Assembly (NCBI GenBank): GCA_902798965.1
Contig: CADBYS010000007.1
Coordinates: 1 to 64,000 of the forward strand
Origin: an uncultured Bacteroidales bacterium
Lineage (GTDB): Bacteria > Bacteroidota > Bacteroidia > Bacteroidales > Paludibacteraceae
Length of the DNA: 64,000 nucleotides
Direction of reading: 5' to 3'
Part shown: piece after piece, positions 1-64,000 of the stretch
Numbering within the stretch: the first letter of the stretch is position 1
How the letters are laid out: each line of letters opens with the position of its first letter
The notes under the pieces: model-generated
The model's input: the letters and a program-made list of their open reading frames with translations, nothing else
Databases searched by the model: none
What the model was told of the DNA's origin: nothing
Position numbers and translations under genes: made by a program

Positions 1-113
1 TAAATAAACCCATTGATCAATCCATTGGATTATATTAGTCCAAAATGTCCCAAAATAATCAAAAATTCATTGGGATTTTGGGATAATTTTTGGTAATTGA
101 CAAAAAGAGATTT

Positions 114-302
114 ATGAAACCCACGTTGCAACTTCTTACAGCGGCAGTCATGTCGATCGGCGGACTTATACTATTGTTCTGCGGCATCTTTATCGATCCA
201 CAGGGTGAGATAGACTCATCACTGCTCATCGGTTTCGGCGAGGTAGCAACGTTCGCCGGAGCACTCTTCGGTATCGATTACACCTATCGGTATAAGAAAT
301 GA
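114..302 (+). CDS. small two-helix membrane protein, unknown
   Basis: Encodes 62 residues with two predicted membrane helices (about residues 8-28 and 36-54) and a basic tail ending YRYKK. An in-frame TTG lies 24 nt upstream, but ATG at 114 removes a charged N-terminal extension and is the more natural start. Its stop overlaps the ATG of a possible next ORF, so the three small genes up to 659 look like one unit. The size and clustering resemble accessory (prophage or mobile-element) cargo in Bacteroidales, but I recognise no family. The window starts just upstream, so the promoter side is not fully visible. Confidence 0.55.
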   Translation: MKPTLQLLTAAVMSIGGLILLFCGIFIDPQGEIDSSLLIGFGEVATFAGALFGIDYTYRYKK

Positions 303-316
303 GGTCGGCAACCCCC

Positions 317-532
317 ATGACAGACCGACAGTTCCTGCGCTTCCGCAAGCAATACGAGCGCAAGCAGAAGGAAGAATGCAAGCCACATAGAGGCTTCTAT
401 CCAATGGGGTTCGCCAACTACATAAAGTTAATCATTAAACGCAAGAAAATGTATGAAACGAAAAATCCGCAACTCGCTTTGCCTGCTCCTGACCATCTTG
501 GCGATGACGGTAACGGCAATAGCAATGAGTAG
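317..532 (+). CDS. small basic hypothetical protein
   Basis: Up to 71 residues, rich in Lys, Arg and Gln (for example RKQYERKQKEECKPH). An ATG at 299 in the same frame overlaps the previous stop; ATG 317 is an alternative. The last 80 bases overlap the following lipoprotein-like ORF in another frame, and that stretch reads as low-quality sequence, so the true C-terminus or even the reality of the gene is uncertain. No family recognised. Confidence 0.35.
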   Translation: MTDRQFLRFRKQYERKQKEECKPHRGFYPMGFANYIKLIIKRKKMYETKNPQLALPAPDHLGDDGNGNSNE

Positions 533-659
533 CTGCAAAGCCTGGCGCACCTACAGCACCACTGCTACGTACAGCGTCGCACCCGACAAATCGGGTAACC
601 CTGTGACTACCATCAAGACCTCCACGGTCGAGGAGTACACAGGAGTGAAAAAGAACTGA
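453..659 (+). CDS. small lipoprotein, unknown
   Basis: 68 residues. The basic start MKRKIR is followed by a hydrophobic stretch and a lipobox-like MSSC near residue 28, then a Thr/Ser-rich mature part ending EEYTGVKKN. This is the pattern of a short surface lipoprotein. It closes the three-gene cluster at the left edge, and a strong terminator follows about 50 bases later. No functional family recognised. Confidence 0.55.
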   Translation: MKRKIRNSLCLLLTILAMTVTAIAMSSCKAWRTYSTTATYSVAPDKSGNPVTTIKTSTVEEYTGVKKN

Positions 660-710
660 CTACTGACTTGGCTACTAACGGTCATTGACTGAGCAGGTCG
701 GTATATACAC

Positions 711-741
711 AAAAAAGAGGTCATGCGACCTCTTTTTTTTA
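711..741. terminator. bidirectional intrinsic terminator
   Basis: AAGAGGTC - ATGC - GACCTCTT forms an 8-bp stem with a 4-nt loop, with a run of A on the left and a run of T on the right. It would terminate the plus-strand cluster ending at 659 and the minus-strand hydrolase gene ending at 779. Confidence 0.85.
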
Positions 742-778
742 TATTATAGAGATATAACAGTTTAACAGCTTAACAACT

Positions 779-2086
779 TTACTTCAACATCCCGAGAACC
801 TTGATATGGAACTTGAGCAGCCCCGAACGGTGTGAACCGTAGTTGCCATAGTCATATTCAATCTTTGACTCGTCTGCGCCAAGTTCGCGGAAACGTTTCT
901 GCAGAATCTCGGCATTCTCAAAGGTCACGACGTCATCGCCTTTGGAGTGGAAGATGAACATTGGCGACTTGGGGCAGAAGTCCGTGGTGGCATTCTCTTT
1001 GAGTTTCTGGAACAGGATCTTGTTTTGCGGATAGTCCTCTTTCATTGCTTCGGGTCGCAGGATCGTTGAGAACTTGCCGCAGCCGATGCCTTTCATGAGC
1101 AGGTTCACCTGATCCATGGTGTAGGCTTTGCTGTTCAACCACACCTTGTAGCGGTCGTCCTTGAGCATCTCGTCGGAGAGGAAGTCCGACTCGGTGATAG
1201 GCATTGCCAGCGACTTGTCGTTCAGGTCGTTGGCATAGATTGTGCCTTGCAGGAACATCGGCACAACCGCGGGGAAGCCGATCACATCCGTCTTCTTGGC
1301 TACCTCGTACGTCACCATCGGGTCGTACGGTCCGCCCCCGCACAGCACGCGGGTGATAGGCAGATCCTTCAGGTAGTCAGGATGGGACTCGATGAACTCT
1401 TGGGTAGCCACAGCAGCATGTCCGCCCTGCGAGTAACCGAAGATATAGATATCGTTGGTCTGGAACGTGTAGCCGTTCGCCTCCAGGAACGGTCGTGCCA
1501 AACGGCCGAAATCAGCCACGGCACGTCCCGTAGCCGCCTTGTCCAGATACGGATGAACCATCTGATAGGTCACGCCAAAGCCCACGTAGTCGGCATCAAC
1601 CACAGCATAACCTTTCGTAGCCAACAGCGCGGAGAGCGTTGGTCCTTGCGAGGGCGATTCGCACAGCGCCGCATAGGTGTAGTGGCAAGCCAAGATCAGT
1701 CCTTTGCACTTCTTGGACTTAGGCACATACATGTTGCCCGACAGCATAATAGGTTTGCCTTTGTATTCGGATTGATACGTTCCGACAATCTGATGCACCT
1801 TGGAGTTCGTGATCATGTTCATCAGCGGCGAGAACATCTGCATGAAGGTCGATTTGCCCTCTACCTGATTGTAACCGTTAGGGTCACACGGATCGACATC
1901 CGAAGGGGTGTTGCCCAACTGGTCTGCCCAGACGGAATACTGCTGATCCAGATCCACATCGCCGGAGCTTATCACATGATAGCCCGCTGCGTCCTTTACA
2001 AAAGAGGTATAATCCTTCTTATCCGCCTGGCAGGAGGCAAACACCATGGCAATTGCCACAAAACCATATAATGTATAGTGTTTCAT
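779..2086 (-). CDS. alpha/beta-hydrolase lipoprotein, secretory-lipase-like
   Basis: About 435 residues. A signal sequence ends in FASC, so the protein is probably lipidated on Cys19 and exported. The nucleophile elbow GYSQGGHA (Ser about 219), the Asp of SKGDDVV (about 384) and the His of YGSHRSG (about 419) give a complete Ser-Asp-His triad in the right order. Overall layout matches secretory lipase/prolyl-oligopeptidase-type hydrolases (LIP-like, PF03583). The substrate cannot be read from sequence; an ester or peptide is likely. The first in-frame codon is TTG; I chose the ATG three codons later, which begins a normal signal peptide. It lies downstream of the small barrel gene on the same strand, separated by about 40 bases of 7-bp repeats. 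Confidence 0.75.
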   Translation of the reverse strand: MKHYTLYGFVAIAMVFASCQADKKDYTSFVKDAAGYHVISSGDVDLDQQYSVWADQLGNTPSDVDPCDPNGYNQVEGKSTFMQMFSPLMNMITNSKVHQIVGTYQSEYKGKPIMLSGNMYVPKSKKCKGLILACHYTYAALCESPSQGPTLSALLATKGYAVVDADYVGFGVTYQMVHPYLDKAATGRAVADFGRLARPFLEANGYTFQTNDIYIFGYSQGGHAAVATQEFIESHPDYLKDLPITRVLCGGGPYDPMVTYEVAKKTDVIGFPAVVPMFLQGTIYANDLNDKSLAMPITESDFLSDEMLKDDRYKVWLNSKAYTMDQVNLLMKGIGCGKFSTILRPEAMKEDYPQNKILFQKLKENATTDFCPKSPMFIFHSKGDDVVTFENAEILQKRFRELGADESKIEYDYGNYGSHRSGLLKFHIKVLGMLK

Positions 2087-2101
2087 AATCTTCAAATCTT
2101 T

Positions 2102-2129
2102 AAATCACAAATTACAAATCACAAATTTA
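2102..2129. repeat. 7-bp tandem repeat array, about 4 units
   Basis: Units AAATCAC, AAATTAC, AAATCAC, AAATTTA run in register at the junction of two minus-strand genes and reach the stop codon of the upstream one. Member of the dispersed heptamer family seen throughout this window. Confidence 0.8.
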
Positions 2130-2765
2130 GAACCTGTACCCCACCGATACGTTGAACCACTTTGTCCAGATCGTATAGATGGCGGTCAGGGACTGGAAGT
2201 TACTCAATCCGCCAAACTCTGCGGTGCCGAACCAATGTTCGCGTCCTACCGACAGACCGAGAGCCGTTATACCGAACGCTGCCCCCGCCTCGCTACGGCC
2301 GAGGTAATCGCCGTGAATACCCACACCGAGTTGCACGCCGGAGTACAGATTCACCCATTCGTGATGGAAGTACGTGAAGCGCACCGACGGCATAATACAC
2401 AGGTCATAGAACGAGCGCGGCTCGCTGGAGGCAAGAACCTGCTTTCCCTGTGGATCGAGCTTATACGAGTTGTAATCGAACATCGTGGCGCCAAAATCCA
2501 CCTGCCCGCCAACGCCGAGCCACGAGTTGACGCGGTACATATACTCGCCGTAGATATGGCCGGTGTACCGGTAGTTCTGACGAACGTTCATCGGCACGCC
2601 CAGTTTATTGGGCTCGTCTTTCCAACGCATAGTCTCGTACATCGGGTCACCGTAACCGATGCGCACCTCATGTTTCAGAGCCTCACGCGTCTCTTTCGTC
2701 TCGGCCATAACGGCCAACGGAATCACGCTGCATGCGAGCAGCAGCAAAAGCAGTTTATTTTTCAT
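2127..2765 (-). CDS. small outer-membrane beta-barrel-like protein
   Basis: About 212 residues. A signal peptide (MKNKLLLLLLACSVIPLAVMA) is followed by alternating amphipathic stretches such as YRYTGHIYGEYMYRV, and a C-terminal run ending VSVGYRF with the terminal Phe typical of barrel proteins. It probably sits in the outer membrane; ligand unknown. A TTG lies two codons upstream of the ATG chosen. It has its own promoter (2913-2947), leaving an untranslated leader of about 140 nt with a GC-rich palindrome. Confidence 0.65.
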   Translation of the reverse strand: MKNKLLLLLLACSVIPLAVMAETKETREALKHEVRIGYGDPMYETMRWKDEPNKLGVPMNVRQNYRYTGHIYGEYMYRVNSWLGVGGQVDFGATMFDYNSYKLDPQGKQVLASSEPRSFYDLCIMPSVRFTYFHHEWVNLYSGVQLGVGIHGDYLGRSEAGAAFGITALGLSVGREHWFGTAEFGGLSNFQSLTAIYTIWTKWFNVSVGYRF

Positions 2766-2843
2766 ATACAATGTAATAGTTTAACAGCTTAACAGTTTAA
2801 CAGCTACTAATCAACAGGATTCGGGCATACATACATATATGCG

Positions 2844-2861
2844 TTCGCGCGGTCGCGCGAA
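2844..2861. repeat. GC-rich palindrome in leader of barrel gene
   Basis: TTCGCGCG-GT-CGCGCGAA is a perfect 8-bp inverted repeat in the untranslated leader of the minus-strand barrel gene. It could be an RNA hairpin or a protein-binding palindrome; it has no T-tract, so it is not an intrinsic terminator. Confidence 0.6.
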
Positions 2862-2912
2862 TAACAGCAACAGCATTGCGCGCAACCCATTCGCACATGC
2901 AATCAAATTTCA

Positions 2913-2947
2913 CACAAAGATACAAAATTATTTTGATATTTGCAAAT
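2913..2947 (-). promoter_or_regulatory. Bacteroidota -33/-7 promoter
   Basis: On the minus strand TTTGCAAA (2940-2947) precedes TATCTTTG (2915-2922). Drives the small barrel gene and probably the hydrolase behind it. Confidence 0.8.
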
Positions 2948-3102
2948 TTTTAGCAATAAAAATTCTTTGCACCCACCGAGAAAAAATTTTTTATCATGGC
3001 GAAAGCACAAAAGTAACTTTTGTACAGATAGCAGGGAGATTTGTTCAATAAGCTATAAATAATTAATAAAATTTGCCGGATAGTGTACGTTTTGACTCAA
3101 AA

Positions 3103-3138
3103 AATTTGCGTGATAGGATTTTTTTTCGTACCTTTGCA
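3103..3138 (+). promoter_or_regulatory. Bacteroidota -33/-7 promoter for mltG
   Basis: TTTGC near 3105 and TACCTTTG at 3129-3136 place transcription start about 15 bases before the mltG ATG. Confidence 0.75.
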
Positions 3139-3157
3139 TAGTGCAATTTATTGAATC

Positions 3158-4204
3158 ATGACTATCAAACCATCCTTCGTACATACATTTCTGGGCGTGG
3201 TAGTGGGGCTTATCCTGTTTGCGTTCACGTTTGGCGTTGAGCAATACTACCGCTATCACGTGAGCAACCTGTACTCGCTTGACGGGAAAGAGCACTGCTA
3301 CTATATCTACCCTAACGTGTCGGTCGATTCAGTGCTGAACATGGTTCGCAAGGACTATGACATCAGCGGTGAGCTTGACCTTCGCTGGCACATGCGCCTC
3401 AGGGTTTTCACCGATCCCAAACCGGGCTACTACGTCTTCCCTGCTCAGATGGGCGACAAACTGTTCATCAGCAAGCTCCAGAACTGCGAGCAGACCCCTA
3501 TACACATCAAATGGACAAACCAGATTCACACGCGCGAGGAGTTAGCCGCCAAGGTATCTTCGCAACTGATGCTGGATAGCACAGATCTCATCAATCGTCT
3601 CAGCGACGACACGTACATGGCTGAATATGACCTCAATGCCGAGAGTAGCAGATGTCTGTTCATCCCCAACACCTACGAGGTCTATTGGACTATCACGCCG
3701 GACGAACTGTTTCAGATGATGGATCATGAGTACCACTCGTTCTGGACGGAGGAGCGCCTTAAGAAAGCCGAAGCACTGGGGCTGACACCCGCCGAGGTGG
3801 TTATCCTCGCGTCCATCGTCGAAAGCGAGACCTACGTGACCAAGGATATGCCTACCATCGCCAGCCTGTATATCAACCGGCTCCGCAAAAACATGCCGCT
3901 GCAAGCGTGTCCCACAATCATCTATGCTGTAGGTGATTTCTCCATCAGGCGCGTGCTCAAGAGCCATCTGAAAGTCGAATCGCCATACAACACCTACAAG
4001 CACAAAGGCTTACCGCCCGGACCTATACACTGCCCGTTGGCACGTACGATGGATTTTGTATTGAACGCACCTAAGACGAACTATCTGTATATGTGCGCCA
4101 GCCCTGCTCTGGACGGCACGCATATCTTCTCGTCATCGTACGGCATTCACAGTTCAGCGGCACGCGATTACCACGAAATGATGGACAATAAGAAACGCAA
4201 ATAA
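3158..4204 (+). CDS. mltG: endolytic murein transglycosylase MltG
   Basis: 348 residues, a usual length for the YceG/MltG family. One N-terminal membrane helix (about residues 10-27) anchors a periplasmic domain. The conserved ASIVESET segment contains the catalytic Glu, and the C-terminal family blocks are present: IASLYINRL, LQACPTIIYAVG, SPYNTYKHKGLPPGPI. The enzyme cuts nascent peptidoglycan strands in the periplasm and is thought to set glycan chain length. It is transcribed alone from its own promoter and converges with the membrane-protein gene that follows, with only 15 bases between the stops. Confidence 0.93.
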   Translation: MTIKPSFVHTFLGVVVGLILFAFTFGVEQYYRYHVSNLYSLDGKEHCYYIYPNVSVDSVLNMVRKDYDISGELDLRWHMRLRVFTDPKPGYYVFPAQMGDKLFISKLQNCEQTPIHIKWTNQIHTREELAAKVSSQLMLDSTDLINRLSDDTYMAEYDLNAESSRCLFIPNTYEVYWTITPDELFQMMDHEYHSFWTEERLKKAEALGLTPAEVVILASIVESETYVTKDMPTIASLYINRLRKNMPLQACPTIIYAVGDFSIRRVLKSHLKVESPYNTYKHKGLPPGPIHCPLARTMDFVLNAPKTNYLYMCASPALDGTHIFSSSYGIHSSAARDYHEMMDNKKRK

Positions 4205-4219
4205 TTTGTTTTATTTTCT

Positions 4220-4900
4220 TTATTGTTCCTTCGTCGGAGCGGGTTGAGGACGGTAGCGCTCCACGAGCGCATCGTGGCGAACAAGCCCATACAGGGCTAT
4301 AACCGTAGCACAGACGAGCAGTAAAAGGATATCCGTCATCGCGTCGGCGTATACCGGATAGGCGGTTATATGCTCCGGATCGAACAGCGTGAAATAATAA
4401 TATTCTATCACCTCCCAACACGCTGCCATTCCCACCGAAATGAAGATGATAACAAGCGCTATGAGGCTCTTGTGGAGACGGATGTAGTCACTCCATAGGT
4501 GCATCGCCACATGGATCTGCCACAACAATATAAGCGGCAGCAGCAAGCCTGTTTCCATCAGTACCAGTTCGTCCCACCAGGCGATACGACCGTTCAGGTC
4601 GAGGCCGTCGCCTAAGATCAGCGAGCAGACGCAATACAAAATGATAAAGATAGAGATCAGCGGCGGCACATCGAAGCGCCATGTTTTATGCATCATACGA
4701 GGGATGCTGATCACAAACGCCATTCCTGCATACTGCAGCGCACGCATCACAATCAGCCCGCCGGAAGCGTGGTCGAAGAAGATCAGCTCCTCCAGGTGGC
4801 ACAAGCCCAATGTGACTACAAGCCCCAGGGCGAAATTATTGAACATCTGGCGCTTCTTGTGCCCGCTCAGCCCGAAAAAATAGTTATATTTCTTTGCCAT
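4220..4900 (-). CDS. polytopic inner-membrane protein, YjdF/DUF2238-like
   Basis: 226 residues with about six hydrophobic helices. The segment ACWEVIEYYYF followed by ADAMTDILLLL resembles the conserved WE..E and D..D pattern of the DUF2238/YjdF membrane family. Function unknown. It has a dedicated promoter at 4968-5003 and a single-gene transcript. Confidence 0.65.
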   Translation of the reverse strand: MAKKYNYFFGLSGHKKRQMFNNFALGLVVTLGLCHLEELIFFDHASGGLIVMRALQYAGMAFVISIPRMMHKTWRFDVPPLISIFIILYCVCSLILGDGLDLNGRIAWWDELVLMETGLLLPLILLWQIHVAMHLWSDYIRLHKSLIALVIIFISVGMAACWEVIEYYYFTLFDPEHITAYPVYADAMTDILLLLVCATVIALYGLVRHDALVERYRPQPAPTKEQ

Positions 4901-4967
4901 TGTCGTCGTGTTCTCCGTTGCGGATGATATTTTGACAGTTTGAGTGCCGCCATGCTATTAAAATTGC

Positions 4968-5003
4968 TACAAAGATACAAAAAATTTTTGATATTTGCAA
5001 ATT
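4968..5003 (-). promoter_or_regulatory. Bacteroidota -33/-7 promoter
   Basis: Minus-strand TTTGCAAA (4994-5001) then TATCTTTG (4970-4977). Drives the YjdF-like gene; divergent from the promoter at 5077-5112. Confidence 0.8.
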
Positions 5004-5076
5004 TTTACGTTAAAAAGTTGCATGAATGAGGAAAAAAGTGAAAGTTTCGGGAAAAAAATACAAATTGTGCAGCGAA

Positions 5077-5112
5077 TATTTGCAAATGTCATTTTTTTTT
5101 TGTAACTTTGTA
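5077..5112 (+). promoter_or_regulatory. Bacteroidota -33/-7 promoter
   Basis: TTTGCAAA at 5079-5086 and TAACTTTG at 5103-5110. Transcription would start about 5117, immediately in front of the 7-bp repeat array, so the repeats form the whole mRNA leader of the next gene. Confidence 0.8.
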
Positions 5113-5118
5113 GGCGGA

Positions 5119-5174
5119 AGTCAAAAGTCGAAAGTCAAAAGTCAAAAGTCGAAAGCAAAAAGGTGAAAGGTGAA
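5119..5174 (+). repeat. 7-bp tandem repeat array, 8 units in register
   Basis: Units AGTCAAA, AGTCGAA, AGTCAAA, AGTCAAA, AGTCGAA, AGCAAAA, AGGTGAA, AGGTGAA. Each of the last two supplies a GTG, in different frames. The GTG in frame with the downstream protein (5163) lies inside the array, so gain or loss of a unit would change leader length or starting frame. Confidence 0.9.
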
Positions 5175-5807
5175 AGGCGACATATTGTTTCCTTATGGAT
5201 TGTGCTGAGCGCGTGTGTGCTTGGCGGGGGAGCGGTATGTATGGCTGGTGAGGCGCGTGCTATGGGTAAGGCGCTTGCTGCGGGGGATTCGATCAGTAGG
5301 ATTGATATCTATGCCACAGCGGGAGGGTACACCGACAAGGCACGTGTGATCTTCCACGAAGATGCCGCTCCGGGCTACGAGGCAGGTTACGACGCAGCGA
5401 AGTTCATCACAGCCACAGCCCCCATACAGATATACATATTGGATATAGACAATATCGCATGTTCGCAAGTCATGCTGCCGGCAAGCAACGAGCCTATTCG
5501 GTTAGGGTACAGTCTGCTGACAGCAGGTAGCATAGAGATATCCACACCGGTATATGCAGCCGGCTACGCGCTGTACGACGCACAGACAGGAGAGTACTAC
5601 CCGCTGGGCGAGGACGTAACGCTGCCAAGCGCAGCCGGAACACACAACAACCGTCTGGAACTGCGTATCGCACCCGAAGTACCCACCGACAACGCGACAG
5701 CCACTACTCTACCCGCCCCCACCAAACAGGTAGAAAAGGGCATGGTGACGATCAGAGTGCAGGAACAGGGGAAAGAGGTATGCTATCAGGTGACGGGAGT
5801 AAGGTGA
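5163..5807 (+). CDS. exported hypothetical protein
   Basis: 214 residues. A hydrophobic signal segment (IVSLWIVLSACVLGGGAVCMAG) follows a short basic start that is itself encoded by the heptamer repeats. The mature part has beta-rich segments (YTDKARVIFHEDA, RLELRIAPEV) and a C-terminal KGMVTIRVQEQGKEVCYQVTG that resembles short secretion tails of Bacteroidales surface proteins, but I cannot name a family. The GTG start at 5163 is the only candidate that keeps the signal peptide complete. It is monocistronic or leads into galK through another repeat array. Confidence 0.6.
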   Translation: MKGERRHIVSLWIVLSACVLGGGAVCMAGEARAMGKALAAGDSISRIDIYATAGGYTDKARVIFHEDAAPGYEAGYDAAKFITATAPIQIYILDIDNIACSQVMLPASNEPIRLGYSLLTAGSIEISTPVYAAGYALYDAQTGEYYPLGEDVTLPSAAGTHNNRLELRIAPEVPTDNATATTLPAPTKQVEKGMVTIRVQEQGKEVCYQVTGVR

Positions 5808-5810
5808 AAG

Positions 5811-5845
5811 AGACAAAAGACAAAAGACAAAAGACAAAAGACAAA
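5811..5845 (+). repeat. 7-bp tandem repeat array, 5 perfect units
   Basis: Five identical AGACAAA units in register between the exported protein gene and galK, preceded by an AGGTGAA unit that contains the upstream TGA stop. Confidence 0.9.
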
Positions 5846-5878
5846 AGCAATAAATCGTAACATTAAAATCATTATATT

Positions 5879-7045
5879 ATGGAAGTAAAAGAATTGAAAC
5901 AAGCCTTCAAGGAGGCGTATCAGAAAGAGGCAAGTGCCGTGTATTTTTCCCCGGGTCGCGTGAACCTGATTGGTGAGCACACCGATTATAACGGCGGCAG
6001 CGTATTCCCGTGCGCATTATCGTTCGGAACATATCTGCTGTTAGCCCCCAACGGCACACAGAAGATGCGCTTCAAATCGCTGAATATGCCGGAGATCGTT
6101 GAGGTAGATTTGGATAAGCTCACCGAGCCGCTGCCCGGCAAATCGTGGGTGAATTACCCGATGGGTTGCATGGCTTGGTACGTACGCAAAGGTCACAAGT
6201 TCGACCAGGGCTTGGATATATTGATATGGGGCAATGTACCTGCAGGTGCAGGCTTGAGCAGCAGTGCCGCACTGGAGGTAGTGGCAGCGTTTGCAGCCAA
6301 CGACTATCTCGGCCTCAACTACAACCATACGGACTTTGCGAAGATCGGTCAGTTGGCAGAGCATGAGTTTGCCGGAGTGAACTGCGGAATAATGGATCAG
6401 TTTGCCTCGTCGTGGGGCAAGAAGGATCACGCTATTCACCTGAACTGCGATACCTTGGAGTTCGAGCACGTGCCCGTGAAGCTGAACGGCGTGAAGGTAG
6501 TGATAGCCAACACCCACTCGCCTCACCACCTGGATAGCGGTGCCTACAACGACCGTGTAGCGCAATGCCACCTGGCACTGGAGCAACTGCGCAAGGTTAA
6601 ACCCGAACTGAAGAACCTCGCCGAGCTGACGGAAGCCGAGTTCAAGCAGATAGAAAGCGCCATCACCGACCCGATAGCCCACAAACGTGCGCGCCACGTG
6701 GTTGGTGAGGTACAACGCACCGCTGATGCCGTGAAGGCACTGAAAGCCGGTGATATCGAGAAGTTCGGCAAACTGATGAACGCCTCGCACGTGAGCTTGC
6801 GCGACGATTATGAGGTAACCGGTCTGCAACTCGACACGATGGCCGAGGAGGCATGGAAAGTGCCCGGCGTGATAGGCAGCCGAATGACCGGAGGCGGATT
6901 TGGCGGTTGCACGGTTTCGCTGGTGAAGGACGAAGCCATCGAGCAGTTCAAGAAACAAGTAGGCGAGAACTACGAGCGCATAACCGGCATCAAGCCCGAG
7001 TTCTACGTAGCAGAAATCAGCGACGGCGCTCGCAGGATTGAGTAA
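5879..7045 (+). CDS. galK: galactokinase
   Basis: 388 residues, normal for bacterial GalK. The signature GRVNLIGEHTDYNGG is at residues 26-40, the ATP-binding GHMP motif PAGAGLSSSAAL near 120, and the C-terminal glycine motif TGGGFGGCTVSL near 335. It phosphorylates alpha-D-galactose to galactose-1-phosphate in the cytosol, the first committed Leloir step. The neighbouring aldose 1-epimerase supplies the alpha anomer, so the pair forms a galactose-use unit; no galT, galE or transporter is in the window. Confidence 0.96.
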   Translation: MEVKELKQAFKEAYQKEASAVYFSPGRVNLIGEHTDYNGGSVFPCALSFGTYLLLAPNGTQKMRFKSLNMPEIVEVDLDKLTEPLPGKSWVNYPMGCMAWYVRKGHKFDQGLDILIWGNVPAGAGLSSSAALEVVAAFAANDYLGLNYNHTDFAKIGQLAEHEFAGVNCGIMDQFASSWGKKDHAIHLNCDTLEFEHVPVKLNGVKVVIANTHSPHHLDSGAYNDRVAQCHLALEQLRKVKPELKNLAELTEAEFKQIESAITDPIAHKRARHVVGEVQRTADAVKALKAGDIEKFGKLMNASHVSLRDDYEVTGLQLDTMAEEAWKVPGVIGSRMTGGGFGGCTVSLVKDEAIEQFKKQVGENYERITGIKPEFYVAEISDGARRIE

Positions 7046-7054
7046 CTAAACTGT

Positions 7055-7110
7055 ACGGATTTGACGGATTGAACGGATAGCAATGTATTCCGTAAGATCC
7101 GTGAGATCCG
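7055..7110 (+). repeat. 9-bp direct repeats in galK-galM gap
   Basis: ACGGAT recurs at 9-bp spacing (7055, 7064, 7073), then CCGTAAGAT and CCGTGAGAT at 7090 and 7099. The two halves are partly complementary (ACGGAT with ATCCGT), so the 87-bp gap can fold back on itself. Related in style to the heptamer arrays but with a 9-bp period. Confidence 0.6.
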
Positions 7111-7132
7111 AACAGGACTTATACCTATAATC

Positions 7133-8212
7133 ATGATTCAGGAACAATCATTCAACACTATCCTGCCCATTGAGCAGGGCGGTAAGAAACGACAAGCGCG
7201 CGTGGGGTTATATACCCTGCGCAGCTCGTCGGGACTAACAGCACAAATAACGAACTACGGCGCGAAGATCGTTTCGCTGATCGTACCGAACAAGCAGGGC
7301 GTGAAAGCCGACGTAGTGTTAGGCTTCAAGACGCTGGATGAGTGGCGCACGAAAGAGACGTACTTCAACGCCGTGATCGGACGATTTGCCAACCGCATCA
7401 AGGACGGCAAGTTCACGCTGGACGGTGTGGATTACGAGTTGCCGCACAACAACGGTAACAACTGCCTGCACGGCGGCATACACGGCTTTAACGAGAAGGT
7501 GTGGGAAGTAGTAGGCCAGACCACCTACTCCATCACCTTGCGTTACCGCGCCATGGATGGCGAGGAAGGTTTCCCCGGCACGATGGACGTAGAAGTGACG
7601 TACGCGCTGACGCGCGAGAACGGACTGAAGATCACCTACGAAGCCACCTGCGACAAGCCGACCGTAGTAGGATTCACCAACCATGCGTACTTCAACCTTG
7701 CCGGTGAGAACAGCGGCAGAGTGGATGAGCACGTGCTGCAGGTGCTGGCTGATGAGTACACGCCGTTCGATGACACGGCAGTACCTACAGGCGAGATCCT
7801 GCCCGTAGCAGGCACGCCGATGGATTTCCGTGAGCCGGTACGTATCGGCGACAGGCTGAACGACCCGTTCTTTGCCCCCGGCAGAGGTATCGACAACAAC
7901 TGGATATGCCGCCCCGCTACCGAGGAGCAACGAGCACAGAACAAGAAAGACCCGAGTTTCAGAAAAGTAGCCGAGCTGAGTGCCGACGGACGCACGATGG
8001 AAGTCTATACTACCGCACCGGCTATTCAGGTATATACAGGAAACTTCGTGGAGCAGAACGAAGGCAAGGGAGGCACGATGTACGACATACAGCACGCCGT
8101 ATGCATGGAGACGCAGAACTGCCCCGATGCCATCAACCACGAGAACTTCCCCTCACCCATCCTGCGCCCGGGACAACTCTATCGACAAGTAACAGAATAC
8201 AGATTTGTATAA
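7133..8212 (+). CDS. galM: aldose 1-epimerase (mutarotase)
   Basis: 359 residues. Family blocks are visible: ITNYGAKIVSLIVPNK at the start, NRIKDGKFTLDG, NNCLHGGIHGFNEKVW, FTNHAYFNLAGE (the catalytic His region) and PDAINHENFPSPILRPG at the end. It interconverts alpha and beta anomers of galactose or glucose, feeding galactokinase. It lies 87 bases downstream of galK on the same strand and is probably cotranscribed. Confidence 0.93.
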   Translation: MIQEQSFNTILPIEQGGKKRQARVGLYTLRSSSGLTAQITNYGAKIVSLIVPNKQGVKADVVLGFKTLDEWRTKETYFNAVIGRFANRIKDGKFTLDGVDYELPHNNGNNCLHGGIHGFNEKVWEVVGQTTYSITLRYRAMDGEEGFPGTMDVEVTYALTRENGLKITYEATCDKPTVVGFTNHAYFNLAGENSGRVDEHVLQVLADEYTPFDDTAVPTGEILPVAGTPMDFREPVRIGDRLNDPFFAPGRGIDNNWICRPATEEQRAQNKKDPSFRKVAELSADGRTMEVYTTAPAIQVYTGNFVEQNEGKGGTMYDIQHAVCMETQNCPDAINHENFPSPILRPGQLYRQVTEYRFV

Positions 8213-8321
8213 TTGACGATTTGACCATTTACAAGCCACCCCACTTCACGTTGATTGTGGGGACCCCGGATTGACGATTGATTGACAAATTGGTCGAATA
8301 ATTATTCATTTATTTATTGGA
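8213..8321 (+). other. intergenic gap with short repeats and hairpin
   Basis: Contains CCCCAC (8239-8244) and GTGGGG (8257-8262), able to form a 6-bp stem, and TTGACGATTGATTGAC-type short repeats just before the next gene. No T-tract follows the stem, so it is not a clear terminator. No -33/-7 promoter was seen, which suggests read-through from galM. Confidence 0.4.
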
Positions 8322-10304
8322 ATGAGAAACTTAACTAACGAAGAGATTCAACAATTAATCAGACAGCATTGCAAAGCAGAAGATTGGACGAAGATTGAAG
8401 TAGCAGAACCGTTTCACGCGGAGTACATAGAGGAAGTAGCCTTCTCCGGCAAGGTACGTATAGGCAAGATGGAAGCCGAGTACGAATTGCCGGGAGGTTT
8501 CCGTGTGCACAGCGGCTTGTACCGCGCGAACATCCACAACTGCGAGTTCGGCGACAACGTACATATCTACAACATTCATAACTACATGGCCAACTACCGC
8601 ATCGGTCATGACACGTGCATCGAGAATGTACACTCGATCGTAGTGGACGGCAGCAGCACGTTCGGCAACGGCGTGCGCGTGCCGGTGATGAACGAAGGCG
8701 GCGGACGCGAGATACCGATCTTCGATCACCTGTCGGCACATCTGGCATACATACTGACGCTGTATCGTCATCGTCCTGAGGTAATAGAACGCTTGACCGA
8801 GATGATCGATGCATACGCCGAGAGCCAACGCTCGACGATGGGCGAGATAGGCAACCATGTGCGGATCATCAACTGCGGCAGCCTGAAGAACGTTCGCATA
8901 GGCGACTACGCCCAGATAGGCGGAGCGTCGGTGCTCAAGAACGGCTCGCTCAACTCCAACGAGCACGCACCGATCAAGATCGGTTCGGGCGTGAAGTGCA
9001 ACGACTTCATCCTGTGCTCGGGTGTGACGGTGACCGACAGTACGCTGGTAAGCAAGTGTTTCGTAGGTCAAGGCTGCGAGATGGGTAAGCACTACTCAGC
9101 CTTGGAGTCGCTGTTCTTCAGCAACTGCCAAGGTTTCCACGGCGAGGCAACAGCCATATTTGCAGGCCCTTACACGGTAACGCACCACAAGTCAACCCTG
9201 CTGATTGCGGGTATGTTCTCGTTCCTGAACGCAGGTTCGGGCAGTAATCAGTCGAACCACATGTACAAGCTCGGGCCTATTCATCAGGGCGTAGCCGAAC
9301 GCGGCTCAAAAACCACATCAGACTCGTACCTGCTGTGGCCTGCCAAGGTGGGTGCGTTCACGCTGGTGATGGGACGCCACACCAAGCACTCGGATACCTC
9401 GGCGCTACCGTTCTCGTACCTGATAGAGAATGCTACGGAGAGTTACATCGTGCCGGCAGTGAACCTGCGTTCGGTAGGTACGATTCGTGATGCACAGAAA
9501 TGGCCGAAGCGTGACAACCGTAAAGACCCGAAGAAACTTGACCTGATCAACTACAACCTACTCTCCCCCTACACGATACAGAAGATGTACCAGGGACAGC
9601 AGGTGCTGCGCGACATTATGCGACTGTCGGGCGAAGGGACGGAAGTGTATTCGTACCAGAACTGTAAGATCCGCAACTCCTCGCTGAGGAACGGCATCAA
9701 GCTCTACGAGATAGGCATCAAGAAGTTCCTGGGTAACTCGCTCATCTCGCGACTGAGCAAGACAGAGTGGCATAATCTTGACGAGTTGCGCCGCGCCTTG
9801 AAGCCTGACAATACGATCGGCCTGGGCGAGTGGATCGACTGCTCGGGACTGATTGCGCCACGTGCAGAGATCAGCCGCTTGCTGACGGATATACAGGAAG
9901 GGCGCATCACCACGCCGGAGCAGATACAGGAGCGCTTTGCCGAGATGCACGCCAACTACTACAACTACGAGTGGACATGGGCGCTGGATAAACTGGAACA
10001 GGTGTGGGGCAAGAAAGTCGATGAGGTAGAAGTGGCAGATATCGTGCGCGCCATCGAAGAATGGAAGCAGGCGGTAGTGGGCTTGGATAAGATGGTATAT
10101 GAAGATGCGCGGAAAGAGTTCAGCCTGAATGCCCACACGGGCTTCGGCGTGGATGGCGATGCGCAACAGAACAGCCTGGACTTCGAGAACGTGCGCGGCA
10201 AGTTCGAGAGCAACTCGTTTGTGCTGTCTGTGCTGGAACATATACGCAAGAAGTCGGCACTCGGTGACGATATGCTTCAACAAGTAAAGAGCGTGCAACA
10301 ATAG
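8322..10304 (+). CDS. DUF4954 family protein, hexapeptide beta-helix
   Basis: 660 residues. The first half has the isoleucine-rich hexad pattern of left-handed beta-helix proteins (FGDNVHIYNIHNYMANYRIG, VRIGDYAQIGGASVLKNG), as in acyltransferases and sugar-nucleotide acetyl or pyrophosphorylase domains. The rest (from about residue 400, MYQGQQVLRDI onward) is helical. This matches the Bacteroidota DUF4954 family, whose role is not established. Position after galK-galM suggests a sugar link, but that is inference. The last codons form the left arm of a terminator hairpin. Confidence 0.8.
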   Translation: MRNLTNEEIQQLIRQHCKAEDWTKIEVAEPFHAEYIEEVAFSGKVRIGKMEAEYELPGGFRVHSGLYRANIHNCEFGDNVHIYNIHNYMANYRIGHDTCIENVHSIVVDGSSTFGNGVRVPVMNEGGGREIPIFDHLSAHLAYILTLYRHRPEVIERLTEMIDAYAESQRSTMGEIGNHVRIINCGSLKNVRIGDYAQIGGASVLKNGSLNSNEHAPIKIGSGVKCNDFILCSGVTVTDSTLVSKCFVGQGCEMGKHYSALESLFFSNCQGFHGEATAIFAGPYTVTHHKSTLLIAGMFSFLNAGSGSNQSNHMYKLGPIHQGVAERGSKTTSDSYLLWPAKVGAFTLVMGRHTKHSDTSALPFSYLIENATESYIVPAVNLRSVGTIRDAQKWPKRDNRKDPKKLDLINYNLLSPYTIQKMYQGQQVLRDIMRLSGEGTEVYSYQNCKIRNSSLRNGIKLYEIGIKKFLGNSLISRLSKTEWHNLDELRRALKPDNTIGLGEWIDCSGLIAPRAEISRLLTDIQEGRITTPEQIQERFAEMHANYYNYEWTWALDKLEQVWGKKVDEVEVADIVRAIEEWKQAVVGLDKMVYEDARKEFSLNAHTGFGVDGDAQQNSLDFENVRGKFESNSFVLSVLEHIRKKSALGDDMLQQVKSVQQ

Positions 10305-10320
10305 CACGCTCTTACTTTTT
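10287..10320 (+). terminator. intrinsic terminator overlapping the stop codon
   Basis: AAGAGCGTGC (10287-10296) pairs with GCACGCTCTT (10304-10313), followed by ACTTTTT. The left arm is coding sequence and the loop contains the stop, so the DUF4954 mRNA ends directly at its stop codon. Confidence 0.85.
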
Positions 10321-10337
10321 CTATATATATGCATTGA

Positions 10338-11588
10338 TTATTCGAAATGCATCACTTTGGCGGGAGAGATGCGGGTTGCCAAGGAGGTGGGCGCAAGCAA
10401 GGTGAGCAGACTGACCACAAGAATCAGCACATTGAGCAGCAACAGCCCTACCCACGGGAAGGTGACAGGCACGTACGATACATAGTACGTAGCAGGATCG
10501 AGCGGGATAAGGCGGAAGAAGTACTGCACGGCTACAAGCACCAAGCCGAGGATATTCCCCCACAACATACCTTTGCCGACAAGGATAGTAGCCTCGTAGA
10601 TGAATATGCGGCGGATAAAGCGGTTGTTGGCACCCAGTGCCTTGAGGATGCCAATCATAGGTATAGCATCGAGGATGAGGATAATCAGTCCGCTGACTAT
10701 ATTGAATCCGGAAACAGCGAGCATCAACAGGATGATCACCCACACGTTCATATCCAGCAAGTCCAGCCAATAGAACACAGCCGGTTGTTTCTGGATGATG
10801 CTCTGAGGATAATACGCGCTGCCTTCCTTATCCAGACGGTTGGCAACAGAGAAATAGACCTGATCGTACACCGGGTCAAGATACGCCAGATCGGTCAGAC
10901 GCATCTCGATGCCTGAAACCTGCGTACTATCCCAGCCGTTGAGTTGCACCACAGCGGGCTGCGGACAAAGCACGAAGAGCTTATCAAATTCCGCAAACGA
11001 TGACGAATAGATGCCTGTAACCGTAAACTTCCTGACCCGGAGCGCATCGCCCACAAAATAGCATAATACGGATTCGCCGACATGCAGCCCCAAGGCGCGC
11101 GCATTATCGGCTGAGAGCAAGACCTGATTCATCTGCCCGGGCAGATCGCCCTCCACCAGATTCTCGCGGAAAAACTCCCACGCTCCGCTTGGCTCAGATT
11201 GCCCGGCTGAATCGACCGGCAATCCTTTGAGCACAATGCCCTGAAAGTTATCGGGAGTCTTGAGCATACCGGGTTTGGTAACGAAGGTATTGACGGACTG
11301 AACATGCGGCATAGCGCGCAGCATAGCAAGCAAGGAGTCGGGCGCAAGGATAGGCTGGTATTCGTAGGTATTGTTGTTATCGAAACTTGTGATCTGAATA
11401 TGCGCGCCAAACCCTGCTACTTTGGCTGTGACTGTCTGCTTGAATCCGACCACCACACACACGGTGATGAGCATCACCATCACGCCGATGGTTATACCCG
11501 CCAACGCCACGCGCACAGCGGGTCGAGCCGTGCGATGGGCAGCTGAAGAGTAATACAATCGTTGAGCTATGCGGCGTTCGATATTCAT
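10338..11588 (-). CDS. ABC permease, LolC/LolE-FtsX type
   Basis: About 416 residues in FtsX/MacB-type layout: an N-terminal helix (LAGITIGVMVMLITVCVVVGF), a large periplasmic domain (about residues 55-265), then three C-terminal helices (VIILLMLAVSGFNIVSGLI, the ILGLVLVAVQYFF region, and VGLLLLNVLILVVSLL). The conserved IGILKALGANNRFIRRIF coupling segment is present. It probably extracts lipoproteins from the inner membrane for transfer to the outer membrane together with a LolD-type ATPase that is not in the window. The in-frame GTG two codons earlier is less likely than the ATG at 11588. Confidence 0.85.
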   Translation of the reverse strand: MNIERRIAQRLYYSSAAHRTARPAVRVALAGITIGVMVMLITVCVVVGFKQTVTAKVAGFGAHIQITSFDNNNTYEYQPILAPDSLLAMLRAMPHVQSVNTFVTKPGMLKTPDNFQGIVLKGLPVDSAGQSEPSGAWEFFRENLVEGDLPGQMNQVLLSADNARALGLHVGESVLCYFVGDALRVRKFTVTGIYSSSFAEFDKLFVLCPQPAVVQLNGWDSTQVSGIEMRLTDLAYLDPVYDQVYFSVANRLDKEGSAYYPQSIIQKQPAVFYWLDLLDMNVWVIILLMLAVSGFNIVSGLIILILDAIPMIGILKALGANNRFIRRIFIYEATILVGKGMLWGNILGLVLVAVQYFFRLIPLDPATYYVSYVPVTFPWVGLLLLNVLILVVSLLTLLAPTSLATRISPAKVMHFE

Positions 11589-11620
11589 TGGCACGATTTT
11601 TGTTGTTGACTTCGTGTATT

Positions 11621-12013
11621 ATGTATTTGTTGCGTACATATGGTTTTGCATTGTTGCTGTTGCTAATAGCATCAGCGGCTATGGCGCAGGATATGCCTGC
11701 TACGCCCCGCCGAACGGCCGAGGAGAGGGCGATGAAGCAGACAGAGATGCTGGTACGCGACTTAGGCATCCGCGATTCGCTGACCCGTGACACTATTTAC
11801 CGCGTTCATCTGCGCTATACGCGTAGCCGCGAAAAGGTTACGACCCGTTCGGAGGCTATAGAGTGCATGAATCGTCTGCTTGCCGAACTGAAAGGCATAC
11901 TGACCAAGAGCCAGTACGAACGCCTGCAAGCTATCCCTCTGCGCCACGGCGCTCGCGCTCCTCATGCGGGAAGAGATACTGTTTCCCAAACAGCCACACC
12001 ACCAGCGCCATAA
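11621..12013 (+). CDS. small periplasmic helical protein
   Basis: About 130 residues. A signal peptide (LLRTYGFALLLLLIASAAMAQ) precedes a charged helical part (RTAEERAMKQTEMLVRDLG ... SQYERLQAI). The length and helical hairpin look loosely like the Spy/CpxP-type periplasmic proteins common in Bacteroidota, but the diagnostic LTxxQ motif is not clear. It is divergent from the permease with 32 bases between starts and overlaps the end of the convergent PAP2 gene by 83 bases; the overlapping tail (GARAPHAGRDTVSQTATPP) is low complexity. A TTG start at 11588 is possible but would overlap the permease start. Confidence 0.55.
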   Translation: MYLLRTYGFALLLLLIASAAMAQDMPATPRRTAEERAMKQTEMLVRDLGIRDSLTRDTIYRVHLRYTRSREKVTTRSEAIECMNRLLAELKGILTKSQYERLQAIPLRHGARAPHAGRDTVSQTATPPAP

Positions 12014-12596
12014 GCATCCCGACCATCAGTCCCGCCGCTATATCGAGCGGATAATGAACTCCAAGATACATTCTGCTGTAACAATTCAGCGCTACCCATA
12101 GCATCATGGGCAGCGTGACAATCAGGTGCATCCATAGCGGTTTGCGGTACGTAGCGATGGCCGCAAAGAGCGTGGCACACGCCATAGTGTTGGCTGCATG
12201 ATTGCTGCAAAAGCCGTATAATCCTCCGCGATACCCGTTGACGACCTGCACGAGTGCGCCGATCTCAGCATCATGCGTAGGTCGCGTACGAGCTACGAGC
12301 GGCTTGATGACTTGCGCGCACAACAGATCCGAACCGCCTACCGCAATAGCGAACATAAACAGGGCGAGGCAAACAACAGGTGCATCCCACACCACGCCGC
12401 GACGCCCGGCACGTATGCGGATGGTTTTGCGTTGATGCCAAAACAGGATTATCAGCCACACGATAAGCACGGCATACAAGGGAATCCATGTCTTGCCCTG
12501 ACTGACTATCCACATCAACTGATCCGCCCACGTACTGTGTGCGCTGTTGATGGCAAGAAGCCACTGCTTGTCGATATGAATGAGTTGGCTAAACAT
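11931..12596 (-). CDS. PAP2-family membrane phosphatase
   Basis: 221 residues, about six membrane helices. All three phosphatase motifs are readable: KPLVARTRP, SNHAANTM (in place of the usual PSGH, catalytic His kept) and SRMYLGVHYPLD. Such enzymes remove phosphate from undecaprenyl pyrophosphate or lipid A at the periplasmic face. The long upstream extension in this frame overlaps rsmE and is not protein-like; ATG 12596 (MFSQLIHIDKQW) overlaps the end of rsmE by 8 bases, which fits translational coupling. Confidence 0.88.
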   Translation of the reverse strand: MFSQLIHIDKQWLLAINSAHSTWADQLMWIVSQGKTWIPLYAVLIVWLIILFWHQRKTIRIRAGRRGVVWDAPVVCLALFMFAIAVGGSDLLCAQVIKPLVARTRPTHDAEIGALVQVVNGYRGGLYGFCSNHAANTMACATLFAAIATYRKPLWMHLIVTLPMMLWVALNCYSRMYLGVHYPLDIAAGLMVGMLMALVVWLFGKQYLFPHEERERRGAEG

Positions 12597-13314
12597 ATGC
12601 GGATATATATGTGCAGGCGACGATGGCTGCCGTTTCGGTACGCAGACGAGCATCGCCCAGACTGACGGGAATGAAGCCATGCTCCATAGCCAGCCTAACC
12701 TCGTCGTCGTCGAATCCTCCTTCTGCTCCGATGAGTACGATGGTTGACTCGGCATCGGGGTTCTTGCGCAGTTCATCGCGCAAGTCACGTTTGTCCGTCC
12801 AAGGCGAAGAGTGAGCAATATATCGGCGCTGCTCGGTGGCAGAAAGCACGCAATCGCTGAACGACTGCATCTCACGCAGTTGGGGCAAGTAAGCCGAGAG
12901 ACTCTGCTTGGCTGCAGAAAGAATGATCTTCTCCAGGCGGTCGTTGCGTATCTGCTTGCGCTCGCTGTAGTGGCACAAGAGCGGCGTTATGGTGTCCACT
13001 CCGATCTCCGTACACTTCTCCACACACCACTCCATCCGGTCGATGTTCTTGGTCGGTGCCACGGCAATATGAACATTGCCCTTGTGATGCTTGGGTTGCG
13101 GCTCGATGTTGAGCACTTCCACCTCGCAATGTTTGGGATGCGGGTTGACGACACGGGTAGTGAGTAGTGTACCTCGTCCGTCAGCTACGTACAAGGTATC
13201 TCCCACCGTATAACGCAACACGCGCACGGCGTGCGCGCTTTGCTCCTCGTCGAGCGTAAGGTGTTGCCCGACTTGTACATCCGTTGGGATATCTATGCTA
13301 TAGAACAGATACAT
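12589..13314 (-). CDS. rsmE: 16S rRNA m3U1498 methyltransferase
   Basis: 241 residues. The SPOUT-fold signatures VLIGAEGGFDDDEV and SLGDARLRTETAAIVA are typical of RsmE, and the N-terminal PUA-like part includes HAVRVLRYTVGD. It methylates N3 of U1498 in the small-subunit rRNA, using SAM. The start at ATG 13314 comes one base after the prfA stop, so the two translation genes and PAP2 form a tight minus-strand operon. Confidence 0.94.
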   Translation of the reverse strand: MYLFYSIDIPTDVQVGQHLTLDEEQSAHAVRVLRYTVGDTLYVADGRGTLLTTRVVNPHPKHCEVEVLNIEPQPKHHKGNVHIAVAPTKNIDRMEWCVEKCTEIGVDTITPLLCHYSERKQIRNDRLEKIILSAAKQSLSAYLPQLREMQSFSDCVLSATEQRRYIAHSSPWTDKRDLRDELRKNPDAESTIVLIGAEGGFDDDEVRLAMEHGFIPVSLGDARLRTETAAIVACTYISAYV

Positions 13315-13315
13315 T

Positions 13316-14416
13316 CTACAAATTTGCCTCCTTGAGCCGTTCGGCATTCTCGGCCACTGTCAGCGCATCAATCACTCCCTGGATATCGCCATCCATGAAT
13401 GCAGCGAGGTTATACACGGTGTAGCCTATGCGATGGTCAGTGATTCGACCTTGGGGATAGTTGTACGTACGGATCTTGGCACTGCGGTCGCCGGTAGAAA
13501 CCATGGTCTTGCGGCGGGAAGCGATATCATCAATATACTTCTGATGCTCCTTGTCGTAGATTTGCGTACGCAAACGTGAGAGAGCACGTTCCTTGTTCTT
13601 AGGCTGATCACGCGTCTCGGTACACTCAATCAATATTTCCTGCACCTCGCCTGTGTTGGGGTTCTTCCACATGTAACGGAGGCGTACGCCTGACTCTACT
13701 TTGTTGACGTTCTGTCCTCCGGCTCCTCCTGAACGGAAAGTCTCCCACTTGATCTCTCCCTCGTTGATATGTACCTCGAACTCATCGGCCTCGGGCAGTA
13801 CGGCAACCGTGGCTGCCGACGTATGCAGTCGGCCTTGGGTCTCAGTAGCCGGCACGCGCTGCACGCGATGCACGCCACTCTCGTACTTGAGTGTGCCATA
13901 GACGTTCTGTCCGGTTACGTTGAAGATGATCTCCTTGTAGCCGCCTACCGCTCCCTCGGAGAACGAGGAAACACTGTACTTGAAACCTTTCATCTCGAAG
14001 TACTTGGTGTACATGCGGAACAGATCACCGGCAAACAGCGCCGCTTCGTCTCCTCCCGTACCGCTGCGGATCTCCATCACTACGTTCTTGCCATCCTCGG
14101 GATCTTGGGGCAGGAGTTGGAGTTTGACATCCTCCTCCAAGGCGGGCAGTTGCGCTTCCAGCGCATCAATTTCCTCGCGTGCCATCTCCTTCATCTCAGG
14201 ATCAGACTCGTGGAAGAACACCTCCTTGGCCGAACGCAGTTCCATGACAGCCTGCTTGTACTTACCGGCAGAGTTGAGCACACGCTCCAAGTCGTGGTAC
14301 TCACGATTCAGGCGCACGTAACGTGCCTGATCGGCAATCACCGCCGGATCGGTAAGCAGCAGGTTGATCTCGTGGAACTTACCCTCCAGACCTTCTATTT
14401 TCTCAAGTATATCCAT
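13316..14416 (-). CDS. prfA: peptide chain release factor 1
   Basis: 366 residues, the usual RF1 length. The peptidyl-hydrolysis GGQ lies in SGGAGGQNVNKVESG. The RF1-type blocks GRLHTSAATVAVLPE and YNYPQGRITDHRIGYT separate it from RF2. It recognises UAA and UAG and releases the finished chain. Its ATG overlaps the stop of the Wzc-like gene (TAATG), so release factor and polysaccharide kinase are translationally coupled, an unusual pairing. Confidence 0.96.
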   Translation of the reverse strand: MDILEKIEGLEGKFHEINLLLTDPAVIADQARYVRLNREYHDLERVLNSAGKYKQAVMELRSAKEVFFHESDPEMKEMAREEIDALEAQLPALEEDVKLQLLPQDPEDGKNVVMEIRSGTGGDEAALFAGDLFRMYTKYFEMKGFKYSVSSFSEGAVGGYKEIIFNVTGQNVYGTLKYESGVHRVQRVPATETQGRLHTSAATVAVLPEADEFEVHINEGEIKWETFRSGGAGGQNVNKVESGVRLRYMWKNPNTGEVQEILIECTETRDQPKNKERALSRLRTQIYDKEHQKYIDDIASRRKTMVSTGDRSAKIRTYNYPQGRITDHRIGYTVYNLAAFMDGDIQGVIDALTVAENAERLKEANL

Positions 14417-17010
14417 TATGATTCTTCTTCGGCGTAATAGCTGTACGGATTACGTTTGCGCTTATGAATCATGTCATCGGCCATCAGCCACAGTTGTTGC
14501 CCGACAGACATATTCTTATTCTTACCTTTCTTCGATTTGGATCGACCATAGCCGTAACCGTAGCCATATCCGTACCCGCCATACGTGCCATAGCCACCAC
14601 GCTTACGTCCGTAGCCGTAGCCATAGCCGTAACCGTAACCGCCGTGGAAGCCTTCGGTAGGAATATCCGACAGGACAAGATGAATCTTGCTGCCATAATC
14701 TTCTTCCAGAGCTTTCAATGCTTGCGAGCAGAATGACTTGGACGTCTGCAAGCAACGGATGACGAAGAGTGTCAGATCGGTTTCAGCAACCAGTGACAAG
14801 GCGTCGGGCACCTGACCGATAGGCGATGTATCGATAATGATATAGTCGTACTGCTCGCGCATCTTCTTGATGAATCCGAGCAACTTATCGCTGTGGATCA
14901 ATTCACCGGGGTTAGGCGGCACAGAGCCGGCACGAATAAAGTCGAAATCGAAACTGTCGATGTGTATGATCAGATCCTCCTCCTTGCATTCGTCAATCAG
15001 GAAGTTCGTTATACCCAAGCCGTTCTCGACAGCAAGCTTGGTGTGGATGTTCGGTTTGCGCACATCAAGGTCGATAAGCAGAGTCTTCTTGCCGCTCATG
15101 CCATACAATGCAGCAAGGTTGGTTGACATGAATGTCTTACCGTCGCCGGACTCTGCTGAGGTGATACAGATACACAGTTTATCCTTTCTGCCCACGATGA
15201 ACTCGATACGCGTTCGAATAGCTCGCAGCATCTCCGAATATCCGGAACGAGGCGAAGTCTTGACCAGCGTAGGATTCTGCGTGCGTGCATGACGCAATGT
15301 GCCTATCAGACGGAAGTTCGATAGTTTCTCAGCTTCCTTGGGCGTACGAATCTTATCGTTGAGCAGTTCGGAAACGATGATAAGCAAGAGCGGAAGTATA
15401 GCTCCTACAGCCAGGAACGAGCTCATCGTCTTCTTTTTCACCTTACCGTTCACCAGTTTGGTAGTGGTGCGTGCGCGATCAAGAATCTCGTTATCGGGAG
15501 TGTTCGAAGCCTTCTGGATCTCCGACTCGGCGCGTTTCTGCAGGAAGAAAGTATAGTAATTGTCGTCGATGCGATAGTTACGTTCGATGGCAACCATCTG
15601 CAGTTCTTTCTCCGGCAATCGCTGGATATCCTTCTCGACCTCGGAGTAACGCAGTTGCAAGTCGCGTTTCTCAAGTTCCAGCGACTTACGCATGGACTTA
15701 ACGACCTCGGCAATCGTAAGTTTCACATTCTCAATATCCTTGGTGTACTTGGCATAGAACACGTTCTTGTCCGTCAGTTCGCCGCGTTGGATCTGCAGTT
15801 CGTTGAGCTGCGTTACCAAAGGCATCAGCGATGATTCGTTCAGACCGAGCGATGCGGGTGCGATGACTGTACCCTGCTCGATCGACTCGTGCAAGTAGTT
15901 GTCGAGATAATCCAGATAGGTCTCCTTGAGTCGCATCTGCAGCACTTGCTGATCATATCCCGAAACCATCGACATGAGCTGCGAGGCGTAGGAGCCGACA
16001 TCCACAAAGCGGTTCTCCTGTCGGAAAGCGGTCATCTCTCCCTCCGACTCCTCGAGCGACTTCTGCAATACAACCAACTGCTTGTTGATGAAATCGATTG
16101 AGCGCTCGGCTTGTTCGTTCTTACGCTCGAGGTTCTGGATGAGGAAGATATCCTGAATCTTGTCAATGAAGTCACAATCGCGCTCGTAAGTCTCACTGGT
16201 AAGTCCGATGCAGAGCACAGTAGAACTCTCTTGCAGGAAGTTCAGCTGCAGTCGGGACTGGAACTCGGAAACGAGTGACTCATGCGAGCGCAGCTTGAAG
16301 AACATTCTTCCCTTGGCAGCCATGAACTGCGTAGGCCAAATGATACCTGAGAAATACGGCGTTTCGAATGGTTCACCGTAATGGGTTATTACCTCAAACT
16401 GTGTAAGATGCTCGTCATCATTGTCCTTGAGCGCCACACGCAGCACACCATCTTCCATCATATCCAAGCGGAACAACAGGTCGTACGCTCTTTCGCTGAT
16501 TTCGGTTGTCTCCAAAGTGAAAGGAGTATTCCTGTACAGGTTACGCGTCTTGAAGCGACCCATGGTGATGTACTCCACATTCATAAACGGCAAGCTATCC
16601 ACCGTACGGCTGATCAAGTCGTGTGAACGAAGTCGAAGAACCTGATTGTTAATGTCGTTCATTCCATCATCTACACGGAATCCCGACATCAGGTTAGCGC
16701 CATAACCACCCGACTGCTTGATGATGATAGTACCATAACTGTAATAGGCAGCTATCCATTTGCGGTTCTTGAGCATAGCCAGACTGAACGCGATGGCCAA
16801 ACCGATAGCGAACAGATACCAATAGTGGAGAATACGTATCACCCACTCCATGATATCGATGTTCGACTTGCCGTCGTCATCGTCTGCACCCTGATTATCC
16901 ATGGTTGCGCCATACGGGTTGGCGTAAGGACTTCCATACGGGTTGCCGTAAGGATTAGCATATGGATTAGCGTATGGATTGCTATACGGGTTATTTTCAA
17001 ACGTTGCCAT
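14416..17010 (-). CDS. Wzc-like polysaccharide co-polymerase/tyrosine autokinase
   Basis: 864 residues. Order: N-terminal repeats of the tetrapeptide NPY(A/G/S) (residues 6-33), first membrane helix (about 68-86), a periplasmic coiled-coil Wzz domain, second membrane helix (FLAVGAILPLLLIIVSELL, about 515-535), then a cytoplasmic BY-kinase with Walker A SAESGDGKTFMSTN, Walker A' LLIDLDVRKP and Walker B YIIIDTSP. A tail of alternating Gly-Tyr follows (GYGYGYGYG twice), supplying about a dozen tyrosines for the autophosphorylation typical of this family. It controls chain length and export of capsule or exopolysaccharide with the Wza-like proteins upstream. Confidence 0.9.
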   Translation of the reverse strand: MATFENNPYSNPYANPYANPYGNPYGSPYANPYGATMDNQGADDDDGKSNIDIMEWVIRILHYWYLFAIGLAIAFSLAMLKNRKWIAAYYSYGTIIIKQSGGYGANLMSGFRVDDGMNDINNQVLRLRSHDLISRTVDSLPFMNVEYITMGRFKTRNLYRNTPFTLETTEISERAYDLLFRLDMMEDGVLRVALKDNDDEHLTQFEVITHYGEPFETPYFSGIIWPTQFMAAKGRMFFKLRSHESLVSEFQSRLQLNFLQESSTVLCIGLTSETYERDCDFIDKIQDIFLIQNLERKNEQAERSIDFINKQLVVLQKSLEESEGEMTAFRQENRFVDVGSYASQLMSMVSGYDQQVLQMRLKETYLDYLDNYLHESIEQGTVIAPASLGLNESSLMPLVTQLNELQIQRGELTDKNVFYAKYTKDIENVKLTIAEVVKSMRKSLELEKRDLQLRYSEVEKDIQRLPEKELQMVAIERNYRIDDNYYTFFLQKRAESEIQKASNTPDNEILDRARTTTKLVNGKVKKKTMSSFLAVGAILPLLLIIVSELLNDKIRTPKEAEKLSNFRLIGTLRHARTQNPTLVKTSPRSGYSEMLRAIRTRIEFIVGRKDKLCICITSAESGDGKTFMSTNLAALYGMSGKKTLLIDLDVRKPNIHTKLAVENGLGITNFLIDECKEEDLIIHIDSFDFDFIRAGSVPPNPGELIHSDKLLGFIKKMREQYDYIIIDTSPIGQVPDALSLVAETDLTLFVIRCLQTSKSFCSQALKALEEDYGSKIHLVLSDIPTEGFHGGYGYGYGYGYGRKRGGYGTYGGYGYGYGYGYGRSKSKKGKNKNMSVGQQLWLMADDMIHKRKRNPYSYYAEEES

Positions 17011-17058
17011 GATCTAATTGACTATTTTACAGATTGAGGATTTACGAAATTATGTTGC

Positions 17059-17814
17059 TTAAAAATTCACGTTGGGAATATAATTGAGCACGGATATCAG
17101 CAATGCAAGTGATGACGTTACAAGGCTGATAAATCCGCTATAACTCGGCACTTTGTAGAATGCTCCCGGTTCGCGGCTGACATAAATCAGATCGTTGGGG
17201 TACACATAATAATACTTGGAATCGATGATCGTTTTGGCACGTATATCGAACTCCAGCACCTCGGGCTCTTCATTGCCGTTGGGGCGAACTATACGCACAT
17301 GCTTGCGGTCACCGGAATTGGCGACATCGCCTGTCATGGCCAAGGCCTGGAAGATAGTCATGCGTTCCTTGTAGATCTTGTACACACCCGAGCCCAGATC
17401 ACCGAGGACGGTGAAGTTCTTGTTGTACAATGCCATCTTAACATCGGCATCCGGGATAATCTGGCGGAAGTAATACGCCAAGGTATCCTGCGCCTCGCGT
17501 TCGGTCAATCCCTCAAGATGAATCGGCGGCAGGAACGGCAGATCGACTGTACCATCGGCATAGATGCGGTAGGAATTGGCATACTGCGTATAACCTTGAT
17601 TTTGATTAGGATTCATCGCCTTGCTGATTGTTTCGTCCATCGTGATGAGGCGATACACGATCTCATCATTCACATGCAGACGATACGGCTCGTAAGGCAC
17701 AGAATCGTACGTGGGTATTCCGTCACGTTCCTGGAGCAAACCAATTTGCCGGTTGGAGTAGCAACCGGTCAGCACCAATGCTGTAAGCAGGAGATAAAGT
17801 ATTCTGTTTCTCAT
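17059..17814 (-). CDS. Wza-like polysaccharide export lipoprotein
   Basis: 251 residues. The lipoprotein signal LTALVLTGC is followed by a Poly_export domain (YRLHVNDEIVYRLI) and an SLBB-type segment (FTVLGDLGSGVYKIYKERMTIFQALAMTGD), with a C-terminal hydrophobic helix (FISLVTSSLALLISVL). It would form or gate the outer-membrane exit for polysaccharide. The start at ATG 17814 directly follows the stop of the paralogue upstream; the longer ORF start lies within that paralogue and is rejected. Confidence 0.88.
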   Translation of the reverse strand: MRNRILYLLLTALVLTGCYSNRQIGLLQERDGIPTYDSVPYEPYRLHVNDEIVYRLITMDETISKAMNPNQNQGYTQYANSYRIYADGTVDLPFLPPIHLEGLTEREAQDTLAYYFRQIIPDADVKMALYNKNFTVLGDLGSGVYKIYKERMTIFQALAMTGDVANSGDRKHVRIVRPNGNEEPEVLEFDIRAKTIIDSKYYYVYPNDLIYVSREPGAFYKVPSYSGFISLVTSSLALLISVLNYIPNVNF

Positions 17815-17815
17815 A

Positions 17816-18691
17816 TTATTTTCCTCCTGAATTACCGGTTGAACTGCCACTCTGGCTACGATTAACAGCGTTGATGGTGCGTTGCACAATTGCATAGATG
17901 AAGCCTGCAAACGAGATAGTAGTGGCCACAACGGCTATGGTTGTCGTCACATGGTTGATGCCGAACGTATGTCCCGGCATAAACTGTATGTAAATCACAT
18001 CGTTCGGCTCGATGTAGTAGAACTCGGAATTGATGATATCCTTGCTTCGCACATCGAACGTACGGATAGTTGTTTCTCCCTCGATCTCGCGCACGATGCG
18101 AATCTTCGAATGATCGCCGTAGTCGGCTATATCGCCGGCCATTGCCAAGGCTTCGAAGATGGTGAGTTTCTCCTTCACGAGCGGCACACGGGCACTCTGC
18201 ACTGCACCTATAACCGAGAAGAAGCGATTGATTACCTGCACCTCAACCGACATCAGCGAATAGTTGCCTATCTGCTTGATCAGCCCTGCCAGTTTCTCCT
18301 CCAACAGGTATTTCACTTCTCGCGTTGTCAGGCCGCGAACAGGTATCTCGCCGATCATCGGGTACAGGATATTCCCGTTATCGTCCACCAGATACGAGTA
18401 CAACTCGTTCGTGCCGTACAAGTCGCCCTGACCGGTCATCATCTGCTGGCGCATATTCGAGCCTCCACCACCCTGGTTGAACAGTTTGGTCAACTTCTCG
18501 TCAACGGAATAGACCTGTATATACAACCTGTCGCTGGTACGGATACGGTAATCTTCAAAATTAAGTGTATCGGCATAAGAAGGAATCTCCTTGCCGGGTT
18601 CCTGCAGCAAGTTGACTTTCTTGGACGTCAAGCACGAACTAAGCGCCAAGGCCAACAAGCAGAATAGAAATATGTGTGTATGTCTTTTCAT
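17816..18691 (-). CDS. Wza-like polysaccharide export lipoprotein (paralogue)
   Basis: About 291 residues. Lipobox LALSSC, Poly_export domain (YRIRTSDRLYIQVYSVDE), SLBB-type segment (FSVIGAVQSARVPLVKEKLTIFEALAMAGD) and a C-terminal helix (VTTTIAVVATTISFAGFIYAIV). Clearly paralogous to the next gene: the KEKLTIFEALAMAGDIADYGD and KERMTIFQALAMTGD blocks align. Two export proteins of this type in tandem suggests either a hetero-oligomer or two substrates. Confidence 0.88.
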   Translation of the reverse strand: MKRHTHIFLFCLLALALSSCLTSKKVNLLQEPGKEIPSYADTLNFEDYRIRTSDRLYIQVYSVDEKLTKLFNQGGGGSNMRQQMMTGQGDLYGTNELYSYLVDDNGNILYPMIGEIPVRGLTTREVKYLLEEKLAGLIKQIGNYSLMSVEVQVINRFFSVIGAVQSARVPLVKEKLTIFEALAMAGDIADYGDHSKIRIVREIEGETTIRTFDVRSKDIINSEFYYIEPNDVIYIQFMPGHTFGINHVTTTIAVVATTISFAGFIYAIVQRTINAVNRSQSGSSTGNSGGK

Positions 18692-18718
18692 TCCTTGCAT
18701 TGCACTTTCAACTGTCCT

Positions 18719-19696
18719 CTACCGGCGTTCATCCCAACCGAAAGGATGCTTAGCCAAGGGTAGTTTGGCAAGCGGATGGTAATCGCCGACCAACCCTATC
18801 GGCTTCATGTTCCGGATAGCAGCCACCGTCTCGATACACGGACGAGCTTCACTGATGCGGAAGCCGTTACCTGCCAATATCTGCTTGTAACTCTCGGTAT
18901 GCAACTCGGTAAATCCCTGCGAGAACTCGAACTCTTCGCCGTCGATCTTGAGCGTACGATAAGTGCGTTTCTCCCCCTGCACGGCATTGGCAGGCAGGCA
19001 GACCGCATTGATACTTAAGAAATAACGTACGCGCGCGCGCTCTAACTCCAAGTATCCTGCCACACGGTCGAACGACATGACATGTACCACGTTCTTTTTA
19101 ACCGCGCCGAATACCCACTGCAGCATATCATAGAAATGCACACCGATATTCGTGGCTATACCTCCGGACTTATGAATATCGCCCTTCCAGGAGGCATAAT
19201 ACCAGTTGCCTCGCGAAGTGATGTACGTCAGATCCACGTCATACACCTTATCTTTCGGGCCTTGCTCAACTTTCTGCTTGAGCGCACGAATCTTGTCGTG
19301 CAAGCGCAGTTGCAAGATCGTATAGGCTTTATGGCCGGACTCCTGTTCGAGTTGCATAAGGTTGTCGATATTATACGGATTGAGCACCAGCGGCTTCTCG
19401 CATATCACATCGCAGCCTAACCTTAGTCCGTAACGGATAAACGCGTCGTGGGTATAGTTAGGCGTACAGATACTCACCCAATGCAAGGGGTTGGAGGTGC
19501 GCATTTGCTTGGAGCAGAAACGATCGAACTGCTCGTTCTCGGTATAGAATGAGCAATCCGGGAAGGATGAATCCAACCGACCGACAGAGTCAAACTTATC
19601 ATAAGCCACGAGCAGATTGTTGCCTGTATCCGCAATGGCTTTAATGTGCCGTGGGGCTATGTATCCCGCAGCACCAATTAAGGCAAAATTATACAT
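18719..19696 (-). CDS. Gfo/Idh/MocA dehydrogenase, WlbA/WbpB-like
   Basis: 325 residues. N-terminal Rossmann start FALIGAAGYIAPRHIKAI, the conserved CEKPLVLNP (catalytic Lys region) and GGIATNIGVHFYDMLQWVFG of the C-terminal domain. Best resemblance is to UDP-N-acetyl-2-amino-2-deoxyglucuronate dehydrogenases (WlbA/WbpB), which make 3-keto precursors of di-acetamido uronic acids. Position directly upstream of the export block supports a role in making a sugar for the exported polysaccharide. It has a short stem (19710-19722) in its leader. Confidence 0.82.
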   Translation of the reverse strand: MYNFALIGAAGYIAPRHIKAIADTGNNLLVAYDKFDSVGRLDSSFPDCSFYTENEQFDRFCSKQMRTSNPLHWVSICTPNYTHDAFIRYGLRLGCDVICEKPLVLNPYNIDNLMQLEQESGHKAYTILQLRLHDKIRALKQKVEQGPKDKVYDVDLTYITSRGNWYYASWKGDIHKSGGIATNIGVHFYDMLQWVFGAVKKNVVHVMSFDRVAGYLELERARVRYFLSINAVCLPANAVQGEKRTYRTLKIDGEEFEFSQGFTELHTESYKQILAGNGFRISEARPCIETVAAIRNMKPIGLVGDYHPLAKLPLAKHPFGWDERR

Positions 19697-19732
19697 ACTT
19701 CATTTGCTTGCCTAATGTAGGCATTATACGTG

Positions 19733-19804
19733 TAGTCTCACCGGGAATCGAACCCGAATCTAGGGTTTAGGAAACCCGTATTCTATCCATTGAACTATGA
19801 GACC
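19733..19804 (-). tRNA. tRNA-Arg (CCT anticodon)
   Basis: Minus-strand cloverleaf: acceptor GGTCTCA with TGAGACT, T-arm GGGTTCGATTCCC, anticodon loop TTCCTAA giving CCT (reads AGG). CCA is not encoded. Lies 28 bases before the dehydrogenase start region. Confidence 0.92.
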
Positions 19805-19821
19805 GAGGGCATTAAAAATAA

Positions 19822-19902
19822 CTTCTGCCCTTGTGACCTCGCTGGGCAAATATGCTAATTTGCACCAGGGGTGCGAGCTTCTGCTCTTGTGACCTCGCTG
19901 GG
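19822..19902 (-). repeat. 25-bp direct repeat, partial copy of tRNA-Arg 3' end
   Basis: CTTCTGC(C/T)CTTGTGACCTCGCTGGG occurs at 19822-19846 and again at 19878-19902, 56 bp apart. The second copy includes the 3' acceptor and part of the T-arm of the tRNA-Arg (CCG) gene; the first is a stand-alone fragment. It looks like tandem duplication followed by decay, or an integration-site remnant. Confidence 0.7.
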
Positions 19903-19963
19903 GCTCAAACCCAGAACCTTCAGAACCGGAATCTGACACTCTATTCAATTGAGCTACGAGGCC
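19890..19963 (-). tRNA. tRNA-Arg (CCG anticodon)
   Basis: Minus-strand cloverleaf: acceptor GGCCTCG with CGAGGTC, anticodon stem TCAGA/TCTGA with loop TTCCGGT giving CCG (reads CGG), T-arm CTGGGTTTGAGCCCCAG. Its 5' 23 bases are also the last codons of the Fur-like gene. Confidence 0.92.
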
Positions 19964-20447
19964 TTAATTTATTCTTTTCTTCCACTATCCGCTGCATTTG
20001 CAGTTTGCGACACACTTTGCATTCGCCGTAAACGAACAATGCGTAGTTTGCCGGCACAAAATTGGTATAGTTACGCTTCTGTACAATCTGCTCCAACGCC
20101 TTGTCGCGAAACGCCGCTTCCCTGCCGCAACGCGTGCAAATCATGCGCAAGGTGTTCTTGGACTCAAATGTCCATTTGTACTGCTCCTGACTTACGCCTT
20201 GAGTCCGTGGCATACAATACAAAATTCGTGCCGAAACGAACAAGTTGAGCGAATTATATAATGTCGGTACTGAAATATGTGCTTCCTGACGTTTTTTATC
20301 CAAGTCCTTGAAGGTAAAAACGGGCTTATTGAGCTCAGCCATCATCCTTAGCAGATTCTCTCGCTCCAGCGTATGGCGCAAGTTGTTCTCGCGGATGTAA
20401 GCATCCAGCAATCGCAAAGCATGTTCATATCTCTCAACCGAAGTCAT
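19941..20447 (-). CDS. Fur-family transcriptional regulator
   Basis: 168 residues. N-terminal winged helix (SVPTLYNSLNLFVSARIL replaces the usual TVYR recognition region) and a dimerisation domain with two structural zinc pairs, CTRCG and CKVCRK. The metal-site histidines usual in Fur are sparse, so it may be a PerR- or Zur-like relative or a structural variant. The C-terminal residues RPRSSIE and the stop are encoded by the 5' part of the tRNA-Arg gene downstream, so gene and tRNA are likely one transcript. ATG 20447 follows a 7-bp repeat array. Confidence 0.82.
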   Translation of the reverse strand: MTSVERYEHALRLLDAYIRENNLRHTLERENLLRMMAELNKPVFTFKDLDKKRQEAHISVPTLYNSLNLFVSARILYCMPRTQGVSQEQYKWTFESKNTLRMICTRCGREAAFRDKALEQIVQKRNYTNFVPANYALFVYGECKVCRKLQMQRIVEEKNKLRPRSSIE

Positions 20448-20448
20448 T

Positions 20449-20497
20449 GTCAGCAATCAGTCGTCAGCAATCAGTATTCAGTAGTCAGTGTTCAATA
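20449..20497 (-). repeat. 7-bp tandem repeat array, about 7 units
   Basis: Plus-strand units GTCAGCA, ATCAGTC, GTCAGCA, ATCAGTA, TTCAGTA, GTCAGTG, TTCAATA. The array fills the gap between the GNAT gene and the Fur-like gene and ends at the Fur start codon. Confidence 0.8.
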
Positions 20498-20502
20498 GGG
20501 CT

Positions 20503-21633
20503 TTAGATGGATTTTTGGTACGCGCGACGACGTTTGTGCTGCTTGTGCGGGAACATTTCCCAGTTGGCAATATTTCGCGTATTCGTCTCCATGATGGATG
20601 TCGTTTCCACGCGTTTGATTTCATATTGCCTGAAGTAGGGATGCTGCTCGGCAATAATTACCGCATTGACTCCCATTCCCTGGTAATCCGGTCGCACACC
20701 AATGAGCAACAGGTCGAAGGCATCCATCTTTTTGGCCTTCAAGGCGCGCAACAGACGAATCCAACCGAACGGGAACAACCTACCCTTGCAGCGGCGCATG
20801 GCGTGGGACACATCAGGCATACCCAGACCTACTCCTACTATCTCGTTCTTGTCATTGACAACGATTGTCACAAAGTCAAAGTTCAGAAGCGGGAAATATA
20901 CGTTCTTGTAATGCTCTTTCTGCCTCTGGGTCATCGGCTGGAAGTTGTAGAGTTTCTGGTACGCCTCATCGAGCATATCCATATACTCCATACCGTACTT
21001 CTGCACCAGCTCCCTGGAAGAGTGAACTTTATCCACGCGTAAGTGGTAGCGCTCGCGCACGAGTTTGTCAATACGCAGCACGCGTTCGGGCGTCTCGCAC
21101 TGCGGATCAATCTGCATCTCTATCCAGTCATTCTCCTTGGTCAGACCATATGCCTCCATATGCTTCTCGTAGTAAGGGAAGTTGTATAGCGAAGCCATCG
21201 GAGCGAGGTACTCAAATCCCTCTATCAACAAGCCCTCATAATCCCAATCTGTGAACCCTACAGGGCCGTTCAGGCTATTCATCCCTTTGCTCTTTCCCCA
21301 AGCGGCAACGGCATCGAGCAGAGCACGGCTAACTTCCAGATCGTCGATAAAATCTATCCAACCGAAACGTACTTTCTTTACCCCCCACTGCTCGTTGGCA
21401 ACATGATTGATGATACCGGCAATTCGCCCGACAATCTTGCCGTCACGGTAAGCCAGGTACTGAACCGACTCACACACATCGTACGAAGGATTGTGCTTGG
21501 GATTGAACGTATTCATCTCATCCAACAAAAGATGAGGACAAAACTCCTTGCAGTCCTTGTAAAGGTCATTGCCAAATTTAGCAAACTGATAATTCTGCCA
21601 CCAACTCTTTACCTGTTGTATAACGATTGCCAT
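20503..21633 (-). CDS. GNAT-like acetyltransferase, Bacteroidales type
   Basis: 376 residues. The C-terminal half has GNAT features: a beta strand IVGVGLGMPDV and an acetyl-CoA-loop-like VRPDYQGMGVNAVII. The N-terminal half contains NGPVGFTDWDYEGLLIEGFE. Such two-part proteins are common in Bacteroidota and are annotated only as acetyltransferase-like; substrate unknown. Own promoter at 21667-21702; likely cotranscribed with the Fur-like gene. Confidence 0.7.
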   Translation of the reverse strand: MAIVIQQVKSWWQNYQFAKFGNDLYKDCKEFCPHLLLDEMNTFNPKHNPSYDVCESVQYLAYRDGKIVGRIAGIINHVANEQWGVKKVRFGWIDFIDDLEVSRALLDAVAAWGKSKGMNSLNGPVGFTDWDYEGLLIEGFEYLAPMASLYNFPYYEKHMEAYGLTKENDWIEMQIDPQCETPERVLRIDKLVRERYHLRVDKVHSSRELVQKYGMEYMDMLDEAYQKLYNFQPMTQRQKEHYKNVYFPLLNFDFVTIVVNDKNEIVGVGLGMPDVSHAMRRCKGRLFPFGWIRLLRALKAKKMDAFDLLLIGVRPDYQGMGVNAVIIAEQHPYFRQYEIKRVETTSIMETNTRNIANWEMFPHKQHKRRRAYQKSI

Positions 21634-21666
21634 ATTGTACTATTCTACCATTTTTCAGAAAAAACG

Positions 21667-21702
21667 TGCAAAGTTACAAAAAATTTTTGATATTTGCAAA
21701 TA
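21667..21702 (-). promoter_or_regulatory. Bacteroidota -33/-7 promoter
   Basis: Minus-strand TTTGCAAA (21693-21700) then TAACTTTG (21669-21676). Drives the GNAT-Fur-tRNA unit. Confidence 0.82.
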
Positions 21703-21724
21703 TTCTGCGATTTTTTTTTCAAAA

Positions 21725-21760
21725 AACTTGCAAATATCATTTTTTTTTTGTAATTTTGCA
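21725..21760 (+). promoter_or_regulatory. Bacteroidota -33/-7 promoter
   Basis: CTTGCAAA (21727-21734) then TAATTTTG (21751-21758), 15 bases before the subtilase ATG. Confidence 0.8.
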
Positions 21761-21774
21761 CAAAATTATTCATT

Positions 21775-23172
21775 ATGCATGTATTGACCATCCTTCTTAG
21801 CGTATATTTTGTGGCGTTTGCCGACAAACCCGTTACCGGCAATCCGGCTCTCTCTCCGCGTGCGTTGGAGCAGCGCGCCAAGTGGAATATTCCTATTGAC
21901 GAATTGGACTATCCAGTAAATTCAGCTTACATTGACAGTCTCGTTGCTTACGGAGCAACCATCTGTCACACATCTCGCTGGATGAACGGAGCGACATGTA
22001 CACTGAGCGACAGCGCAGCGGAAGCGTTGTCCGATAGGCCATTTGTACGTTTTATCGAGATGACGCGCGATGACACGCAGGCAAACATGACAGTAAAGCG
22101 GCGCTCGCTGCCTGCCGATATACCTACCGGCGATTTGCAATTTGCTCAGAAACTGACCGACCGGCAGCTCGCGCTGTACAATCTCCATCCTCTGCACGAG
22201 GCGGGATACTACGGTCAAGGCATATTGCTGACCGTGTGCGATGGCGGATTTATGGGAGTAGATACCGTCCCGTTCTTTAGGCATGAGCAGGAACTCGGGC
22301 ACTATGACTTCACGGATGATGCGGACGACTTCTATGGCTATACCGGCAATCACGGCTTATGCTGCCTGAGTACTATCAGCGGCGTAACCGGCGAATATAG
22401 CGGTGCAGCGCCGGAAGCTGACTACTATCTGATGCGCAGCGAGGAAGCTGAAACCGAATCGCCAAAGGAAATGGACAATCTGGTGGCAGCATTGGAGAAA
22501 GCCGACTCCCTGGGCACAAATATCTTCTCCGTTTCGCTGGGTTATGCTATGTTCGACAACGATGAATGGACTCTCGACTACAGCATGCTTGACGGACAGA
22601 CGTTACGCGTCAGCCGAGCAGCTACGATAGCAGCCCGCAAGGGGATGCTTGTGTGCGTGGCAGCCGGCAACGACGGTAACAACGACTGGCATTGGATTTC
22701 TGCCCCTGCTGATGCAGACTCCATCCTTACGGTGGGTGCGGTAGGCGTTGACAGTATTATCGGGGCATTCACAAGCTTCGGACCAAGTGCCGACAACCGG
22801 ATTAAGCCCGATGTGTGCGCCGTAGGCGTACAAACCGCTCTGCTGAAATTGGACGGTTATGTACGAAAAGGCAACGGCACAAGTTTTGCTACACCGCTAC
22901 TGGCAGGAATGGCAGCGTGCCTGTGGTCGGCACTACCTGATGAGAGTGCCATGCAGATTCGCGAACGTATCATTCGCTCTGCCGACCGCTACGGCAACCC
23001 TGACACTAACCAATACGGCTACGGAATACCCAATGCATATGCTGCTTATTTGGGATTGACTACCGTCATGGAATCGCCCGTTAACGCTATTTGCACCAAA
23101 TATATCCAAGATAACAACCTGTATATCATCCACAACGGGAAACGATACACAATCCTTGGAAATTGTTGGTAA
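21775..23172 (+). CDS. subtilisin-like serine peptidase (S8)
   Basis: 465 residues. A short signal segment (MHVLTILLSVYFVAFA) is followed by a prodomain-like region and the S8 core. Catalytic Asp in LTVCDGGFMG (about 162), His in GNHGLCC (about 191), oxyanion Asn in VAAGNDGNN (about 301) and Ser in GNGTSFATPLLAG (about 371). The C-terminal piece NLYIIHNGKRYTILG resembles the last strand of short Bacteroidales secretion tails, so export across the outer membrane is possible. Substrate unknown. It converges with the ffs gene. Confidence 0.88.
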   Translation: MHVLTILLSVYFVAFADKPVTGNPALSPRALEQRAKWNIPIDELDYPVNSAYIDSLVAYGATICHTSRWMNGATCTLSDSAAEALSDRPFVRFIEMTRDDTQANMTVKRRSLPADIPTGDLQFAQKLTDRQLALYNLHPLHEAGYYGQGILLTVCDGGFMGVDTVPFFRHEQELGHYDFTDDADDFYGYTGNHGLCCLSTISGVTGEYSGAAPEADYYLMRSEEAETESPKEMDNLVAALEKADSLGTNIFSVSLGYAMFDNDEWTLDYSMLDGQTLRVSRAATIAARKGMLVCVAAGNDGNNDWHWISAPADADSILTVGAVGVDSIIGAFTSFGPSADNRIKPDVCAVGVQTALLKLDGYVRKGNGTSFATPLLAGMAACLWSALPDESAMQIRERIIRSADRYGNPDTNQYGYGIPNAYAAYLGLTTVMESPVNAICTKYIQDNNLYIIHNGKRYTILGNCW

Positions 23173-23199
23173 TTGCGCACAACTATATGACACGAAAAA

Positions 23200-23297
23200 A
23201 GGGAAGCGATTTACATCGCACCGCTACAACCTCGTACCCTTGCTTCGGTCAAGACCTGGGGGAGTTAGGAGGGAGCTGGTCGTGTAAGACTTCCCTA
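23200..23297 (-). ncRNA. ffs: signal recognition particle RNA (4.5S-type)
   Basis: On the minus strand the domain IV core reads CAGGTCTTGACCGAAGCA, aligning base for base in length with the E. coli AGGTC...GGAAGCA region (symmetric and asymmetric loops of the SRP hairpin). Outer ends GGGAAG (23290-23295 complement) and CTTCCC (23201-23206 complement) pair to close the rod. The apical loop is TTG/CTTG-like rather than GGAA. A strong promoter lies just upstream and a hairpin (23206-23219) plus T6 (23195-23200) at the end acts as terminator. The primary transcript probably starts near 23334. Confidence 0.8.
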
Positions 23298-23338
23298 TAA
23301 GACTCGACTTATGAATGCTGACTGCTTTCAAAAGCGGC

Positions 23339-23374
23339 TGCAAAGGTAATACAAATATTTGACATTTGCAAATT
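23339..23374 (-). promoter_or_regulatory. Bacteroidota -33/-7 promoter for ffs
   Basis: Minus-strand TTTGCAAA (23365-23372) then TACCTTTG (23341-23348). It overlaps the leader of the divergent helicase gene. Confidence 0.82.
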
Positions 23375-23378
23375 TATC

Positions 23379-24848
23379 TTGCTCGAGAACTTCATTTCAC
23401 ATAGAATTTTTAGCAATCTGCGAACACAAGCTTACAATGCAGACGGCAAACCGATACCTTTCATCCCCAATGAAGGGCAACGTGAACTGATTGCCAAACT
23501 GGGTATGTTCCTGTTGGATAATTCCCCCGGCAAGCTATTTATTCTTCGCGGATATGCGGGTACAGGCAAGACGAGTATAGTCAGCGCTTTGGTGCGCACA
23601 CTTCGTTCGTTAGGGCAGAAATGCGTGTTGCTGGCACCAACCGGTCGCGCAGCCAAAGTGCTCAGCCGCTACTCCTCGACCGAGGAACGCGTACCCGCCT
23701 ATACAATCCATAAATATATCTATCGCCAGCAGAGTTTGGGCAAAGAGGCATTCAACTTGAGCGACAATCTGTTCCGTCACGCCTTGTTCATCGTGGATGA
23801 GGCGTCGATGCTCTCTGATACACGCGACATGAACTCGCCGTTTGGCAGCGGTTGTCTGCTGGATGATCTGATGCGATTCGTATATAGCGGCGAAGGTTGT
23901 TCGCTGATGCTCGTGGGCGATAATGCCCAGCTTCCTCCTGTGGAGCGCACCACATCACCTGCACTAAGCGACGAGCAGATGGCGCGATATACTGTACCGA
24001 ATCTGCATATCCTGTCGCACACCCTGACGGAAGTGGCACGTCAAGCTGAGAAATCGGGCATTCTGCGCAACGCAACGCAAATCCGCGAACATATACAACA
24101 AGTGGTCAACAGCCTTGTTCCCACACAGGGCGAGCACGTACAAATTGAGCAGGCAGCAGATGTCGTGATGCTTGACGGAGCGGATTTTCAGCAGACTCTT
24201 GAGCGGTCGTACAACGAGTGCAGTATGGCACAGACGCTTATTGTCACCCGCTCGAACAAACGTACGAACCTGTATAACCAAGGCGTGCGCGCGTATATAT
24301 TATGGAAAGACGACCAGCTTTCGACCGGTGACCGCGTGATGGTTAACAAGAACAACTACTACTGGTCACGGGAATATGAGGGCATCGAGTTCCTGGCTAA
24401 CGGCGACATGTTCGAGGTGACGCGTGTACGGAATTTCCGGGAGATGTACGGCTACCATTTTGCGGATGCCACGTTGCAGAACATAGATTATGAGAACGAA
24501 AAAGAGATAGAAGCCATCGTTTGGCTGGATATATTGCAAGCAGAAAGCGATGCACAGATCTACGAGATGCAGCAAGACCTGTTTGCACGTGTAGCGGAGG
24601 ATTTTCCCGAGATTCATAACCGGCGCGAACTCATTCAGGCGATCTATGAATCGCCGTACTACAACGCCTTGCATATCCGTTATGCTTATGCCGTAACGTG
24701 CCACAAGGCGCAAGGCGGACAATGGCAACACGTATATATCGATCAAGGTATCGTTCCCGACGAACAGCGCGATATAACGTACCTGCGCTGGCTATATACG
24801 GCTATTACTCGTGCCACACAGAAAATTTACCTACTGAATTTTGAATAG
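23379..24848 (+). CDS. RecD-like ATP-dependent DNA helicase
   Basis: 489 residues, superfamily 1. Walker A GYAGTGKTSIVSAL (about 58-71), motif II region LFIVDEASMLSD, motif III LVGDNAQLPPVER, and C-terminal YAVTCHKAQGGQW and YTAITRATQKIYLLN (motifs V-VI). It resembles the short Bacteroidota exonuclease V alpha-like or Dda/RecD helicases. Only a TTG start (23379) is available before the conserved region; no in-frame ATG precedes it before an upstream TAA. No recB or recC is adjacent. Confidence 0.85.
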   Translation: MLENFISHRIFSNLRTQAYNADGKPIPFIPNEGQRELIAKLGMFLLDNSPGKLFILRGYAGTGKTSIVSALVRTLRSLGQKCVLLAPTGRAAKVLSRYSSTEERVPAYTIHKYIYRQQSLGKEAFNLSDNLFRHALFIVDEASMLSDTRDMNSPFGSGCLLDDLMRFVYSGEGCSLMLVGDNAQLPPVERTTSPALSDEQMARYTVPNLHILSHTLTEVARQAEKSGILRNATQIREHIQQVVNSLVPTQGEHVQIEQAADVVMLDGADFQQTLERSYNECSMAQTLIVTRSNKRTNLYNQGVRAYILWKDDQLSTGDRVMVNKNNYYWSREYEGIEFLANGDMFEVTRVRNFREMYGYHFADATLQNIDYENEKEIEAIVWLDILQAESDAQIYEMQQDLFARVAEDFPEIHNRRELIQAIYESPYYNALHIRYAYAVTCHKAQGGQWQHVYIDQGIVPDEQRDITYLRWLYTAITRATQKIYLLNFE

Positions 24849-24858
24849 GAAACAGAAA

Positions 24859-24889
24859 AACGACGCGCCATGAAGCACGTCGTTTTTGT
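24859..24889 (+). terminator. intrinsic terminator after helicase gene
   Basis: AACGACG and CGTCGTT form a 7-bp stem around a 13-nt loop, followed by TTTTGTT. On the other strand it ends the tRNA-Pro/tRNA-Ala transcript. Confidence 0.8.
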
Positions 24890-24891
24890 TG

Positions 24892-24964
24892 TGGAGCATA
24901 GCGGACTCGAACCGCTTACCTCAACACTGCCAGTGTTGCGCTCTACCAGATGAGCTAATACCCC
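24892..24964 (-). tRNA. tRNA-Ala (GGC anticodon)
   Basis: Acceptor GGGGTAT with ATGCTCC, anticodon loop CTGGCAG giving GGC (reads GCC), T-arm GCGGTTCGAGTCCGC. Second gene of a two-tRNA transcript, one base after tRNA-Pro. Confidence 0.93.
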
Positions 24965-24965
24965 G

Positions 24966-25040
24966 TCGGGATAGCGAGATTCGAACTCACGACCTCCTGC
25001 TCCCAAAGCAGGCATTCTAACCGGGCTGAACTATATCCCG
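24966..25040 (-). tRNA. tRNA-Pro (TGG anticodon)
   Basis: Acceptor CGGGATA with TATCCCG, anticodon stem CCTGC/GCAGG with loop TTTGGGA giving TGG (reads CCA), T-arm GTGAGTTCGAATCTCGC. First gene after the promoter at 25084-25119. Confidence 0.94.
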
Positions 25041-25083
25041 CCTCGCGTTCGGCATTCGTGAATTCCGATTTCGCAAAAGCAAG

Positions 25084-25119
25084 TGCAAAAGTACTACATT
25101 TTTTTGAATTTTGCAAATT
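25084..25119 (-). promoter_or_regulatory. Bacteroidota -33/-7 promoter for tRNA-Pro/Ala
   Basis: Minus-strand TTTGCAAA (25110-25117) then TACTTTTG (25086-25093). Confidence 0.8.
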
Positions 25120-25181
25120 TATAGCGCATAATTCATAGAAAAAGCGCGAAAATCCTTATTTTTTATATTTTTACTTGTCAC

Positions 25182-25241
25182 TCTACCCCATTTTGCGCAC
25201 ATAAACGACAATCTACCCCATTTTGCGCACATAAACGACAA
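25182..25241. repeat. perfect 30-bp tandem duplication
   Basis: TCTACCCCATTTTGCGCACA and the next ten bases (ending CGACAA) occur twice back to back at 25182-25211 and 25212-25241, in the gap between the tRNA promoter and the bactofilin promoter. No gene is visible here. Confidence 0.9.
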
Positions 25242-25283
25242 AATTGGAATATTTGATACAAAAAACAAAAATTATCGTTAAGA

Positions 25284-25319
25284 AATTTGCAAATACGATT
25301 TTTTTTTTGTAACTTTGTG
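25284..25319 (+). promoter_or_regulatory. Bacteroidota -33/-7 promoter for bactofilin
   Basis: TTTGCAAA (25286-25293) then TAACTTTG (25310-25317). Leaves a leader of about 115 nt before the ATG, rich in TTTAA-type short repeats. Confidence 0.82.
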
Positions 25320-25438
25320 GGCTGAATTTGCGTTGTGGGCGTGTGTGCGCTCGCATACATACGCACGAACGATAGTAAATCAACGCATTACAACAGAGTG
25401 TTTAACATTTAAACAAATGCTTAATACATTTGAACAAG

Positions 25439-25831
25439 ATGTTTAATTTATTCAAAAAAAATATGGGAAATCAGAACCAACAATCGGGGACGATGTACAA
25501 TGCCATCACCTCGGGAAGTAAGATCATCGGTACAATTATTGCCGACGGCGACATCCGTATTGACGGAACGGTAGAAGGCGAAATGCAATGTGCCGGTAAG
25601 GTAGTAATAGGCGAAAAAGGTTTGGTAAAAGGTACGGTAACCTGCCAGAACTCAGAGATAATGGGTATGCTTGACGGCAAGATTACCAACAGTCAGACAT
25701 TGGCTTTGCGCTCTACAGGCAAGATCAAAGGTGAGGTAATCACGCAAACCTTGATTGTAGAACCGAACGCACAGTTCAACGGCTCGTGCCAGATGCCGGC
25801 AAACGCAGCAAACCCCGCACCTAAAAAATAA
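25439..25831 (+). CDS. bactofilin
   Basis: About 130 residues with the central right-handed beta-helix typical of bactofilins: GSKIIGTIIADGDIRIDGTV, GKVVIGEKGLVKGTV, GKIKGEVITQTLIVEP, with flexible ends (Gln/Asn-rich start, Ala/Pro/Lys tail). Bactofilins polymerise without nucleotide into cytoskeletal filaments near the membrane and organise cell-wall enzymes. A TTG three codons upstream was rejected for ATG 25439. The next gene starts 5 bases after the stop, so the two are cotranscribed. Confidence 0.9.
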   Translation: MFNLFKKNMGNQNQQSGTMYNAITSGSKIIGTIIADGDIRIDGTVEGEMQCAGKVVIGEKGLVKGTVTCQNSEIMGMLDGKITNSQTLALRSTGKIKGEVITQTLIVEPNAQFNGSCQMPANAANPAPKK

Positions 25832-25835
25832 GTTT

Positions 25836-27089
25836 ATGCGAATTAAACCGTTTAGGGGGATACGTCCTCCACGAGAGTTGGCGAAGCAAGTAAGCAGTCG
25901 CCCGTACGATGTGTTGGATTCCGACGAGGCAAGACAGGAAGCCGAAGGTAATCCGATGTCGCTGTATCATATCATCAAGCCGGAGATCAACTTCGAGCCG
26001 GGCACAAGCGAGCATGACCCGCGGGTATATAAGAGTGCCGTGGAGCATTTCCATATGTTCCGCGAGAAAGGTTGGCTCAAGCAAGACGAGCAAGAGAAGT
26101 ACTACGTATACGCCCAAACGATGGAAGGGCGTACTCAGTACGGCTTGGTAGTGGCTGCCTGGGTGGAAGATTACATGAAGGGGCGCATCAAGAAGCACGA
26201 GTTGACCCGCAAGGACAAGGAGGAAGACCGGATGAAACATGTGCGCGTGAACAACGCGAACATCGAGCCGGTGTTCTTTGCCTACCCGCATCGTGACGAT
26301 CTGGATGCCATCGTGGCACGCGTAACCGGCGGCGAACCGGAGTACGACTTTGTGAGTGATGGTGACGGATTCCGCCACACGTTCTGGGTGATAGACGACG
26401 CCGCCACGATAGAGGCCATCACACGTATTGTGGGTGAGATACCAGCGATGTACATAGCTGACGGCCACCACCGTTCGGCGGCTGCAGCCCTGGTGGGCAA
26501 CGAGAAGCGTCAGAATGCCGAGCGCGAAGGGATGAAAGTGACCGGCGATGAGGAGTTCAACTTCTTCCTGGCAGTGTGCTTCCCTGACAATCAACTGCAC
26601 GTGATGGACTATAACCGCGTAGTCAAAGACCTGAACGGAATGAGTCCTAAAGAGTTTCTTTGCAAACTGAAGGCACACTTCTACATCGAGGATAAAGGCG
26701 CAGAGATCTATCGCCCCGAGGCGCTGCACACCTTCGGATTGTATATGGCAGGACACTGGTACAAACTGACCGCTATGCCGGGCACTTACACCAACGACCC
26801 GATAGGCGTGTTGGATGTAAGCGTATCAAGCAATTATATATTGGATGAGATGCTGGATATCAAAGACCTGAGAACGGACAAACGTATCGACTTCGTAGGC
26901 GGAATACGCGGACTGAAGGAGTTGCAGGACAGAGTGGATAGCGGCGAGATGGCTATGGCTTTGGCACTCTACCCCGTCACCATGCAGCAGATTATCGATA
27001 TCGCCGACAGCGGAAACATTATGCCGCCCAAAACGACGTGGTTTGAGCCGAAACTGAGGAGTGGATTGATTATTCATGAGTTGGTGTAA
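25836..27089 (+). CDS. DUF1015 family protein
   Basis: 417 residues. Starts with the family hallmark IKPFRGIRPP and has SSRPYDVL, NPMSLYHIIKPE and IADGHHRSAAA, all conserved in DUF1015. The family is widespread, cytosolic and uncharacterised, sometimes called HipA-like or SpoIIIC-like without support. In other Bacteroidota it often lies next to serine biosynthesis genes; here it follows bactofilin. Confidence 0.88.
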   Translation: MRIKPFRGIRPPRELAKQVSSRPYDVLDSDEARQEAEGNPMSLYHIIKPEINFEPGTSEHDPRVYKSAVEHFHMFREKGWLKQDEQEKYYVYAQTMEGRTQYGLVVAAWVEDYMKGRIKKHELTRKDKEEDRMKHVRVNNANIEPVFFAYPHRDDLDAIVARVTGGEPEYDFVSDGDGFRHTFWVIDDAATIEAITRIVGEIPAMYIADGHHRSAAAALVGNEKRQNAEREGMKVTGDEEFNFFLAVCFPDNQLHVMDYNRVVKDLNGMSPKEFLCKLKAHFYIEDKGAEIYRPEALHTFGLYMAGHWYKLTAMPGTYTNDPIGVLDVSVSSNYILDEMLDIKDLRTDKRIDFVGGIRGLKELQDRVDSGEMAMALALYPVTMQQIIDIADSGNIMPPKTTWFEPKLRSGLIIHELV

Positions 27090-27090
27090 T

Positions 27091-27125
27091 AGTCGAAAGT
27101 CAAAAGTCGAAAGTCGAAAGACAAA
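27091..27125 (+). repeat. 7-bp tandem repeat array, 5 units
   Basis: Units AGTCGAA, AGTCAAA, AGTCGAA, AGTCGAA, AGACAAA fill the gap between the DUF1015 stop (27089) and the likely GTG start of the PorE-like gene (27133). Confidence 0.88.
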
Positions 27126-27132
27126 ATCAGAG

Positions 27133-29211
27133 GTGAAAAGTAAAAGGTTATATATATCGGTCATAGCTCTTTGCTCCTTGTTCGTTTTGTCAGGTTGCGG
27201 TATAGAGAAGCGCGTTAAGAAGGCGGACAAGAAGTTTGCCATCGGCGAATACTACGATGCCGCACAGATATACAAGCAATGCAACACGCGCATCAACGCC
27301 AAGAAGCAACGCGAACTGAAAGCACACGTGTGCTACAATCAGGGCGAATGCTACCGCATTCTGAACGAGCCGAAGGCCGTAAGTTCTTACGCCTCGGCCA
27401 TCAAGTACAAGTATCAGGACAGCACAGTGTATCTGCATTATGCCGAGGTACTGATGTACCAGGGCAAGTACAAGGATGCAGAGAAAGCGTATCAGACCTA
27501 CCTGGAGTGGCAACCTGACAGTTACCAAGCCAAGGCAGGAGTATATGCGTGTCAGCAAGTAGGCGAGTGGAAGAATATCCCTTCGCGCTACAAGATACAA
27601 TTGTCAAAGGATTTCAACGCCAAGCGTTCGTCGAACTTTGCGCCCCGATACATCGGCAACAACGATGATGCCATCATGTTCACATCGAACAGGCAAGAGC
27701 GATCGAAAGGCAAACAGAAAAAGACGCAACGCGGCAGTCCTGTCACCGGTCAGCAACTCTTCCAACTATACTCGGCACGCAAGAATGCGTCAGGCAAGTG
27801 GGAGGACATAGCCTTAGCAGAAGGCTTGTACGACAGCGGCGCGGAGCAGGAGAAAGCCGAGAACGACAGCACGTCGCAAGGGAAAGCGATGCCGGCAGAG
27901 TTCGGCGTGTGCTGTTTCACGAGTGACGGCAAGACGATGTACTTCACGTACTCCAAACCCGTGAACGGTCAGGATTTGGGCGCAAAGATATATACGTCAA
28001 GCCGCGCGTCGGGTGAGTGGAGCGAGCCACAGGAGGTAGTGCTGTTCAAGGACAGTAGCATAACCGTGGGTCATCCTACTCTCAATCCCGGCGGCGACAC
28101 GCTGTACTTTGTATCGGATGCGCCGGGTGGTTATGGCGGCAAAGATATTTGGTTTGCCGAGAACAACGGCACAGAGTGGTCGGTACCGATTAATATGGGT
28201 GCCCAGATCAACACCTCGGGCGAAGAGCTCTACCCCACGATGCGCGCCAACGGTGTGCTGTATTTCTCTTCGACCGGTCATCCGGGTTATGGCGGTCTGG
28301 ATATATTCAAAGCCGAACGCGACACTACTGCCATCGACAGTTTGTCGGGGATGGGTTGGCAGATATACAATATGGGTGCTCCGTTCAATACGAACGGCGA
28401 TGATTTCGGAATAACGTTTGCCTCGGAGGGCGAGCAAGGTTTCTTCTCGTCGAACCGCGGGCAGAGGAAAGGTATAGACCAGATATACAGTTTCATACTT
28501 CCTGAGATGGAGTTCATTGTAGAGGGAACGGTGATGGACAACAACAACGAACCGATAAGCGAGGCTGCTATTCGTCTGGTAGGAAATAACGGCACGAACA
28601 CCCGTCTGCAAGTGCGCCGCGACGGCACGTACAAGATCAAACTGCAACGCGACGTGAAGTACGTGATGCTTGGCACGGCACGAGGCTATCTGAATCAGAA
28701 ACAGGAACTGAACACCTTGGGACTGAAGGACAGCAAGTCGTACAGTCAGGATTTTGTGCTATCGCCTATCAGCAAGCCTGTAACGATGGATAATATCTTC
28801 TACGAGTTCGGCAAGTGGGACTTGACTCCCGCTTCGGAGACCGGCTTGGCAGCACTTGTGAAGTTGCTCAATGACAACCCGAACATCACCATCGAGCTGT
28901 CGGCACATACTGACTATGTGGGCAACGATGCAGCCAACAAAGAGTTGTCCGCCAAACGTGCGCAGAGCGTTGTAACCTACCTGATCGAGCACGGCATAGA
29001 ACGCGACAGGTTGACACCGGTGGGTTATGGCGAAGAGAAACCCGTAGTGGCGGATGCAGCACTCAATCAGAAGTACCGGTTCATACCTGTGGATCAGGAA
29101 CTGACAGAAGAGTTCATCACGGGATTGACAAGTGAGCAACAAGAGATCTGCAACCAGATCAACCGTCGTACGGAGTTCAAGGTATTACGCACAACGTATA
29201 AACTTTATTAG
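27133..29211 (+). CDS. PorE-like OmpA-family lipoprotein (TPR, propeller, CRD, OmpA)
   Basis: About 692 residues. Lipoprotein signal ALCSLFVLSGCG, then TPR repeats (FAIGEYYDAAQIYKQ, GKYKDAEKAYQTYLEW), a PD40-type beta-propeller (DAIMFTSNRQ, YFVSDAPGGYGGKDIWFAE, LYFSSTGHPGYGGLDIFKAE, GFFSSNRGQRKGIDQIYSF), a carboxypeptidase-regulatory-like fold, and an OmpA peptidoglycan-binding domain (IELSAHTDYVGND, LSAKRAQSVVTYLIEHGI). This exact order is that of PorE, a type IX secretion component linking the outer membrane to the wall. The longer ORF beginning at 27076 would translate the repeats and overlap DUF1015; GTG 27133 is preferred. Confidence 0.85.
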   Translation: MKSKRLYISVIALCSLFVLSGCGIEKRVKKADKKFAIGEYYDAAQIYKQCNTRINAKKQRELKAHVCYNQGECYRILNEPKAVSSYASAIKYKYQDSTVYLHYAEVLMYQGKYKDAEKAYQTYLEWQPDSYQAKAGVYACQQVGEWKNIPSRYKIQLSKDFNAKRSSNFAPRYIGNNDDAIMFTSNRQERSKGKQKKTQRGSPVTGQQLFQLYSARKNASGKWEDIALAEGLYDSGAEQEKAENDSTSQGKAMPAEFGVCCFTSDGKTMYFTYSKPVNGQDLGAKIYTSSRASGEWSEPQEVVLFKDSSITVGHPTLNPGGDTLYFVSDAPGGYGGKDIWFAENNGTEWSVPINMGAQINTSGEELYPTMRANGVLYFSSTGHPGYGGLDIFKAERDTTAIDSLSGMGWQIYNMGAPFNTNGDDFGITFASEGEQGFFSSNRGQRKGIDQIYSFILPEMEFIVEGTVMDNNNEPISEAAIRLVGNNGTNTRLQVRRDGTYKIKLQRDVKYVMLGTARGYLNQKQELNTLGLKDSKSYSQDFVLSPISKPVTMDNIFYEFGKWDLTPASETGLAALVKLLNDNPNITIELSAHTDYVGNDAANKELSAKRAQSVVTYLIEHGIERDRLTPVGYGEEKPVVADAALNQKYRFIPVDQELTEEFITGLTSEQQEICNQINRRTEFKVLRTTYKLY

Positions 29212-29255
29212 ACCGCCTTCGGCTGAAAGACAAAAGACAAAAGACAAAAGACAAT
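29211..29255 (+). repeat. GACCG hairpin plus 7-bp repeats
   Basis: AGACCGCCTTCGGCTGA (GCC-TTCG-GGC-type stem) is followed by AGACAAA three times and AGACAAT. The last unit contains the first two bases of the thyA ATG at 29254. Same compound element as at 32228, 42478 and 62941. Confidence 0.85.
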
Positions 29256-30048
29256 GAAACAATATTTGGATTTATGCCGCAGGGTACTTGAGGAAGGAGT
29301 ACAAAAGACTGATAGAACGGGTACGGGAACAATCAGCGTGTTCGGACATCAGATGCGATTCCATATGGCGGACGGTTTTCCGTTGCTAACCACCAAGAAA
29401 CTGCACCTGAAATCAATCATCTACGAGTTGCTGTGGTTCTTGCAGGGCGATACCAACGTGAAGTATCTGCAAGAGCACGGCGTGCGTATATGGAACGAGT
29501 GGGCTGACGAGAACGGCGACTTAGGGCCGGTATATGGTCATCAGTGGCGCTCATGGCCTGACTACAAAGGCGGGACGATTGATCAGATAAGCAATCTGGT
29601 GGAGATGATCAAGAAGAGTCCGGATTCCCGTCGGCTGATCGTGAGCGCCTGGAACGTGGCGGAGGTGGATACGATGGCTTTGCCGCCTTGTCACACCTTG
29701 TTTCAGTTCTATGTGGCAGACGGGAAGTTGTCGCTGCAACTCTATCAGCGGAGTGCGGATATCTTCCTGGGTGTGCCGTTCAACATCGCGTCATACGCGC
29801 TACTGCTGCAGATGATGGCTCAAGTTACGGGCTTGGAGTGCGGAGATTTTGTGCACACGTTCGGCGATGCGCATATATATATCAACCACCTGGAGCAAGT
29901 GAAACTGCAACTGACGCGCGAGCCGCGGCCGCTGCCTAAGATGCTGATCAATCCTGACGTGAAGTCGATCTTTGACTTCCAATACGAAGATTTCACATTA
30001 ACCGATTATAACCCGCATCCGCATATCGCGGGAGTAGTAGCCGTATGA
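29254..30048 (+). CDS. thyA: thymidylate synthase
   Basis: 264 residues, the length of the folate-dependent ThyA. Visible: [17 protein letters not shown], the catalytic Cys in [13 protein letters not shown] (about 146), the [19 protein letters not shown] block and [14 protein letters not shown] at the C-terminus. It methylates dUMP with methylene-tetrahydrofolate, yielding dihydrofolate that the next gene recycles. The ATG sits on the edge of a heptamer array. Confidence 0.97.
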
Positions 30049-30533
30049 TATCCATTATAGTAGCTATAGCAGAGAATTACGCCATTGGTAAGAAGGGCGG
30101 ATTGTTGTGTCACCTGCCGGCAGACCTGCAACATTTCAAGCAAGTGACGCAAGGACACACGGTAATTATGGGGGAGCGCACGTACCTGTCGCTGCCCAAG
30201 CACCCGCTCCCTAACCGGAAGAACATCGTGATAAGCGACAACCCTGCTTTCAACGACGAGCAGGCTGTTGTAGTGCGTTCGATACCCGAGGCGATGGCGC
30301 ACGTAGGCAAAGAGGAAGAGGCATTCATCATTGGCGGCGGAATGGTGTACAGGCAGTTCATGCCAATAGCCGACAAGCTGTATATCACGCATATTCACCA
30401 TAGTTGGGAGGATGCCGATACCTTCTTCCCTGTGATTGAGCCTGACACATGGCAGCAAACAGCCGCTGAACGGCACGAGGCTGACGAAAAGAATCCCTAC
30501 CCCTACACGTACGCGGAATATTTAAGGAAGTGA
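30045..30533 (+). CDS. folA: dihydrofolate reductase
   Basis: 162 residues. Start [31 protein letters not shown] is the DHFR N-terminus (acidic Asp in LPADLQ), followed by [13 protein letters not shown] and [14 protein letters not shown]. It regenerates tetrahydrofolate after ThyA. It overlaps thyA by four bases (ATGA), a coupled pair. Confidence 0.95.
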
Positions 30534-30563
30534 AAGGTGAAAGGTGAAAGGTGAAAAGTGAAA
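30529..30563 (+). repeat. 7-bp tandem repeat array, 5 units
   Basis: AGTGAAA, GGTGAAA three times, AGTGAAA. The first unit contains the folA TGA stop. Confidence 0.88.
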
Positions 30564-30617
30564 GGAAATTTGGCACGGTTATTGCAACGAGGGGTGTAAA
30601 CAGTAAATTGAAGCGTT

Positions 30618-32228
30618 ATGAAACAGATGAGATTATTTGTAACGATAGCAGCCATTATGATGGCTTGCGGTCTGTATGCTGCGCCATATACGGCACAGAT
30701 AGAGCATGTTACGGTGTTTACGCAAGGCGCAGAGTTACAACAGAAAGTATCTATCCCTCTGCAAGCCGGCAACAATACCGTGGTGATAGAAGGCTTGTCG
30801 CCATATATCAACCAGAAGAGTTTGCAGATCGCCCTGAGCGGAGGTGTGATAGTACAACAATACGCATTTAGCAACGACTATCTGTCGGCAGACAAGCAGA
30901 GGATGAACACAGCCGCGTTGGAGGACAGCCTGAAACTGGCACAGGATGCGTTGGCGGATGCAGAGCGCCGAATAGCGACCATCGCGGAGATGCAGAAACT
31001 ACTGCAAGCGGGTGTGAACAGTACGTTAACTGCCTCTACAGGAGTGACAACCGCGCTGATTGACAAGAATCTGCAGTACTTCCGCACGAACTCCCTGGAG
31101 CTTGCCAAGCAGATGGATGCCACTCGTGGCGAGAAGACTGCGTTGGAGAAACGTATCAAGGCGCTGCAGAAACAGATACAGGAGAACGGCGGTTTGGCAG
31201 TAAACAAGGCAGGTATCGTGACACTGGAGGTTAACTCTCCCAAGAAACAGACAATAAGCGCGTTGCTGACGTACTTCACGCCGCAAGCTTCGTGGTATGC
31301 GACCTACGATCTGAACATCAAAGATCTGAGTTCGCCTATTGCGCTGGTGATGAAAGCGCACGTAGCGCAACACACGGGTATTGACTGGAAGGATGCTCAT
31401 CTGACCTTATCCACCGGCAGTCCTTCGCGCACGAACGAGGCGCCGGAACTATATACCTGGTGGTTGGAACAGCAGGTGATTCGCACGCGCGGTTATGCTG
31501 CAAAGAACGCTTTGTACGGCGTAGCAGCGATGGCTGTGGAAGCGGATGCAGCGCCTCAGGCCGAAGAGGTACTCTACGAAACAGCGGGTGTCGGCAACTA
31601 TGTTTCCGCCAATGAGCAAGCGCTGGCTGTGGAGTACGCTATCAGCCTGCCCTACACCATCGCCGGCAACTGCAAGGAGCAGATGATTGCGCTGCTTGAC
31701 AAGCAGGTACAAGATGTGAACTATGCGTACTATACCGCACCGTGCAAGGACGAAAGCGCCTATCTTGTGGCGTACATCAACAACTGGAGCGCGCTGAGTC
31801 TGCCCGACGGCACAGCGAACATCACCTACAACGGCACGTACTACGGCGAGAGCCGGTTGGCAGCGAACGATGAGTCGGCAAAGGTGCGACTGACCTTGGG
31901 CGATGACAAGCAAGTGAAGATCAAACGCGAGAAAACCGCCTACAACACCAAGACAAGCGGTAATAATAAAATAGTAACGTACGCGTACACGACGCACGTG
32001 CGTAATGATAAGAAGGAAGCTATCACGCTGACCCTGACCGACCAATATCCCGTAAGCAGCGCCAAAGAAATACAGGTGAGCGTGAGCGACAAGAACACGC
32101 AGCCGACCACGGAGAACAAGCAGACAGGCATCGTGACCTACGAACTGACGCTGGCACCCGGAGAAAGCAGAGATATAGTGCTCGGCTACACGGTTAAGTA
32201 TCCGAAAGATTGGAGAATCAATTTGTAA
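30618..32228 (+). CDS. MuiA-family protein (DUF4140/DUF4139), exported
   Basis: 536 residues. Signal peptide (LFVTIAAIMMACGLYA), N-terminal DUF4140 (IEHVTVFTQGAELQQKVSIPL), a coiled-coil (about residues 95-195) and C-terminal DUF4139 with WYATYDLNIKDL, HTGIDWKDAHLTLSTG and a final VLGYTVKYPKDW. Members include 'mucoidy inhibitor A'; the biochemical role is unknown, probably periplasmic or surface. Confidence 0.85.
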   Translation: MKQMRLFVTIAAIMMACGLYAAPYTAQIEHVTVFTQGAELQQKVSIPLQAGNNTVVIEGLSPYINQKSLQIALSGGVIVQQYAFSNDYLSADKQRMNTAALEDSLKLAQDALADAERRIATIAEMQKLLQAGVNSTLTASTGVTTALIDKNLQYFRTNSLELAKQMDATRGEKTALEKRIKALQKQIQENGGLAVNKAGIVTLEVNSPKKQTISALLTYFTPQASWYATYDLNIKDLSSPIALVMKAHVAQHTGIDWKDAHLTLSTGSPSRTNEAPELYTWWLEQQVIRTRGYAAKNALYGVAAMAVEADAAPQAEEVLYETAGVGNYVSANEQALAVEYAISLPYTIAGNCKEQMIALLDKQVQDVNYAYYTAPCKDESAYLVAYINNWSALSLPDGTANITYNGTYYGESRLAANDESAKVRLTLGDDKQVKIKREKTAYNTKTSGNNKIVTYAYTTHVRNDKKEAITLTLTDQYPVSSAKEIQVSVSDKNTQPTTENKQTGIVTYELTLAPGESRDIVLGYTVKYPKDWRINL

Positions 32229-32271
32229 GACCGCTGCGCTCAAAGATAAAAGACAAAAGACAAAAGATTAT
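32228..32271 (+). repeat. GACCG element plus 7-bp repeats
   Basis: AAGACCGCTGCGCTCA is followed by AGATAAA, AGACAAA, AGACAAA and AGATTAT. It begins at the MuiA-family stop codon. Confidence 0.8.
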
Positions 32272-32330
32272 TTGGTATTGACTTTGAGCGAGAGAAATGA
32301 ACGTTATTCAACTAAATACACATCACTACT

Positions 32331-35270
32331 ATGAAACGAACGATTTTGTTAGCAATCCTGCTGAGTAGCACGTTAGGGCTATTCGCGCAGCAGACCGGCA
32401 GCATACAAGGCACGGTGGTTGACAGTCACTCCGGACAGATTCTGGAGATGGTGGCTGCGCAGTTGTTTGTGTACTCGGGTAGCGACTCGACGATGGTAGG
32501 AGGCGCACAGACCGATCAAGAAGGTTACTTCTACTTCATGAAGATCAAGCCCGGCAAGTACAAGATCGTTCTTTCATCCTTAGGATATCACACCCGTATC
32601 ATCCCCGTAGAACTGACACCCGAACAGCTGTTTGTGGAGTTAGGCAAACTGCCGCTAACCGAAGATGTGCAGACGCTGCAAGAGGTGAACGTGAAAGGCA
32701 AAGCGGCAGAGATGACCGTGAAAGGCGATACGATTGAGTACAACACCTCGGCATACAAGATGGAAGAGACGGCTGTGGTGGAAGACTTGCTCAAAAAGAT
32801 GTCGGGTGTGACGGTGGACAAGGAAGGTAATGTGACGGTTAACGGCGAGAATATAAAAGCCGTGCGCGTGGACGGAAAGAAGTTCTTCGGCGACGATGTG
32901 CAGACTGCCACCAAGAATATTCCCGCCGACATGATTGAGAAGATTCAAGTGCTTGACGAGAAGAGCGAGACCTCGAAGATGACAGGTTTTGAGGATGACG
33001 AAACATCGCGTGTGATCAACCTGACGCTCAAGAAAGACAAGAAACAGGGAATGTTCGGCAACTTCAACGGCGGCTTGGGCGCCGACCTGGTGACGGACGA
33101 CGGCAAGTGGTTCAACTACGGTAATCCCGCGTTCGGTTCAACCCCGTGGCAACTGACCAAACACTTCTTCGAGAACGACTTCCGCTATTCTGCCGGAGCG
33201 TTCATGAACATCATGGCGGGGAACAGTCAAACGACCGTCATCGGCAACGCCAATAATACGAACGAGATCAGGATGGGTCGTGGTCGTGGTGGCTGGGGCA
33301 GCCAGAATCAAGGTATAACCTGGGCAGAGAACATAGGCGTGAATACGAGCATCGACGTGAGCGCCAACGTGCCCGGGCTGCTGCTTGGCGGCGACGGACA
33401 GTTTGCGCACGCATCCAACAACACGCGCGCCGACTCCCACAAGGAGAGCTACTCGAGCGGCAACACCTATCTGCAGAAGGATAATTCCAATTCGCTGTCG
33501 AACACGTGGGATGCGAATGTGCGTCTGGAGATGGAGTATGAAGTGGACTCGATGAACAAGGTGCTTGTGCAGCCGCAATTCAGTTATGCCAACACGCGTT
33601 CGGATGCGACGAACACCTACAGCAATGCGCAATTCGGCGAAGGCACGGACACGACGCTCATCAGCGACGGCAAGCAGACAAAGAACAGCCTCAGTGAGGA
33701 TATCAGCGGCAAGATTCAGGTGATATACACCTACTCTTTCCTCAAGCCCGGAAGAAAACTAACGCTGACGGGTAATGCGAACGTGAGCAATACGAAGGGT
33801 CACACCGACACCTACGCTTATGACAACCTCGGCGACAGTATACTCGTCAATCAATATACGAACAGCGGCAACACGGCTGTGGGCTATAGCCTGCGTGCCT
33901 CATATATCGAGCCGCTGAAGAGCAAGGAGCACTTGTTGGAGGTGGCTGTTCTTGCCAGCGGCAACAACCGCCGTTCGCACAAGGATCAGTACGACATAGG
34001 CGCGATAGATACGACCTATAACAACGAGTACAGCAATAACCTCAAGAACGATTTCTACACCGAGCAACTGGAGGTTAACTACCAGTGGAAACATGAGAAG
34101 TTCAACCTGACGGCTGGTATGAAAGGCCTGATGTCACAGACTCACTCGCGGACGTCGTACGGCGGTGTGCTGGTTCGCGATACGCTGCGTAACGTGTTCA
34201 ACTTCGCGCCGAACATCAATTTCCGCTACAAGTTCGGCAAGAAAGAGTTTGCGCGTATCCGCTACAACGGCACGACGCAACAACCGACAATCACGCAAAT
34301 GGAGCCTGTTCGCAACAACTCCGACGCGATGCACGAGACGGTCGGTAACTTAGGGCTTAACCCTGCATTCAAGCACAGCCTGCACATGATGTACTCGAAG
34401 TTCGACCAGGAGAAGTTCTGGAGCCTGATGACCGGATTGCACGGCAATGTGACGAAGGATGCGCTGGTGGGTAACTCGCTGTACGACGAGACCGGAAAGC
34501 AGTACCAACAGACGGTGAACGCTCAGGATGCGCCGTTTGACGTGCGGGCAGACCTGATGTTCAATACGCCGTTTGCGAACAAAATGATGCAGTTCAACAC
34601 CCGTACAGTGGTCAGCTACAACCAGCGTGTGGGATATATATCCTACGGCTATACGGCTGCTCAGATAGCCAAGATGATTGAGACGAACAGCCTTGCGCTG
34701 GGTGATCGCTCGGTAACCGGCAACGTGCAGGTAGGCGAAACGATGACACTGCGTTTCACGCACGAGGTGGTAGATTTGGGTGTGACCGGCTCTGTCAACT
34801 ACAGCTATACGCAAAACAACCTAAGTACCAAGGCGCAGAGCAACGTGCTGAACTGGACGGTGACCGGTGATGTGAAGTTCAACCTGCCCAAGCAATGGAC
34901 GATCAGCGCGGATTGCGGATACACCGCTCGCTACGGCTACGGCTTTGACGACCCCGACGAGATTCTGCTCAATGCTGCGATTGCCAAGAGTTGGTCGAAC
35001 GCTACGCTCAGCCTAAAACTGTATGACCTGCTTAACCAGAAAAAGAACATCGTACAGGTTGTTGGCGAGAACTACGTGCAGTACAAGGAGTACAACACCT
35101 TGCCCACGTACGCCATGCTCACGTTCACATACAAGCTGAACAAGATGGGCAAGCTGAAAGCCAAAGGCTTCGCGGGACATATGCAAGAGATGATGGAGAG
35201 CGGTCAGCAACCCGGTCAACCCGGCAGAGGCGGACAACCACCCATGGGGCCTCCACCTGAGAGACGATAA
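32331..35270 (+). CDS. outer-membrane beta-barrel protein with CarboxypepD-reg domain
   Basis: 979 residues. Signal peptide (LLAILLSSTLGLFA), a carboxypeptidase-regulatory-like domain (GSIQGTVVDSHSGQILEMV, about 24-105), a plug-like segment with EEVNVKGK-type sequence and the VVEDLLKKMSGVTVD and GKKFFGDDVQTATKNIPADMIEKIQVLDEK blocks, then a large barrel. This is the 'outer membrane beta-barrel family protein' group, related to SusC/TonB receptors but lacking a recognisable TonB box. The C-terminus is Pro/Gly/Gln rich (PGQPGRGGQPPMGPPPE), unusual for a barrel end. No SusD-like partner is adjacent. Confidence 0.82.
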   Translation: MKRTILLAILLSSTLGLFAQQTGSIQGTVVDSHSGQILEMVAAQLFVYSGSDSTMVGGAQTDQEGYFYFMKIKPGKYKIVLSSLGYHTRIIPVELTPEQLFVELGKLPLTEDVQTLQEVNVKGKAAEMTVKGDTIEYNTSAYKMEETAVVEDLLKKMSGVTVDKEGNVTVNGENIKAVRVDGKKFFGDDVQTATKNIPADMIEKIQVLDEKSETSKMTGFEDDETSRVINLTLKKDKKQGMFGNFNGGLGADLVTDDGKWFNYGNPAFGSTPWQLTKHFFENDFRYSAGAFMNIMAGNSQTTVIGNANNTNEIRMGRGRGGWGSQNQGITWAENIGVNTSIDVSANVPGLLLGGDGQFAHASNNTRADSHKESYSSGNTYLQKDNSNSLSNTWDANVRLEMEYEVDSMNKVLVQPQFSYANTRSDATNTYSNAQFGEGTDTTLISDGKQTKNSLSEDISGKIQVIYTYSFLKPGRKLTLTGNANVSNTKGHTDTYAYDNLGDSILVNQYTNSGNTAVGYSLRASYIEPLKSKEHLLEVAVLASGNNRRSHKDQYDIGAIDTTYNNEYSNNLKNDFYTEQLEVNYQWKHEKFNLTAGMKGLMSQTHSRTSYGGVLVRDTLRNVFNFAPNINFRYKFGKKEFARIRYNGTTQQPTITQMEPVRNNSDAMHETVGNLGLNPAFKHSLHMMYSKFDQEKFWSLMTGLHGNVTKDALVGNSLYDETGKQYQQTVNAQDAPFDVRADLMFNTPFANKMMQFNTRTVVSYNQRVGYISYGYTAAQIAKMIETNSLALGDRSVTGNVQVGETMTLRFTHEVVDLGVTGSVNYSYTQNNLSTKAQSNVLNWTVTGDVKFNLPKQWTISADCGYTARYGYGFDDPDEILLNAAIAKSWSNATLSLKLYDLLNQKKNIVQVVGENYVQYKEYNTLPTYAMLTFTYKLNKMGKLKAKGFAGHMQEMMESGQQPGQPGRGGQPPMGPPPERR

Positions 35271-35284
35271 ACATTTAACAAACA

Positions 35285-36253
35285 ATGCATAATTTACTAT
35301 ATATAACTTGGAACGTTGATCCTGTGCTGCTGCATTTGGGCAGTCTGGAGATACGGTGGTATGGTTTGCTTTGGGCGATTGGATTGTACTTGTGCTACCT
35401 GATACAAATCAAGTTGTACAAGCACGAGAACTGCCCCGACGAATGGGCAGACAAGATCTTCCTATGGATGGCACTGGGAGTGATCATAGGCGCACGTATC
35501 GGTCACTGCTGGTTCTACGAATGGCACGACGTGACCATCCCCTGGATGGCTAACTACTGCAAGGCGATGAACATCAGCACCGAACCTGTGCAGATCTTCG
35601 GTTGGACGATCAAGTACCGCAATCCGTACATAGAGCACCCGTTCTATCTATTGAAGATCTGGGAAGGCGGCTTGTCGTCGCACGGCGGAGCGATAGGTCT
35701 GTTCATAGCCGCGTGGCTGCTGAACAAGAAGCACTTCTCGAAAGTGCCTAAGTTCCACACCTCGATGATCTGGATTCTTGACAGGTTGTGTATCGGCGTG
35801 GGTGTAACGGCTACGCTTATCCGTTTGGGGAACCTGATGAACAGCGAGATTTACGGCGGTCCGACCGATCTGCCATGGGGATTCATCTTCGTACGTGACG
35901 GTCAGACTGTTCCCTGCCACCCTACGCAGATCTACGAGATGCTCTACTGCATCGTGGCGCTGATTGTCACGAAATGTATGTACCGCTACGGCAAAGCATA
36001 TCGGCGCGAAGGACTGCTGCTCGGCACGTTCCTACTCATCGTGTTCGTCACGCGATTCCTGTTGGAGTTCATCAAGAACGATCAAGAGCTTTTTGAGGCG
36101 GGACATCTGCTGAATATGGGGCAGATACTGAGTATTCCGTTCATTGCCATTGCTGCATGGCTCGTGGTACGAGCCTATAAGCGGCCGATGAATCCTGACA
36201 CAGCTGAGGAGAAGTCAGAAATCAGAAGTCAGAAGTCAGAGAAGAGAAAGTGA
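35285..36253 (+). CDS. lgt: prolipoprotein diacylglyceryl transferase
   Basis: 322 residues with about seven membrane helices. Signature blocks: GGLSSHGGAIG (catalytic His region), RLGNLMNSEIYG and HPTQIYEMLYC. It transfers diacylglycerol to the lipobox Cys of prelipoproteins, needed for the several lipoproteins encoded here. The C-terminal tail (EEKSEIRSQKSEKRK) is encoded by 7-bp repeats and probably is an unstructured cytosolic end. Confidence 0.95.
   Translation: MHNLLYITWNVDPVLLHLGSLEIRWYGLLWAIGLYLCYLIQIKLYKHENCPDEWADKIFLWMALGVIIGARIGHCWFYEWHDVTIPWMANYCKAMNISTEPVQIFGWTIKYRNPYIEHPFYLLKIWEGGLSSHGGAIGLFIAAWLLNKKHFSKVPKFHTSMIWILDRLCIGVGVTATLIRLGNLMNSEIYGGPTDLPWGFIFVRDGQTVPCHPTQIYEMLYCIVALIVTKCMYRYGKAYRREGLLLGTFLLIVFVTRFLLEFIKNDQELFEAGHLLNMGQILSIPFIAIAAWLVVRAYKRPMNPDTAEEKSEIRSQKSEKRK
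36213..36240 (+). repeat. 7-bp tandem repeat array inside lgt 3' end
   Basis: AGTCAGA, AATCAGA, AGTCAGA, AGTCAGA in register, coding for the basic tail of Lgt and lying just before the GTG start of the next gene at 36250. Confidence 0.85.
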
Positions 36254-37452
36254 TCAAGCGATATATATATTGTTTGGCTTTGTGCTGTCTGGCACTTGGC
36301 GTTTGGGCTGATGATACCATAGTTGTGGTTCATCAGTATGCCGACACGCTCAAGTTGCAAGACGCGCAACAGACCGTGGATATAAGCGATGCTTTTCTGC
36401 TTGACCTCGTGGCTCAACAGAGTCGCGAGTTGGCGGATTCGGCGGATATAGAGCGAATGATAGCCCTGCACGAACAGCTGCGGCGCGACTCACTGATTCG
36501 TGATTCGCTGCGCATCGATTCCATCCGCATGGAGACGCAACGGCTGGTACAAGAGTACAATACGCACGTCGAGATTCAGGATATACGCATCGAGAAACAT
36601 ATCTTCCGCGACGAGGAACAGGACAGGGAAGATATCCTCCGCGCCATCCGTCAGCAGTACTCGCCGTGGATCAAGGAGGCACGAACCATGGTGCAGTTCA
36701 CGCAGAACTATATATCCCCGAACTGGTACAAAGGCGGTAACTCCAGTCTGGCCATGCTCGCCTTGCTCAAGGGTAATATCACGTACAAGAAAGAGAAATT
36801 CGTTTGGGAGAACACCGGCGAGTGGCGCATGGGTCTGTCCACAACCGGCAAAACAGACTCTGTACACAAGGTGAACGTCACCGACGACTTGTTCAAAATC
36901 TACTCGAAGGCGGGCTATCAGGTGTACAAAGACAAGCTGCTCGTATCCGCCTCCACCGAGTTGCAAACGACGTTCCTACCCTCGTTCAAGGCCAACAGCA
37001 CGCAACTCAAGTCGGGTTTCATGACACCGATCCGCTTTAATCTTGGTATCGGTGTGGATTACAAACCCATAGAATGGGTGACGGTGAACTTCTCGCCGGC
37101 AACCTACAAACTGGTACATGCCGCCATCAGCGACAGCAACCGCGTGGATGTCACATCGTTCGGTATCGACAAAGGGCAGAACACACTGTCCGAGTTCGGT
37201 AGTTCGCTCCGAATCGAGGCCAAGTACAAGCCGCTGCGAGAAATTGAGCTATATACCCTGCTCTACTTATATACCAACTACCGGCAAGTGGAGTTCGACT
37301 GGCAGATTGATGTTGATTTTATTATCAACCGCTTCCTGTCCACGCACCTCACACTCCATCCGCGCTTCGACTCCACGGTCAAGAGCAGCGAACCGCAACA
37401 CCTGCAATTCAAGGAGCTACTATCCATCGGATTTAACCACTACTTCAGATGA
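36250..37452 (+). CDS. DUF3078 family envelope protein
   Basis: 400 residues. Signal peptide (YCLALCCLALGVWA), a coiled-coil-like charged region (about 60-110), then a barrel-like domain with NYISPNWYKGGNSSLAML, VWENTGEWRMGLS and LYTNYRQVEFDWQIDVDFIINRFLSTHL, typical of DUF3078, a Bacteroidota outer-membrane protein family of unknown role. The GTG start overlaps the lgt stop by four bases. Confidence 0.82.
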   Translation: MIKRYIYCLALCCLALGVWADDTIVVVHQYADTLKLQDAQQTVDISDAFLLDLVAQQSRELADSADIERMIALHEQLRRDSLIRDSLRIDSIRMETQRLVQEYNTHVEIQDIRIEKHIFRDEEQDREDILRAIRQQYSPWIKEARTMVQFTQNYISPNWYKGGNSSLAMLALLKGNITYKKEKFVWENTGEWRMGLSTTGKTDSVHKVNVTDDLFKIYSKAGYQVYKDKLLVSASTELQTTFLPSFKANSTQLKSGFMTPIRFNLGIGVDYKPIEWVTVNFSPATYKLVHAAISDSNRVDVTSFGIDKGQNTLSEFGSSLRIEAKYKPLREIELYTLLYLYTNYRQVEFDWQIDVDFIINRFLSTHLTLHPRFDSTVKSSEPQHLQFKELLSIGFNHYFR

Positions 37453-38810
37453 GAATATTCGAAATATTGAAATATCGAAATATCGAAATATCGAAATATC
37501 TCCTGATCGGTATTATCCTCTGCCTCACGGTAGTCTCTCACGCCGCGGAGTATATCGGTCGGGTGGTTGATGAGCGAGGCAATCCGGTCAGTTATGCCAC
37601 GGTCTATATGGCGGATGATCCCGTGGTAGGTGCAGCCACAGGCAGCAACGGCTTGTTCCGCTTGCAAACCGATCTGCCTATCTACTCCGAACTGATCGTA
37701 TCATTCATCGGCTATGAGAAGCAAACGCTGCTACTCAGCGAGCTGCACGAGGATACGACCGTTATCATCCTCAAGGAGCAACCTATTCATCTTGAGGAAG
37801 TGGTGATTGCCGCCAAACCGCAGAAGCAGAAAAACAAACGCAAGCGGATGCAAGAGTTGCTGGCAGCCGTGTACGCGCAGATGGAGCGCGACTTCCCGCT
37901 CAGCACTACCGGTTATCATATCGTGAGCGATGTGCGCATGGATGCCGACAACGTACCGTGGGGTATGGAGCAGATGATTGCCTATGTGGTTATGCTGCCG
38001 CGCCAAGGCAGGTACTACAAAGACCCGCGCAATGGCAAGAAAGGTGTTGTGCCAACCGACTCCATCCAGTTCAGCGGCGAACATTGCAAACGGTTCTTTG
38101 ATGCCTCTATCCGTAGCCTTGCCGACAGCATCTATACGACCAACGACCTGGAAGCCATCAACCCGAACATGCGCAATGCCGCCGCCGCGGTGGATTCCGG
38201 TGTTGTGGTGCATCGAACATTGTGGAGCATGGGCAATGTGTTCTACGACTTTAGCAACACCATGAAAGAGGTCAACCGTTGGCAGGTGAGCAACGAGAAC
38301 GAAGGAGAGACAGTGCTTACGTACACCGAGAACCGGAACATTCTGGGCATCTTCCTCTACAAGATGCAACGGCATTACATACTCCACTCCGACGATCTGC
38401 GCATATCGCGCTTCGTGGAGCAGGCACATGTAGAACTCAATATTCCTTTCGGCTACAAAGTCAAACCCAAAGAGATGCAACTGCTTAACCTGCTGAACAT
38501 GGAGGAGAAGCAGATTGAGCAATACCGCATCAGCAAGGTGCATGCCGATATCAGTCTGAACAGCATCTATCAGGAACGCGACGAGCACCTGTATCCGCTC
38601 GAGAAGAATCTGCAGAGCGATGCAACCATCATCGGCAAGCGCAAAGACCGCAAACCCACAGGACGTGGGATGATCGAATCGAAGGATACTATCCCGCTCA
38701 ACATCCGCGCCACGCAACGCGTGACCACACTGCGCACACGTGATGTGCAGCCGATGACCCGCAAAGAGATCAAACGACGCGTTCCGCGAACCAACGTTCC
38801 TATATACTAA
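37449..38810 (+). CDS. CarboxypepD-reg-like envelope protein
   Basis: 453 residues. After a signal segment (LLIGIILCLTVVSHA) comes a carboxypeptidase-regulatory-like domain (YIGRVVDERGNPVSYATVYM, about 32-110) ending LEEVVIAAKP, then a unique region (from about 130) without a recognised fold. It may belong to the DUF5686-like group but is shorter. The first 17 residues (MRIFEILKYRNIEISKY) are encoded by an 8-bp repeat array, so the basic n-region of the signal peptide is made of repeats. Overlaps the DUF3078 stop by four bases. Confidence 0.65.
   Translation: MRIFEILKYRNIEISKYLLIGIILCLTVVSHAAEYIGRVVDERGNPVSYATVYMADDPVVGAATGSNGLFRLQTDLPIYSELIVSFIGYEKQTLLLSELHEDTTVIILKEQPIHLEEVVIAAKPQKQKNKRKRMQELLAAVYAQMERDFPLSTTGYHIVSDVRMDADNVPWGMEQMIAYVVMLPRQGRYYKDPRNGKKGVVPTDSIQFSGEHCKRFFDASIRSLADSIYTTNDLEAINPNMRNAAAAVDSGVVVHRTLWSMGNVFYDFSNTMKEVNRWQVSNENEGETVLTYTENRNILGIFLYKMQRHYILHSDDLRISRFVEQAHVELNIPFGYKVKPKEMQLLNLLNMEEKQIEQYRISKVHADISLNSIYQERDEHLYPLEKNLQSDATIIGKRKDRKPTGRGMIESKDTIPLNIRATQRVTTLRTRDVQPMTRKEIKRRVPRTNVPIY
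37454..37500 (+). repeat. 8-bp tandem repeat array at a start codon
   Basis: AATATTGA then AATATCGA three times and partial units at both ends, running from just inside the start codon into the signal-peptide coding region. An octamer relative of the heptamer arrays. Confidence 0.82.
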
Positions 38811-38828
38811 CTCTCGAAATACTATCTT

Positions 38829-39791
38829 ATGGAAACGAAAGACCTCTACAAAGCAGCAGAGACCCGCTATGACGTACCGCAGATGTATACCTACTGTGGT
38901 CGCAGCGGCGTACAGTTACCGAAGATCAGCCTGGGCATGTGGCATAACTTCGGCAGTGTTGACCCCTACGAGCGTAGTCGCGCTATTACGCATTTTGCGT
39001 TCGACCATGGCATCACGCATTTCGATCTGGCTAACAACTATGGTCCGATATACGGGTCGGCGGAAGAAACGATGGGCAGACTGATGGACGACAGCTTCCG
39101 TCCGTATCGCGACGAGCTGTTCATTTCCACCAAAGCGGGCTACGATATGTGGCCGGGATTGTACGGCAACGGAGGCTCGCGTAAGTACCTCATCTCAAGC
39201 CTCGACCAGAGTCTTAAGCGGATGCATTTGGACTATGTTGACCTGTTCTACAGTCATCGTTTTGACCCGAAAACGCCTATCGAAGAGACATTGCAGGCGC
39301 TTGTGGATATTGTTCGCGCCGGAAAAGCGCTCTATATAGGTATATCCAACTGGCCGCTCGAGCACCTACGGAAGGCGTACGATTACCTTGCTCAGCGCGA
39401 CGTTCCGCTACTGATCTATCAGGGCAAACTCAACCGGTTGTACACCGATCATATCGACAGCGGACTGCTGCAGTTCTGCCATGAGAAAGGTGTGGGATTC
39501 ATTGCATTCTCGCCGCTCGCACAAGGGCTGCTTACCGACAGATATATTGATGGTATACCTGCAGATTCAAGAATGGCGAAAGGAAAGTTTCTGCGTGCCG
39601 AGCAACTGACCGACGCGGTGCGTGCCGAGGTAGCAGCCGTACGCGTGGAAGCAGCAGAACGCAAGATTTCTACTGCGCAACGCGCATTAGGATGGATTCT
39701 GGAGCAACAAGGTGTGACTTCCGTGCTCGTAGGTGCAAGCAGCGTGGAGCAACTGGCGGACAACCTCGCTGTTACAACATTAGTCGGATAA
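38829..39791 (+). CDS. aldo/keto reductase, YghZ/Gpr-like
   Basis: 320 residues. AKR motifs: FDLANNYGPIYGSAEETMGR (catalytic Asp/Tyr region), FISTKAGYDMWPG (catalytic Lys), LDYVDLFYSHRFDP and IGISNWPLEHL. Matches the L-glyceraldehyde-3-phosphate reductase (YghZ) subgroup, NADPH-dependent, detoxifying aldehydes. Transcribed with the preceding genes or alone; converges with and overlaps the TonB receptor gene by 20 bases. Confidence 0.9.
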   Translation: METKDLYKAAETRYDVPQMYTYCGRSGVQLPKISLGMWHNFGSVDPYERSRAITHFAFDHGITHFDLANNYGPIYGSAEETMGRLMDDSFRPYRDELFISTKAGYDMWPGLYGNGGSRKYLISSLDQSLKRMHLDYVDLFYSHRFDPKTPIEETLQALVDIVRAGKALYIGISNWPLEHLRKAYDYLAQRDVPLLIYQGKLNRLYTDHIDSGLLQFCHEKGVGFIAFSPLAQGLLTDRYIDGIPADSRMAKGKFLRAEQLTDAVRAEVAAVRVEAAERKISTAQRALGWILEQQGVTSVLVGASSVEQLADNLAVTTLVG

Positions 39792-41874
39792 TTCCTTTGC
39801 CATTCAATCCGGGCATCGGATAGTTCAAGATGATGTCGTATTGCTGATTGAGTATATTATTGAACTCCAAAGCAAAATGCAAGCGAGGTCTGATTGCTGA
39901 TTGCTGACTGCCGACCTCCATCTCATACGACACGCTCACATCGTGGGTGTACCACGGTTGCTCATGGTTGGCGGGAATGTTCGCGGAGTTGTGGTATCGT
40001 TCGCCCACATAGATAAACGCGTAGTTAAGCGATAGTCCCCGCCACAGGATATTGGCAGTTACTGACCCGCTATGCCAGGGCACGTAAGCGATCTGACCAC
40101 CGTACGTAATCTCGTTCGGATCGGTCAGATCTTGTGCTTTCTGGTAGGTGTACGCCGCGGCTAACGAGAACAGTACCTGATTGTCGGTCACAGCCCATGG
40201 ATTGAAACATAGCGTGGTAGAAAGGTTGGCATCCACACCGCGAATCTCCACATACCCCAAGTTCATCATCTGCCAGCGATACTGGCCTGTACCTTTCGGC
40301 ACGGCTACAATCTTGTTTGTCACCTGATTGAAGTAACCATCCACCTTCAGGTCAATCGCACGACATACGCCCCTACTCCACGTCTTGGTATATTCCGCAC
40401 CCAAGTCGTATTGCGTCGTGTATTCGGGCTTGAGGCCAATATAACCGACATCGGTGTAATACAGATCGTTGAACGTAGGCATGCGGAAGATGCGCTTGTA
40501 GAACGTACGGATATACAGGTCTTGGATATACGGATGTACGGTCAGGAACACGGCTGGTGTGAACTGCGGTTTCTGCTTGGAGGCAGTAGGCATAGTGGCT
40601 GTAGGGTGATGAATCTTGTCGTGCACGAACGTACCGAGTACGGAAGCCTGCGCCTTGATATACGTCCAGTCGAGCTGCGTAGCTACGGCAGCAAGTACTG
40701 TCTGACGCTCGGGATAGACGAAGTTAGCCATGTTACTCTCCAGGTAGTTCCACTGGTAGTCAGCCGAGAGCGATATATCCCAGTTGAGCGTGCGATGCGG
40801 TAGCAGACCTTTCACGCCTACTATAGCCAAACGATGCGCCATGCTCAGATACACCTCTTGCTGCGTAAAACTGTTGTCGATATACATCAGCGTGGTGTCG
40901 GGATTCAGATAGCGCATAAAGTCGTTGCTGTACTTGGCATTCACCTGCACGTCGTAGCCTTTCGTCACGCGCTGCGTGAAGTTGCCTTGCACAAAGGCAT
41001 TTCTGTCCCACTGCCGCTGCGAGTTTTTCCACACATTGTTCACTATCGCACCCGGAATACCTTTCTCGCTCTGGTAGTAATAGCCCTTGATATGCCACTT
41101 GCCTTCGGGCAGGTAGCCGAATATGCCCGCCTCAGCCCTGCCGGCTTGTATATCGCCGTTCTGCCTGACGGCGGTCGTGTCCCACGCCACGATGCCTCCG
41201 GGCAGCACCTTGCGGTAGCGGAAATGGTAACGGCCGTGTGCGTACGTGTACTCGCCGCCGGCTGATAGGTGGATATCCTCTGTCAGTTTCTGCTCGTAGA
41301 GCACGGATGGGTTAGCCAAGCCGAACGTACCCGCTTTCATACCTACGCTCAGGTTGTACGACTTGCCGTCCGTGAACCGCGGCCGACGCGTCTTCAGATA
41401 CAAGGTGCCCGCAGAGCCGTAATCCTTGGCGGGCTGGAAGATCTCGGATTTCTGGCCATTGTACAACGCTATCTGTTCTATATTCTCCATGGAGAATTTG
41501 CCCAAGTCAACCACTCCGTTCTGAGCATTGCCTATCTCTATGCCGTCGTAGAACACGCCCAGATGATGCGTTCCCATCGAGCGCAGGTCAACAGTCTTCA
41601 AGCCGCCTACTCCGCCGTAATCCTTGATCTGCACGCCGGAGAAGTATCGCACGGCATCCGCCACGCTCTGTGTGGACAAGCCAGCCAGGCGCGCACCTTC
41701 CAGCTTCTGCACGGGTATAACCGGCTCCTCCCTGCGGCGAGCACTCACCTCCACCTCATCCAACTCAAACTGACGAACAATGCTGTCCAGCATCGCTGCC
41801 GAACGGTCATCCTGTGCCGACACCTGCAGTGCCGACAAGGTACAGATCAGTATGAGCATATAGCATCTACGCAT
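39772..41874 (-). CDS. TonB-dependent receptor, BtuB-like
   Basis: 700 residues. Signal peptide (ILICTLSALQVSA), a TonB-box-like LDEVEVSARR, a plug domain (LSTQSVADAVRYFSGVQIKDYGGVGGLKTVDLRSMG, and YDGIEIGNAQNGVVDLGKF) and a 22-strand-type barrel ending LNGKGIIRLML. Layout is close to vitamin B12/siderophore receptors; no riboswitch was found upstream, so B12 is only one option. Near residue 655 the coding sequence contains three 7-bp repeat units (encoding QQSAI). Confidence 0.87.
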   Translation of the reverse strand: MRRCYMLILICTLSALQVSAQDDRSAAMLDSIVRQFELDEVEVSARRREEPVIPVQKLEGARLAGLSTQSVADAVRYFSGVQIKDYGGVGGLKTVDLRSMGTHHLGVFYDGIEIGNAQNGVVDLGKFSMENIEQIALYNGQKSEIFQPAKDYGSAGTLYLKTRRPRFTDGKSYNLSVGMKAGTFGLANPSVLYEQKLTEDIHLSAGGEYTYAHGRYHFRYRKVLPGGIVAWDTTAVRQNGDIQAGRAEAGIFGYLPEGKWHIKGYYYQSEKGIPGAIVNNVWKNSQRQWDRNAFVQGNFTQRVTKGYDVQVNAKYSNDFMRYLNPDTTLMYIDNSFTQQEVYLSMAHRLAIVGVKGLLPHRTLNWDISLSADYQWNYLESNMANFVYPERQTVLAAVATQLDWTYIKAQASVLGTFVHDKIHHPTATMPTASKQKPQFTPAVFLTVHPYIQDLYIRTFYKRIFRMPTFNDLYYTDVGYIGLKPEYTTQYDLGAEYTKTWSRGVCRAIDLKVDGYFNQVTNKIVAVPKGTGQYRWQMMNLGYVEIRGVDANLSTTLCFNPWAVTDNQVLFSLAAAYTYQKAQDLTDPNEITYGGQIAYVPWHSGSVTANILWRGLSLNYAFIYVGERYHNSANIPANHEQPWYTHDVSVSYEMEVGSQQSAIRPRLHFALEFNNILNQQYDIILNYPMPGLNGKGIIRLML
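39891..39911. repeat. three 7-bp repeat units inside a receptor gene
   Basis: TGATTGC, TGATTGC, TGACTGC on the plus strand; three units keep the frame (21 bp). The same motif type as the Fur-leader array at 20449-20497. Confidence 0.75.
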
Positions 41875-41896
41875 AGTTAGCTACGCAAAAATAGCC

Positions 41897-41932
41897 TGCA
41901 AAGTTACTAAAAATTTTTGACTTTTGCAAATA
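41897..41932 (-). promoter_or_regulatory. Bacteroidota -33/-7 promoter
   Basis: Minus-strand TTTGCAAA (41923-41930) then TAACTTTG (41899-41906). Drives the TonB receptor, leader about 20 nt, leaving no room for a riboswitch. Confidence 0.82.
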
Positions 41933-41974
41933 TATAAGCAAAAAATTGATGATTACACCAAAAATTTGGTAAAA

Positions 41975-42010
41975 TATTTGCATATATCATTATTTTTTCG
42001 TATCTTTGCA
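41975..42010 (+). promoter_or_regulatory. Bacteroidota -33/-7 promoter
   Basis: TTTGCATA (41977-41984) then TATCTTTG (42001-42008), 18 bases before the HAD-HD start. Confidence 0.8.
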
Positions 42011-42027
42011 TAAATTTTGAATACTAC

Positions 42028-43293
42028 ATGACTATCATTTTTGACTTGGACGGAACGCTGCTCAATACGATTGACGATTTGGGCTATGCTTGCAATTACG
42101 CTCTGGAAAAGGTGGGTTATCCAACCCATCCGATAGCTGACTATCCGCGTATGGTGGGCAACGGCATCAACAACCTCATACGTCGCGCCTTGCCGGAAGG
42201 CGAGCGAACAGAGGACAATATACTACGTGTGCGTGCACACTTCGTGCCGTATTACAACGACCACAATTGCGACTATACGCATCCCTACGCCGGTATTCCC
42301 GAACTGCTCGGCGCACTCCGGGCACAAGGACATCGGCTCGCTGTGGCAAGCAACAAGTACCAGGCGGCTACCGAGAAGATTGTCAACCACTTCTTTCCTA
42401 ATGTGTTTGACGTCATTCTGGGCGAACGTGAGGGCATCGAGCGCAAACCCGATCCGCAGATCGTCTTCGATATTTTAGACCGGCTTCGCCTGAAAGAACA
42501 AAGACCGGCTTCGCCTGAAAGAATAAAGACTGATATACTTTACCTTGGCGACAGCCTTGTGGATATGCAGACCGCTCAGAATGCCCAGGTGCCGTTTGTA
42601 GCCTGCTCATGGGGTTTCGTGCCACGCAAGCAACTGGAGGAAGCAGGTGCAGTGCGCATCGTGGACAAGCCGCAAGACTTGGCAATAGATGTGTACGTTC
42701 AGCAATCTATCCTACCGCAATATGATGTTTTCGATGGCGGTCATCAGCGCGATCATGCCGAGACAGTCATACGCGAGAGCCTCAAGCTTGCTCGCGCCTA
42801 CCAAGCCGACGAGAACATGGCCTTCGTCATCGCTGCTTATCATGATCTGGGACTGCGCTACGACCGCGAGAAGCATCATATCCATTCTGGAGAGATTCTG
42901 CTCAGCGATGAGCAGTTGCGCCAATGGTTCACCGACGAACAGCTGCTCACTATGCGCGAGGCGGTGGAAGACCATCGCGCAAGTGCCAAGCACCCGCCAA
43001 GAACTATTTATGGAGCCATCGTTGCCGAGGCCGACCGGCAGATTGATCCACTTACCGTAGTGCATCGCACGATGGCGTATAGCCAAAAGCTATTCCCGGA
43101 AGGAGATTTTGAAACCTTGTACCAACGTAGCCTCGAACATCTTTTGGAGAAATATGCCGAGGGAGGCTATTTGCATCTTTGGCTCAACAGCGAACGCAAT
43201 ATCCAAGGCCTGGCATCGCTTCGTGCCCTTATCCGCGACGAGTCCCGTCTCCGCACCCTCTGCCAAGCCTGGTTCGATAGCAGGAGGATATAG
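42028..43293 (+). CDS. HAD phosphatase fused to HD domain
   Basis: 421 residues. N-terminal HAD of the phosphoglycolate-phosphatase type: FDLDGTLLNT (motif I), VASNKYQAA (motif II), ERKPDPQIVFDIL (motif III Lys) and LYLGDSLVDMQ (motif IV). From about residue 240 an HD-type metal phosphohydrolase: GGHQRDHAETV, IAAYHDLGL and EDHRASAKHPP supply His and Asp ligands. Two hydrolases in one chain suggests linked dephosphorylation steps, substrate unknown. The linker at about 150-168 (RLRLKEQRPASPERIK) is encoded by a tandem GACCG element read in two frames. Confidence 0.85.
   Translation: MTIIFDLDGTLLNTIDDLGYACNYALEKVGYPTHPIADYPRMVGNGINNLIRRALPEGERTEDNILRVRAHFVPYYNDHNCDYTHPYAGIPELLGALRAQGHRLAVASNKYQAATEKIVNHFFPNVFDVILGEREGIERKPDPQIVFDILDRLRLKEQRPASPERIKTDILYLGDSLVDMQTAQNAQVPFVACSWGFVPRKQLEEAGAVRIVDKPQDLAIDVYVQQSILPQYDVFDGGHQRDHAETVIRESLKLARAYQADENMAFVIAAYHDLGLRYDREKHHIHSGEILLSDEQLRQWFTDEQLLTMREAVEDHRASAKHPPRTIYGAIVAEADRQIDPLTVVHRTMAYSQKLFPEGDFETLYQRSLEHLLEKYAEGGYLHLWLNSERNIQGLASLRALIRDESRLRTLCQAWFDSRRI
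42478..42527 (+). repeat. 25-bp tandem GACCG element within coding sequence
   Basis: GACCGGCTTCGCCTGAAAGA plus five bases (ACAAA, then ATAAA) occurs twice in tandem. Since 25 is not a multiple of three, the two copies encode different peptides (DRLRLKEQ and RPASPERIK). Sequence matches the intergenic elements at 29211, 32228 and 62941. Confidence 0.88.
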
Positions 43294-43480
43294 TTATGAT
43301 TGCATGATTGTTTGTATCGTTTGTCAGGCAATGGATTTGTCCATATTTTACTCCACTTTTGCTCCGGTGGCAGTGTAACGCGTGCCGTTAGGGAGAAAGA
43401 TGAAGAGTTGGCCGTTTCGCTCAGCAAAGTTGACGATTATACGAAAATGTGCATAAATTGAGCATCTTCTAGTAAAAAAA
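43294..43480. other. gap with remnant of a gene 3' end
   Basis: Read on the minus strand, 43348-43400 encodes IFLPNGTRYTATGAKVE and a stop, like the last strand of a secreted Bacteroidales protein, with no intact upstream gene. The CTCCACTTTTGCTCCGGTGG core and seven more bases (43351-43377) recur exactly at 44941-44967. Confidence 0.55.
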
Positions 43481-43514
43481 TTTGCATATATTGATAAAAA
43501 GTAGTACCTTTGCA
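43479..43514 (+). promoter_or_regulatory. Bacteroidota -33/-7 promoter
   Basis: TTTGCATA (43481-43488) then TACCTTTG (43505-43512). Transcription would start at about 43519, the first base of the 33-bp repeats. Confidence 0.8.
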
Positions 43515-43517
43515 CCG

Positions 43518-43612
43518 ATTTTGACTTTTCAAAAAGACAAAATGCGCCATATTTTGACTTTTTCAATCGACAAAATTAACAACATTTTGACTTTTCCATT
43601 CGACAATTATGG
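43518..43612 (+). repeat. three 33-bp repeats in leader of AAA ATPase gene
   Basis: ATTTTGACTTTT starts at 43518, 43551 and 43584, exactly 33 bp apart, each followed by a GACAA-type half (AGACAAAA, CGACAAAA, CGACAATT). They occupy the whole leader between transcription start and the ATG at 43609. Each unit is weakly self-complementary (TTTTG ... CAAAA). Confidence 0.85.
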
Positions 43613-44796
43613 ACAGATTAAACGCTAAGTACCTGCATTTATTAGACCTCGTGTCATTGGATTACACGCGGTATTTGTATTCCCAAATCAATTGGGATAA
43701 TCGTCTTATTCTGCTAAAAGGTCCGAAAGGCGTTGGTAAAACGACTCTACTCTTGCAGCACATCAAGCGCACATTTGACGACAAATCGAAGGCGTTCTAT
43801 GCGTCGGCTGACAGTTCGTGGTTTGCTACGCACTCCATAGTCGATTTGGCGGAATACCTATATTCTCATGGCGTAACGCATCTTTATCTGGACGAAGTAC
43901 ATAAGTATCCCGCGTGGGATAGACAGATTAAGGAGATCTATGATTCGTTTCCGAAACTGCATGTGGTAATCACTGGTTCGTCGATGCTGCAACTGAGCGA
44001 AACGCAAGCTGATCTGTCCCGTCGTTGCAGACCATACACGATGCAGGGACTGAGCTTCCGCGAGTATCTGGAGTTGGAGGGAGTAGCGCAACTACAACCG
44101 ATTCCGCTGGAAGAAATACTAAAAAACCATCCGACGATTGCGGCACACATAACCAACCAAATACCTGTGTTGAAACATTTCGAGCAGTATCTGGATCATG
44201 GCTACTATCCGTTCTACAAAGAAGAGGGCGACGGCTTTGCCATTCGGTTGGATAACGAGGTGAATTCCATCATTCAGGTGGAAATGCCCTCTATGACAAA
44301 CATTTCTTATGAACTGGTATATAAGATTAAGACATTGTTAGGCATCTTGGCAGAGATCAATCCCTATACGCTTAATGTTTCCGACTTGGCTACGAAGTTA
44401 GGCGCATCGCGTGACAGTGTGTATAAGATGCTCGATTTGATGCAGAAGGCGGGACTTATCAGGCGCCTTTATCAAAAATCCGGCGGTATGAAGATTCTGC
44501 AAAAACCCGAAAAGATCTTGTTTGACAATACCAACCTGATGTATGCGTTGGCATCTAACACTGATGTTGGCACATTGCGTGAGACATTTGTGGCGAACAT
44601 GCTCAGCAATCATAGTATTTGCATGCCGGAGTCCGGTGATCTGCTGATGGATGGCTCAATACTCTTTGAGGTTGGCGGCAAGAACAAGAACTATAAGCAG
44701 ATAGCCAATATCACCGACAGTTATGTCATTGCTGATAACATCGATGTCGGCATGGGCAATAAGATTCCTCTATGGTTGTTCGGTATGTTGTATTAA
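43609..44796 (+). CDS. AAA ATPase with DUF4143-like C-terminus
   Basis: 395 residues. Walker A GPKGVGKTTLLLQH (about 38-51), Walker B THLYLDEVHKYPAWD (about 89-103), sensor VITGSSMLQL, then a winged-helix region (LNVSDLATKLGASRDSVYKML) and a C-terminal restriction-like part ending LFEVGGKNKNYKQIA, a pattern of the ATPases with DUF4143. These proteins are abundant and repeated in Bacteroidota, with unproven roles in mobile or defence contexts. The gene is preceded by repeats and flanked by direct repeats of a gene remnant. Confidence 0.85.
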   Translation: MDRLNAKYLHLLDLVSLDYTRYLYSQINWDNRLILLKGPKGVGKTTLLLQHIKRTFDDKSKAFYASADSSWFATHSIVDLAEYLYSHGVTHLYLDEVHKYPAWDRQIKEIYDSFPKLHVVITGSSMLQLSETQADLSRRCRPYTMQGLSFREYLELEGVAQLQPIPLEEILKNHPTIAAHITNQIPVLKHFEQYLDHGYYPFYKEEGDGFAIRLDNEVNSIIQVEMPSMTNISYELVYKIKTLLGILAEINPYTLNVSDLATKLGASRDSVYKMLDLMQKAGLIRRLYQKSGGMKILQKPEKILFDNTNLMYALASNTDVGTLRETFVANMLSNHSICMPESGDLLMDGSILFEVGGKNKNYKQIANITDSYVIADNIDVGMGNKIPLWLFGMLY

Positions 44797-45000
44797 TCGT
44801 CTATTAATAACCCAACAACAGCAATCATCCAAAGATCTGTAGTACAACAGCGAGCGACTCTGTTTTGAGCCGCTCGGTGTATTATCATCCAAGATTTATT
44901 CTCTTTTTCCTTTCACTTTTCACTTTTCAATTCCCCCTTCCTCCACTTTTGCTCCGGTGGCAGTGTAGCTTGTGCCATCAGGATGGTTGAAGATAATCTA
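44797..45000. other. gap with short repeats and second gene remnant
   Basis: Contains three heptamers (CTTTCAC, TTTTCAC, TTTTCAA at 44910-44930) and, read on the minus strand from about 44990, the peptide IIFNHPDGTSYTATGAKVEE, matching the remnant at 43350. No intact gene or promoter seen. Confidence 0.5.
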
Positions 45001-45342
45001 CTAACTGAATATGTTATGCTTGGTTTTAGATTTTTCGTTGTAGTCCATTAGGATTTGCCTGATCTTTTTGCAGTCACTTTTGTCCAAGCACTTGGCTGTT
45101 AGTTTTCCGCCAACGGCTTGGATGGTGATGTCTGCACCTATGAGATGCTGATCAATGGTTACACGACGAATGAAACGGAAGGCAAGTGTATCTTCGTCAA
45201 CACCGATCAGGTACTTGTTGCGCTTGCGGATAGTGATGGTTTGTTCGTTGGTGTCAATCTCTATTTGCCACGGAGTTAATATATCCGCTGCATGTCCATT
45301 AGCCAGCAAGGAGGCTTCGGAGGAAGAAAATTTGTATGTCAT
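45001..45342 (-). CDS. hypothetical protein, possible PH-like fold
   Basis: 113 residues, no signal or membrane helix. Alternating beta-type segments (WQIEIDTNEQTITIRKRN, FRFIRRVTIDQHLIGADITIQAV) and a final helix (KSDCKKIRQILMDY) are what a small PH-like domain would show. Last gene of the minus-strand operon, starting 6 bases after the YkvA-type gene stop. Function unknown. Confidence 0.6.
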   Translation of the reverse strand: MTYKFSSSEASLLANGHAADILTPWQIEIDTNEQTITIRKRNKYLIGVDEDTLAFRFIRRVTIDQHLIGADITIQAVGGKLTAKCLDKSDCKKIRQILMDYNEKSKTKHNIFS

Positions 45343-45348
45343 AGTTTA

Positions 45349-45873
45349 TTATCTTTTGTTTATAAAATTATTTGCTCCTTTTATAATTTCTGTTACCGAG
45401 TCCAATGCTTTTTCGTCGAACTCCCCAAAAAGATTGCGTAATTGTTCTTTCGCCTCATTTTGAATATCTTCCGTTATGCAAGATGCAAGTGCTGTAATAG
45501 TGGCGGTAATTGCTGCTATATCATCAGTATAACCCATTCCTGCAATTGCATCGGGTAGAAGATCCACAGGAAGTACAAAATAGCCGAGAGTACCTATAAT
45601 CATAGCCTTCTCTTTCAGATTGATATCTCCTGATTTCAGCAAGTAGAATAACAAAAACATAGGATAAAGGACAGTGGCACCGATAGATTTTCCGAACTTA
45701 CCTATTTTCTGCCACAATTCGCTTTCCGAAAAATATTTCTCGTACAAATTAAGGTTGGCAGTAATATCTTCCAACTTTACCTCAGAGATAGAGGTCTTAA
45801 TTTTATTTGTGCCATCAGATACTTTTTGAGATGCAACAGAAGCCGTTTGTTTGATAGAATCTATAAATCCCAT
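45349..45873 (-). CDS. YkvA-family (DUF1232) membrane protein
   Basis: 174 residues. The DUF1232 signature GYFVLPVDLLPDAIAGMGYTDD is near residues 98-119, flanked by hydrophobic helices. The N-terminal part is amphipathic (SIKQTASVASQKVSDGTNKI), similar in character to the start of the glycine-rich protein of the same operon. YkvA-type proteins are membrane-associated and of unknown function. Confidence 0.85.
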   Translation of the reverse strand: MGFIDSIKQTASVASQKVSDGTNKIKTSISEVKLEDITANLNLYEKYFSESELWQKIGKFGKSIGATVLYPMFLLFYLLKSGDINLKEKAMIIGTLGYFVLPVDLLPDAIAGMGYTDDIAAITATITALASCITEDIQNEAKEQLRNLFGEFDEKALDSVTEIIKGANNFINKR

Positions 45874-45956
45874 AACTATAATGTTTGAGCGTATTTACTA
45901 TTGGGTTTCGTCTTTATATTTGCCCAGAAGTTCAAAATAGAGAGTGACGGATAGAA

Positions 45957-46583
45957 TCAATTAAGTATCACGATATTGAAGCCAAAGGTTTTTAACAGTT
46001 CAGTCAGACGTTCACGACCGAACTTGTCGGCTTGCTCCAAGATGCCATAACCGATTGCATCATCCTGGATTCGCACACGTGCACTTGCCTGGATAGCTGT
46101 TACCTGCTCGTGTGACCACTTGCCTTCCTCCACATATACCTCGCAATTGGAAGGATTGACAATCACGTCAAATATCTCCGGCTTCGGCAGAGTCATCGTC
46201 AACGTATCACCGGATATGGCAATGGCATCGTCAGCGACTTTCGACAAATCGAATCCCGCACGCACCTTTCCGTCCATGATAAGACAGATCTCATCTTTCG
46301 AAACGGCGCCTCTGCCCAGCATTTTAACAACCTTGTTTGTTGTGTTTTCGCTGTCTTTCACCTCCGCCATAACAAGTTCCTCATAGTAGCAAGCGGAAGT
46401 AAACTCGGATATGTTGCGGATTTCGGTGATCACATTCGCAGTCTTCTCATACTGCATGCCCTTACCGAACAGATTGTCAAAGATGCTTAAACCTGCATAT
46501 TTATCTGCCACATACAGCCCCACTGCTGCAACTACAAGAATGGTAACGCATACCAATATCACTCTAACACTTCTCATATTCAT
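45957..46583 (-). CDS. DUF4230 family protein, membrane anchored
   Basis: 208 residues. An N-terminal helix (VILVCVTILVVAAVGLYVA) anchors a DUF4230-type domain: ITEIRNISEFTSACYYEE, GRGAVSKDEICLIMDGKVRAGFDLSKV, LTMTLPKPEIFDVIVNPSNCEVY and the C-terminal helix RERLTELLKTFGFN. The family is uncharacterised. Its start overlaps the stop of the next DUF4230 gene upstream by four bases, suggesting a coupled pair that may form a hetero-complex. Confidence 0.8.
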   Translation of the reverse strand: MNMRSVRVILVCVTILVVAAVGLYVADKYAGLSIFDNLFGKGMQYEKTANVITEIRNISEFTSACYYEELVMAEVKDSENTTNKVVKMLGRGAVSKDEICLIMDGKVRAGFDLSKVADDAIAISGDTLTMTLPKPEIFDVIVNPSNCEVYVEEGKWSHEQVTAIQASARVRIQDDAIGYGILEQADKFGRERLTELLKTFGFNIVILN

Positions 46584-47125
46584 GCAAATTTAATGGTTAT
46601 TCGTTCATATCCCAATTGTTTGAGCAGAGCTCTGAAAAACATCTCCGCGTTCTTGCGGGCATCGTCCAGGATACCGAGATTCGGTACATCTTCACGGATA
46701 TCAGCCTCGCCGAGTTGCAACAGTTCATTGCGCTCCTTGGCTGATATGTCCATACGCAAAACACCAACTTTCTCATAAACGATCTTTGCTTCATCTGCCG
46801 GCATATTCATTGCCAGCAATTTCGGTTGCGGAAGAGTAATCTCAATGCTCTTTTCATTGATTACCACACTTTTTGGATCGAACTCACTCATATCAACACC
46901 GGCTTTCAGTTTTGCCTGACATGAGAATAGGATCTTCCTGTCACCGATCGTGTACCAAGCGACATCACTGCCTTTAACCACTTTGGTTACTGTGTACTCC
47001 ACAGTCCCCAGTTCGCTCAATGCAGCCATCTCCTGCATTTTACTTTCTGTCTTCTTCTGCAAGTCTTCGCCGCAACTCATCAGCGCAACAGTACAGAGAG
47101 ACAGAATAAAGAATTTTGTTTTCAT
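46580..47125 (-). CDS. DUF4230-like lipoprotein
   Basis: 181 residues. Lipobox VALMSCGED (Cys about 18), then a domain parallel to its downstream partner: GTVEYTVTKVVKG, FSCQAKLKAGVDMSEFD, IEITLPQPKLLAMNM and a C-terminal helix AEMFFRALLKQLGYERITI. Where the partner has a membrane helix, this one is a lipoprotein, so the pair may present matching domains on the periplasmic side. Confidence 0.75.
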   Translation of the reverse strand: MKTKFFILSLCTVALMSCGEDLQKKTESKMQEMAALSELGTVEYTVTKVVKGSDVAWYTIGDRKILFSCQAKLKAGVDMSEFDPKSVVINEKSIEITLPQPKLLAMNMPADEAKIVYEKVGVLRMDISAKERNELLQLGEADIREDVPNLGILDDARKNAEMFFRALLKQLGYERITIKFA

Positions 47126-47137
47126 TATGACTATAAA

Positions 47138-48145
47138 TTATATATCCAATTCCGAATCATCACTCAGCATTTGCTGCACAGAGTTGATGTCAGCCAATGC
47201 TTTGAAAGGACTTGATGCCGCCAGTTCGTTGATGGAACTCAAGCCGGCAGAAAGCATCGCGTTGTCTCCTGTCTCAAGAGCTTTGTCAACGACCTCAAAC
47301 TGTTTCATGAATATAGCACTACGCTCATCAAACGATTTCGCCAGATAGTCCTTAAGGACATCGCGCATAGCCTCCACTTTTTTGATGGCGACTTCTGCAT
47401 CGGCAAGAATCTGTGTGCGTTTTGTTTTCTGCAATTCGGTGAATTTGGCAACTTCTCCTGCTACACTCACAAAACGGTCAAAACTCTCTTTGGCAGCTTC
47501 CGGACTGGAGAAGTCCATCTTCATTGCACCAAAAACGTCGTTAACAAACTGCTCATCTTCCTCATCAGTCATCTTTTCTTTTACGGTTGGAATATCCGTA
47601 ATTTCTTCTGGTTCCGTTACGACCTCCTCTCCAGATTCAACAACAAGAGGTTCTGTTTCTTCTTCCGTATCCTGAAGCACTTGTTCCTCTGCAGGTGCAT
47701 TATTCAATGCCGCAATCGCATTCGCAGCCAGCTGCAATTGCTCTGTCACTTGATTACCAGCGAACTGCGAAATGATTGACTCAAATGCATCATTTTGCGT
47801 CAATACACCCACATATTCCGATATTTTTGTAACGATTTCCTCCCCATGGGGATTATTCGAAGCAATAGATGCCACTTTAGGTACCATATCAGAATAAATC
47901 ATGTCGGAAATTTTATTACCGTCAATCGTTTGTCTATGTATGGTTTGCGTAATCACGTAAGCAATAAATTTAGACAACCATTCGGTTATTCCGGTAAATT
48001 GTTCCGGCTTAACATCATAGTTGTCCTGCATGGATTTCGACAACTTTTTTGTCGATAATGCCAATGCCGCATTAAGAGATTTTTCTCCGGCCACATCCCA
48101 CGCTTTTGCAGCAAATATTCCTAAGTGATTTTTTATTTGTACCAT
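47138..48145 (-). CDS. helical hypothetical protein of the pore operon
   Basis: 335 residues, no signal peptide. Two helical parts are separated by an acidic, Glu/Val-rich linker (about 155-195, EEETEPLVVESGEEVVTEPEE). The second part (about 195-300) is a predicted coiled coil (LADAEVAIKKVEAMRDVLKDYLAKS). No known family. Lies between the glycine-rich protein and the DUF4230 pair, gaps of 15 and 12 bases. Confidence 0.7.
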   Translation of the reverse strand: MVQIKNHLGIFAAKAWDVAGEKSLNAALALSTKKLSKSMQDNYDVKPEQFTGITEWLSKFIAYVITQTIHRQTIDGNKISDMIYSDMVPKVASIASNNPHGEEIVTKISEYVGVLTQNDAFESIISQFAGNQVTEQLQLAANAIAALNNAPAEEQVLQDTEEETEPLVVESGEEVVTEPEEITDIPTVKEKMTDEEDEQFVNDVFGAMKMDFSSPEAAKESFDRFVSVAGEVAKFTELQKTKRTQILADAEVAIKKVEAMRDVLKDYLAKSFDERSAIFMKQFEVVDKALETGDNAMLSAGLSSINELAASSPFKALADINSVQQMLSDDSELDI

Positions 48146-48160
48146 GGTTTCTGATAGATT

Positions 48161-49405
48161 TTATTTAAGCTGGTTGTTTAATACATTCAGTACATTGCCT
48201 TTAACAACGCCCGACATTTCGCTGACATTGCCTTCCTCGTCCATTACCGGAACTTGTGCCAATTCGCTCATGGATTTGATTAATATGGCTGTTTGTTGGA
48301 AAATTTTGATGTGCTCCATATTCTGAGCATCAAAACCTATCATAATGTCAGCCAATTGATCAAGTCCTTGCATACAACGTTCTTTCAACTGCAATGTTAC
48401 ATCTTGCAGTTCCAATGCGCGTTTATTAACGTTATCCAAGATTGTCCAACCAAGTTCCATTTTTGCCTTAAATTCTTTCATATCTGCAAGATACTGTGTG
48501 GCCTCAGTATGTTTCTTGGCAAAATATGCAGTAGCTACGACACTTGCGGATGCTAAAGCGACAACTCCGGTCAACGTACCCAACACTGCCATTCCGCCGG
48601 CTACGCCCAATCCTCCGGAAGCGATACTACCACCTCCTAACCATGCAAACACCGCATTGGTAGCAGCGGCACCATGCAGCGATGCGATTGCAGTGCCTGT
48701 GCTCGCCGCTGCAAATTGTGTCACGAGAGCAGGAACTCCCATAACAACTGCTATTGCATTGCCACCTGAAACGGCCAGTGTTTTCAGTGCCGTTGAGGCA
48801 TTCATATTAACTGTTTCAAGTTCTTTAACTTGTTCGGGCGTAATATTGATACTGGTCATCAGTTCGTATTCCTTAACCTTTGCTTTTTTCTTAATCAGGT
48901 CAAGATAGATAATGAACTTACCGACTGTTTCATGTAATGCGTCAAGTCGTATTCGGCCAAAAGTATCCAGAATCTTGTTACTTTCTTCGCGTCTGCGTTC
49001 GTTCTCAGTCTCAATGTAGGCTTTTATTTCGTCAGCTTCTGTTTTAGCTATTTTTGCTGCTTTACCGTCTTGATATGCCTGCACTCCGCTGATTGTCTTA
49101 CCTATTTTAACAGCGCCTCTTCCTGCCTCTGTGACAATATCAGGTATACCATCTCCATCCGTGTCCTCCGTTAATCTCGTTTTAACGGAATTTCCCATAT
49201 TGATATACGTTTCCTTGTCAGACAAAGTTTGTCCTATTTGGATGTAAGTATCTTTGTTAGTTACCACTTCTGCGGCTGCAGCCGCTTTGTCTTTAGCGAC
49301 CTTCGCTGTTTCCGCCACCGACTCAGCAGTCTTTGCTGCAGCGTCAGCAATTGAACTTCCTACATCAGAAGCCGCTTTTTTTACTTTGTCAAAAAAAGTA
49401 CTCAT
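48161..49405 (-). CDS. glycine-rich membrane protein with Ca2+-type loop
   Basis: 414 residues. The N-terminal 50 residues are Ala/Lys-rich amphipathic repeats (SSIADAAAKTAESVAETAKV), followed by DTDGDGIPD (81-89), a textbook calcium-binding loop of dockerin/thrombospondin type. A long Gly/Ala-rich hydrophobic region (about 212-300, including WLGGGSIASGGLGVAGGMAV) could span the membrane as hairpins, and the C-terminus is coiled coil. No family recognised; pore-forming or membrane-inserting function is an inference from the hydrophobic glycine segment. Confidence 0.7.
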   Translation of the reverse strand: MSTFFDKVKKAASDVGSSIADAAAKTAESVAETAKVAKDKAAAAAEVVTNKDTYIQIGQTLSDKETYINMGNSVKTRLTEDTDGDGIPDIVTEAGRGAVKIGKTISGVQAYQDGKAAKIAKTEADEIKAYIETENERRREESNKILDTFGRIRLDALHETVGKFIIYLDLIKKKAKVKEYELMTSINITPEQVKELETVNMNASTALKTLAVSGGNAIAVVMGVPALVTQFAAASTGTAIASLHGAAATNAVFAWLGGGSIASGGLGVAGGMAVLGTLTGVVALASASVVATAYFAKKHTEATQYLADMKEFKAKMELGWTILDNVNKRALELQDVTLQLKERCMQGLDQLADIMIGFDAQNMEHIKIFQQTAILIKSMSELAQVPVMDEEGNVSEMSGVVKGNVLNVLNNQLK

Positions 49406-49417
49406 ATAAAAAACGAT

Positions 49418-50899
49418 TTAGTTTGTATATCCTTCGTATCCGATGTCCTTAACCTTTAATTCAGGAACATCGGGATTGCCATCTAATCCTAAAAGCTCTC
49501 TATTGATAGCCTCAGCTATGTCCCTCGCAATCTTAATTGCTCTCATATCCCAGCATATTACACTCCATGCAACTCGAAGCGAAACAGCGTTAACCTTGTT
49601 TTCTAAGTGTCGAGCAAAGAGTGCGGGATTTGAGTTGTTGTGATACTTTTGTTTGTCCGCACACAACGAATACCTATTTTCTAAAACATCTGATAAAGAG
49701 TGATAAAAAGCGTCAAAAGCCAATGTGTCGTTCAAAGTGATATTGGGATTTGAAAAAGCAGTTTCACCTTTTTTCAAACCATAGCTAAAATGGAATTGCG
49801 TCGGATATTTCGGCTCAAATTGTCCGCTACTTGGCATCAGTGTGAACACCCAACTATCCGAGGCGTTTGCCAAATAATTCATGTCTTCCATAAACTCCGT
49901 ATTCCCGGGAATATTCAATTCTGGCTTATAGGTATAATATGACAAATACGGGCGAGTCTGTCCTAATTCGCGAGAAATATAATTAAATCCACCAATCATC
50001 GCGAGATAATAGCTCCACCACCCCATAATCGGGTCAACGATATTACCTGGAGAAAAAATGGTCACCTTGCTTCCTCTATCAATACATTGTCCATACACTG
50101 TATTTAATGTATAAAGTTCTACTGCCAGCATATCTTGTGGGTGCTCTTCTGCGGTTTGAGTGACCCCGACATTGATGAGGCGATAGTGGTCATCATTTCT
50201 TACTGCATCAAGAATCTCGTCCTCCTTAAGACCCAAGCGCGCCTGTATTTCAGTTATAGAAATATATTTAGGTGCAATTTGGTATCCTGTAGGTCTATCT
50301 AATTTTCGCTCAAAAGCCAAGTGGAGTGTTTTTATATTTTCATGTATTTGAATTGCTTGTTGTTCTTCCTCCATCGCCCCGATAAAACCGCTAGAGACGA
50401 TACCTGCAGGAATAGCAAATACTGCAACACCTAATAATCCAATTACGTTAGCCACAATCCGACCAAGCAAAGTAATAGGCTTTGGAGGAGCCATCTCACC
50501 CGGGTCTTGGATACATTTCACAAATGTCCATAATAAAGACGTTGGGAAATGCTTATATACAGTTGGCTGGGCAAAGTGTTCTGCCAGATACAGAATAAAC
50601 GACAAAACCAATAGCAGCACAAGCATCAATTCAAAGGTCACCAAGAGTTGGCTTTTGGTCTTGGCAAATGCCTGCTGCAACAGATAAAACGGATTTCTAT
50701 CGGTATGATGCTGTACTACAACATAATTGTCATCCGCTCCGTCATCAGCCGCAGCAACAACTTCCTGAGTTTGATCGCTAATTAATACAATACTGTCACT
50801 TACGACTTTATTTTGTTCGTCGGATCCGGAAACGCACGACGCAAATAAGGTCACTATCAACAGCGACAAACAAATAATGTATTTATTCACTAATCTCAT
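49418..50899 (-). CDS. ion-channel-like pore protein lacking K+ filter
   Basis: 493 residues. N-terminal lipobox-like LFASCVSG (Cys about 22), then a two-helix pore module like S5-P-S6 of voltage-gated K+ channels: helix 88-107 (FELMLVLLLVLSFILYLAEH), pore helix 119-130 (PTSLLWTFVKCI) and helix 142-165 (ANVIGLLGVAVFAIPAGIV). The position of TVGYGD reads CIQDPGE, so K+ selectivity is not expected. The large C-terminal region (about 180-493) is unknown, with GSKVTIFSPGNIVDPIMGWW. First large gene of the operon. Alternative reading: a mechanosensory or ligand-gated relative. Confidence 0.72.
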   Translation of the reverse strand: MRLVNKYIICLSLLIVTLFASCVSGSDEQNKVVSDSIVLISDQTQEVVAAADDGADDNYVVVQHHTDRNPFYLLQQAFAKTKSQLLVTFELMLVLLLVLSFILYLAEHFAQPTVYKHFPTSLLWTFVKCIQDPGEMAPPKPITLLGRIVANVIGLLGVAVFAIPAGIVSSGFIGAMEEEQQAIQIHENIKTLHLAFERKLDRPTGYQIAPKYISITEIQARLGLKEDEILDAVRNDDHYRLINVGVTQTAEEHPQDMLAVELYTLNTVYGQCIDRGSKVTIFSPGNIVDPIMGWWSYYLAMIGGFNYISRELGQTRPYLSYYTYKPELNIPGNTEFMEDMNYLANASDSWVFTLMPSSGQFEPKYPTQFHFSYGLKKGETAFSNPNITLNDTLAFDAFYHSLSDVLENRYSLCADKQKYHNNSNPALFARHLENKVNAVSLRVAWSVICWDMRAIKIARDIAEAINRELLGLDGNPDVPELKVKDIGYEGYTN

Positions 50900-51010
50900 A
50901 CTTTATTTCTCTCATTTCAGCGATTCCTTGACGCTTTCTATTGTATTTCCATTGTTCCCTCAACTGAGTCTGCTAGTCAAGCCTGCCGGTTCTTACTACA
51001 TAGCCTTACA

Positions 51011-51181
51011 TTAAGACATAATATAAAACACTGCAACAAGAATTAGCATTATTATTCCAACAAGTCTGAATATCCATTTTATTCTTTTTCCAAACCCGGT
51101 ACGCTTATCCACGGACGTGAATATTCTTTCCATTATAGCAATAACACAAAAGAGAAGAAAGAAAAACAATCCAAAATCCAT
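51011..51181 (-). CDS. 56-residue two-helix membrane protein
   Basis: Short ORF starting MDFGLFFFLLFCVIAIMERI. One helix at residues 2-17, a basic loop (DKRTGFGKRIK), and a second helix at about 40-55 ending YIMS. It lies 111 bases upstream of the pore protein on the same strand and downstream of a -7-like TAACTTTG (51259-51266, minus), so it may be the first gene of the operon. Too short for standard gene callers; no family recognised. Confidence 0.6.
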   Translation of the reverse strand: MDFGLFFFLLFCVIAIMERIFTSVDKRTGFGKRIKWIFRLVGIIMLILVAVFYIMS

Positions 51182-51345
51182 AATATTTCAATGGTTTGCC
51201 TATACACCATAAGGTTCTATATAATTGGTTATATCATTACTTATCATCATTAGTGTCGCAAAGTTACTTCTCTCGCATATTGATTAGATAGTAAGCACGG
51301 GAGCGTTCAAGCTCCCCTGCCCTGTTTAATTTCGCCTAACAGGCA
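51182..51345 (-). other. promoter-containing gap before pore operon
   Basis: Contains a minus-strand -7 element TAACTTTG (51259-51266) but the expected TTTGCAAA about 20 nt upstream is degenerate, so this promoter is weaker or regulated. A GCACGGGAGCG...CTCCCCTGCCC stretch (51296-51325) can form a short stem downstream of the coiled-coil gene. Confidence 0.45.
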
Positions 51346-51591
51346 CTATGATTTCTCGCGCTTGAGAGATTCACGAGCGCTTTCAATCTGACGTTTCAGT
51401 GAATCGATAGCACTATCATGGCGTGCAGCGGCATCGATTTTAGATTTACGATAAGATGCCTTGCTCGAAGGTGAAGATGCACCTTTAACCAAAGAAGCAT
51501 AACGCTCATTATCGCGCTTCTTGGCTTCTTTTTCTCTGTCAAGACTTGCACGCAAGTCGATAATACGCTTGCGATAATACTCTTTACTCAT
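51346..51591 (-). CDS. small coiled-coil protein
   Basis: 81 residues, almost wholly charged helix: YYRKRIIDLRASLDREKEAKK, a Ser/Lys-rich middle (GASSPSSKASYRKSKID), then IDSLKRQIESARESLKREK. No signal or membrane segment. Last gene of the radical-SAM unit (23 bases after the GIY-YIG-like stop). No function can be assigned. Confidence 0.6.
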   Translation of the reverse strand: MSKEYYRKRIIDLRASLDREKEAKKRDNERYASLVKGASSPSSKASYRKSKIDAAARHDSAIDSLKRQIESARESLKREKS

Positions 51592-51614
51592 AGTGATTCT
51601 ATTTTAAGGATTAA

Positions 51615-52163
51615 TTATTTCAGTTTTCGTTTATTCATTACATATTCGCGCCACATATCGCTGATAGCGGGATTGCCATCCATATTCAGAGGATAAGCGC
51701 CAAGCGAAATCGCTGTCATTTCCAACATGTCAACCAACTCTTTGTCATCAGCAAGTTCTATCCATTCGTAGTAACAACGGCTTAAGATGGCACTTATCTC
51801 CGCTTCTGCTTTGGTTGCATCAACATTGGAGAATAACAGAGCGTACAATGTTCTGCGTAATGTTGAGTTATCCATTGGTCCATTGATGTGATGTCTAAAT
51901 CTCTTACGCCCGTTGATACTCTTGCCGAAATAGAGTGCACAATATGTATCTTCACCAATCTTCTTTTTCTTCAGGCGAGAATGATATAGATAATGCATTT
52001 GTGCGTCTTCAGGCTTATCCTTTAGATATTTCTCGATAGCTTTAATCGGTTCTGATTCACAAGAGAACCACCAGCGATAGAGAATGGGCACATTGTGCGG
52101 AAGATCCGTTGTAAGCGTTGTGCCATTAGACAATTCAGATATTGGTAGATAATAACAATTCAT
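51615..52163 (-). CDS. GIY-YIG-nuclease-like protein
   Basis: About 182 residues. VPILYRWWF (about 25-33) and YCALYFGKSINGRKRFRHHI (about 74-93) correspond to the two GIY-YIG half motifs with the conserved Arg, followed by STLRRTLYALL, as in the AlwI-like branch. Catalytic Glu may be E120-E124 in KAEAEISAIL. Cuts or used to cut DNA; targets unknown. GTG at 52169 also begins this frame; ATG 52163 preferred. Preceded by a strong hairpin that could limit its expression relative to the peptide gene. Confidence 0.62.
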   Translation of the reverse strand: MNCYYLPISELSNGTTLTTDLPHNVPILYRWWFSCESEPIKAIEKYLKDKPEDAQMHYLYHSRLKKKKIGEDTYCALYFGKSINGRKRFRHHINGPMDNSTLRRTLYALLFSNVDATKAEAEISAILSRCYYEWIELADDKELVDMLEMTAISLGAYPLNMDGNPAISDMWREYVMNKRKLK

Positions 52164-52175
52164 AATCACAAAAGC

Positions 52176-52201
52176 GGAAGCTGCTGCACGCAGCAGCTTC
52201 C
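52176..52201 (-). terminator. strong 12-bp hairpin between peptide and GIY-YIG genes
   Basis: GGAAGCTGCTGC and GCAGCAGCTTCC pair around a 2-4 nt loop; on the minus strand GCTTTTG follows. The hairpin lies directly after the peptide ORF, as expected for a partial terminator that keeps precursor mRNA more abundant than the downstream gene. Confidence 0.7.
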
Positions 52202-52212
52202 TTACAGGGTGT

Positions 52213-52329
52213 TTAGAAATTTCTCTTTGTCTTGCAAGTCATCGAACCAGCTTGGTCACGATTCAAGCATTTAGTACCCGATGCGGGATTAACTACACCC
52301 ATGCTTACAACCAAATTTACAGATTTCAT
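52213..52329 (-). CDS. 38-residue candidate modified-peptide precursor
   Basis: ORF of 38 codons on the minus strand starting MKSVNLVVSMGVVNPASG and ending CKTKRNF. It has two Cys (residues 21 and 32) separated by Asn, Arg, Asp, Gln, Ser and Met, and no signal peptide. It begins 40 bases after the stop of a radical-SAM/SPASM enzyme and is followed by a strong hairpin, the standard arrangement of a ribosomally made peptide and its maturase. Inference: Cys residues are thioether-linked by the enzyme. Not found by length-limited gene calling. Confidence 0.62.
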   Translation of the reverse strand: MKSVNLVVSMGVVNPASGTKCLNRDQAGSMTCKTKRNF

Positions 52330-52368
52330 AATCTTAGTTATTAATAGTTACAGAGGATTTATGGGACC

Positions 52369-53910
52369 TCATTTGCCCGTTTCTTTATATTCTCTATGCA
52401 AAGGAGAGAAAACATACTCAGGTAGAAGTTCAAGATTTTCCTTTAGCGATTTTCCATTAAGCACATCTACTCCAGCCCTCAAATTCATCATTAAAGAATA
52501 CTTGTTTTTTGCACAGTAACAGTCATTCTCATTAGAGTGAAAAGGAGTTCCATGCTCAGCGTAGCTATTTCCGGCACAGAAAGTACAGCACTTACAATAG
52601 TCATGAGTTCCGCACTCAACATATTCAGATTCCTTTGCTCCTAATAATTTATTCAGTTTTGGGTTATTCGTTATAATAGAATGAAAGTCTTGTTGTCTTA
52701 AATCGCCTAACTCCATGTGCATAGCGACACAAGGGATTAACTTTCCGTTAGGCATTACACAAAACGTTCCTTGACCGGCCAAACATGGCACTCCTTGTTT
52801 ACATGGAGCCGGATTGGAAGTCATCTCAAAGTCTTCATTTTTAGATTCAACATCCGGATCCATCATTATCAATTCCATTTCTTCAGGAGTGAGACGAAGA
52901 TGTTTCGTGGCACAGACATCGCCATCCATAGAACTTATTACTCCATAATCAATCGAAATAGGACATGACAATTTTTGTGCAAGGGATTTTAGTTCCAAAT
53001 AGGACTTTACTCCAGGTCGCATAAGTACACAATTGATTCCAACAGAAATTCCTCTATCTTTAAGAGCATGGATTACATCCATTGTTATTTGCCATGAACC
53101 TTTCTTACGCGTTATACCATCGTGCATTTCCGGATTAGCAGCATATAGAGATATGCGTACGGTTCTTGGGTAAAACTTTGCGAGTTTATCTATTTGATTA
53201 ACTATCTGCTGCCCATTTGTAAGTATCGCAATAGCGATGTCCTTTTGGTACAAGTATTCAATAATTCCCCAAATGTCTTTATAAGAAAAAGGATCTCCTC
53301 CGCTGAGAGATACTGATACTAAACCGGCATCGCACATCTGGTCAATAATACGCTTGTAATCGGACAGAGTAAGCTCATCAAAATCTGCTCGGCCGCTTTT
53401 TTCCTCATCATTACGAGTGGCGCCTAAATTATAACAATGCAAACATCTCTCACTACAACGATATGTGAGTTCAAATAATGCCCCTGTAATTTCTGTACAA
53501 TCAGCTACTGCATGATAATACGCTTCTTCTACGCTACTTATATCACAATGAATGTAATGCTCTGCATTATCGCCTATATAGGTCGTTATATTGGGCTGTG
53601 AGGCACAATGTTTTCTATATTGCTCGACATCGCTATAAGTAGGATATTTTTCCGACAAAAGACCTATCTCCACCAAAGAAGCAAAGAAAGGCAGAATGGA
53701 ATCTGGAGAAATATTTAATGTCTCTGATATTTGAGAAACGGACACCTCTCCATTACGACTGGCTGCAAGTATCATACCAACAACATCAGCAGATTCATGT
53801 TCAAAGAAGTACTCTCCGTTCATGAGTAGATTGAACATGATTGCAACATGCTTGGTTGCGTTATATTTGCCACATGTCCATTCCGGACGATAAAAAATGT
53901 TATTCTTCAT
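52369..53910 (-). CDS. radical SAM/SPASM peptide maturase
   Basis: 513 residues. N-terminal part (about 20-95) looks like a PqqD-type peptide-binding or winged-helix domain (VSQISETLNISPDSILPFFASLVEIGLL). The radical-SAM cluster motif is CSERCLHC (Cys152, 156, 159). The C-terminal SPASM region has Cys in PCKQGVPCLAGQG, FCVMPNGKLIPC and CKCCTFCAGNSY...DCYC, enough for two auxiliary Fe-S clusters. Such enzymes form Cys- or carbon-carbon crosslinks in peptides (AlbA, PqqE, SCIFF maturase). First gene after the promoter at 53943-53978. Confidence 0.85.
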   Translation of the reverse strand: MKNNIFYRPEWTCGKYNATKHVAIMFNLLMNGEYFFEHESADVVGMILAASRNGEVSVSQISETLNISPDSILPFFASLVEIGLLSEKYPTYSDVEQYRKHCASQPNITTYIGDNAEHYIHCDISSVEEAYYHAVADCTEITGALFELTYRCSERCLHCYNLGATRNDEEKSGRADFDELTLSDYKRIIDQMCDAGLVSVSLSGGDPFSYKDIWGIIEYLYQKDIAIAILTNGQQIVNQIDKLAKFYPRTVRISLYAANPEMHDGITRKKGSWQITMDVIHALKDRGISVGINCVLMRPGVKSYLELKSLAQKLSCPISIDYGVISSMDGDVCATKHLRLTPEEMELIMMDPDVESKNEDFEMTSNPAPCKQGVPCLAGQGTFCVMPNGKLIPCVAMHMELGDLRQQDFHSIITNNPKLNKLLGAKESEYVECGTHDYCKCCTFCAGNSYAEHGTPFHSNENDCYCAKNKYSLMMNLRAGVDVLNGKSLKENLELLPEYVFSPLHREYKETGK

Positions 53911-53942
53911 TTAGTTTTATTATATGTCTTTCCGTTTTCGAG

Positions 53943-53978
53943 TGCAAAGTTAGCATTTTTTTTTGATATATACAAAGT
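53943..53978 (-). promoter_or_regulatory. Bacteroidota -33/-7 promoter for the SAM unit
   Basis: Minus-strand TTTGTA (complement of 53971-53976) then TAACTTTG (53945-53952). Divergent from the ncRNA promoter, 25 bases apart. Confidence 0.78.
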
Positions 53979-54002
53979 CCTTTTTGGTTCTTTTCTGCTT
54001 GG

Positions 54003-54038
54003 GATTTGCATAAATCCTTATTTTTTAGTAATTTTGCA
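54003..54038 (+). promoter_or_regulatory. Bacteroidota -33/-7 promoter for structured RNA
   Basis: TTTGCATA (54005-54012) then TAATTTTG (54029-54036). No protein-coding gene follows on this strand; transcription would enter the structured region at about 54043. Confidence 0.8.
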
Positions 54039-54042
54039 GTGC

Positions 54043-54300
54043 TTTTCAGCAAGCGTCCATGCGCAAAAAAAGCATGAACGGTTCTTGTTCATGCCTTGAG
54101 GTCGTAGGAAAAACCTGTAAATGTCAACAAGAAACGTCCATGCTAATGATGGACGCTTGCTTGATTTGTTCCGACATTTACACGTTATGAAGTTTCCTAC
54201 GTTTCAAGGCGTGTTTCGAACAAACAGCAAACGCTATAAATCAATATGTCTGCGCAACGCTTTGCGCATAATCTTCGGTTTAACGTCGGGAAGCGACGAG
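54043..54300 (+). ncRNA. candidate structured noncoding RNA
   Basis: Starts at a strong promoter and has no convincing ORF. Pairings I can read: outer ATGCGCAAA (54059-54067) with TTTGCGCAT (54261-54269); hairpin GCATGAAC/GTTCATGC (54072-54079/54087-54094); a long arm built of CCTTGA/TCAAGG, CGTAGGAAA/TTTCCTACG (54103-54111/54193-54201) and TGTAAATGTC/GACATTTACA (54116-54125/54173-54182), capped by CGTCCAT/ATGGACG (54135-54141/54149-54155); and two 3' hairpins (54251-54268, 54284-54298). GCAAGCGTCCAT (54049-54060) can instead pair with 54149-54160, a competing fold. Not recognised as tmRNA, RNase P or SRP; a 6S-type RNA is possible. Confidence 0.68.
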
Positions 54301-54310
54301 GGGGCGTGAT

Positions 54311-54795
54311 CTATTTTAACATCCCTTTGACCATCTTTCGCAGTTCTTCCTTATTAGGGAGGAATAGTTCATACTTCGAGACAAACAGATTGCTATCCAC
54401 GTCAATTTTTCAGATGTCTGAAAATTTTGCGAAGATTTGTCAGATGTCTGACATTTGGGAAACATCAAGTAGAACTTGCGCATGTTGTTCAAATTAGGAT
54501 GGCTATAGCCTCGCCCGACTCTTGCGCGAAGAATCTTGGAAAGGTTGGAAAGCATAGCAGTTCCGTACTTTGCACGCTTGTTACCATCCTGTTCAAACTC
54601 AACAATATGACGACCAATCCTCCAATATGTCGTTTTGATGGTTTCGCTGATGCTAATGGCTAAGGCTCTTTTTCCATCCTCTATTTCTTGCACAATCTTG
54701 TCGGCAAGCAAGGAAAGATCTGCATCAGGCAACACAACTGGATGATCAATCTTTGCAAGTTCGTTATTCATATTTCTATGTGGCATTTCATTCAT
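54311..54795 (-). pseudogene. DUF1016 (YhcG-type) gene with middle deleted
   Basis: N-terminal DUF1016 sequence is intact to about residue 130 (TYWRIGRHIVEFEQDGNKRAKYG, HPNLNNMRKFYLMFPKCQT, QTSEKLTW). Reading then leaves frame; in another frame the next bases encode DSNLFVSKYELFLPNKEELRKMVKGMLK and a stop, which is the normal C-terminus of this family. So about 200 central codons (the PDDEXK nuclease region) are missing and the join is out of frame. The intact promoter at 54886-54921 is retained. Confidence 0.82.
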
Positions 54796-54885
54796 GTCGT
54801 ATTCTTACTATCAGAACAGGTTTTCTCATAGTGATTGTAACTATCTATAAAATGATAGTCATCCATATGGTTAAACTTTTGTGGC

Positions 54886-54921
54886 TACAAAGTTACAAAA
54901 AAAAACTGATATTTGCAAATA
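54886..54921 (-). promoter_or_regulatory. Bacteroidota -33/-7 promoter
   Basis: Minus-strand TTTGCAAA (54912-54919) then TAACTTTG (54888-54895), still present upstream of the broken DUF1016 gene. A stem ACTATC/GATAGT follows in the leader. Confidence 0.8.
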
Positions 54922-54984
54922 AAGATCAAAAATAGTCGCAATTTTGTATAATTATTTGCATATTTTATGTAAATATTCGATTTT

Positions 54985-55947
54985 TTATGGTTCAGAAAGC
55001 AGATTATTGATAAATTCAGTCGTCTTATTAGTCCAAAACGTGTATATTTGGTCGCGACGTAATTCATCATCAGGATACAGGTTCATGAGCGAGTCACGAA
55101 TAGCAAAGCCTCTCTGAGATTCCTCGGAAATAGCCGAAATTTTAGTTATTACATCATCTGATTGTTCTGCCGCGTGACGGATAGCTGCATAGTGTTGCTC
55201 CAAAGAGGTGTTGACCCGCTCGAGCATCAGTTGTTCCTCTTGCTCGGCAGCATGGCGCTCGTTTTGGGCGGCATAGAAGAGACTCGCTGCAACAGCCAAC
55301 AAACAAACGGAAAATATAACAGGTAATGCGCGAAGTACTCGGCGCGTTACGGCATAACGGCGCGGATAAATCTTCCGGAGCAGTTCTTGCGCTTGCGCAT
55401 TCTCGTTACGTATATCGTCGGCGGAAGCATAGATGCTGTCATCCGTTTCGCTTAGCCCGAAATCGATAAGTTTGACGTTACAGCCATTACGCGTGATGAG
55501 TATATTATCGCCTTTCAGATCGCGATGAGTCAGCTGGTGCGCATGGATATAATCCAAAGTGTCTTGCAGTTGTCCGACTACTCGTTCGCGGGCAGTCCAA
55601 GACGGTTTGGCAAGCAGCCATTGCGTTAAAGTCTGCCCTTCGATATACTCCTGAACGATACACTCCCCTAACCCTTCGACAGGTTCAAGGGAAAAGGTTG
55701 TTGCTATATTCGGATGGGATAAGGCAATACCGGTTCGGAACTCACGTTGCAGCATCCGGCGATATTCTGTGAGCGCACGATGTTCGGGACGCAGGGCTTT
55801 GATCAGGAATCGCCGGTCGTACCGTACTCCGCTATAGATAAGGCAGTTCTTGCGCTCCTGAAGGAGCGTAAGATCCGACCATTCGGTGTTCCATGTATCG
55901 GAAGCTATGAAGCCGGAAGAACTCGGGCTGTTATACTCTGCGGACAT
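54985..55947 (-). CDS. Ser/Thr kinase-like protein with one membrane helix
   Basis: 320 residues. Kinase N-lobe Lys in [12 protein letters not shown] (about 50), catalytic loop HRDLKGDN (141-148) and DFG (162-164). The C-lobe stops early: after DFGLSETDD only a short helix remains (no APE motif) before a membrane helix ([21 protein letters not shown], about 207-227) and a periplasmic coiled coil. Active-site residues are present but the substrate lobe is lacking, so activity is uncertain. It overlaps the upstream partner gene by 17 bases. Confidence 0.78.
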
Positions 55948-56509
55948 AGGTCAAGCCGTGACGTTTGCCGGCCACATAGGTTTTTGGAGGTTGATTTTCT
56001 TGGACTACATTATCCAGATACATAGGGCGATTGACAAGGAAACAAACGGCACTACACGTATCACCGGCATGCAACTTGCTATTCTCTGCCTCCACAACCG
56101 TAAACCGGTTCGTTCCTTCATAGCGCAATACCGCGCGTCGGTTCGGTCGCCAGGCTACTTCCACACAATCTCCTGCTTGCAGCTCATCAGCCCGCACACC
56201 TTCTCCCACAAATGTCTCACTGTCTGCTTCCTGACGGTCAGAAAGCGCCTGCAAATACTCCTCCCATGAAGCGTATCCTAATAAATGGCATAGAATAGAA
56301 AGTGTAGTATGACGTGGCGTTTGCGCGCCGTCGATATAGTTCCACAGGCGCTTTAATGTGGTGGGAGACAGGTATTCGTGCGATACCTCCCAGATACGCA
56401 GATTGAGCCAGTCGAAATCCGTAGGCGTACGCATTTCCCGCCCCATAAGCTGCTCAATATCTGCTCGCAGCGATACTATTTCTGGTGATTGTTTTGTCAA
56501 AATATCCAC
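55931..56509 (-). CDS. hypothetical partner of the kinase-like protein
   Basis: 192 residues. The N-terminal part is helical ([43 protein letters not shown]), reading like a helix-turn-helix with a lambda-repressor-like core. The C-terminal half is beta-rich ([20 protein letters not shown]) and could be a small sensor or RNA/DNA-binding fold. Pairs of this HTH-like protein and a membrane kinase occur in Bacteroidota; the function is unproven. Translationally coupled to the kinase gene. Confidence 0.6.
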
Positions 56510-56523
56510 AGGTGGGGATGGGA

Positions 56524-56858
56524 TTATTCTTTATCTTTATCAGTTTTCTCTTCAAGCGGCAAAGAGGGGTGCTGGCTTTCGAAGAAACGTTTGGCACTTA
56601 ATGGGGAAACGACATTCCTGCCGGTTTGTGCTTCCCGTCAGCTGCTTGCATCTTCAGTTGTCCGATTTTTTCGGACAACTCGCTTCCTTCCTTCTTCAGT
56701 TTACCTTTAAGGTCGCTCCAATATTTGCGAGGTCTGTCGGTATCGGTCAGAACTTCAATCACATCTACAATGGAGAAGAAGTATTTATCCTTCTCACTAT
56801 CCCACACGACGCGAATATTACTCGCCTCGAAATGTTTTATGATTTCCTCTTGTGCCAT
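56524..56858 (-). pseudogene. BRO-N/antirepressor gene with middle deleted
   Basis: The N-terminal BRO domain reads well to residue 75 (VWDSEKDKYFFSIVDVIEVLT, YWSDLKGKLKKEGSELSEKIGQLKM). The frame then stops at FPH, while the +2 frame carries GNVVSPLSAKRFFESQHPSL and the tail EEKTDKDKE to a stop at 56524, the normal C-terminus of longer family members. As with the DUF1016 gene, both ends survive and the centre is gone. Promoter at 56876-56911 intact. Confidence 0.78.
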
Positions 56859-56875
56859 TATGCTCGATTTGCAAC

Positions 56876-56911
56876 TACAAAGTTACTAAAAAAAATTGAC
56901 ATTTGCAAATG
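56876..56911 (-). promoter_or_regulatory. Bacteroidota -33/-7 promoter
   Basis: Minus-strand TTTGCAAA (56902-56909) then TAACTTTG (56878-56885). Upstream of the BRO-N pseudogene; could also drive the kinase pair behind it. Confidence 0.8.
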
Positions 56912-56959
56912 ATTTGCGAAAATATTGGTAGTTTTTTTGATTTTTTCGTAAAAATACAC

Positions 56960-56988
56960 AAAAAAAGCCGCGCGGGCGGCTCTTTTTG
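56960..56988. terminator. bidirectional intrinsic terminator
   Basis: AGCCGC (56966-56971), loop GCGG, GCGGCT (56976-56981), with A-run before and CTTTTTG after. Works on either strand; separates the island from the repeat field to its right. Confidence 0.85.
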
Positions 56989-57000
56989 TTCAATTCACTC

Positions 57001-57077
57001 CTTTCACCTTTCACTTTTCACCTTTCACCTTTCTCTTTTCACCTTTCGCCTTTCACCTTTCACCTTTCACCTTTCAA
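57001..57077 (-). repeat. 7-bp tandem repeat array, 11 units
   Basis: CTTTCAC-type units (variants TTTTCAC, CTTTCTC, CTTTCGC, CTTTCAA) run in register for 77 bases; the minus strand reads GTGAAAG, the same unit as at 5161 and 30536. Longest array in the window. The unit contains neither a hairpin nor spacers, so it is not CRISPR. Confidence 0.92.
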
Positions 57078-57091
57078 AAGTGTGCAGCTTA

Positions 57092-57238
57092 ATCGGGGTC
57101 AAATCATAGTCAAGTCCATGGCAACACCAACCTAATCGCTCACTGGTCGCGTACGGTTTGCCCCTCCGATCTTTCCGCAACCTCGTCGGGGTCAAAATGG
57201 GGTCTTATCAGGGTCAAGATGGGGTTTTATCGGGGTTA
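57092..57238. repeat. 22-bp GGGGTCAA repeats
   Basis: TC(G/A)GGGTCAA(A/G)ATGGGGT then (C/T)TTA, 22 bp, occurs at 57186 and 57208, with a partial third at 57230 (TCGGGGTTA) and a related TCGGGGTCAAA at 57093. Iteron-like spacing but no replication gene nearby. Confidence 0.75.
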
Positions 57239-57374
57239 TCCTAGACTTTAGTCCTCCCCAAAGCCCAATCAAACCCTGACCTTCCCCATATCATCTTTGC
57301 ATTTTTCTCGCATTTTTGCGAGAACTATCCCTACGTCCATTCCCGAAGGATACCATCATCCGACATTTTTTTAA

Positions 57375-57481
57375 CATGACGGTTTGACGGTTTCTATTAC
57401 CAAAATCAGCGCATTTCAACATCTTAATTTATTGTTTTTATGCGCATTGCGCAGAAACCGTCAAACCGTCAAACCGTCATG
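57375..57481. repeat. large inverted repeat with nested hairpins
   Basis: CATGACGGTTTGACGGTTTC (57375-57394) pairs with 57453-57481, which holds one additional AAACCGTC octamer. Inside, GCGCAT (409-414) pairs with ATGCGC (440-445), and GCGCATTGCGC forms a further small stem. The whole 57240-57583 stretch contains no gene; it could be an RNA hairpin, a cruciform or a decayed element end. Confidence 0.75.
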
Positions 57482-57583
57482 CAAAAATATGCAAAGATAT
57501 ATGGGAAAAAATTTCATTTTTCTTCATTTTGCAAGCGAAATGCGAGATTTTGAGTGCAAAAATTCAATCAGCTGCACGAATGG

Positions 57584-58036
57584 TTACTTCAAGTCGTCCG
57601 TGTCGAGGAGGATGGTGACGGGACCGGAGTTGATGAAATCGACTTGCATGTCGGCTCCGAAACGGCCTGTCTCAACGTGCAGTCCGTAGGTGGTACGGAG
57701 AGTTTGATTGAAATAGTCGTACAACGGCGAGGCTTGTTCCGGACGCGCGGCACGGATGAAGGAAGGTCGGTTGCCCTTGCGGCAATCGGCATAGAGCGTG
57801 AACTGCGATATACTGAGGATAGCCCCATCCACCTCACGCAGAGAGAGATTCATCTTACCCTGCGCATCCTCAAAGACGCGGAGTTGGGCGATCTTCTTCG
57901 CCAAGAGATCGGCTTCTGCCCGGGTGTCTGTTTCGGTGATGCCCACCAGAAGCATGAAACCCATTCCTATCCTACCGACCGCCGTGCCATCAATGCGCAC
58001 CTCGGCACGGCTACAACGTTGTACTACTACTCGCAT
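57584..58036 (-). CDS. dtd: D-aminoacyl-tRNA deacylase
   Basis: 150 residues, normal Dtd length. [16 protein letters not shown] start, the catalytic [17 protein letters not shown] and the C-terminal [11 protein letters not shown] cross-subunit Gly-Pro motif. It removes D-amino acids and glycine wrongly attached to tRNA. First core gene after the accessory region; no -33/-7 promoter was found directly upstream. Confidence 0.95.
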
Positions 58037-58096
58037 GGTTGTTCTATTTTAAATATTACCGGATTGCTTGGATGAGGGCTGTGGTCATCTTTTTCG

Positions 58097-59815
58097 TTAT
58101 TTGGTGAACAGCCAACCGTCGTATTGGATGTCGATGGTGCTGTCGCTGTAGGCTGTGATATCAATATCGTCCAAGGCAAAAGCTACCTTATTGTCCTGCG
58201 AGTGAACGACCAATGCAGTCTTTTCGGCTTTGGCAGCAGCTATGGACGCGGTGTCGAAGAGGAGGAGGTAATTCTGTTCTCCGTATTTGAGGTTGATATG
58301 CAATACGCTACCTTGCAGACTATTAGCGGGAATAGAACGCGTTGTCCAGCGGTTGATGCGTCGGAACGAGGTGAATCCTTGCGGACACGGATACGAAACT
58401 TCATTATTCGGTGTGTAATACGCCAACGCCCACGTTAGGGTACGCATTGTTGCTGTTGAGTCAGCGGAACCGTTACTGCCATAACAGGACGTATCCAACC
58501 AGCGGTTTGCGTAGTCGTCGCCATAGTTATTGCGCATATACAGCAGGTCATCGCGCAGACTGTTGGCCTCAGATTCGGTCAGTGCGGAATTGTCCGTCAA
58601 GCCATAGATATGCAGCGGCAGTTGCAGTTGCTTGTCATTGACTATGCGGTCGATCTTGGCTGTCAGGATGGGACGAGATATACGATAATAGTTCAGCGGC
58701 TGACCGGAAGTGAGCAGGAACAGCGCGGCAAACGACCAGATGATCCAATGGAAACGTTTGCGCTTGGCAACAAGCATCACGATGCAGATGGCGTAGAACC
58801 ACAGCAACATCGTCAGCACATACAGACGCGGAGCAGTAATGCCGTAATCCACCACCCGACGCACGATGCCGACCGTCATCAGCACGAGCAGCGGCAGAAT
58901 GATAACAGGCAACCAGCGTGTGAGCAGCCTACTCTGCCACGTGTCGCGTTTGGTTACCTCGGGATAGAGCAAGACGAAACAGAGCACGTAGCCAATCATC
59001 ACACATGATACGAGCACGGATAGCAGACCTTTGGGCAGTTCCCAGTGCACGAGGATGCTGATGCCATACGCGTAGAGCACCACGATATAACAGCCAAGCA
59101 AGGGCAAGAGCAGCCACGACACGACTTTGCGGAGCAGCGAGGGCATATCGGCAGAGGTGTTGTGCTTGCGGTCGCCCTGTGGAAGCAACGCCATGAACAG
59201 CATCCCGAAGAGCATCACCGACCCAAGAACCATCAGAATAACCATCAGTTTCTCGCTCGGCTTGAAATCAAACAGCGCTCCCGTACCTGCCACCAAGCCT
59301 TCTGCACCACCGACCATCAGCCACGACACGATGCCGCTGATGAGAAGTGCACCGGCAGACGAACAGATGAAGTGCCAGGCTTTGAGGTCGTCTTGCTCCT
59401 TATGGAACGAGCCGAGCAAGGCAAAAAGGATGATGGCTGTGCCCCACGCCGCATTGCCGATGTAGAATGCCGGGAGTTCTTTGTCGGGGAACAGATTAGT
59501 ATAGAACAAGAGGATGCTATACCCACCCCACAACGCAAGGGCGATACCTTCAGTCCACCAGCGCAGATGTTGGCTCCTCTGCTCTTCGCCCCACAACGAT
59601 ACAGCCAGGCTGATCGGTATTCCTCCCGAAAGGAAGACAAGCAGACACAGCAACCACGTTGCGGATTTCCCGGGTTGAGCAATAGTCAAATAGGTAATCA
59701 AAGCGGTTAAAGCCGTTAGCAGACAGACTGCCACGGGAAATCGCAGCACAACGCGCCGGAGCGATTGCCAAAGGTTGTGCAACGACAGACGTTGCTTGAG
59801 TGAGGCGATGTTCAT
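58097..59815 (-). CDS. DUF4153 polytopic membrane protein
   Basis: 572 residues with about a dozen membrane helices and a C-terminal soluble part (from about 400, YANRWLDTSCYGSNG). The segment RRVVDYGITAPRLYVLTMLLW is the DUF4153 hallmark. Function unknown. 60 bases upstream of dtd, same strand. Confidence 0.85.
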   Translation of the reverse strand: MNIASLKQRLSLHNLWQSLRRVVLRFPVAVCLLTALTALITYLTIAQPGKSATWLLCLLVFLSGGIPISLAVSLWGEEQRSQHLRWWTEGIALALWGGYSILLFYTNLFPDKELPAFYIGNAAWGTAIILFALLGSFHKEQDDLKAWHFICSSAGALLISGIVSWLMVGGAEGLVAGTGALFDFKPSEKLMVILMVLGSVMLFGMLFMALLPQGDRKHNTSADMPSLLRKVVSWLLLPLLGCYIVVLYAYGISILVHWELPKGLLSVLVSCVMIGYVLCFVLLYPEVTKRDTWQSRLLTRWLPVIILPLLVLMTVGIVRRVVDYGITAPRLYVLTMLLWFYAICIVMLVAKRKRFHWIIWSFAALFLLTSGQPLNYYRISRPILTAKIDRIVNDKQLQLPLHIYGLTDNSALTESEANSLRDDLLYMRNNYGDDYANRWLDTSCYGSNGSADSTATMRTLTWALAYYTPNNEVSYPCPQGFTSFRRINRWTTRSIPANSLQGSVLHINLKYGEQNYLLLFDTASIAAAKAEKTALVVHSQDNKVAFALDDIDITAYSDSTIDIQYDGWLFTK

Positions 59816-59834
59816 AGGTTGCTATTGATCCGAA

Positions 59835-60281
59835 TTATGCCAATTGGCTTTGCACAACCTGTGCAACCATCTTGCCGTCGGCATTGGGCAGAGCGGCCTT
59901 GATGGCTTTGACGAAGAGACCCATGTTCTTCTTCTCGGCTTCCCAGCCGTTGGCTTCTTTGGCCTGATTGAAGGCACGAACGATATCTTCTTCGCTGGCA
60001 GCCTTGGGCAAGAAGGTCTCCAGCACGTCGATCTGTGCCTGCTCGGCATCGGCCAGTTCTTTACGTCCGGCAGCGATGTATTGCTCCACCGACTCCTGGC
60101 GTTGCTTAACCATCTTCTTGATGATCTGGATCTCGTCGGCCTCGGTCATTTCCTTACCGGCATTCTCCTTGCTTGTTGACCAATTGAGGAAAGCACTCTT
60201 GATGGCGCGCAGCGTCTCAGTGCGTACGGAATCATGGTTTTTCATTGCCTCCATGATCAAGGCATTCATTTCATTCTTCAT
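59835..60281 (-). CDS. GatB/YqeY domain protein
   Basis: 148 residues. RTETLRAIKSAFLNWST, EIQIIKKMVKQRQESVEQYIAAGR and KKNMGLFVKAIKAALPNADGKMVAQVV are the YqeY helical-domain blocks, resembling the tRNA-binding tail of GatB. Its free-standing role is not established. Lies 19 bases upstream of the DUF4153 gene. Confidence 0.9.
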   Translation of the reverse strand: MKNEMNALIMEAMKNHDSVRTETLRAIKSAFLNWSTSKENAGKEMTEADEIQIIKKMVKQRQESVEQYIAAGRKELADAEQAQIDVLETFLPKAASEEDIVRAFNQAKEANGWEAEKKNMGLFVKAIKAALPNADGKMVAQVVQSQLA

Positions 60282-60326
60282 ATGATTATTCTTTTACTAT
60301 TTCTATTTTTGGGCAATCAGTATCGG

Positions 60327-61538
60327 TTATCGGAGGAACGCATCCTTGAAGCCAAGGAAGTACAGGATACCGTCCAGGCCGACCGTTGAGATAGCCTGCC
60401 GCGCGTTTTCCTTCACTTTGGGCTTGGCATGGAAGGCTATTCCGAGTCCGGCTTTGCCTAACATATTCAGGTCGTTAGCGCCATCGCCGACGGCAATGAC
60501 CTGCGCCAGATCGATATGTTCAACTTGCGCTATGAGTTCCAGCAGCTCCGCCTTGCGCCGTGCATCGACCACCTCACCCAGATATCGGCCGGTGAACTTA
60601 CCATCCTCGACCTCCAGCTCGTTGGCATACACATAATCCACGCCAAAGCGCTGCTGCAGATACTTGCCCACGAAGGTGAATCCACCGCTGAGGATGGCGA
60701 TCTTGAATCCGCATCTCTTGAGTATGCCGAACAACCGGTCTGCTCCTTCGGTGATAGGCAGATGATCGATAATATCCTGCTGGACGCTTGCATCCAGCCC
60801 CTTGAGCAAGGCACAACGCCGCGTGAAGCTCTCCTTGAAGTCGATCTCTCCCCGCATAGCCGACAGGGTGATGGCTTTGACCTCATCCCCCACTCCAGCT
60901 CGCATCGCCAACTCGTCGATGACCTCGGTCTGGATGAAGGTGGAGTCCATATCCACGCAGATGAGTCGTCGGTTGCGGCGGAACATATCATCTTTCTGGA
61001 AGGATATATCTATACCCTCTTCCCGGGACACCTCCATCAGTTCGCGCTGCAGCGCCTCTCTGTCGGGCAGGTTACCGCGCAGCGAGAACTCGATACAACT
61101 GTGGCGTTTTTCAATTGGGAGATCAACATTCGGGCGGTCACTGAGGCGCAAGATATTATCGATATTCAGTTGCCGCTTAGCCACCAGTTCTGTGACGCGC
61201 GCTACGTGACGCGCATTGATCTCCCGCGCCAAGAGCGTAATGACGTATCGCTCCTGCTCCTGCCTGCCAACCCATGCGGCATACTCCTGTTCGGTGAGGG
61301 GCGTGAAGCGTACGATCATCTCCAAGCGCGAACAGCAGAACAGCACCTCCTTGATCATATCGCCGCTCTGGGTTGCGTCGTCCACACGAATCAGTATACT
61401 CAGGTTCAATTGGTGATGCAGATTGGACTGACCTATATCCTGAATAAACGCGCCGTACTTGCCTAACACTTCGGTTACGGCAGCGGTCACGCCGGGCTTA
61501 TCAAAGCCGATAATATTAATCAATATAAATTCTCTCAT
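60327..61538 (-). CDS. serB: phosphoserine phosphatase with N-terminal ACT domain
   Basis: 403 residues. N-terminal ACT-type regulatory region (INIIGFDKPGVTAAVTEVLGKYG, and a second stretch near 75-160), then the HAD core: DMDSTFIQTEVIDELA (motif I), LSGGFTFVGKYL (motif II), and VIAVGDGANDLNML (motif IV). It hydrolyses phosphoserine to serine, last step of serine synthesis; the ACT domain suggests feedback by an amino acid. Confidence 0.95.
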   Translation of the reverse strand: MREFILINIIGFDKPGVTAAVTEVLGKYGAFIQDIGQSNLHHQLNLSILIRVDDATQSGDMIKEVLFCCSRLEMIVRFTPLTEQEYAAWVGRQEQERYVITLLAREINARHVARVTELVAKRQLNIDNILRLSDRPNVDLPIEKRHSCIEFSLRGNLPDREALQRELMEVSREEGIDISFQKDDMFRRNRRLICVDMDSTFIQTEVIDELAMRAGVGDEVKAITLSAMRGEIDFKESFTRRCALLKGLDASVQQDIIDHLPITEGADRLFGILKRCGFKIAILSGGFTFVGKYLQQRFGVDYVYANELEVEDGKFTGRYLGEVVDARRKAELLELIAQVEHIDLAQVIAVGDGANDLNMLGKAGLGIAFHAKPKVKENARQAISTVGLDGILYFLGFKDAFLR

Positions 61539-61582
61539 ATCAGGGCGAAGTGATTGTTAGTTTGTCATATTCCCTTATTCGG

Positions 61583-62920
61583 TTACTCTTCGGCGGACGA
61601 AAAATCACGATCAAAGAGGGCAAGACGCTCGTCGAGCGCGGGGAATTGATCCTCGCGGATAGACGCTGCACAGCCGCGCATACCTTCGCGTTTGGCACCT
61701 GTAGAGACGAGCGAGATTGCCGACACACCATAGTAGATGAGCTTGTTGAGCAACTGTTCGCCAGTCCAGTTTCGATAGGTGAAGGTGAAGAAGAATCCGT
61801 CGCCAACAGGTTGGTCATTGGCATCCTTGTCATATACAACATGGAAGTGATGTTTCTCCATGATCTGCTTGATGCGATGTGCCTTATCGGCATAGACGTG
61901 GGTATTCTGCACGAAGTTGATCTTCCCTTCTGCAGCCGCCTTCATCATCGCCGCCATAGCATATTGCACGGAGTGCGATACACCCGACGAGATAGCATAG
62001 AGAATCTGGTAGACGAGCGTACGCATGAACTGTCCATCACTGTTGTAGCGCTTGGTGAGTGCCGGGAAATGACGATGTGCCAAGTCGGGATTGACAGCAA
62101 TAACAGCCGCCCGTTCACCTGCGTACGAGAAGATCTTGGAGCAGGAAACGAGATGTACGCAGTTCATCGTATATCGTCCGATAGTAGGCTGGAAGGGTGC
62201 CTGATAGGGTTTGCCGCGATTCGGGTCACGGAAATCCATATTCAGGTACGCCACATCCTCGATGACGATGGTGTCGTAGCGGTTAGCCAGACGACCGATG
62301 ATACGCAGTTCATCCTCGGTGAGGCACATCCACGAGGGATTGTTCGGGTTGCTGTAGAGGATAGCGGAGATGTTGCCTTTCTGCAATTTCTGCTCGAGCG
62401 CATCGCGGAGCTTGTCGCCACGGAAGTCGCCTATATCGATGGAATCGACCTTAAGACCGATGACGCGGCTCTGCTGTTTCTGCACAGGGAAACAGGGATC
62501 GAGGAAGAGGATGGTATCACGATCCGGCCGCAACTGCGAGATGAGCGTATCGAGCGCATAGCAGCCTTGCATAGAGCCTACAGTAGGCACGATGCACTCC
62601 TCGGGGATACTGATGCCCAGGAAGGCACGAATGAACTCGGAAGCGGCAGCGGTAAGCTGCGGAATACCCGTGATGAGCGGGTACTGGTTGGCGCAACCGG
62701 CACGCAAGGCAGCTACCTGGGCTTCGATGCCGATCTGCTCGGCCGGCAAGCCCGGGTTGCCCAGCTCCATATGCACATATTCGCAGTCGGCCTGGCGCTC
62801 AATCTCGCGCACAATGCCCACCATCTGGCGGATAGTGGCGTTTCCTAACTCGTGTGCATCCATCAAGCCAAAGGCTCCGCACACATTATCTACGAGGTTC
62901 TTATCAAGTGGGTAGTTCAT
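61583..62920 (-). CDS. class I/II PLP-dependent aminotransferase
   Basis: About 445 residues. LGNPGLPAE and LYSNPNNPSWMCLTE mark the fold-type I substrate loop, and CSKIFSYAGERAA holds the PLP Lys (S-K-I-F-S-Y-A-G-E-R). Substrate not clear; LL-diaminopimelate or aromatic/alanine transaminases are closest in pattern. The longer ORF start lies in an intergenic repeat; ATG 62920 (MNYPLDKNLVDN) is preferred. Confidence 0.85.
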   Translation of the reverse strand: MNYPLDKNLVDNVCGAFGLMDAHELGNATIRQMVGIVREIERQADCEYVHMELGNPGLPAEQIGIEAQVAALRAGCANQYPLITGIPQLTAAASEFIRAFLGISIPEECIVPTVGSMQGCYALDTLISQLRPDRDTILFLDPCFPVQKQQSRVIGLKVDSIDIGDFRGDKLRDALEQKLQKGNISAILYSNPNNPSWMCLTEDELRIIGRLANRYDTIVIEDVAYLNMDFRDPNRGKPYQAPFQPTIGRYTMNCVHLVSCSKIFSYAGERAAVIAVNPDLAHRHFPALTKRYNSDGQFMRTLVYQILYAISSGVSHSVQYAMAAMMKAAAEGKINFVQNTHVYADKAHRIKQIMEKHHFHVVYDKDANDQPVGDGFFFTFTYRNWTGEQLLNKLIYYGVSAISLVSTGAKREGMRGCAASIREDQFPALDERLALFDRDFSSAEE

Positions 62921-62940
62921 GGTAGTTATTTTATTAGTCG

Positions 62941-62985
62941 AAAGACCGTCCCTTCGGGACTCAAAGACAAAAGACAAAAGACTAA
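62941..62985 (+). repeat. GACCG hairpin plus 7-bp repeats, reverse to genes
   Basis: AGACCGTCCCTTCGGGACTC (GTCCC-TTC-GGGAC stem) then AGACAAA, AGACAAA, AGACTAA. Both flanking genes are on the minus strand, so here the element points against transcription, unlike the other copies. Confidence 0.85.
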
Positions 62986-63007
62986 TTACTCTTTGAGCGT
63001 TAGCGGT

Positions 63008-63985
63008 CTATTCATTGATCATCGTGACATCCATATGCGGATATGCAAAGGTGAATCCTTGCGGCGGGAGCTCGGTGTAGAAACGTTCCTGCAGGTCGAA
63101 GAATACGCCCCAGTAATCCGAGCCTTTCACCCAGCAACGTGCCACAAAGGTAATGTCGTTCTCGTTGAGCGACTTGAGTGCCACGAACGGTGCAGGGATT
63201 GCCGCCATACGGTAGCCAACTGTGGAGAGTTGGAACTTACTGATGTTCAGATCCTTGTACAGCTTATCCATATCCGTATCGGCAGGCAGCACGCGCTGGT
63301 CGGAGTTCATGATGTTGAGGATAGCCTGCTTGCAAGCCGCAGCATCCACGCCATACGAGACGCTCACGAGCCACTCCACCCTACGCAGCGGTCGACCGCT
63401 GATATTGTTGATCGTTCCGTTGGCCAGGGCACCGTTAGGCAGGATGATGACGCGGTTGTCGGGCGAGAGGATCTTGGTGACGGTGATGTTCACCTCGATC
63501 ACTGTTCCGCTCTGCCCCTCTGCCTCGATGAAGTCACCCGCCTTGAAGGGTTTGAACGCCAAGAGCATCAGTCCTCCGGCGAAGTTCTGCACCGTGCCGG
63601 ACAGAGCCATACCTATGGCCATTCCTCCGGCAGCCAGAATGGCAGCCAGCGAGGTGGTATTTACGCCTAAGGTGCTGACTGTTACGATGATAAGCAGCAC
63701 AGTAAGCGTGATAGAGACAAACGAGGTAATGAACGATGCCAAGGTAGGTTCAACCTTCTTGCGGACGAAGCCTTTCGCCAAGCCTTTCTTGAGCAGGCTG
63801 ATAAGCCATATGCCCACGATATAGATAAGCAAGGCAGCTACGACCTTGAGGCCGAACTGCGTCACCTTGTCCACAAAGATCTGCCAGAACCCCTCGGGGT
63901 CAGCCTTGGCAAACTCGATCATCTGTCTGGCACCCTGACGGACACTATCCGCAGGGATGATAGGGATATCTTGTAAGAATAACAT
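63008..63985 (-). CDS. MscS-type mechanosensitive channel
   Basis: 325 residues. Membrane helices (VVAALLIYIVGIWLISLL, VSITLTVLLIIVTVSTLG) lead to the Gly/Ala pore helix AAILAAGGMAIGMALSGTVQNFAGGLMLLAFKPF, followed by the beta domain GDFIEAEGQSGTVIEVNITVTKI and PNGALANGTINNIS. It releases solutes on hypo-osmotic shock. Complete in the window; the promoter lies beyond its right edge. Confidence 0.93.
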   Translation of the reverse strand: MLFLQDIPIIPADSVRQGARQMIEFAKADPEGFWQIFVDKVTQFGLKVVAALLIYIVGIWLISLLKKGLAKGFVRKKVEPTLASFITSFVSITLTVLLIIVTVSTLGVNTTSLAAILAAGGMAIGMALSGTVQNFAGGLMLLAFKPFKAGDFIEAEGQSGTVIEVNITVTKILSPDNRVIILPNGALANGTINNISGRPLRRVEWLVSVSYGVDAAACKQAILNIMNSDQRVLPADTDMDKLYKDLNISKFQLSTVGYRMAAIPAPFVALKSLNENDITFVARCWVKGSDYWGVFFDLQERFYTELPPQGFTFAYPHMDVTMINE

Positions 63986-64000
63986 AATAATGTACGATTT

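Follow-up and report, generated by a model that had tools for sequence, protein, structure and literature searches.

Our comparative analysis indicates that a radical-SAM/SPASM enzyme and the short ribosomal peptide encoded directly after it very probably form a RiPP-type maturase and precursor pair, the enzyme modifying the peptide, as judged from the sequences of 25 distinct loci in Bacteroidales genomes. The short ORF is conserved and, from the pattern of its codon changes, under coding selection, and a conserved H-type RNA pseudoknot precedes it. The literature searched, mostly without subscription papers, yielded no description of the peptide-maturase family or of the pseudoknot, and within that scope this is an undescribed precursor-maturase family of a known kind, its unusual parts being the conserved RNA element and a lineage-specific partner protein.

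Organization of the cassette in the window

The cassette lies in a stretch of 64,000 nucleotides (hereafter the window) belonging to a rumen bacterium with a 2.85-Mb draft genome of 51 contigs, in which the maturase is single-copy. The features of the cassette and its surroundings are as follows:

52369..53910, minus strand: radical-SAM/SPASM maturase of 513 aa (Pfam, and Cys conservation in 25 aligned loci)
52353..52378, minus strand: H-type RNA pseudoknot (comparative evidence), with the maturase stop codon (52371-52369) inside loop 1/stem 2
52330..52352, minus strand: A/U-rich spacer of 23 nt from the pseudoknot to the peptide start codon
52213..52329, minus strand: precursor-like peptide ORF of 38 codons with an ATG start, MKSVNLVVSMGVVNPASGTKCLNRDQAGSMTCKTKRNF, with leader MKSVNLVVSMG and Cys at 21 and 32
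52176..52201, minus strand: terminator-like hairpin 3' of the peptide ORF, with 11 pairs, a loop of 4 and a T-containing tail
51615..52169, minus strand: GIY-YIG protein (PF20815; GIY_YIG_2, 3.9e-12)
51346..51591, minus strand: charged ORF of 81 aa without a Pfam family, also found in loci L072 and L075, there without the maturase
54985..55947, minus strand: protein-kinase-domain protein (Pfam Pkinase, 1e-17)
55931..56509, minus strand: 192-aa protein paired with the kinase, with relatives near cassette loci

The two-Cys ORF of 38 codons announced by the original prediction is real, and it is separated from the maturase stop (which ends at 52369) by 39 nt, instead of the 40 bases claimed. The hairpin that had been placed directly 3' of the ORF is likewise present, but with 11 pairs rather than 12 bp, and it begins 11 nt past the peptide stop codon (52201-52176). 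A fold of -15 kcal/mol or lower occurs within 60 nt 3' of the peptide stop in 21 of 24 loci.

Conservation of the maturase-peptide pair

Relatives of the maturase were searched for at several taxonomic depths: in the genus (7 of 178 genomes at E <= 1e-60), in the family (17 of 358 at E <= 1e-30, 9 of these matching over almost the entire length), with a second query, in genomes sampled evenly across the order (8 of 393, 7 of them almost whole-length, own genome counted) and in one hit-rich family of the order (12 of 173). From these searches a set of 25 distinct loci with full-length-type maturases was assembled; L010, where a contig end carries 132 nt of a relative, was dropped. A short ORF of 33-38 residues follows the maturase in all 25, as the original prediction had proposed checking, and lies 11-60 nt past the maturase stop in the 24 loci where both genes share one contig. 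In the remaining locus (G048) the maturase contig stops inside the ORF, and a second contig, starting with the same junction, gives MKVELGISAASNVVSMSGCSKQSEPQCGMMYRMG. Since related ORFs are present in 25 of 25 loci and their pN/pS values are low (see below), the short ORF is more than a product of chance.

Nine weaker matches (E 1e-31 to 1e-40) were confined to the radical-SAM core; six of them were fetched and three (G054, G162 and G033) left out, and a Cys-bearing short ORF was absent 3' of the radical-SAM gene in five of the six. The one with such an ORF, L047 (genome G340), carries 38 residues with three Cys, 57 nt past the stop of a 31%-identical radical-SAM gene of another subfamily.

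No close relative of the maturase was found in the phages, plasmids and viral contigs searched, the best non-chromosomal likenesses being seven plasmid records at no more than 24.9% identity and one viral contig at 25%. In the maturase tree, genomes of family f1 fall in three separate supported groups, with members of f29 and f81 and genomes of f101 among or beside them; this mixing of families suggests horizontal transfer, as read from the gene tree alone, without a species tree. Two of the 25 maturases (L029 near 2258-2200 and L036 near 1566, both minus strand, in drafts G052 and G048) are interrupted by small N-terminal length changes, for which assembly error and decay are both possible and cannot be told apart. 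Two other frames, L035:7962-10022 and L034:7943-9892 (minus strand), extend N-terminally by ~140-180 residues with no nearby ATG and may be fusions; the extension in L035 matches the ADP-ribosyltransferase domain PF03496 at 23.7 bits (cut-off 23.4).

The maturase

The window enzyme matches the Pfam models Radical_SAM (6.9e-22) and SPASM (1.1e-5), as do all 19 members scanned. The three Cys of its CX3CX2C motif (C152, C156 and C159) are kept in 25 of 25 aligned loci; among the SPASM Cys (C376, C394, C433, C439, C442, C445 and C464), six of the seven are equally invariant and C464 is found in 24 of 25. None of the best 25 NCBIfam models reached its cut-off against the window maturase, the top one being TIGR04053 with 104 of 395 bits. 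By profile comparison, the nearest solved sequences are SkfB (1.1e-17), PqqE (5.6e-16) and 5wgg (4.7e-11), the last being CteB according to the accessible text of PMC10352776.

The N-terminal ~140 aa hold a conserved RPxWTCGRYN motif, followed by a winged-helix-like pattern with weak winged-helix matches only. This region had been predicted to be PqqD-like, an assignment that found no backing: the Pfam PqqD model matched 0 of 19 members, a PqqD search over 101 genomes did not pick out the maturase in its own genome, and hhalign against 30 PqqD domains gave a probability of 7%. An RRE/PqqD-like leader-binding domain is common in RiPP systems but not obligatory, and the lack of support for one in these comparisons counts against the precursor-maturase reading. 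An AlphaFold model made with two sequences, with pLDDT 39, was too poor to use.

The peptide family and its predicted modification

An alignment of 23 of the 24 peptides then read gives the N-terminal consensus MKxVELxIS (MKSVNLVVS in the window), with a variable remainder. Across whole ORFs, pN/pS ranged from 0.00 to 0.53 in all 12 pairs compared, which bears on the original prediction's own refuting case, a pattern without coding selection, and speaks for coding. For the window and L029, codons 1-11 give 0.05 and the remaining codons 0.51. In most pairs the leader changes less than the remainder, though not in all: between L030 and L031 it shows 0.59 against 0.50, and between L039 and L067 the protein-level changes are confined to it.

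Cys residues recur at defined places, at position 26-32 in 25 of 25 peptides and at 18-21 in 22 of 25, and at least two are present in 23 of 25. The spacing of 11 described for the window is correct for that peptide but is not conserved: in the window clade it is 11, 9 (L029), 6 (L030) and 6 (L031), and in all 15 peptides of the main type it is 8, as C-x7-CG ahead of a variable stretch that contains Arg. With the first Cys missing in 3 of 25 peptides and a single Cys in 2 of 25 (the number ranging from 1 to 4), no single Cys pattern is obligatory. The window peptide matched no Pfam or NCBIfam model, in agreement with the earlier statement that it fits no known precursor family, and the GG motif is indeed absent before its core; none of the curated SCIFF/ranthipeptide precursor models was matched by the peptides.

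In the mechanism that we propose, the maturase would bind the leader, i.e., the conserved N-terminal part, form a 5'-deoxyadenosyl radical and crosslink residues of the core, the variable Cys-bearing C-terminal part. The crosslink would most likely run from a Cys sulfur to a carbon of a neighboring residue, giving a thioether as in sactipeptides and ranthipeptides. The presence of a Cys at 26-32 throughout the family and the thioether formation known for SkfB and CteB, two of the nearest solved relatives, argue for this chemistry and against another bond or an epimer in the core with the paired Cys forming a disulfide. SPASM enzymes also make C-C, C-O and other bonds, and both the number of Cys (1-4) and the length of the loop between them (6-11) vary, so that we regard such a non-thioether product as possible, if the less expected outcome.

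Genomic neighborhood

The neighbors were defined by clustering ORFs across the fetched flanks, and a family-model scan covered part of them. A kinase-domain gene is found in the flanks of 14 of the 25 cassette loci and its paired protein of ~190 residues (192 aa in the window) in 11 of 25; of the 18 maturase genomes searched, 14 have the latter no more than about 12 kb from the maturase. The kinase and 192-aa pair was set aside as a dedicated part of the cassette, given that the 192-aa protein is encoded in 26 of 61 relatives' genomes, 23 of which are without the maturase. A second, shortened copy (57 aa) of the kinase partner follows the kinase closely in L081 (5251-5841 and 6882-7055), and a similar fragment is present in G008.

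The GIY-YIG-like gene that the original prediction noted as following the peptide is confirmed, and it stands 3' of the peptide in 3 loci of the genus as well as in islands without the maturase; it is part of the island and a candidate cassette member at most. Twelve stretches were fetched around kinase pairs, and there the GIY-YIG gene, the 81-aa ORF and a channel-like gene turn up repeatedly in the absence of the maturase. The cassette thus seems to be one interchangeable cargo within an island of modular build. Islands L072, L075 and L082, with the same kinase pair, have repeated small proteins (MAEIALKGNMKVKTLKADFKKAFG...) in the slot that holds the maturase cassette in the window. The channel-like protein of the window (49418-50899, minus strand) has a pore loop QDPG/GDPG recognized by eye and no Pfam match; its relative in L030, 2.2-3.9 kb past the maturase stop, reads like a voltage-gated channel, of which the window copy is shorter.

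Inspection by eye of the neighbor clusters revealed no conserved exporter or protease/peptidase, and in this the earlier remark on the lack of an obvious exporter holds. An ABC-type ATPase (cluster 8), which we take to be a chromosomal gene, is present in four loci, several kb upstream. The lack of a recognized exporter or protease is unusual for a secreted RiPP and counts against the precursor-maturase reading.

Around the cassette, two ORFs, both on the minus strand, match candidate defense models: 48161-49405 (PDC-M09A, 4e-20) and 54316-54795 (PDC-S02/DUF1016_N, 2.1e-30). Together with the kinase genes in the vicinity of 14 of 25 loci and a weak, generic likeness of the enzyme to prokaryotic viperin models (4.3e-15), these would suit a defense-like island in which the enzyme is a radical-SAM effector acting on another molecule, e.g., a nucleotide, as prokaryotic viperin does, and the peptide is its regulator or antidote. 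We consider this quite unlikely, as the viperin match is restricted to the common radical-SAM core (43.4 bits versus a cut-off of 180; residues 146-299 for PADLOC pVip, two plain viperin models), the enzyme has a SPASM domain with conserved auxiliary-cluster Cys, its closest solved relatives modify peptides, and a Cys-rich variable core is typical of substrates.

Maturation of the peptide to a small cofactor for a nearby enzyme, in the manner of PqqA to PQQ or MftA to mycofactocin, would account for a SPASM enzyme beside a short peptide with no exporter recognized, and the more similar models include those of PqqE and the mycofactocin maturase, far under cut-off. Nevertheless, a cofactor core should be near-fixed, and close loci differ in C-terminal residues, Cys number and Cys spacing; furthermore, no conserved dedicated redox enzyme was recognized in the flanks. 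We find this reading very unlikely; under the precursor-maturase reading, the variable core would instead give a product for competition or recognition.

The pseudoknot preceding the peptide gene

In the window, stem 1 of the pseudoknot pairs 52378-52376 with 52365-52363 (GGG/CCC), loop 1 spans 52375-52371, stem 2 pairs 52370-52367 with 52356-52353 (GAGG/CCUC), and loop 3 spans 52362-52357. An H-type pseudoknot can be drawn in all 24 junctions scanned, with a common layout: stem 1 of 3-6 pairs, mostly GGG/CCC; loop 1, mostly UAAAU or CAAAU; stem 2 of 4-7 pairs; one or two bases; stem 1'; loop 3 of 3-10; and stem 2'. Stem lengths, and the register of L037, were set by hand, and in L029 and L038 the best-scoring fold used a stem 2 different from the family register.

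The mean score of the pseudoknots was 24.1, against 11.6 in dinucleotide shuffles, and the observed value was reached by 43 of 1440 shuffles, most of them belonging to a few loci (12 of 60 in L031, 6 of 60 in the window), single copies being modest. The window's own copy is weak by itself, and the case for it is comparative. Among 16 distinct elements, stem-2 positions show up to four Watson-Crick pair types. In the 12 of 24 junctions with like geometry (9 distinct rows), covariation was 0.475, against 0.158 in shuffles, none of 500 being as high, and no more than 0.253 in slid controls; 97.5% of the cells are paired, and two-sided changes occur in 6 of 9 pairs.

A strict pseudoknot motif applied to both strands of 1.43 Mb of fetched sequence (loci L029 onward) gave 30 matches, all at maturase-peptide junctions, of which 19 are distinct; the motif misses six junctions, that of the window included. 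A covariance model of stem 2 plus sequence, run over 173 and 178 whole genomes, matched at junctions only, in 12 and 7 genomes respectively, most of the junctions found having also trained the model. Since the filters were strict and 32-33 candidates were scored per genome, in addition to this training overlap, weak copies elsewhere may be missed. In Rfam, searched with 13 loci at E up to 5, three weak matches were obtained, all below gathering scores and none of them a family hit at the junction: two lie in L003, 3' of the peptide, and the third (RFPL3-AS1_2, E 4.1) covers the L004 junction on the other strand. Short H-type pseudoknots adjoining a gene and a terminator also occur in type III toxin-antitoxin RNAs and in small pseudoknot riboswitches; unlike those, the cassette element is single-copy, 5' of the peptide ORF and without an Rfam match in those 13 loci.

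Across the 24 junctions, the pseudoknot and the peptide start are 19-27 nt apart, and the distance between stem 1 and the last base of the maturase stop ranges from -9 to +42. Because the first distance is near-fixed and the second variable, the pseudoknot belongs to the peptide gene and not to the stop codon; programmed frameshifting was set aside on the same variable distance. We infer that it is a translation or stability element: serving as a 5' end that stabilizes the RNA or acting in translation, it would set the expression of the peptide and keep substrate in excess over enzyme. That the junction is instead a structured regulatory RNA, with the conserved pseudoknot and a 3' hairpin as its parts and the short ORF incidental, is highly improbable in view of the coding selection, a frame kept over 33-38 codons in divergent loci and leader conservation at the protein level.

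The partner protein of approximately 280 residues

A protein of ~280 residues is encoded 3' of the peptide in 12 loci (11 from flank clustering, plus G048), and the window, without it, has the GIY-YIG gene in its place. In the 173-genome family, the partner was found in 5 genomes, all within the 12 maturase carriers and adjoining the maturase. Of 15 C-x7-CG peptides, 12 have the partner beside them, as against 0 of 9 peptides at the other loci with readable DNA (Fisher p 0.0003, for loci related by descent, with L029 represented by only 749 bp and L042 having too little DNA). Three changes of partner label are needed on the tree, as calculated before the twelfth case (G048). In one nested case (L039 and L067), the C-x7-CG motif, the first Cys and the partner are all missing together. 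At C-x7-CG loci, the partner probably acts on the same peptide as the maturase; the window cassette lacks it.

The Pfam scan of the partner gave no match, and a motif of SelO (YdiU), a protein adenylyltransferase, prompted a comparison with that protein. Colinear motifs are found (HGR/DGR, KGNGL/KGxG, LGIxT, H-x6-N and N-x8-D); on the other hand, the catalytic-loop residues differ, and the likeness is not significant. Because hhalign gave 11% probability with eight SelO sequences and 0.1% with E. coli SelO alone, and kinase profiles did no better, a SelO-like nature of the partner is suggestive at most. An ordinary kinase was rejected as an identity for the partner, with hhalign at 2.6% and a best PDB E of 0.095.

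Discussion

The precursor-maturase reading has its closest parallels in the sactipeptide maturases SkfB and AlbA, where a radical-SAM and SPASM enzyme likewise stands next to a short precursor containing Cys; among solved proteins SkfB gives the best profile match, and the AlbA model scores 86 bits against a cut-off of 850. In contrast to those systems, the family described here, whose modification is predicted, has a precursor unrelated to any model, the order enzyme then peptide, and no exporter recognized. With the ranthipeptide maturases (CteB; SCIFF, TIGR03973) it shares a Cys core with variable acceptors and the SPASM Cys set, whereas the precursor model match and the six-Cys pattern are absent.

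RiPP clusters have been described in Bacteroidales in which the precursors bear a GG motif and the transporters contain a peptidase (PMC10352776). According to the accessible text of that survey, a radical-SAM enzyme alone is the commonest modifying enzyme in those clusters of the same bacterial order; in contrast, the present cassette lacks the GG motif, and no transporter was recognized in it. The same text gives no radical-SAM area in the survey's two Paludibacteraceae genomes.

Concerning the original prediction as a whole, a real and conserved ORF was correctly singled out, and neither of the two outcomes named there as refuting was observed; the PqqD-like domain found no support, the Cys spacing did not generalize, and the prediction had missed the pseudoknot as well as the partner gene present elsewhere in the family.

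A more elaborate proposal, which we judge unlikely, is that the family forms a new Bacteroidales class of modified peptides in which the pseudoknot RNA would meter the precursor and a partner present in one lineage, a SelO-like nucleotidylyl- or pseudokinase, would add a second modification to peptides of the C-x7-CG type; the peptides would stay inside the cell or act in the kinase-bearing, defense-like island, their core diversifying as a recognition element.

With 25 natural pairs, a fixed leader and diverse cores, the family offers a tractable set of enzymes and substrates. It adds a conserved mRNA pseudoknot 5' of a RiPP-type precursor, and an unclassified partner that tracks one peptide type, to the biology of its carriers, uncultured Bacteroidales of gut and rumen, a group with few well-known RiPPs.
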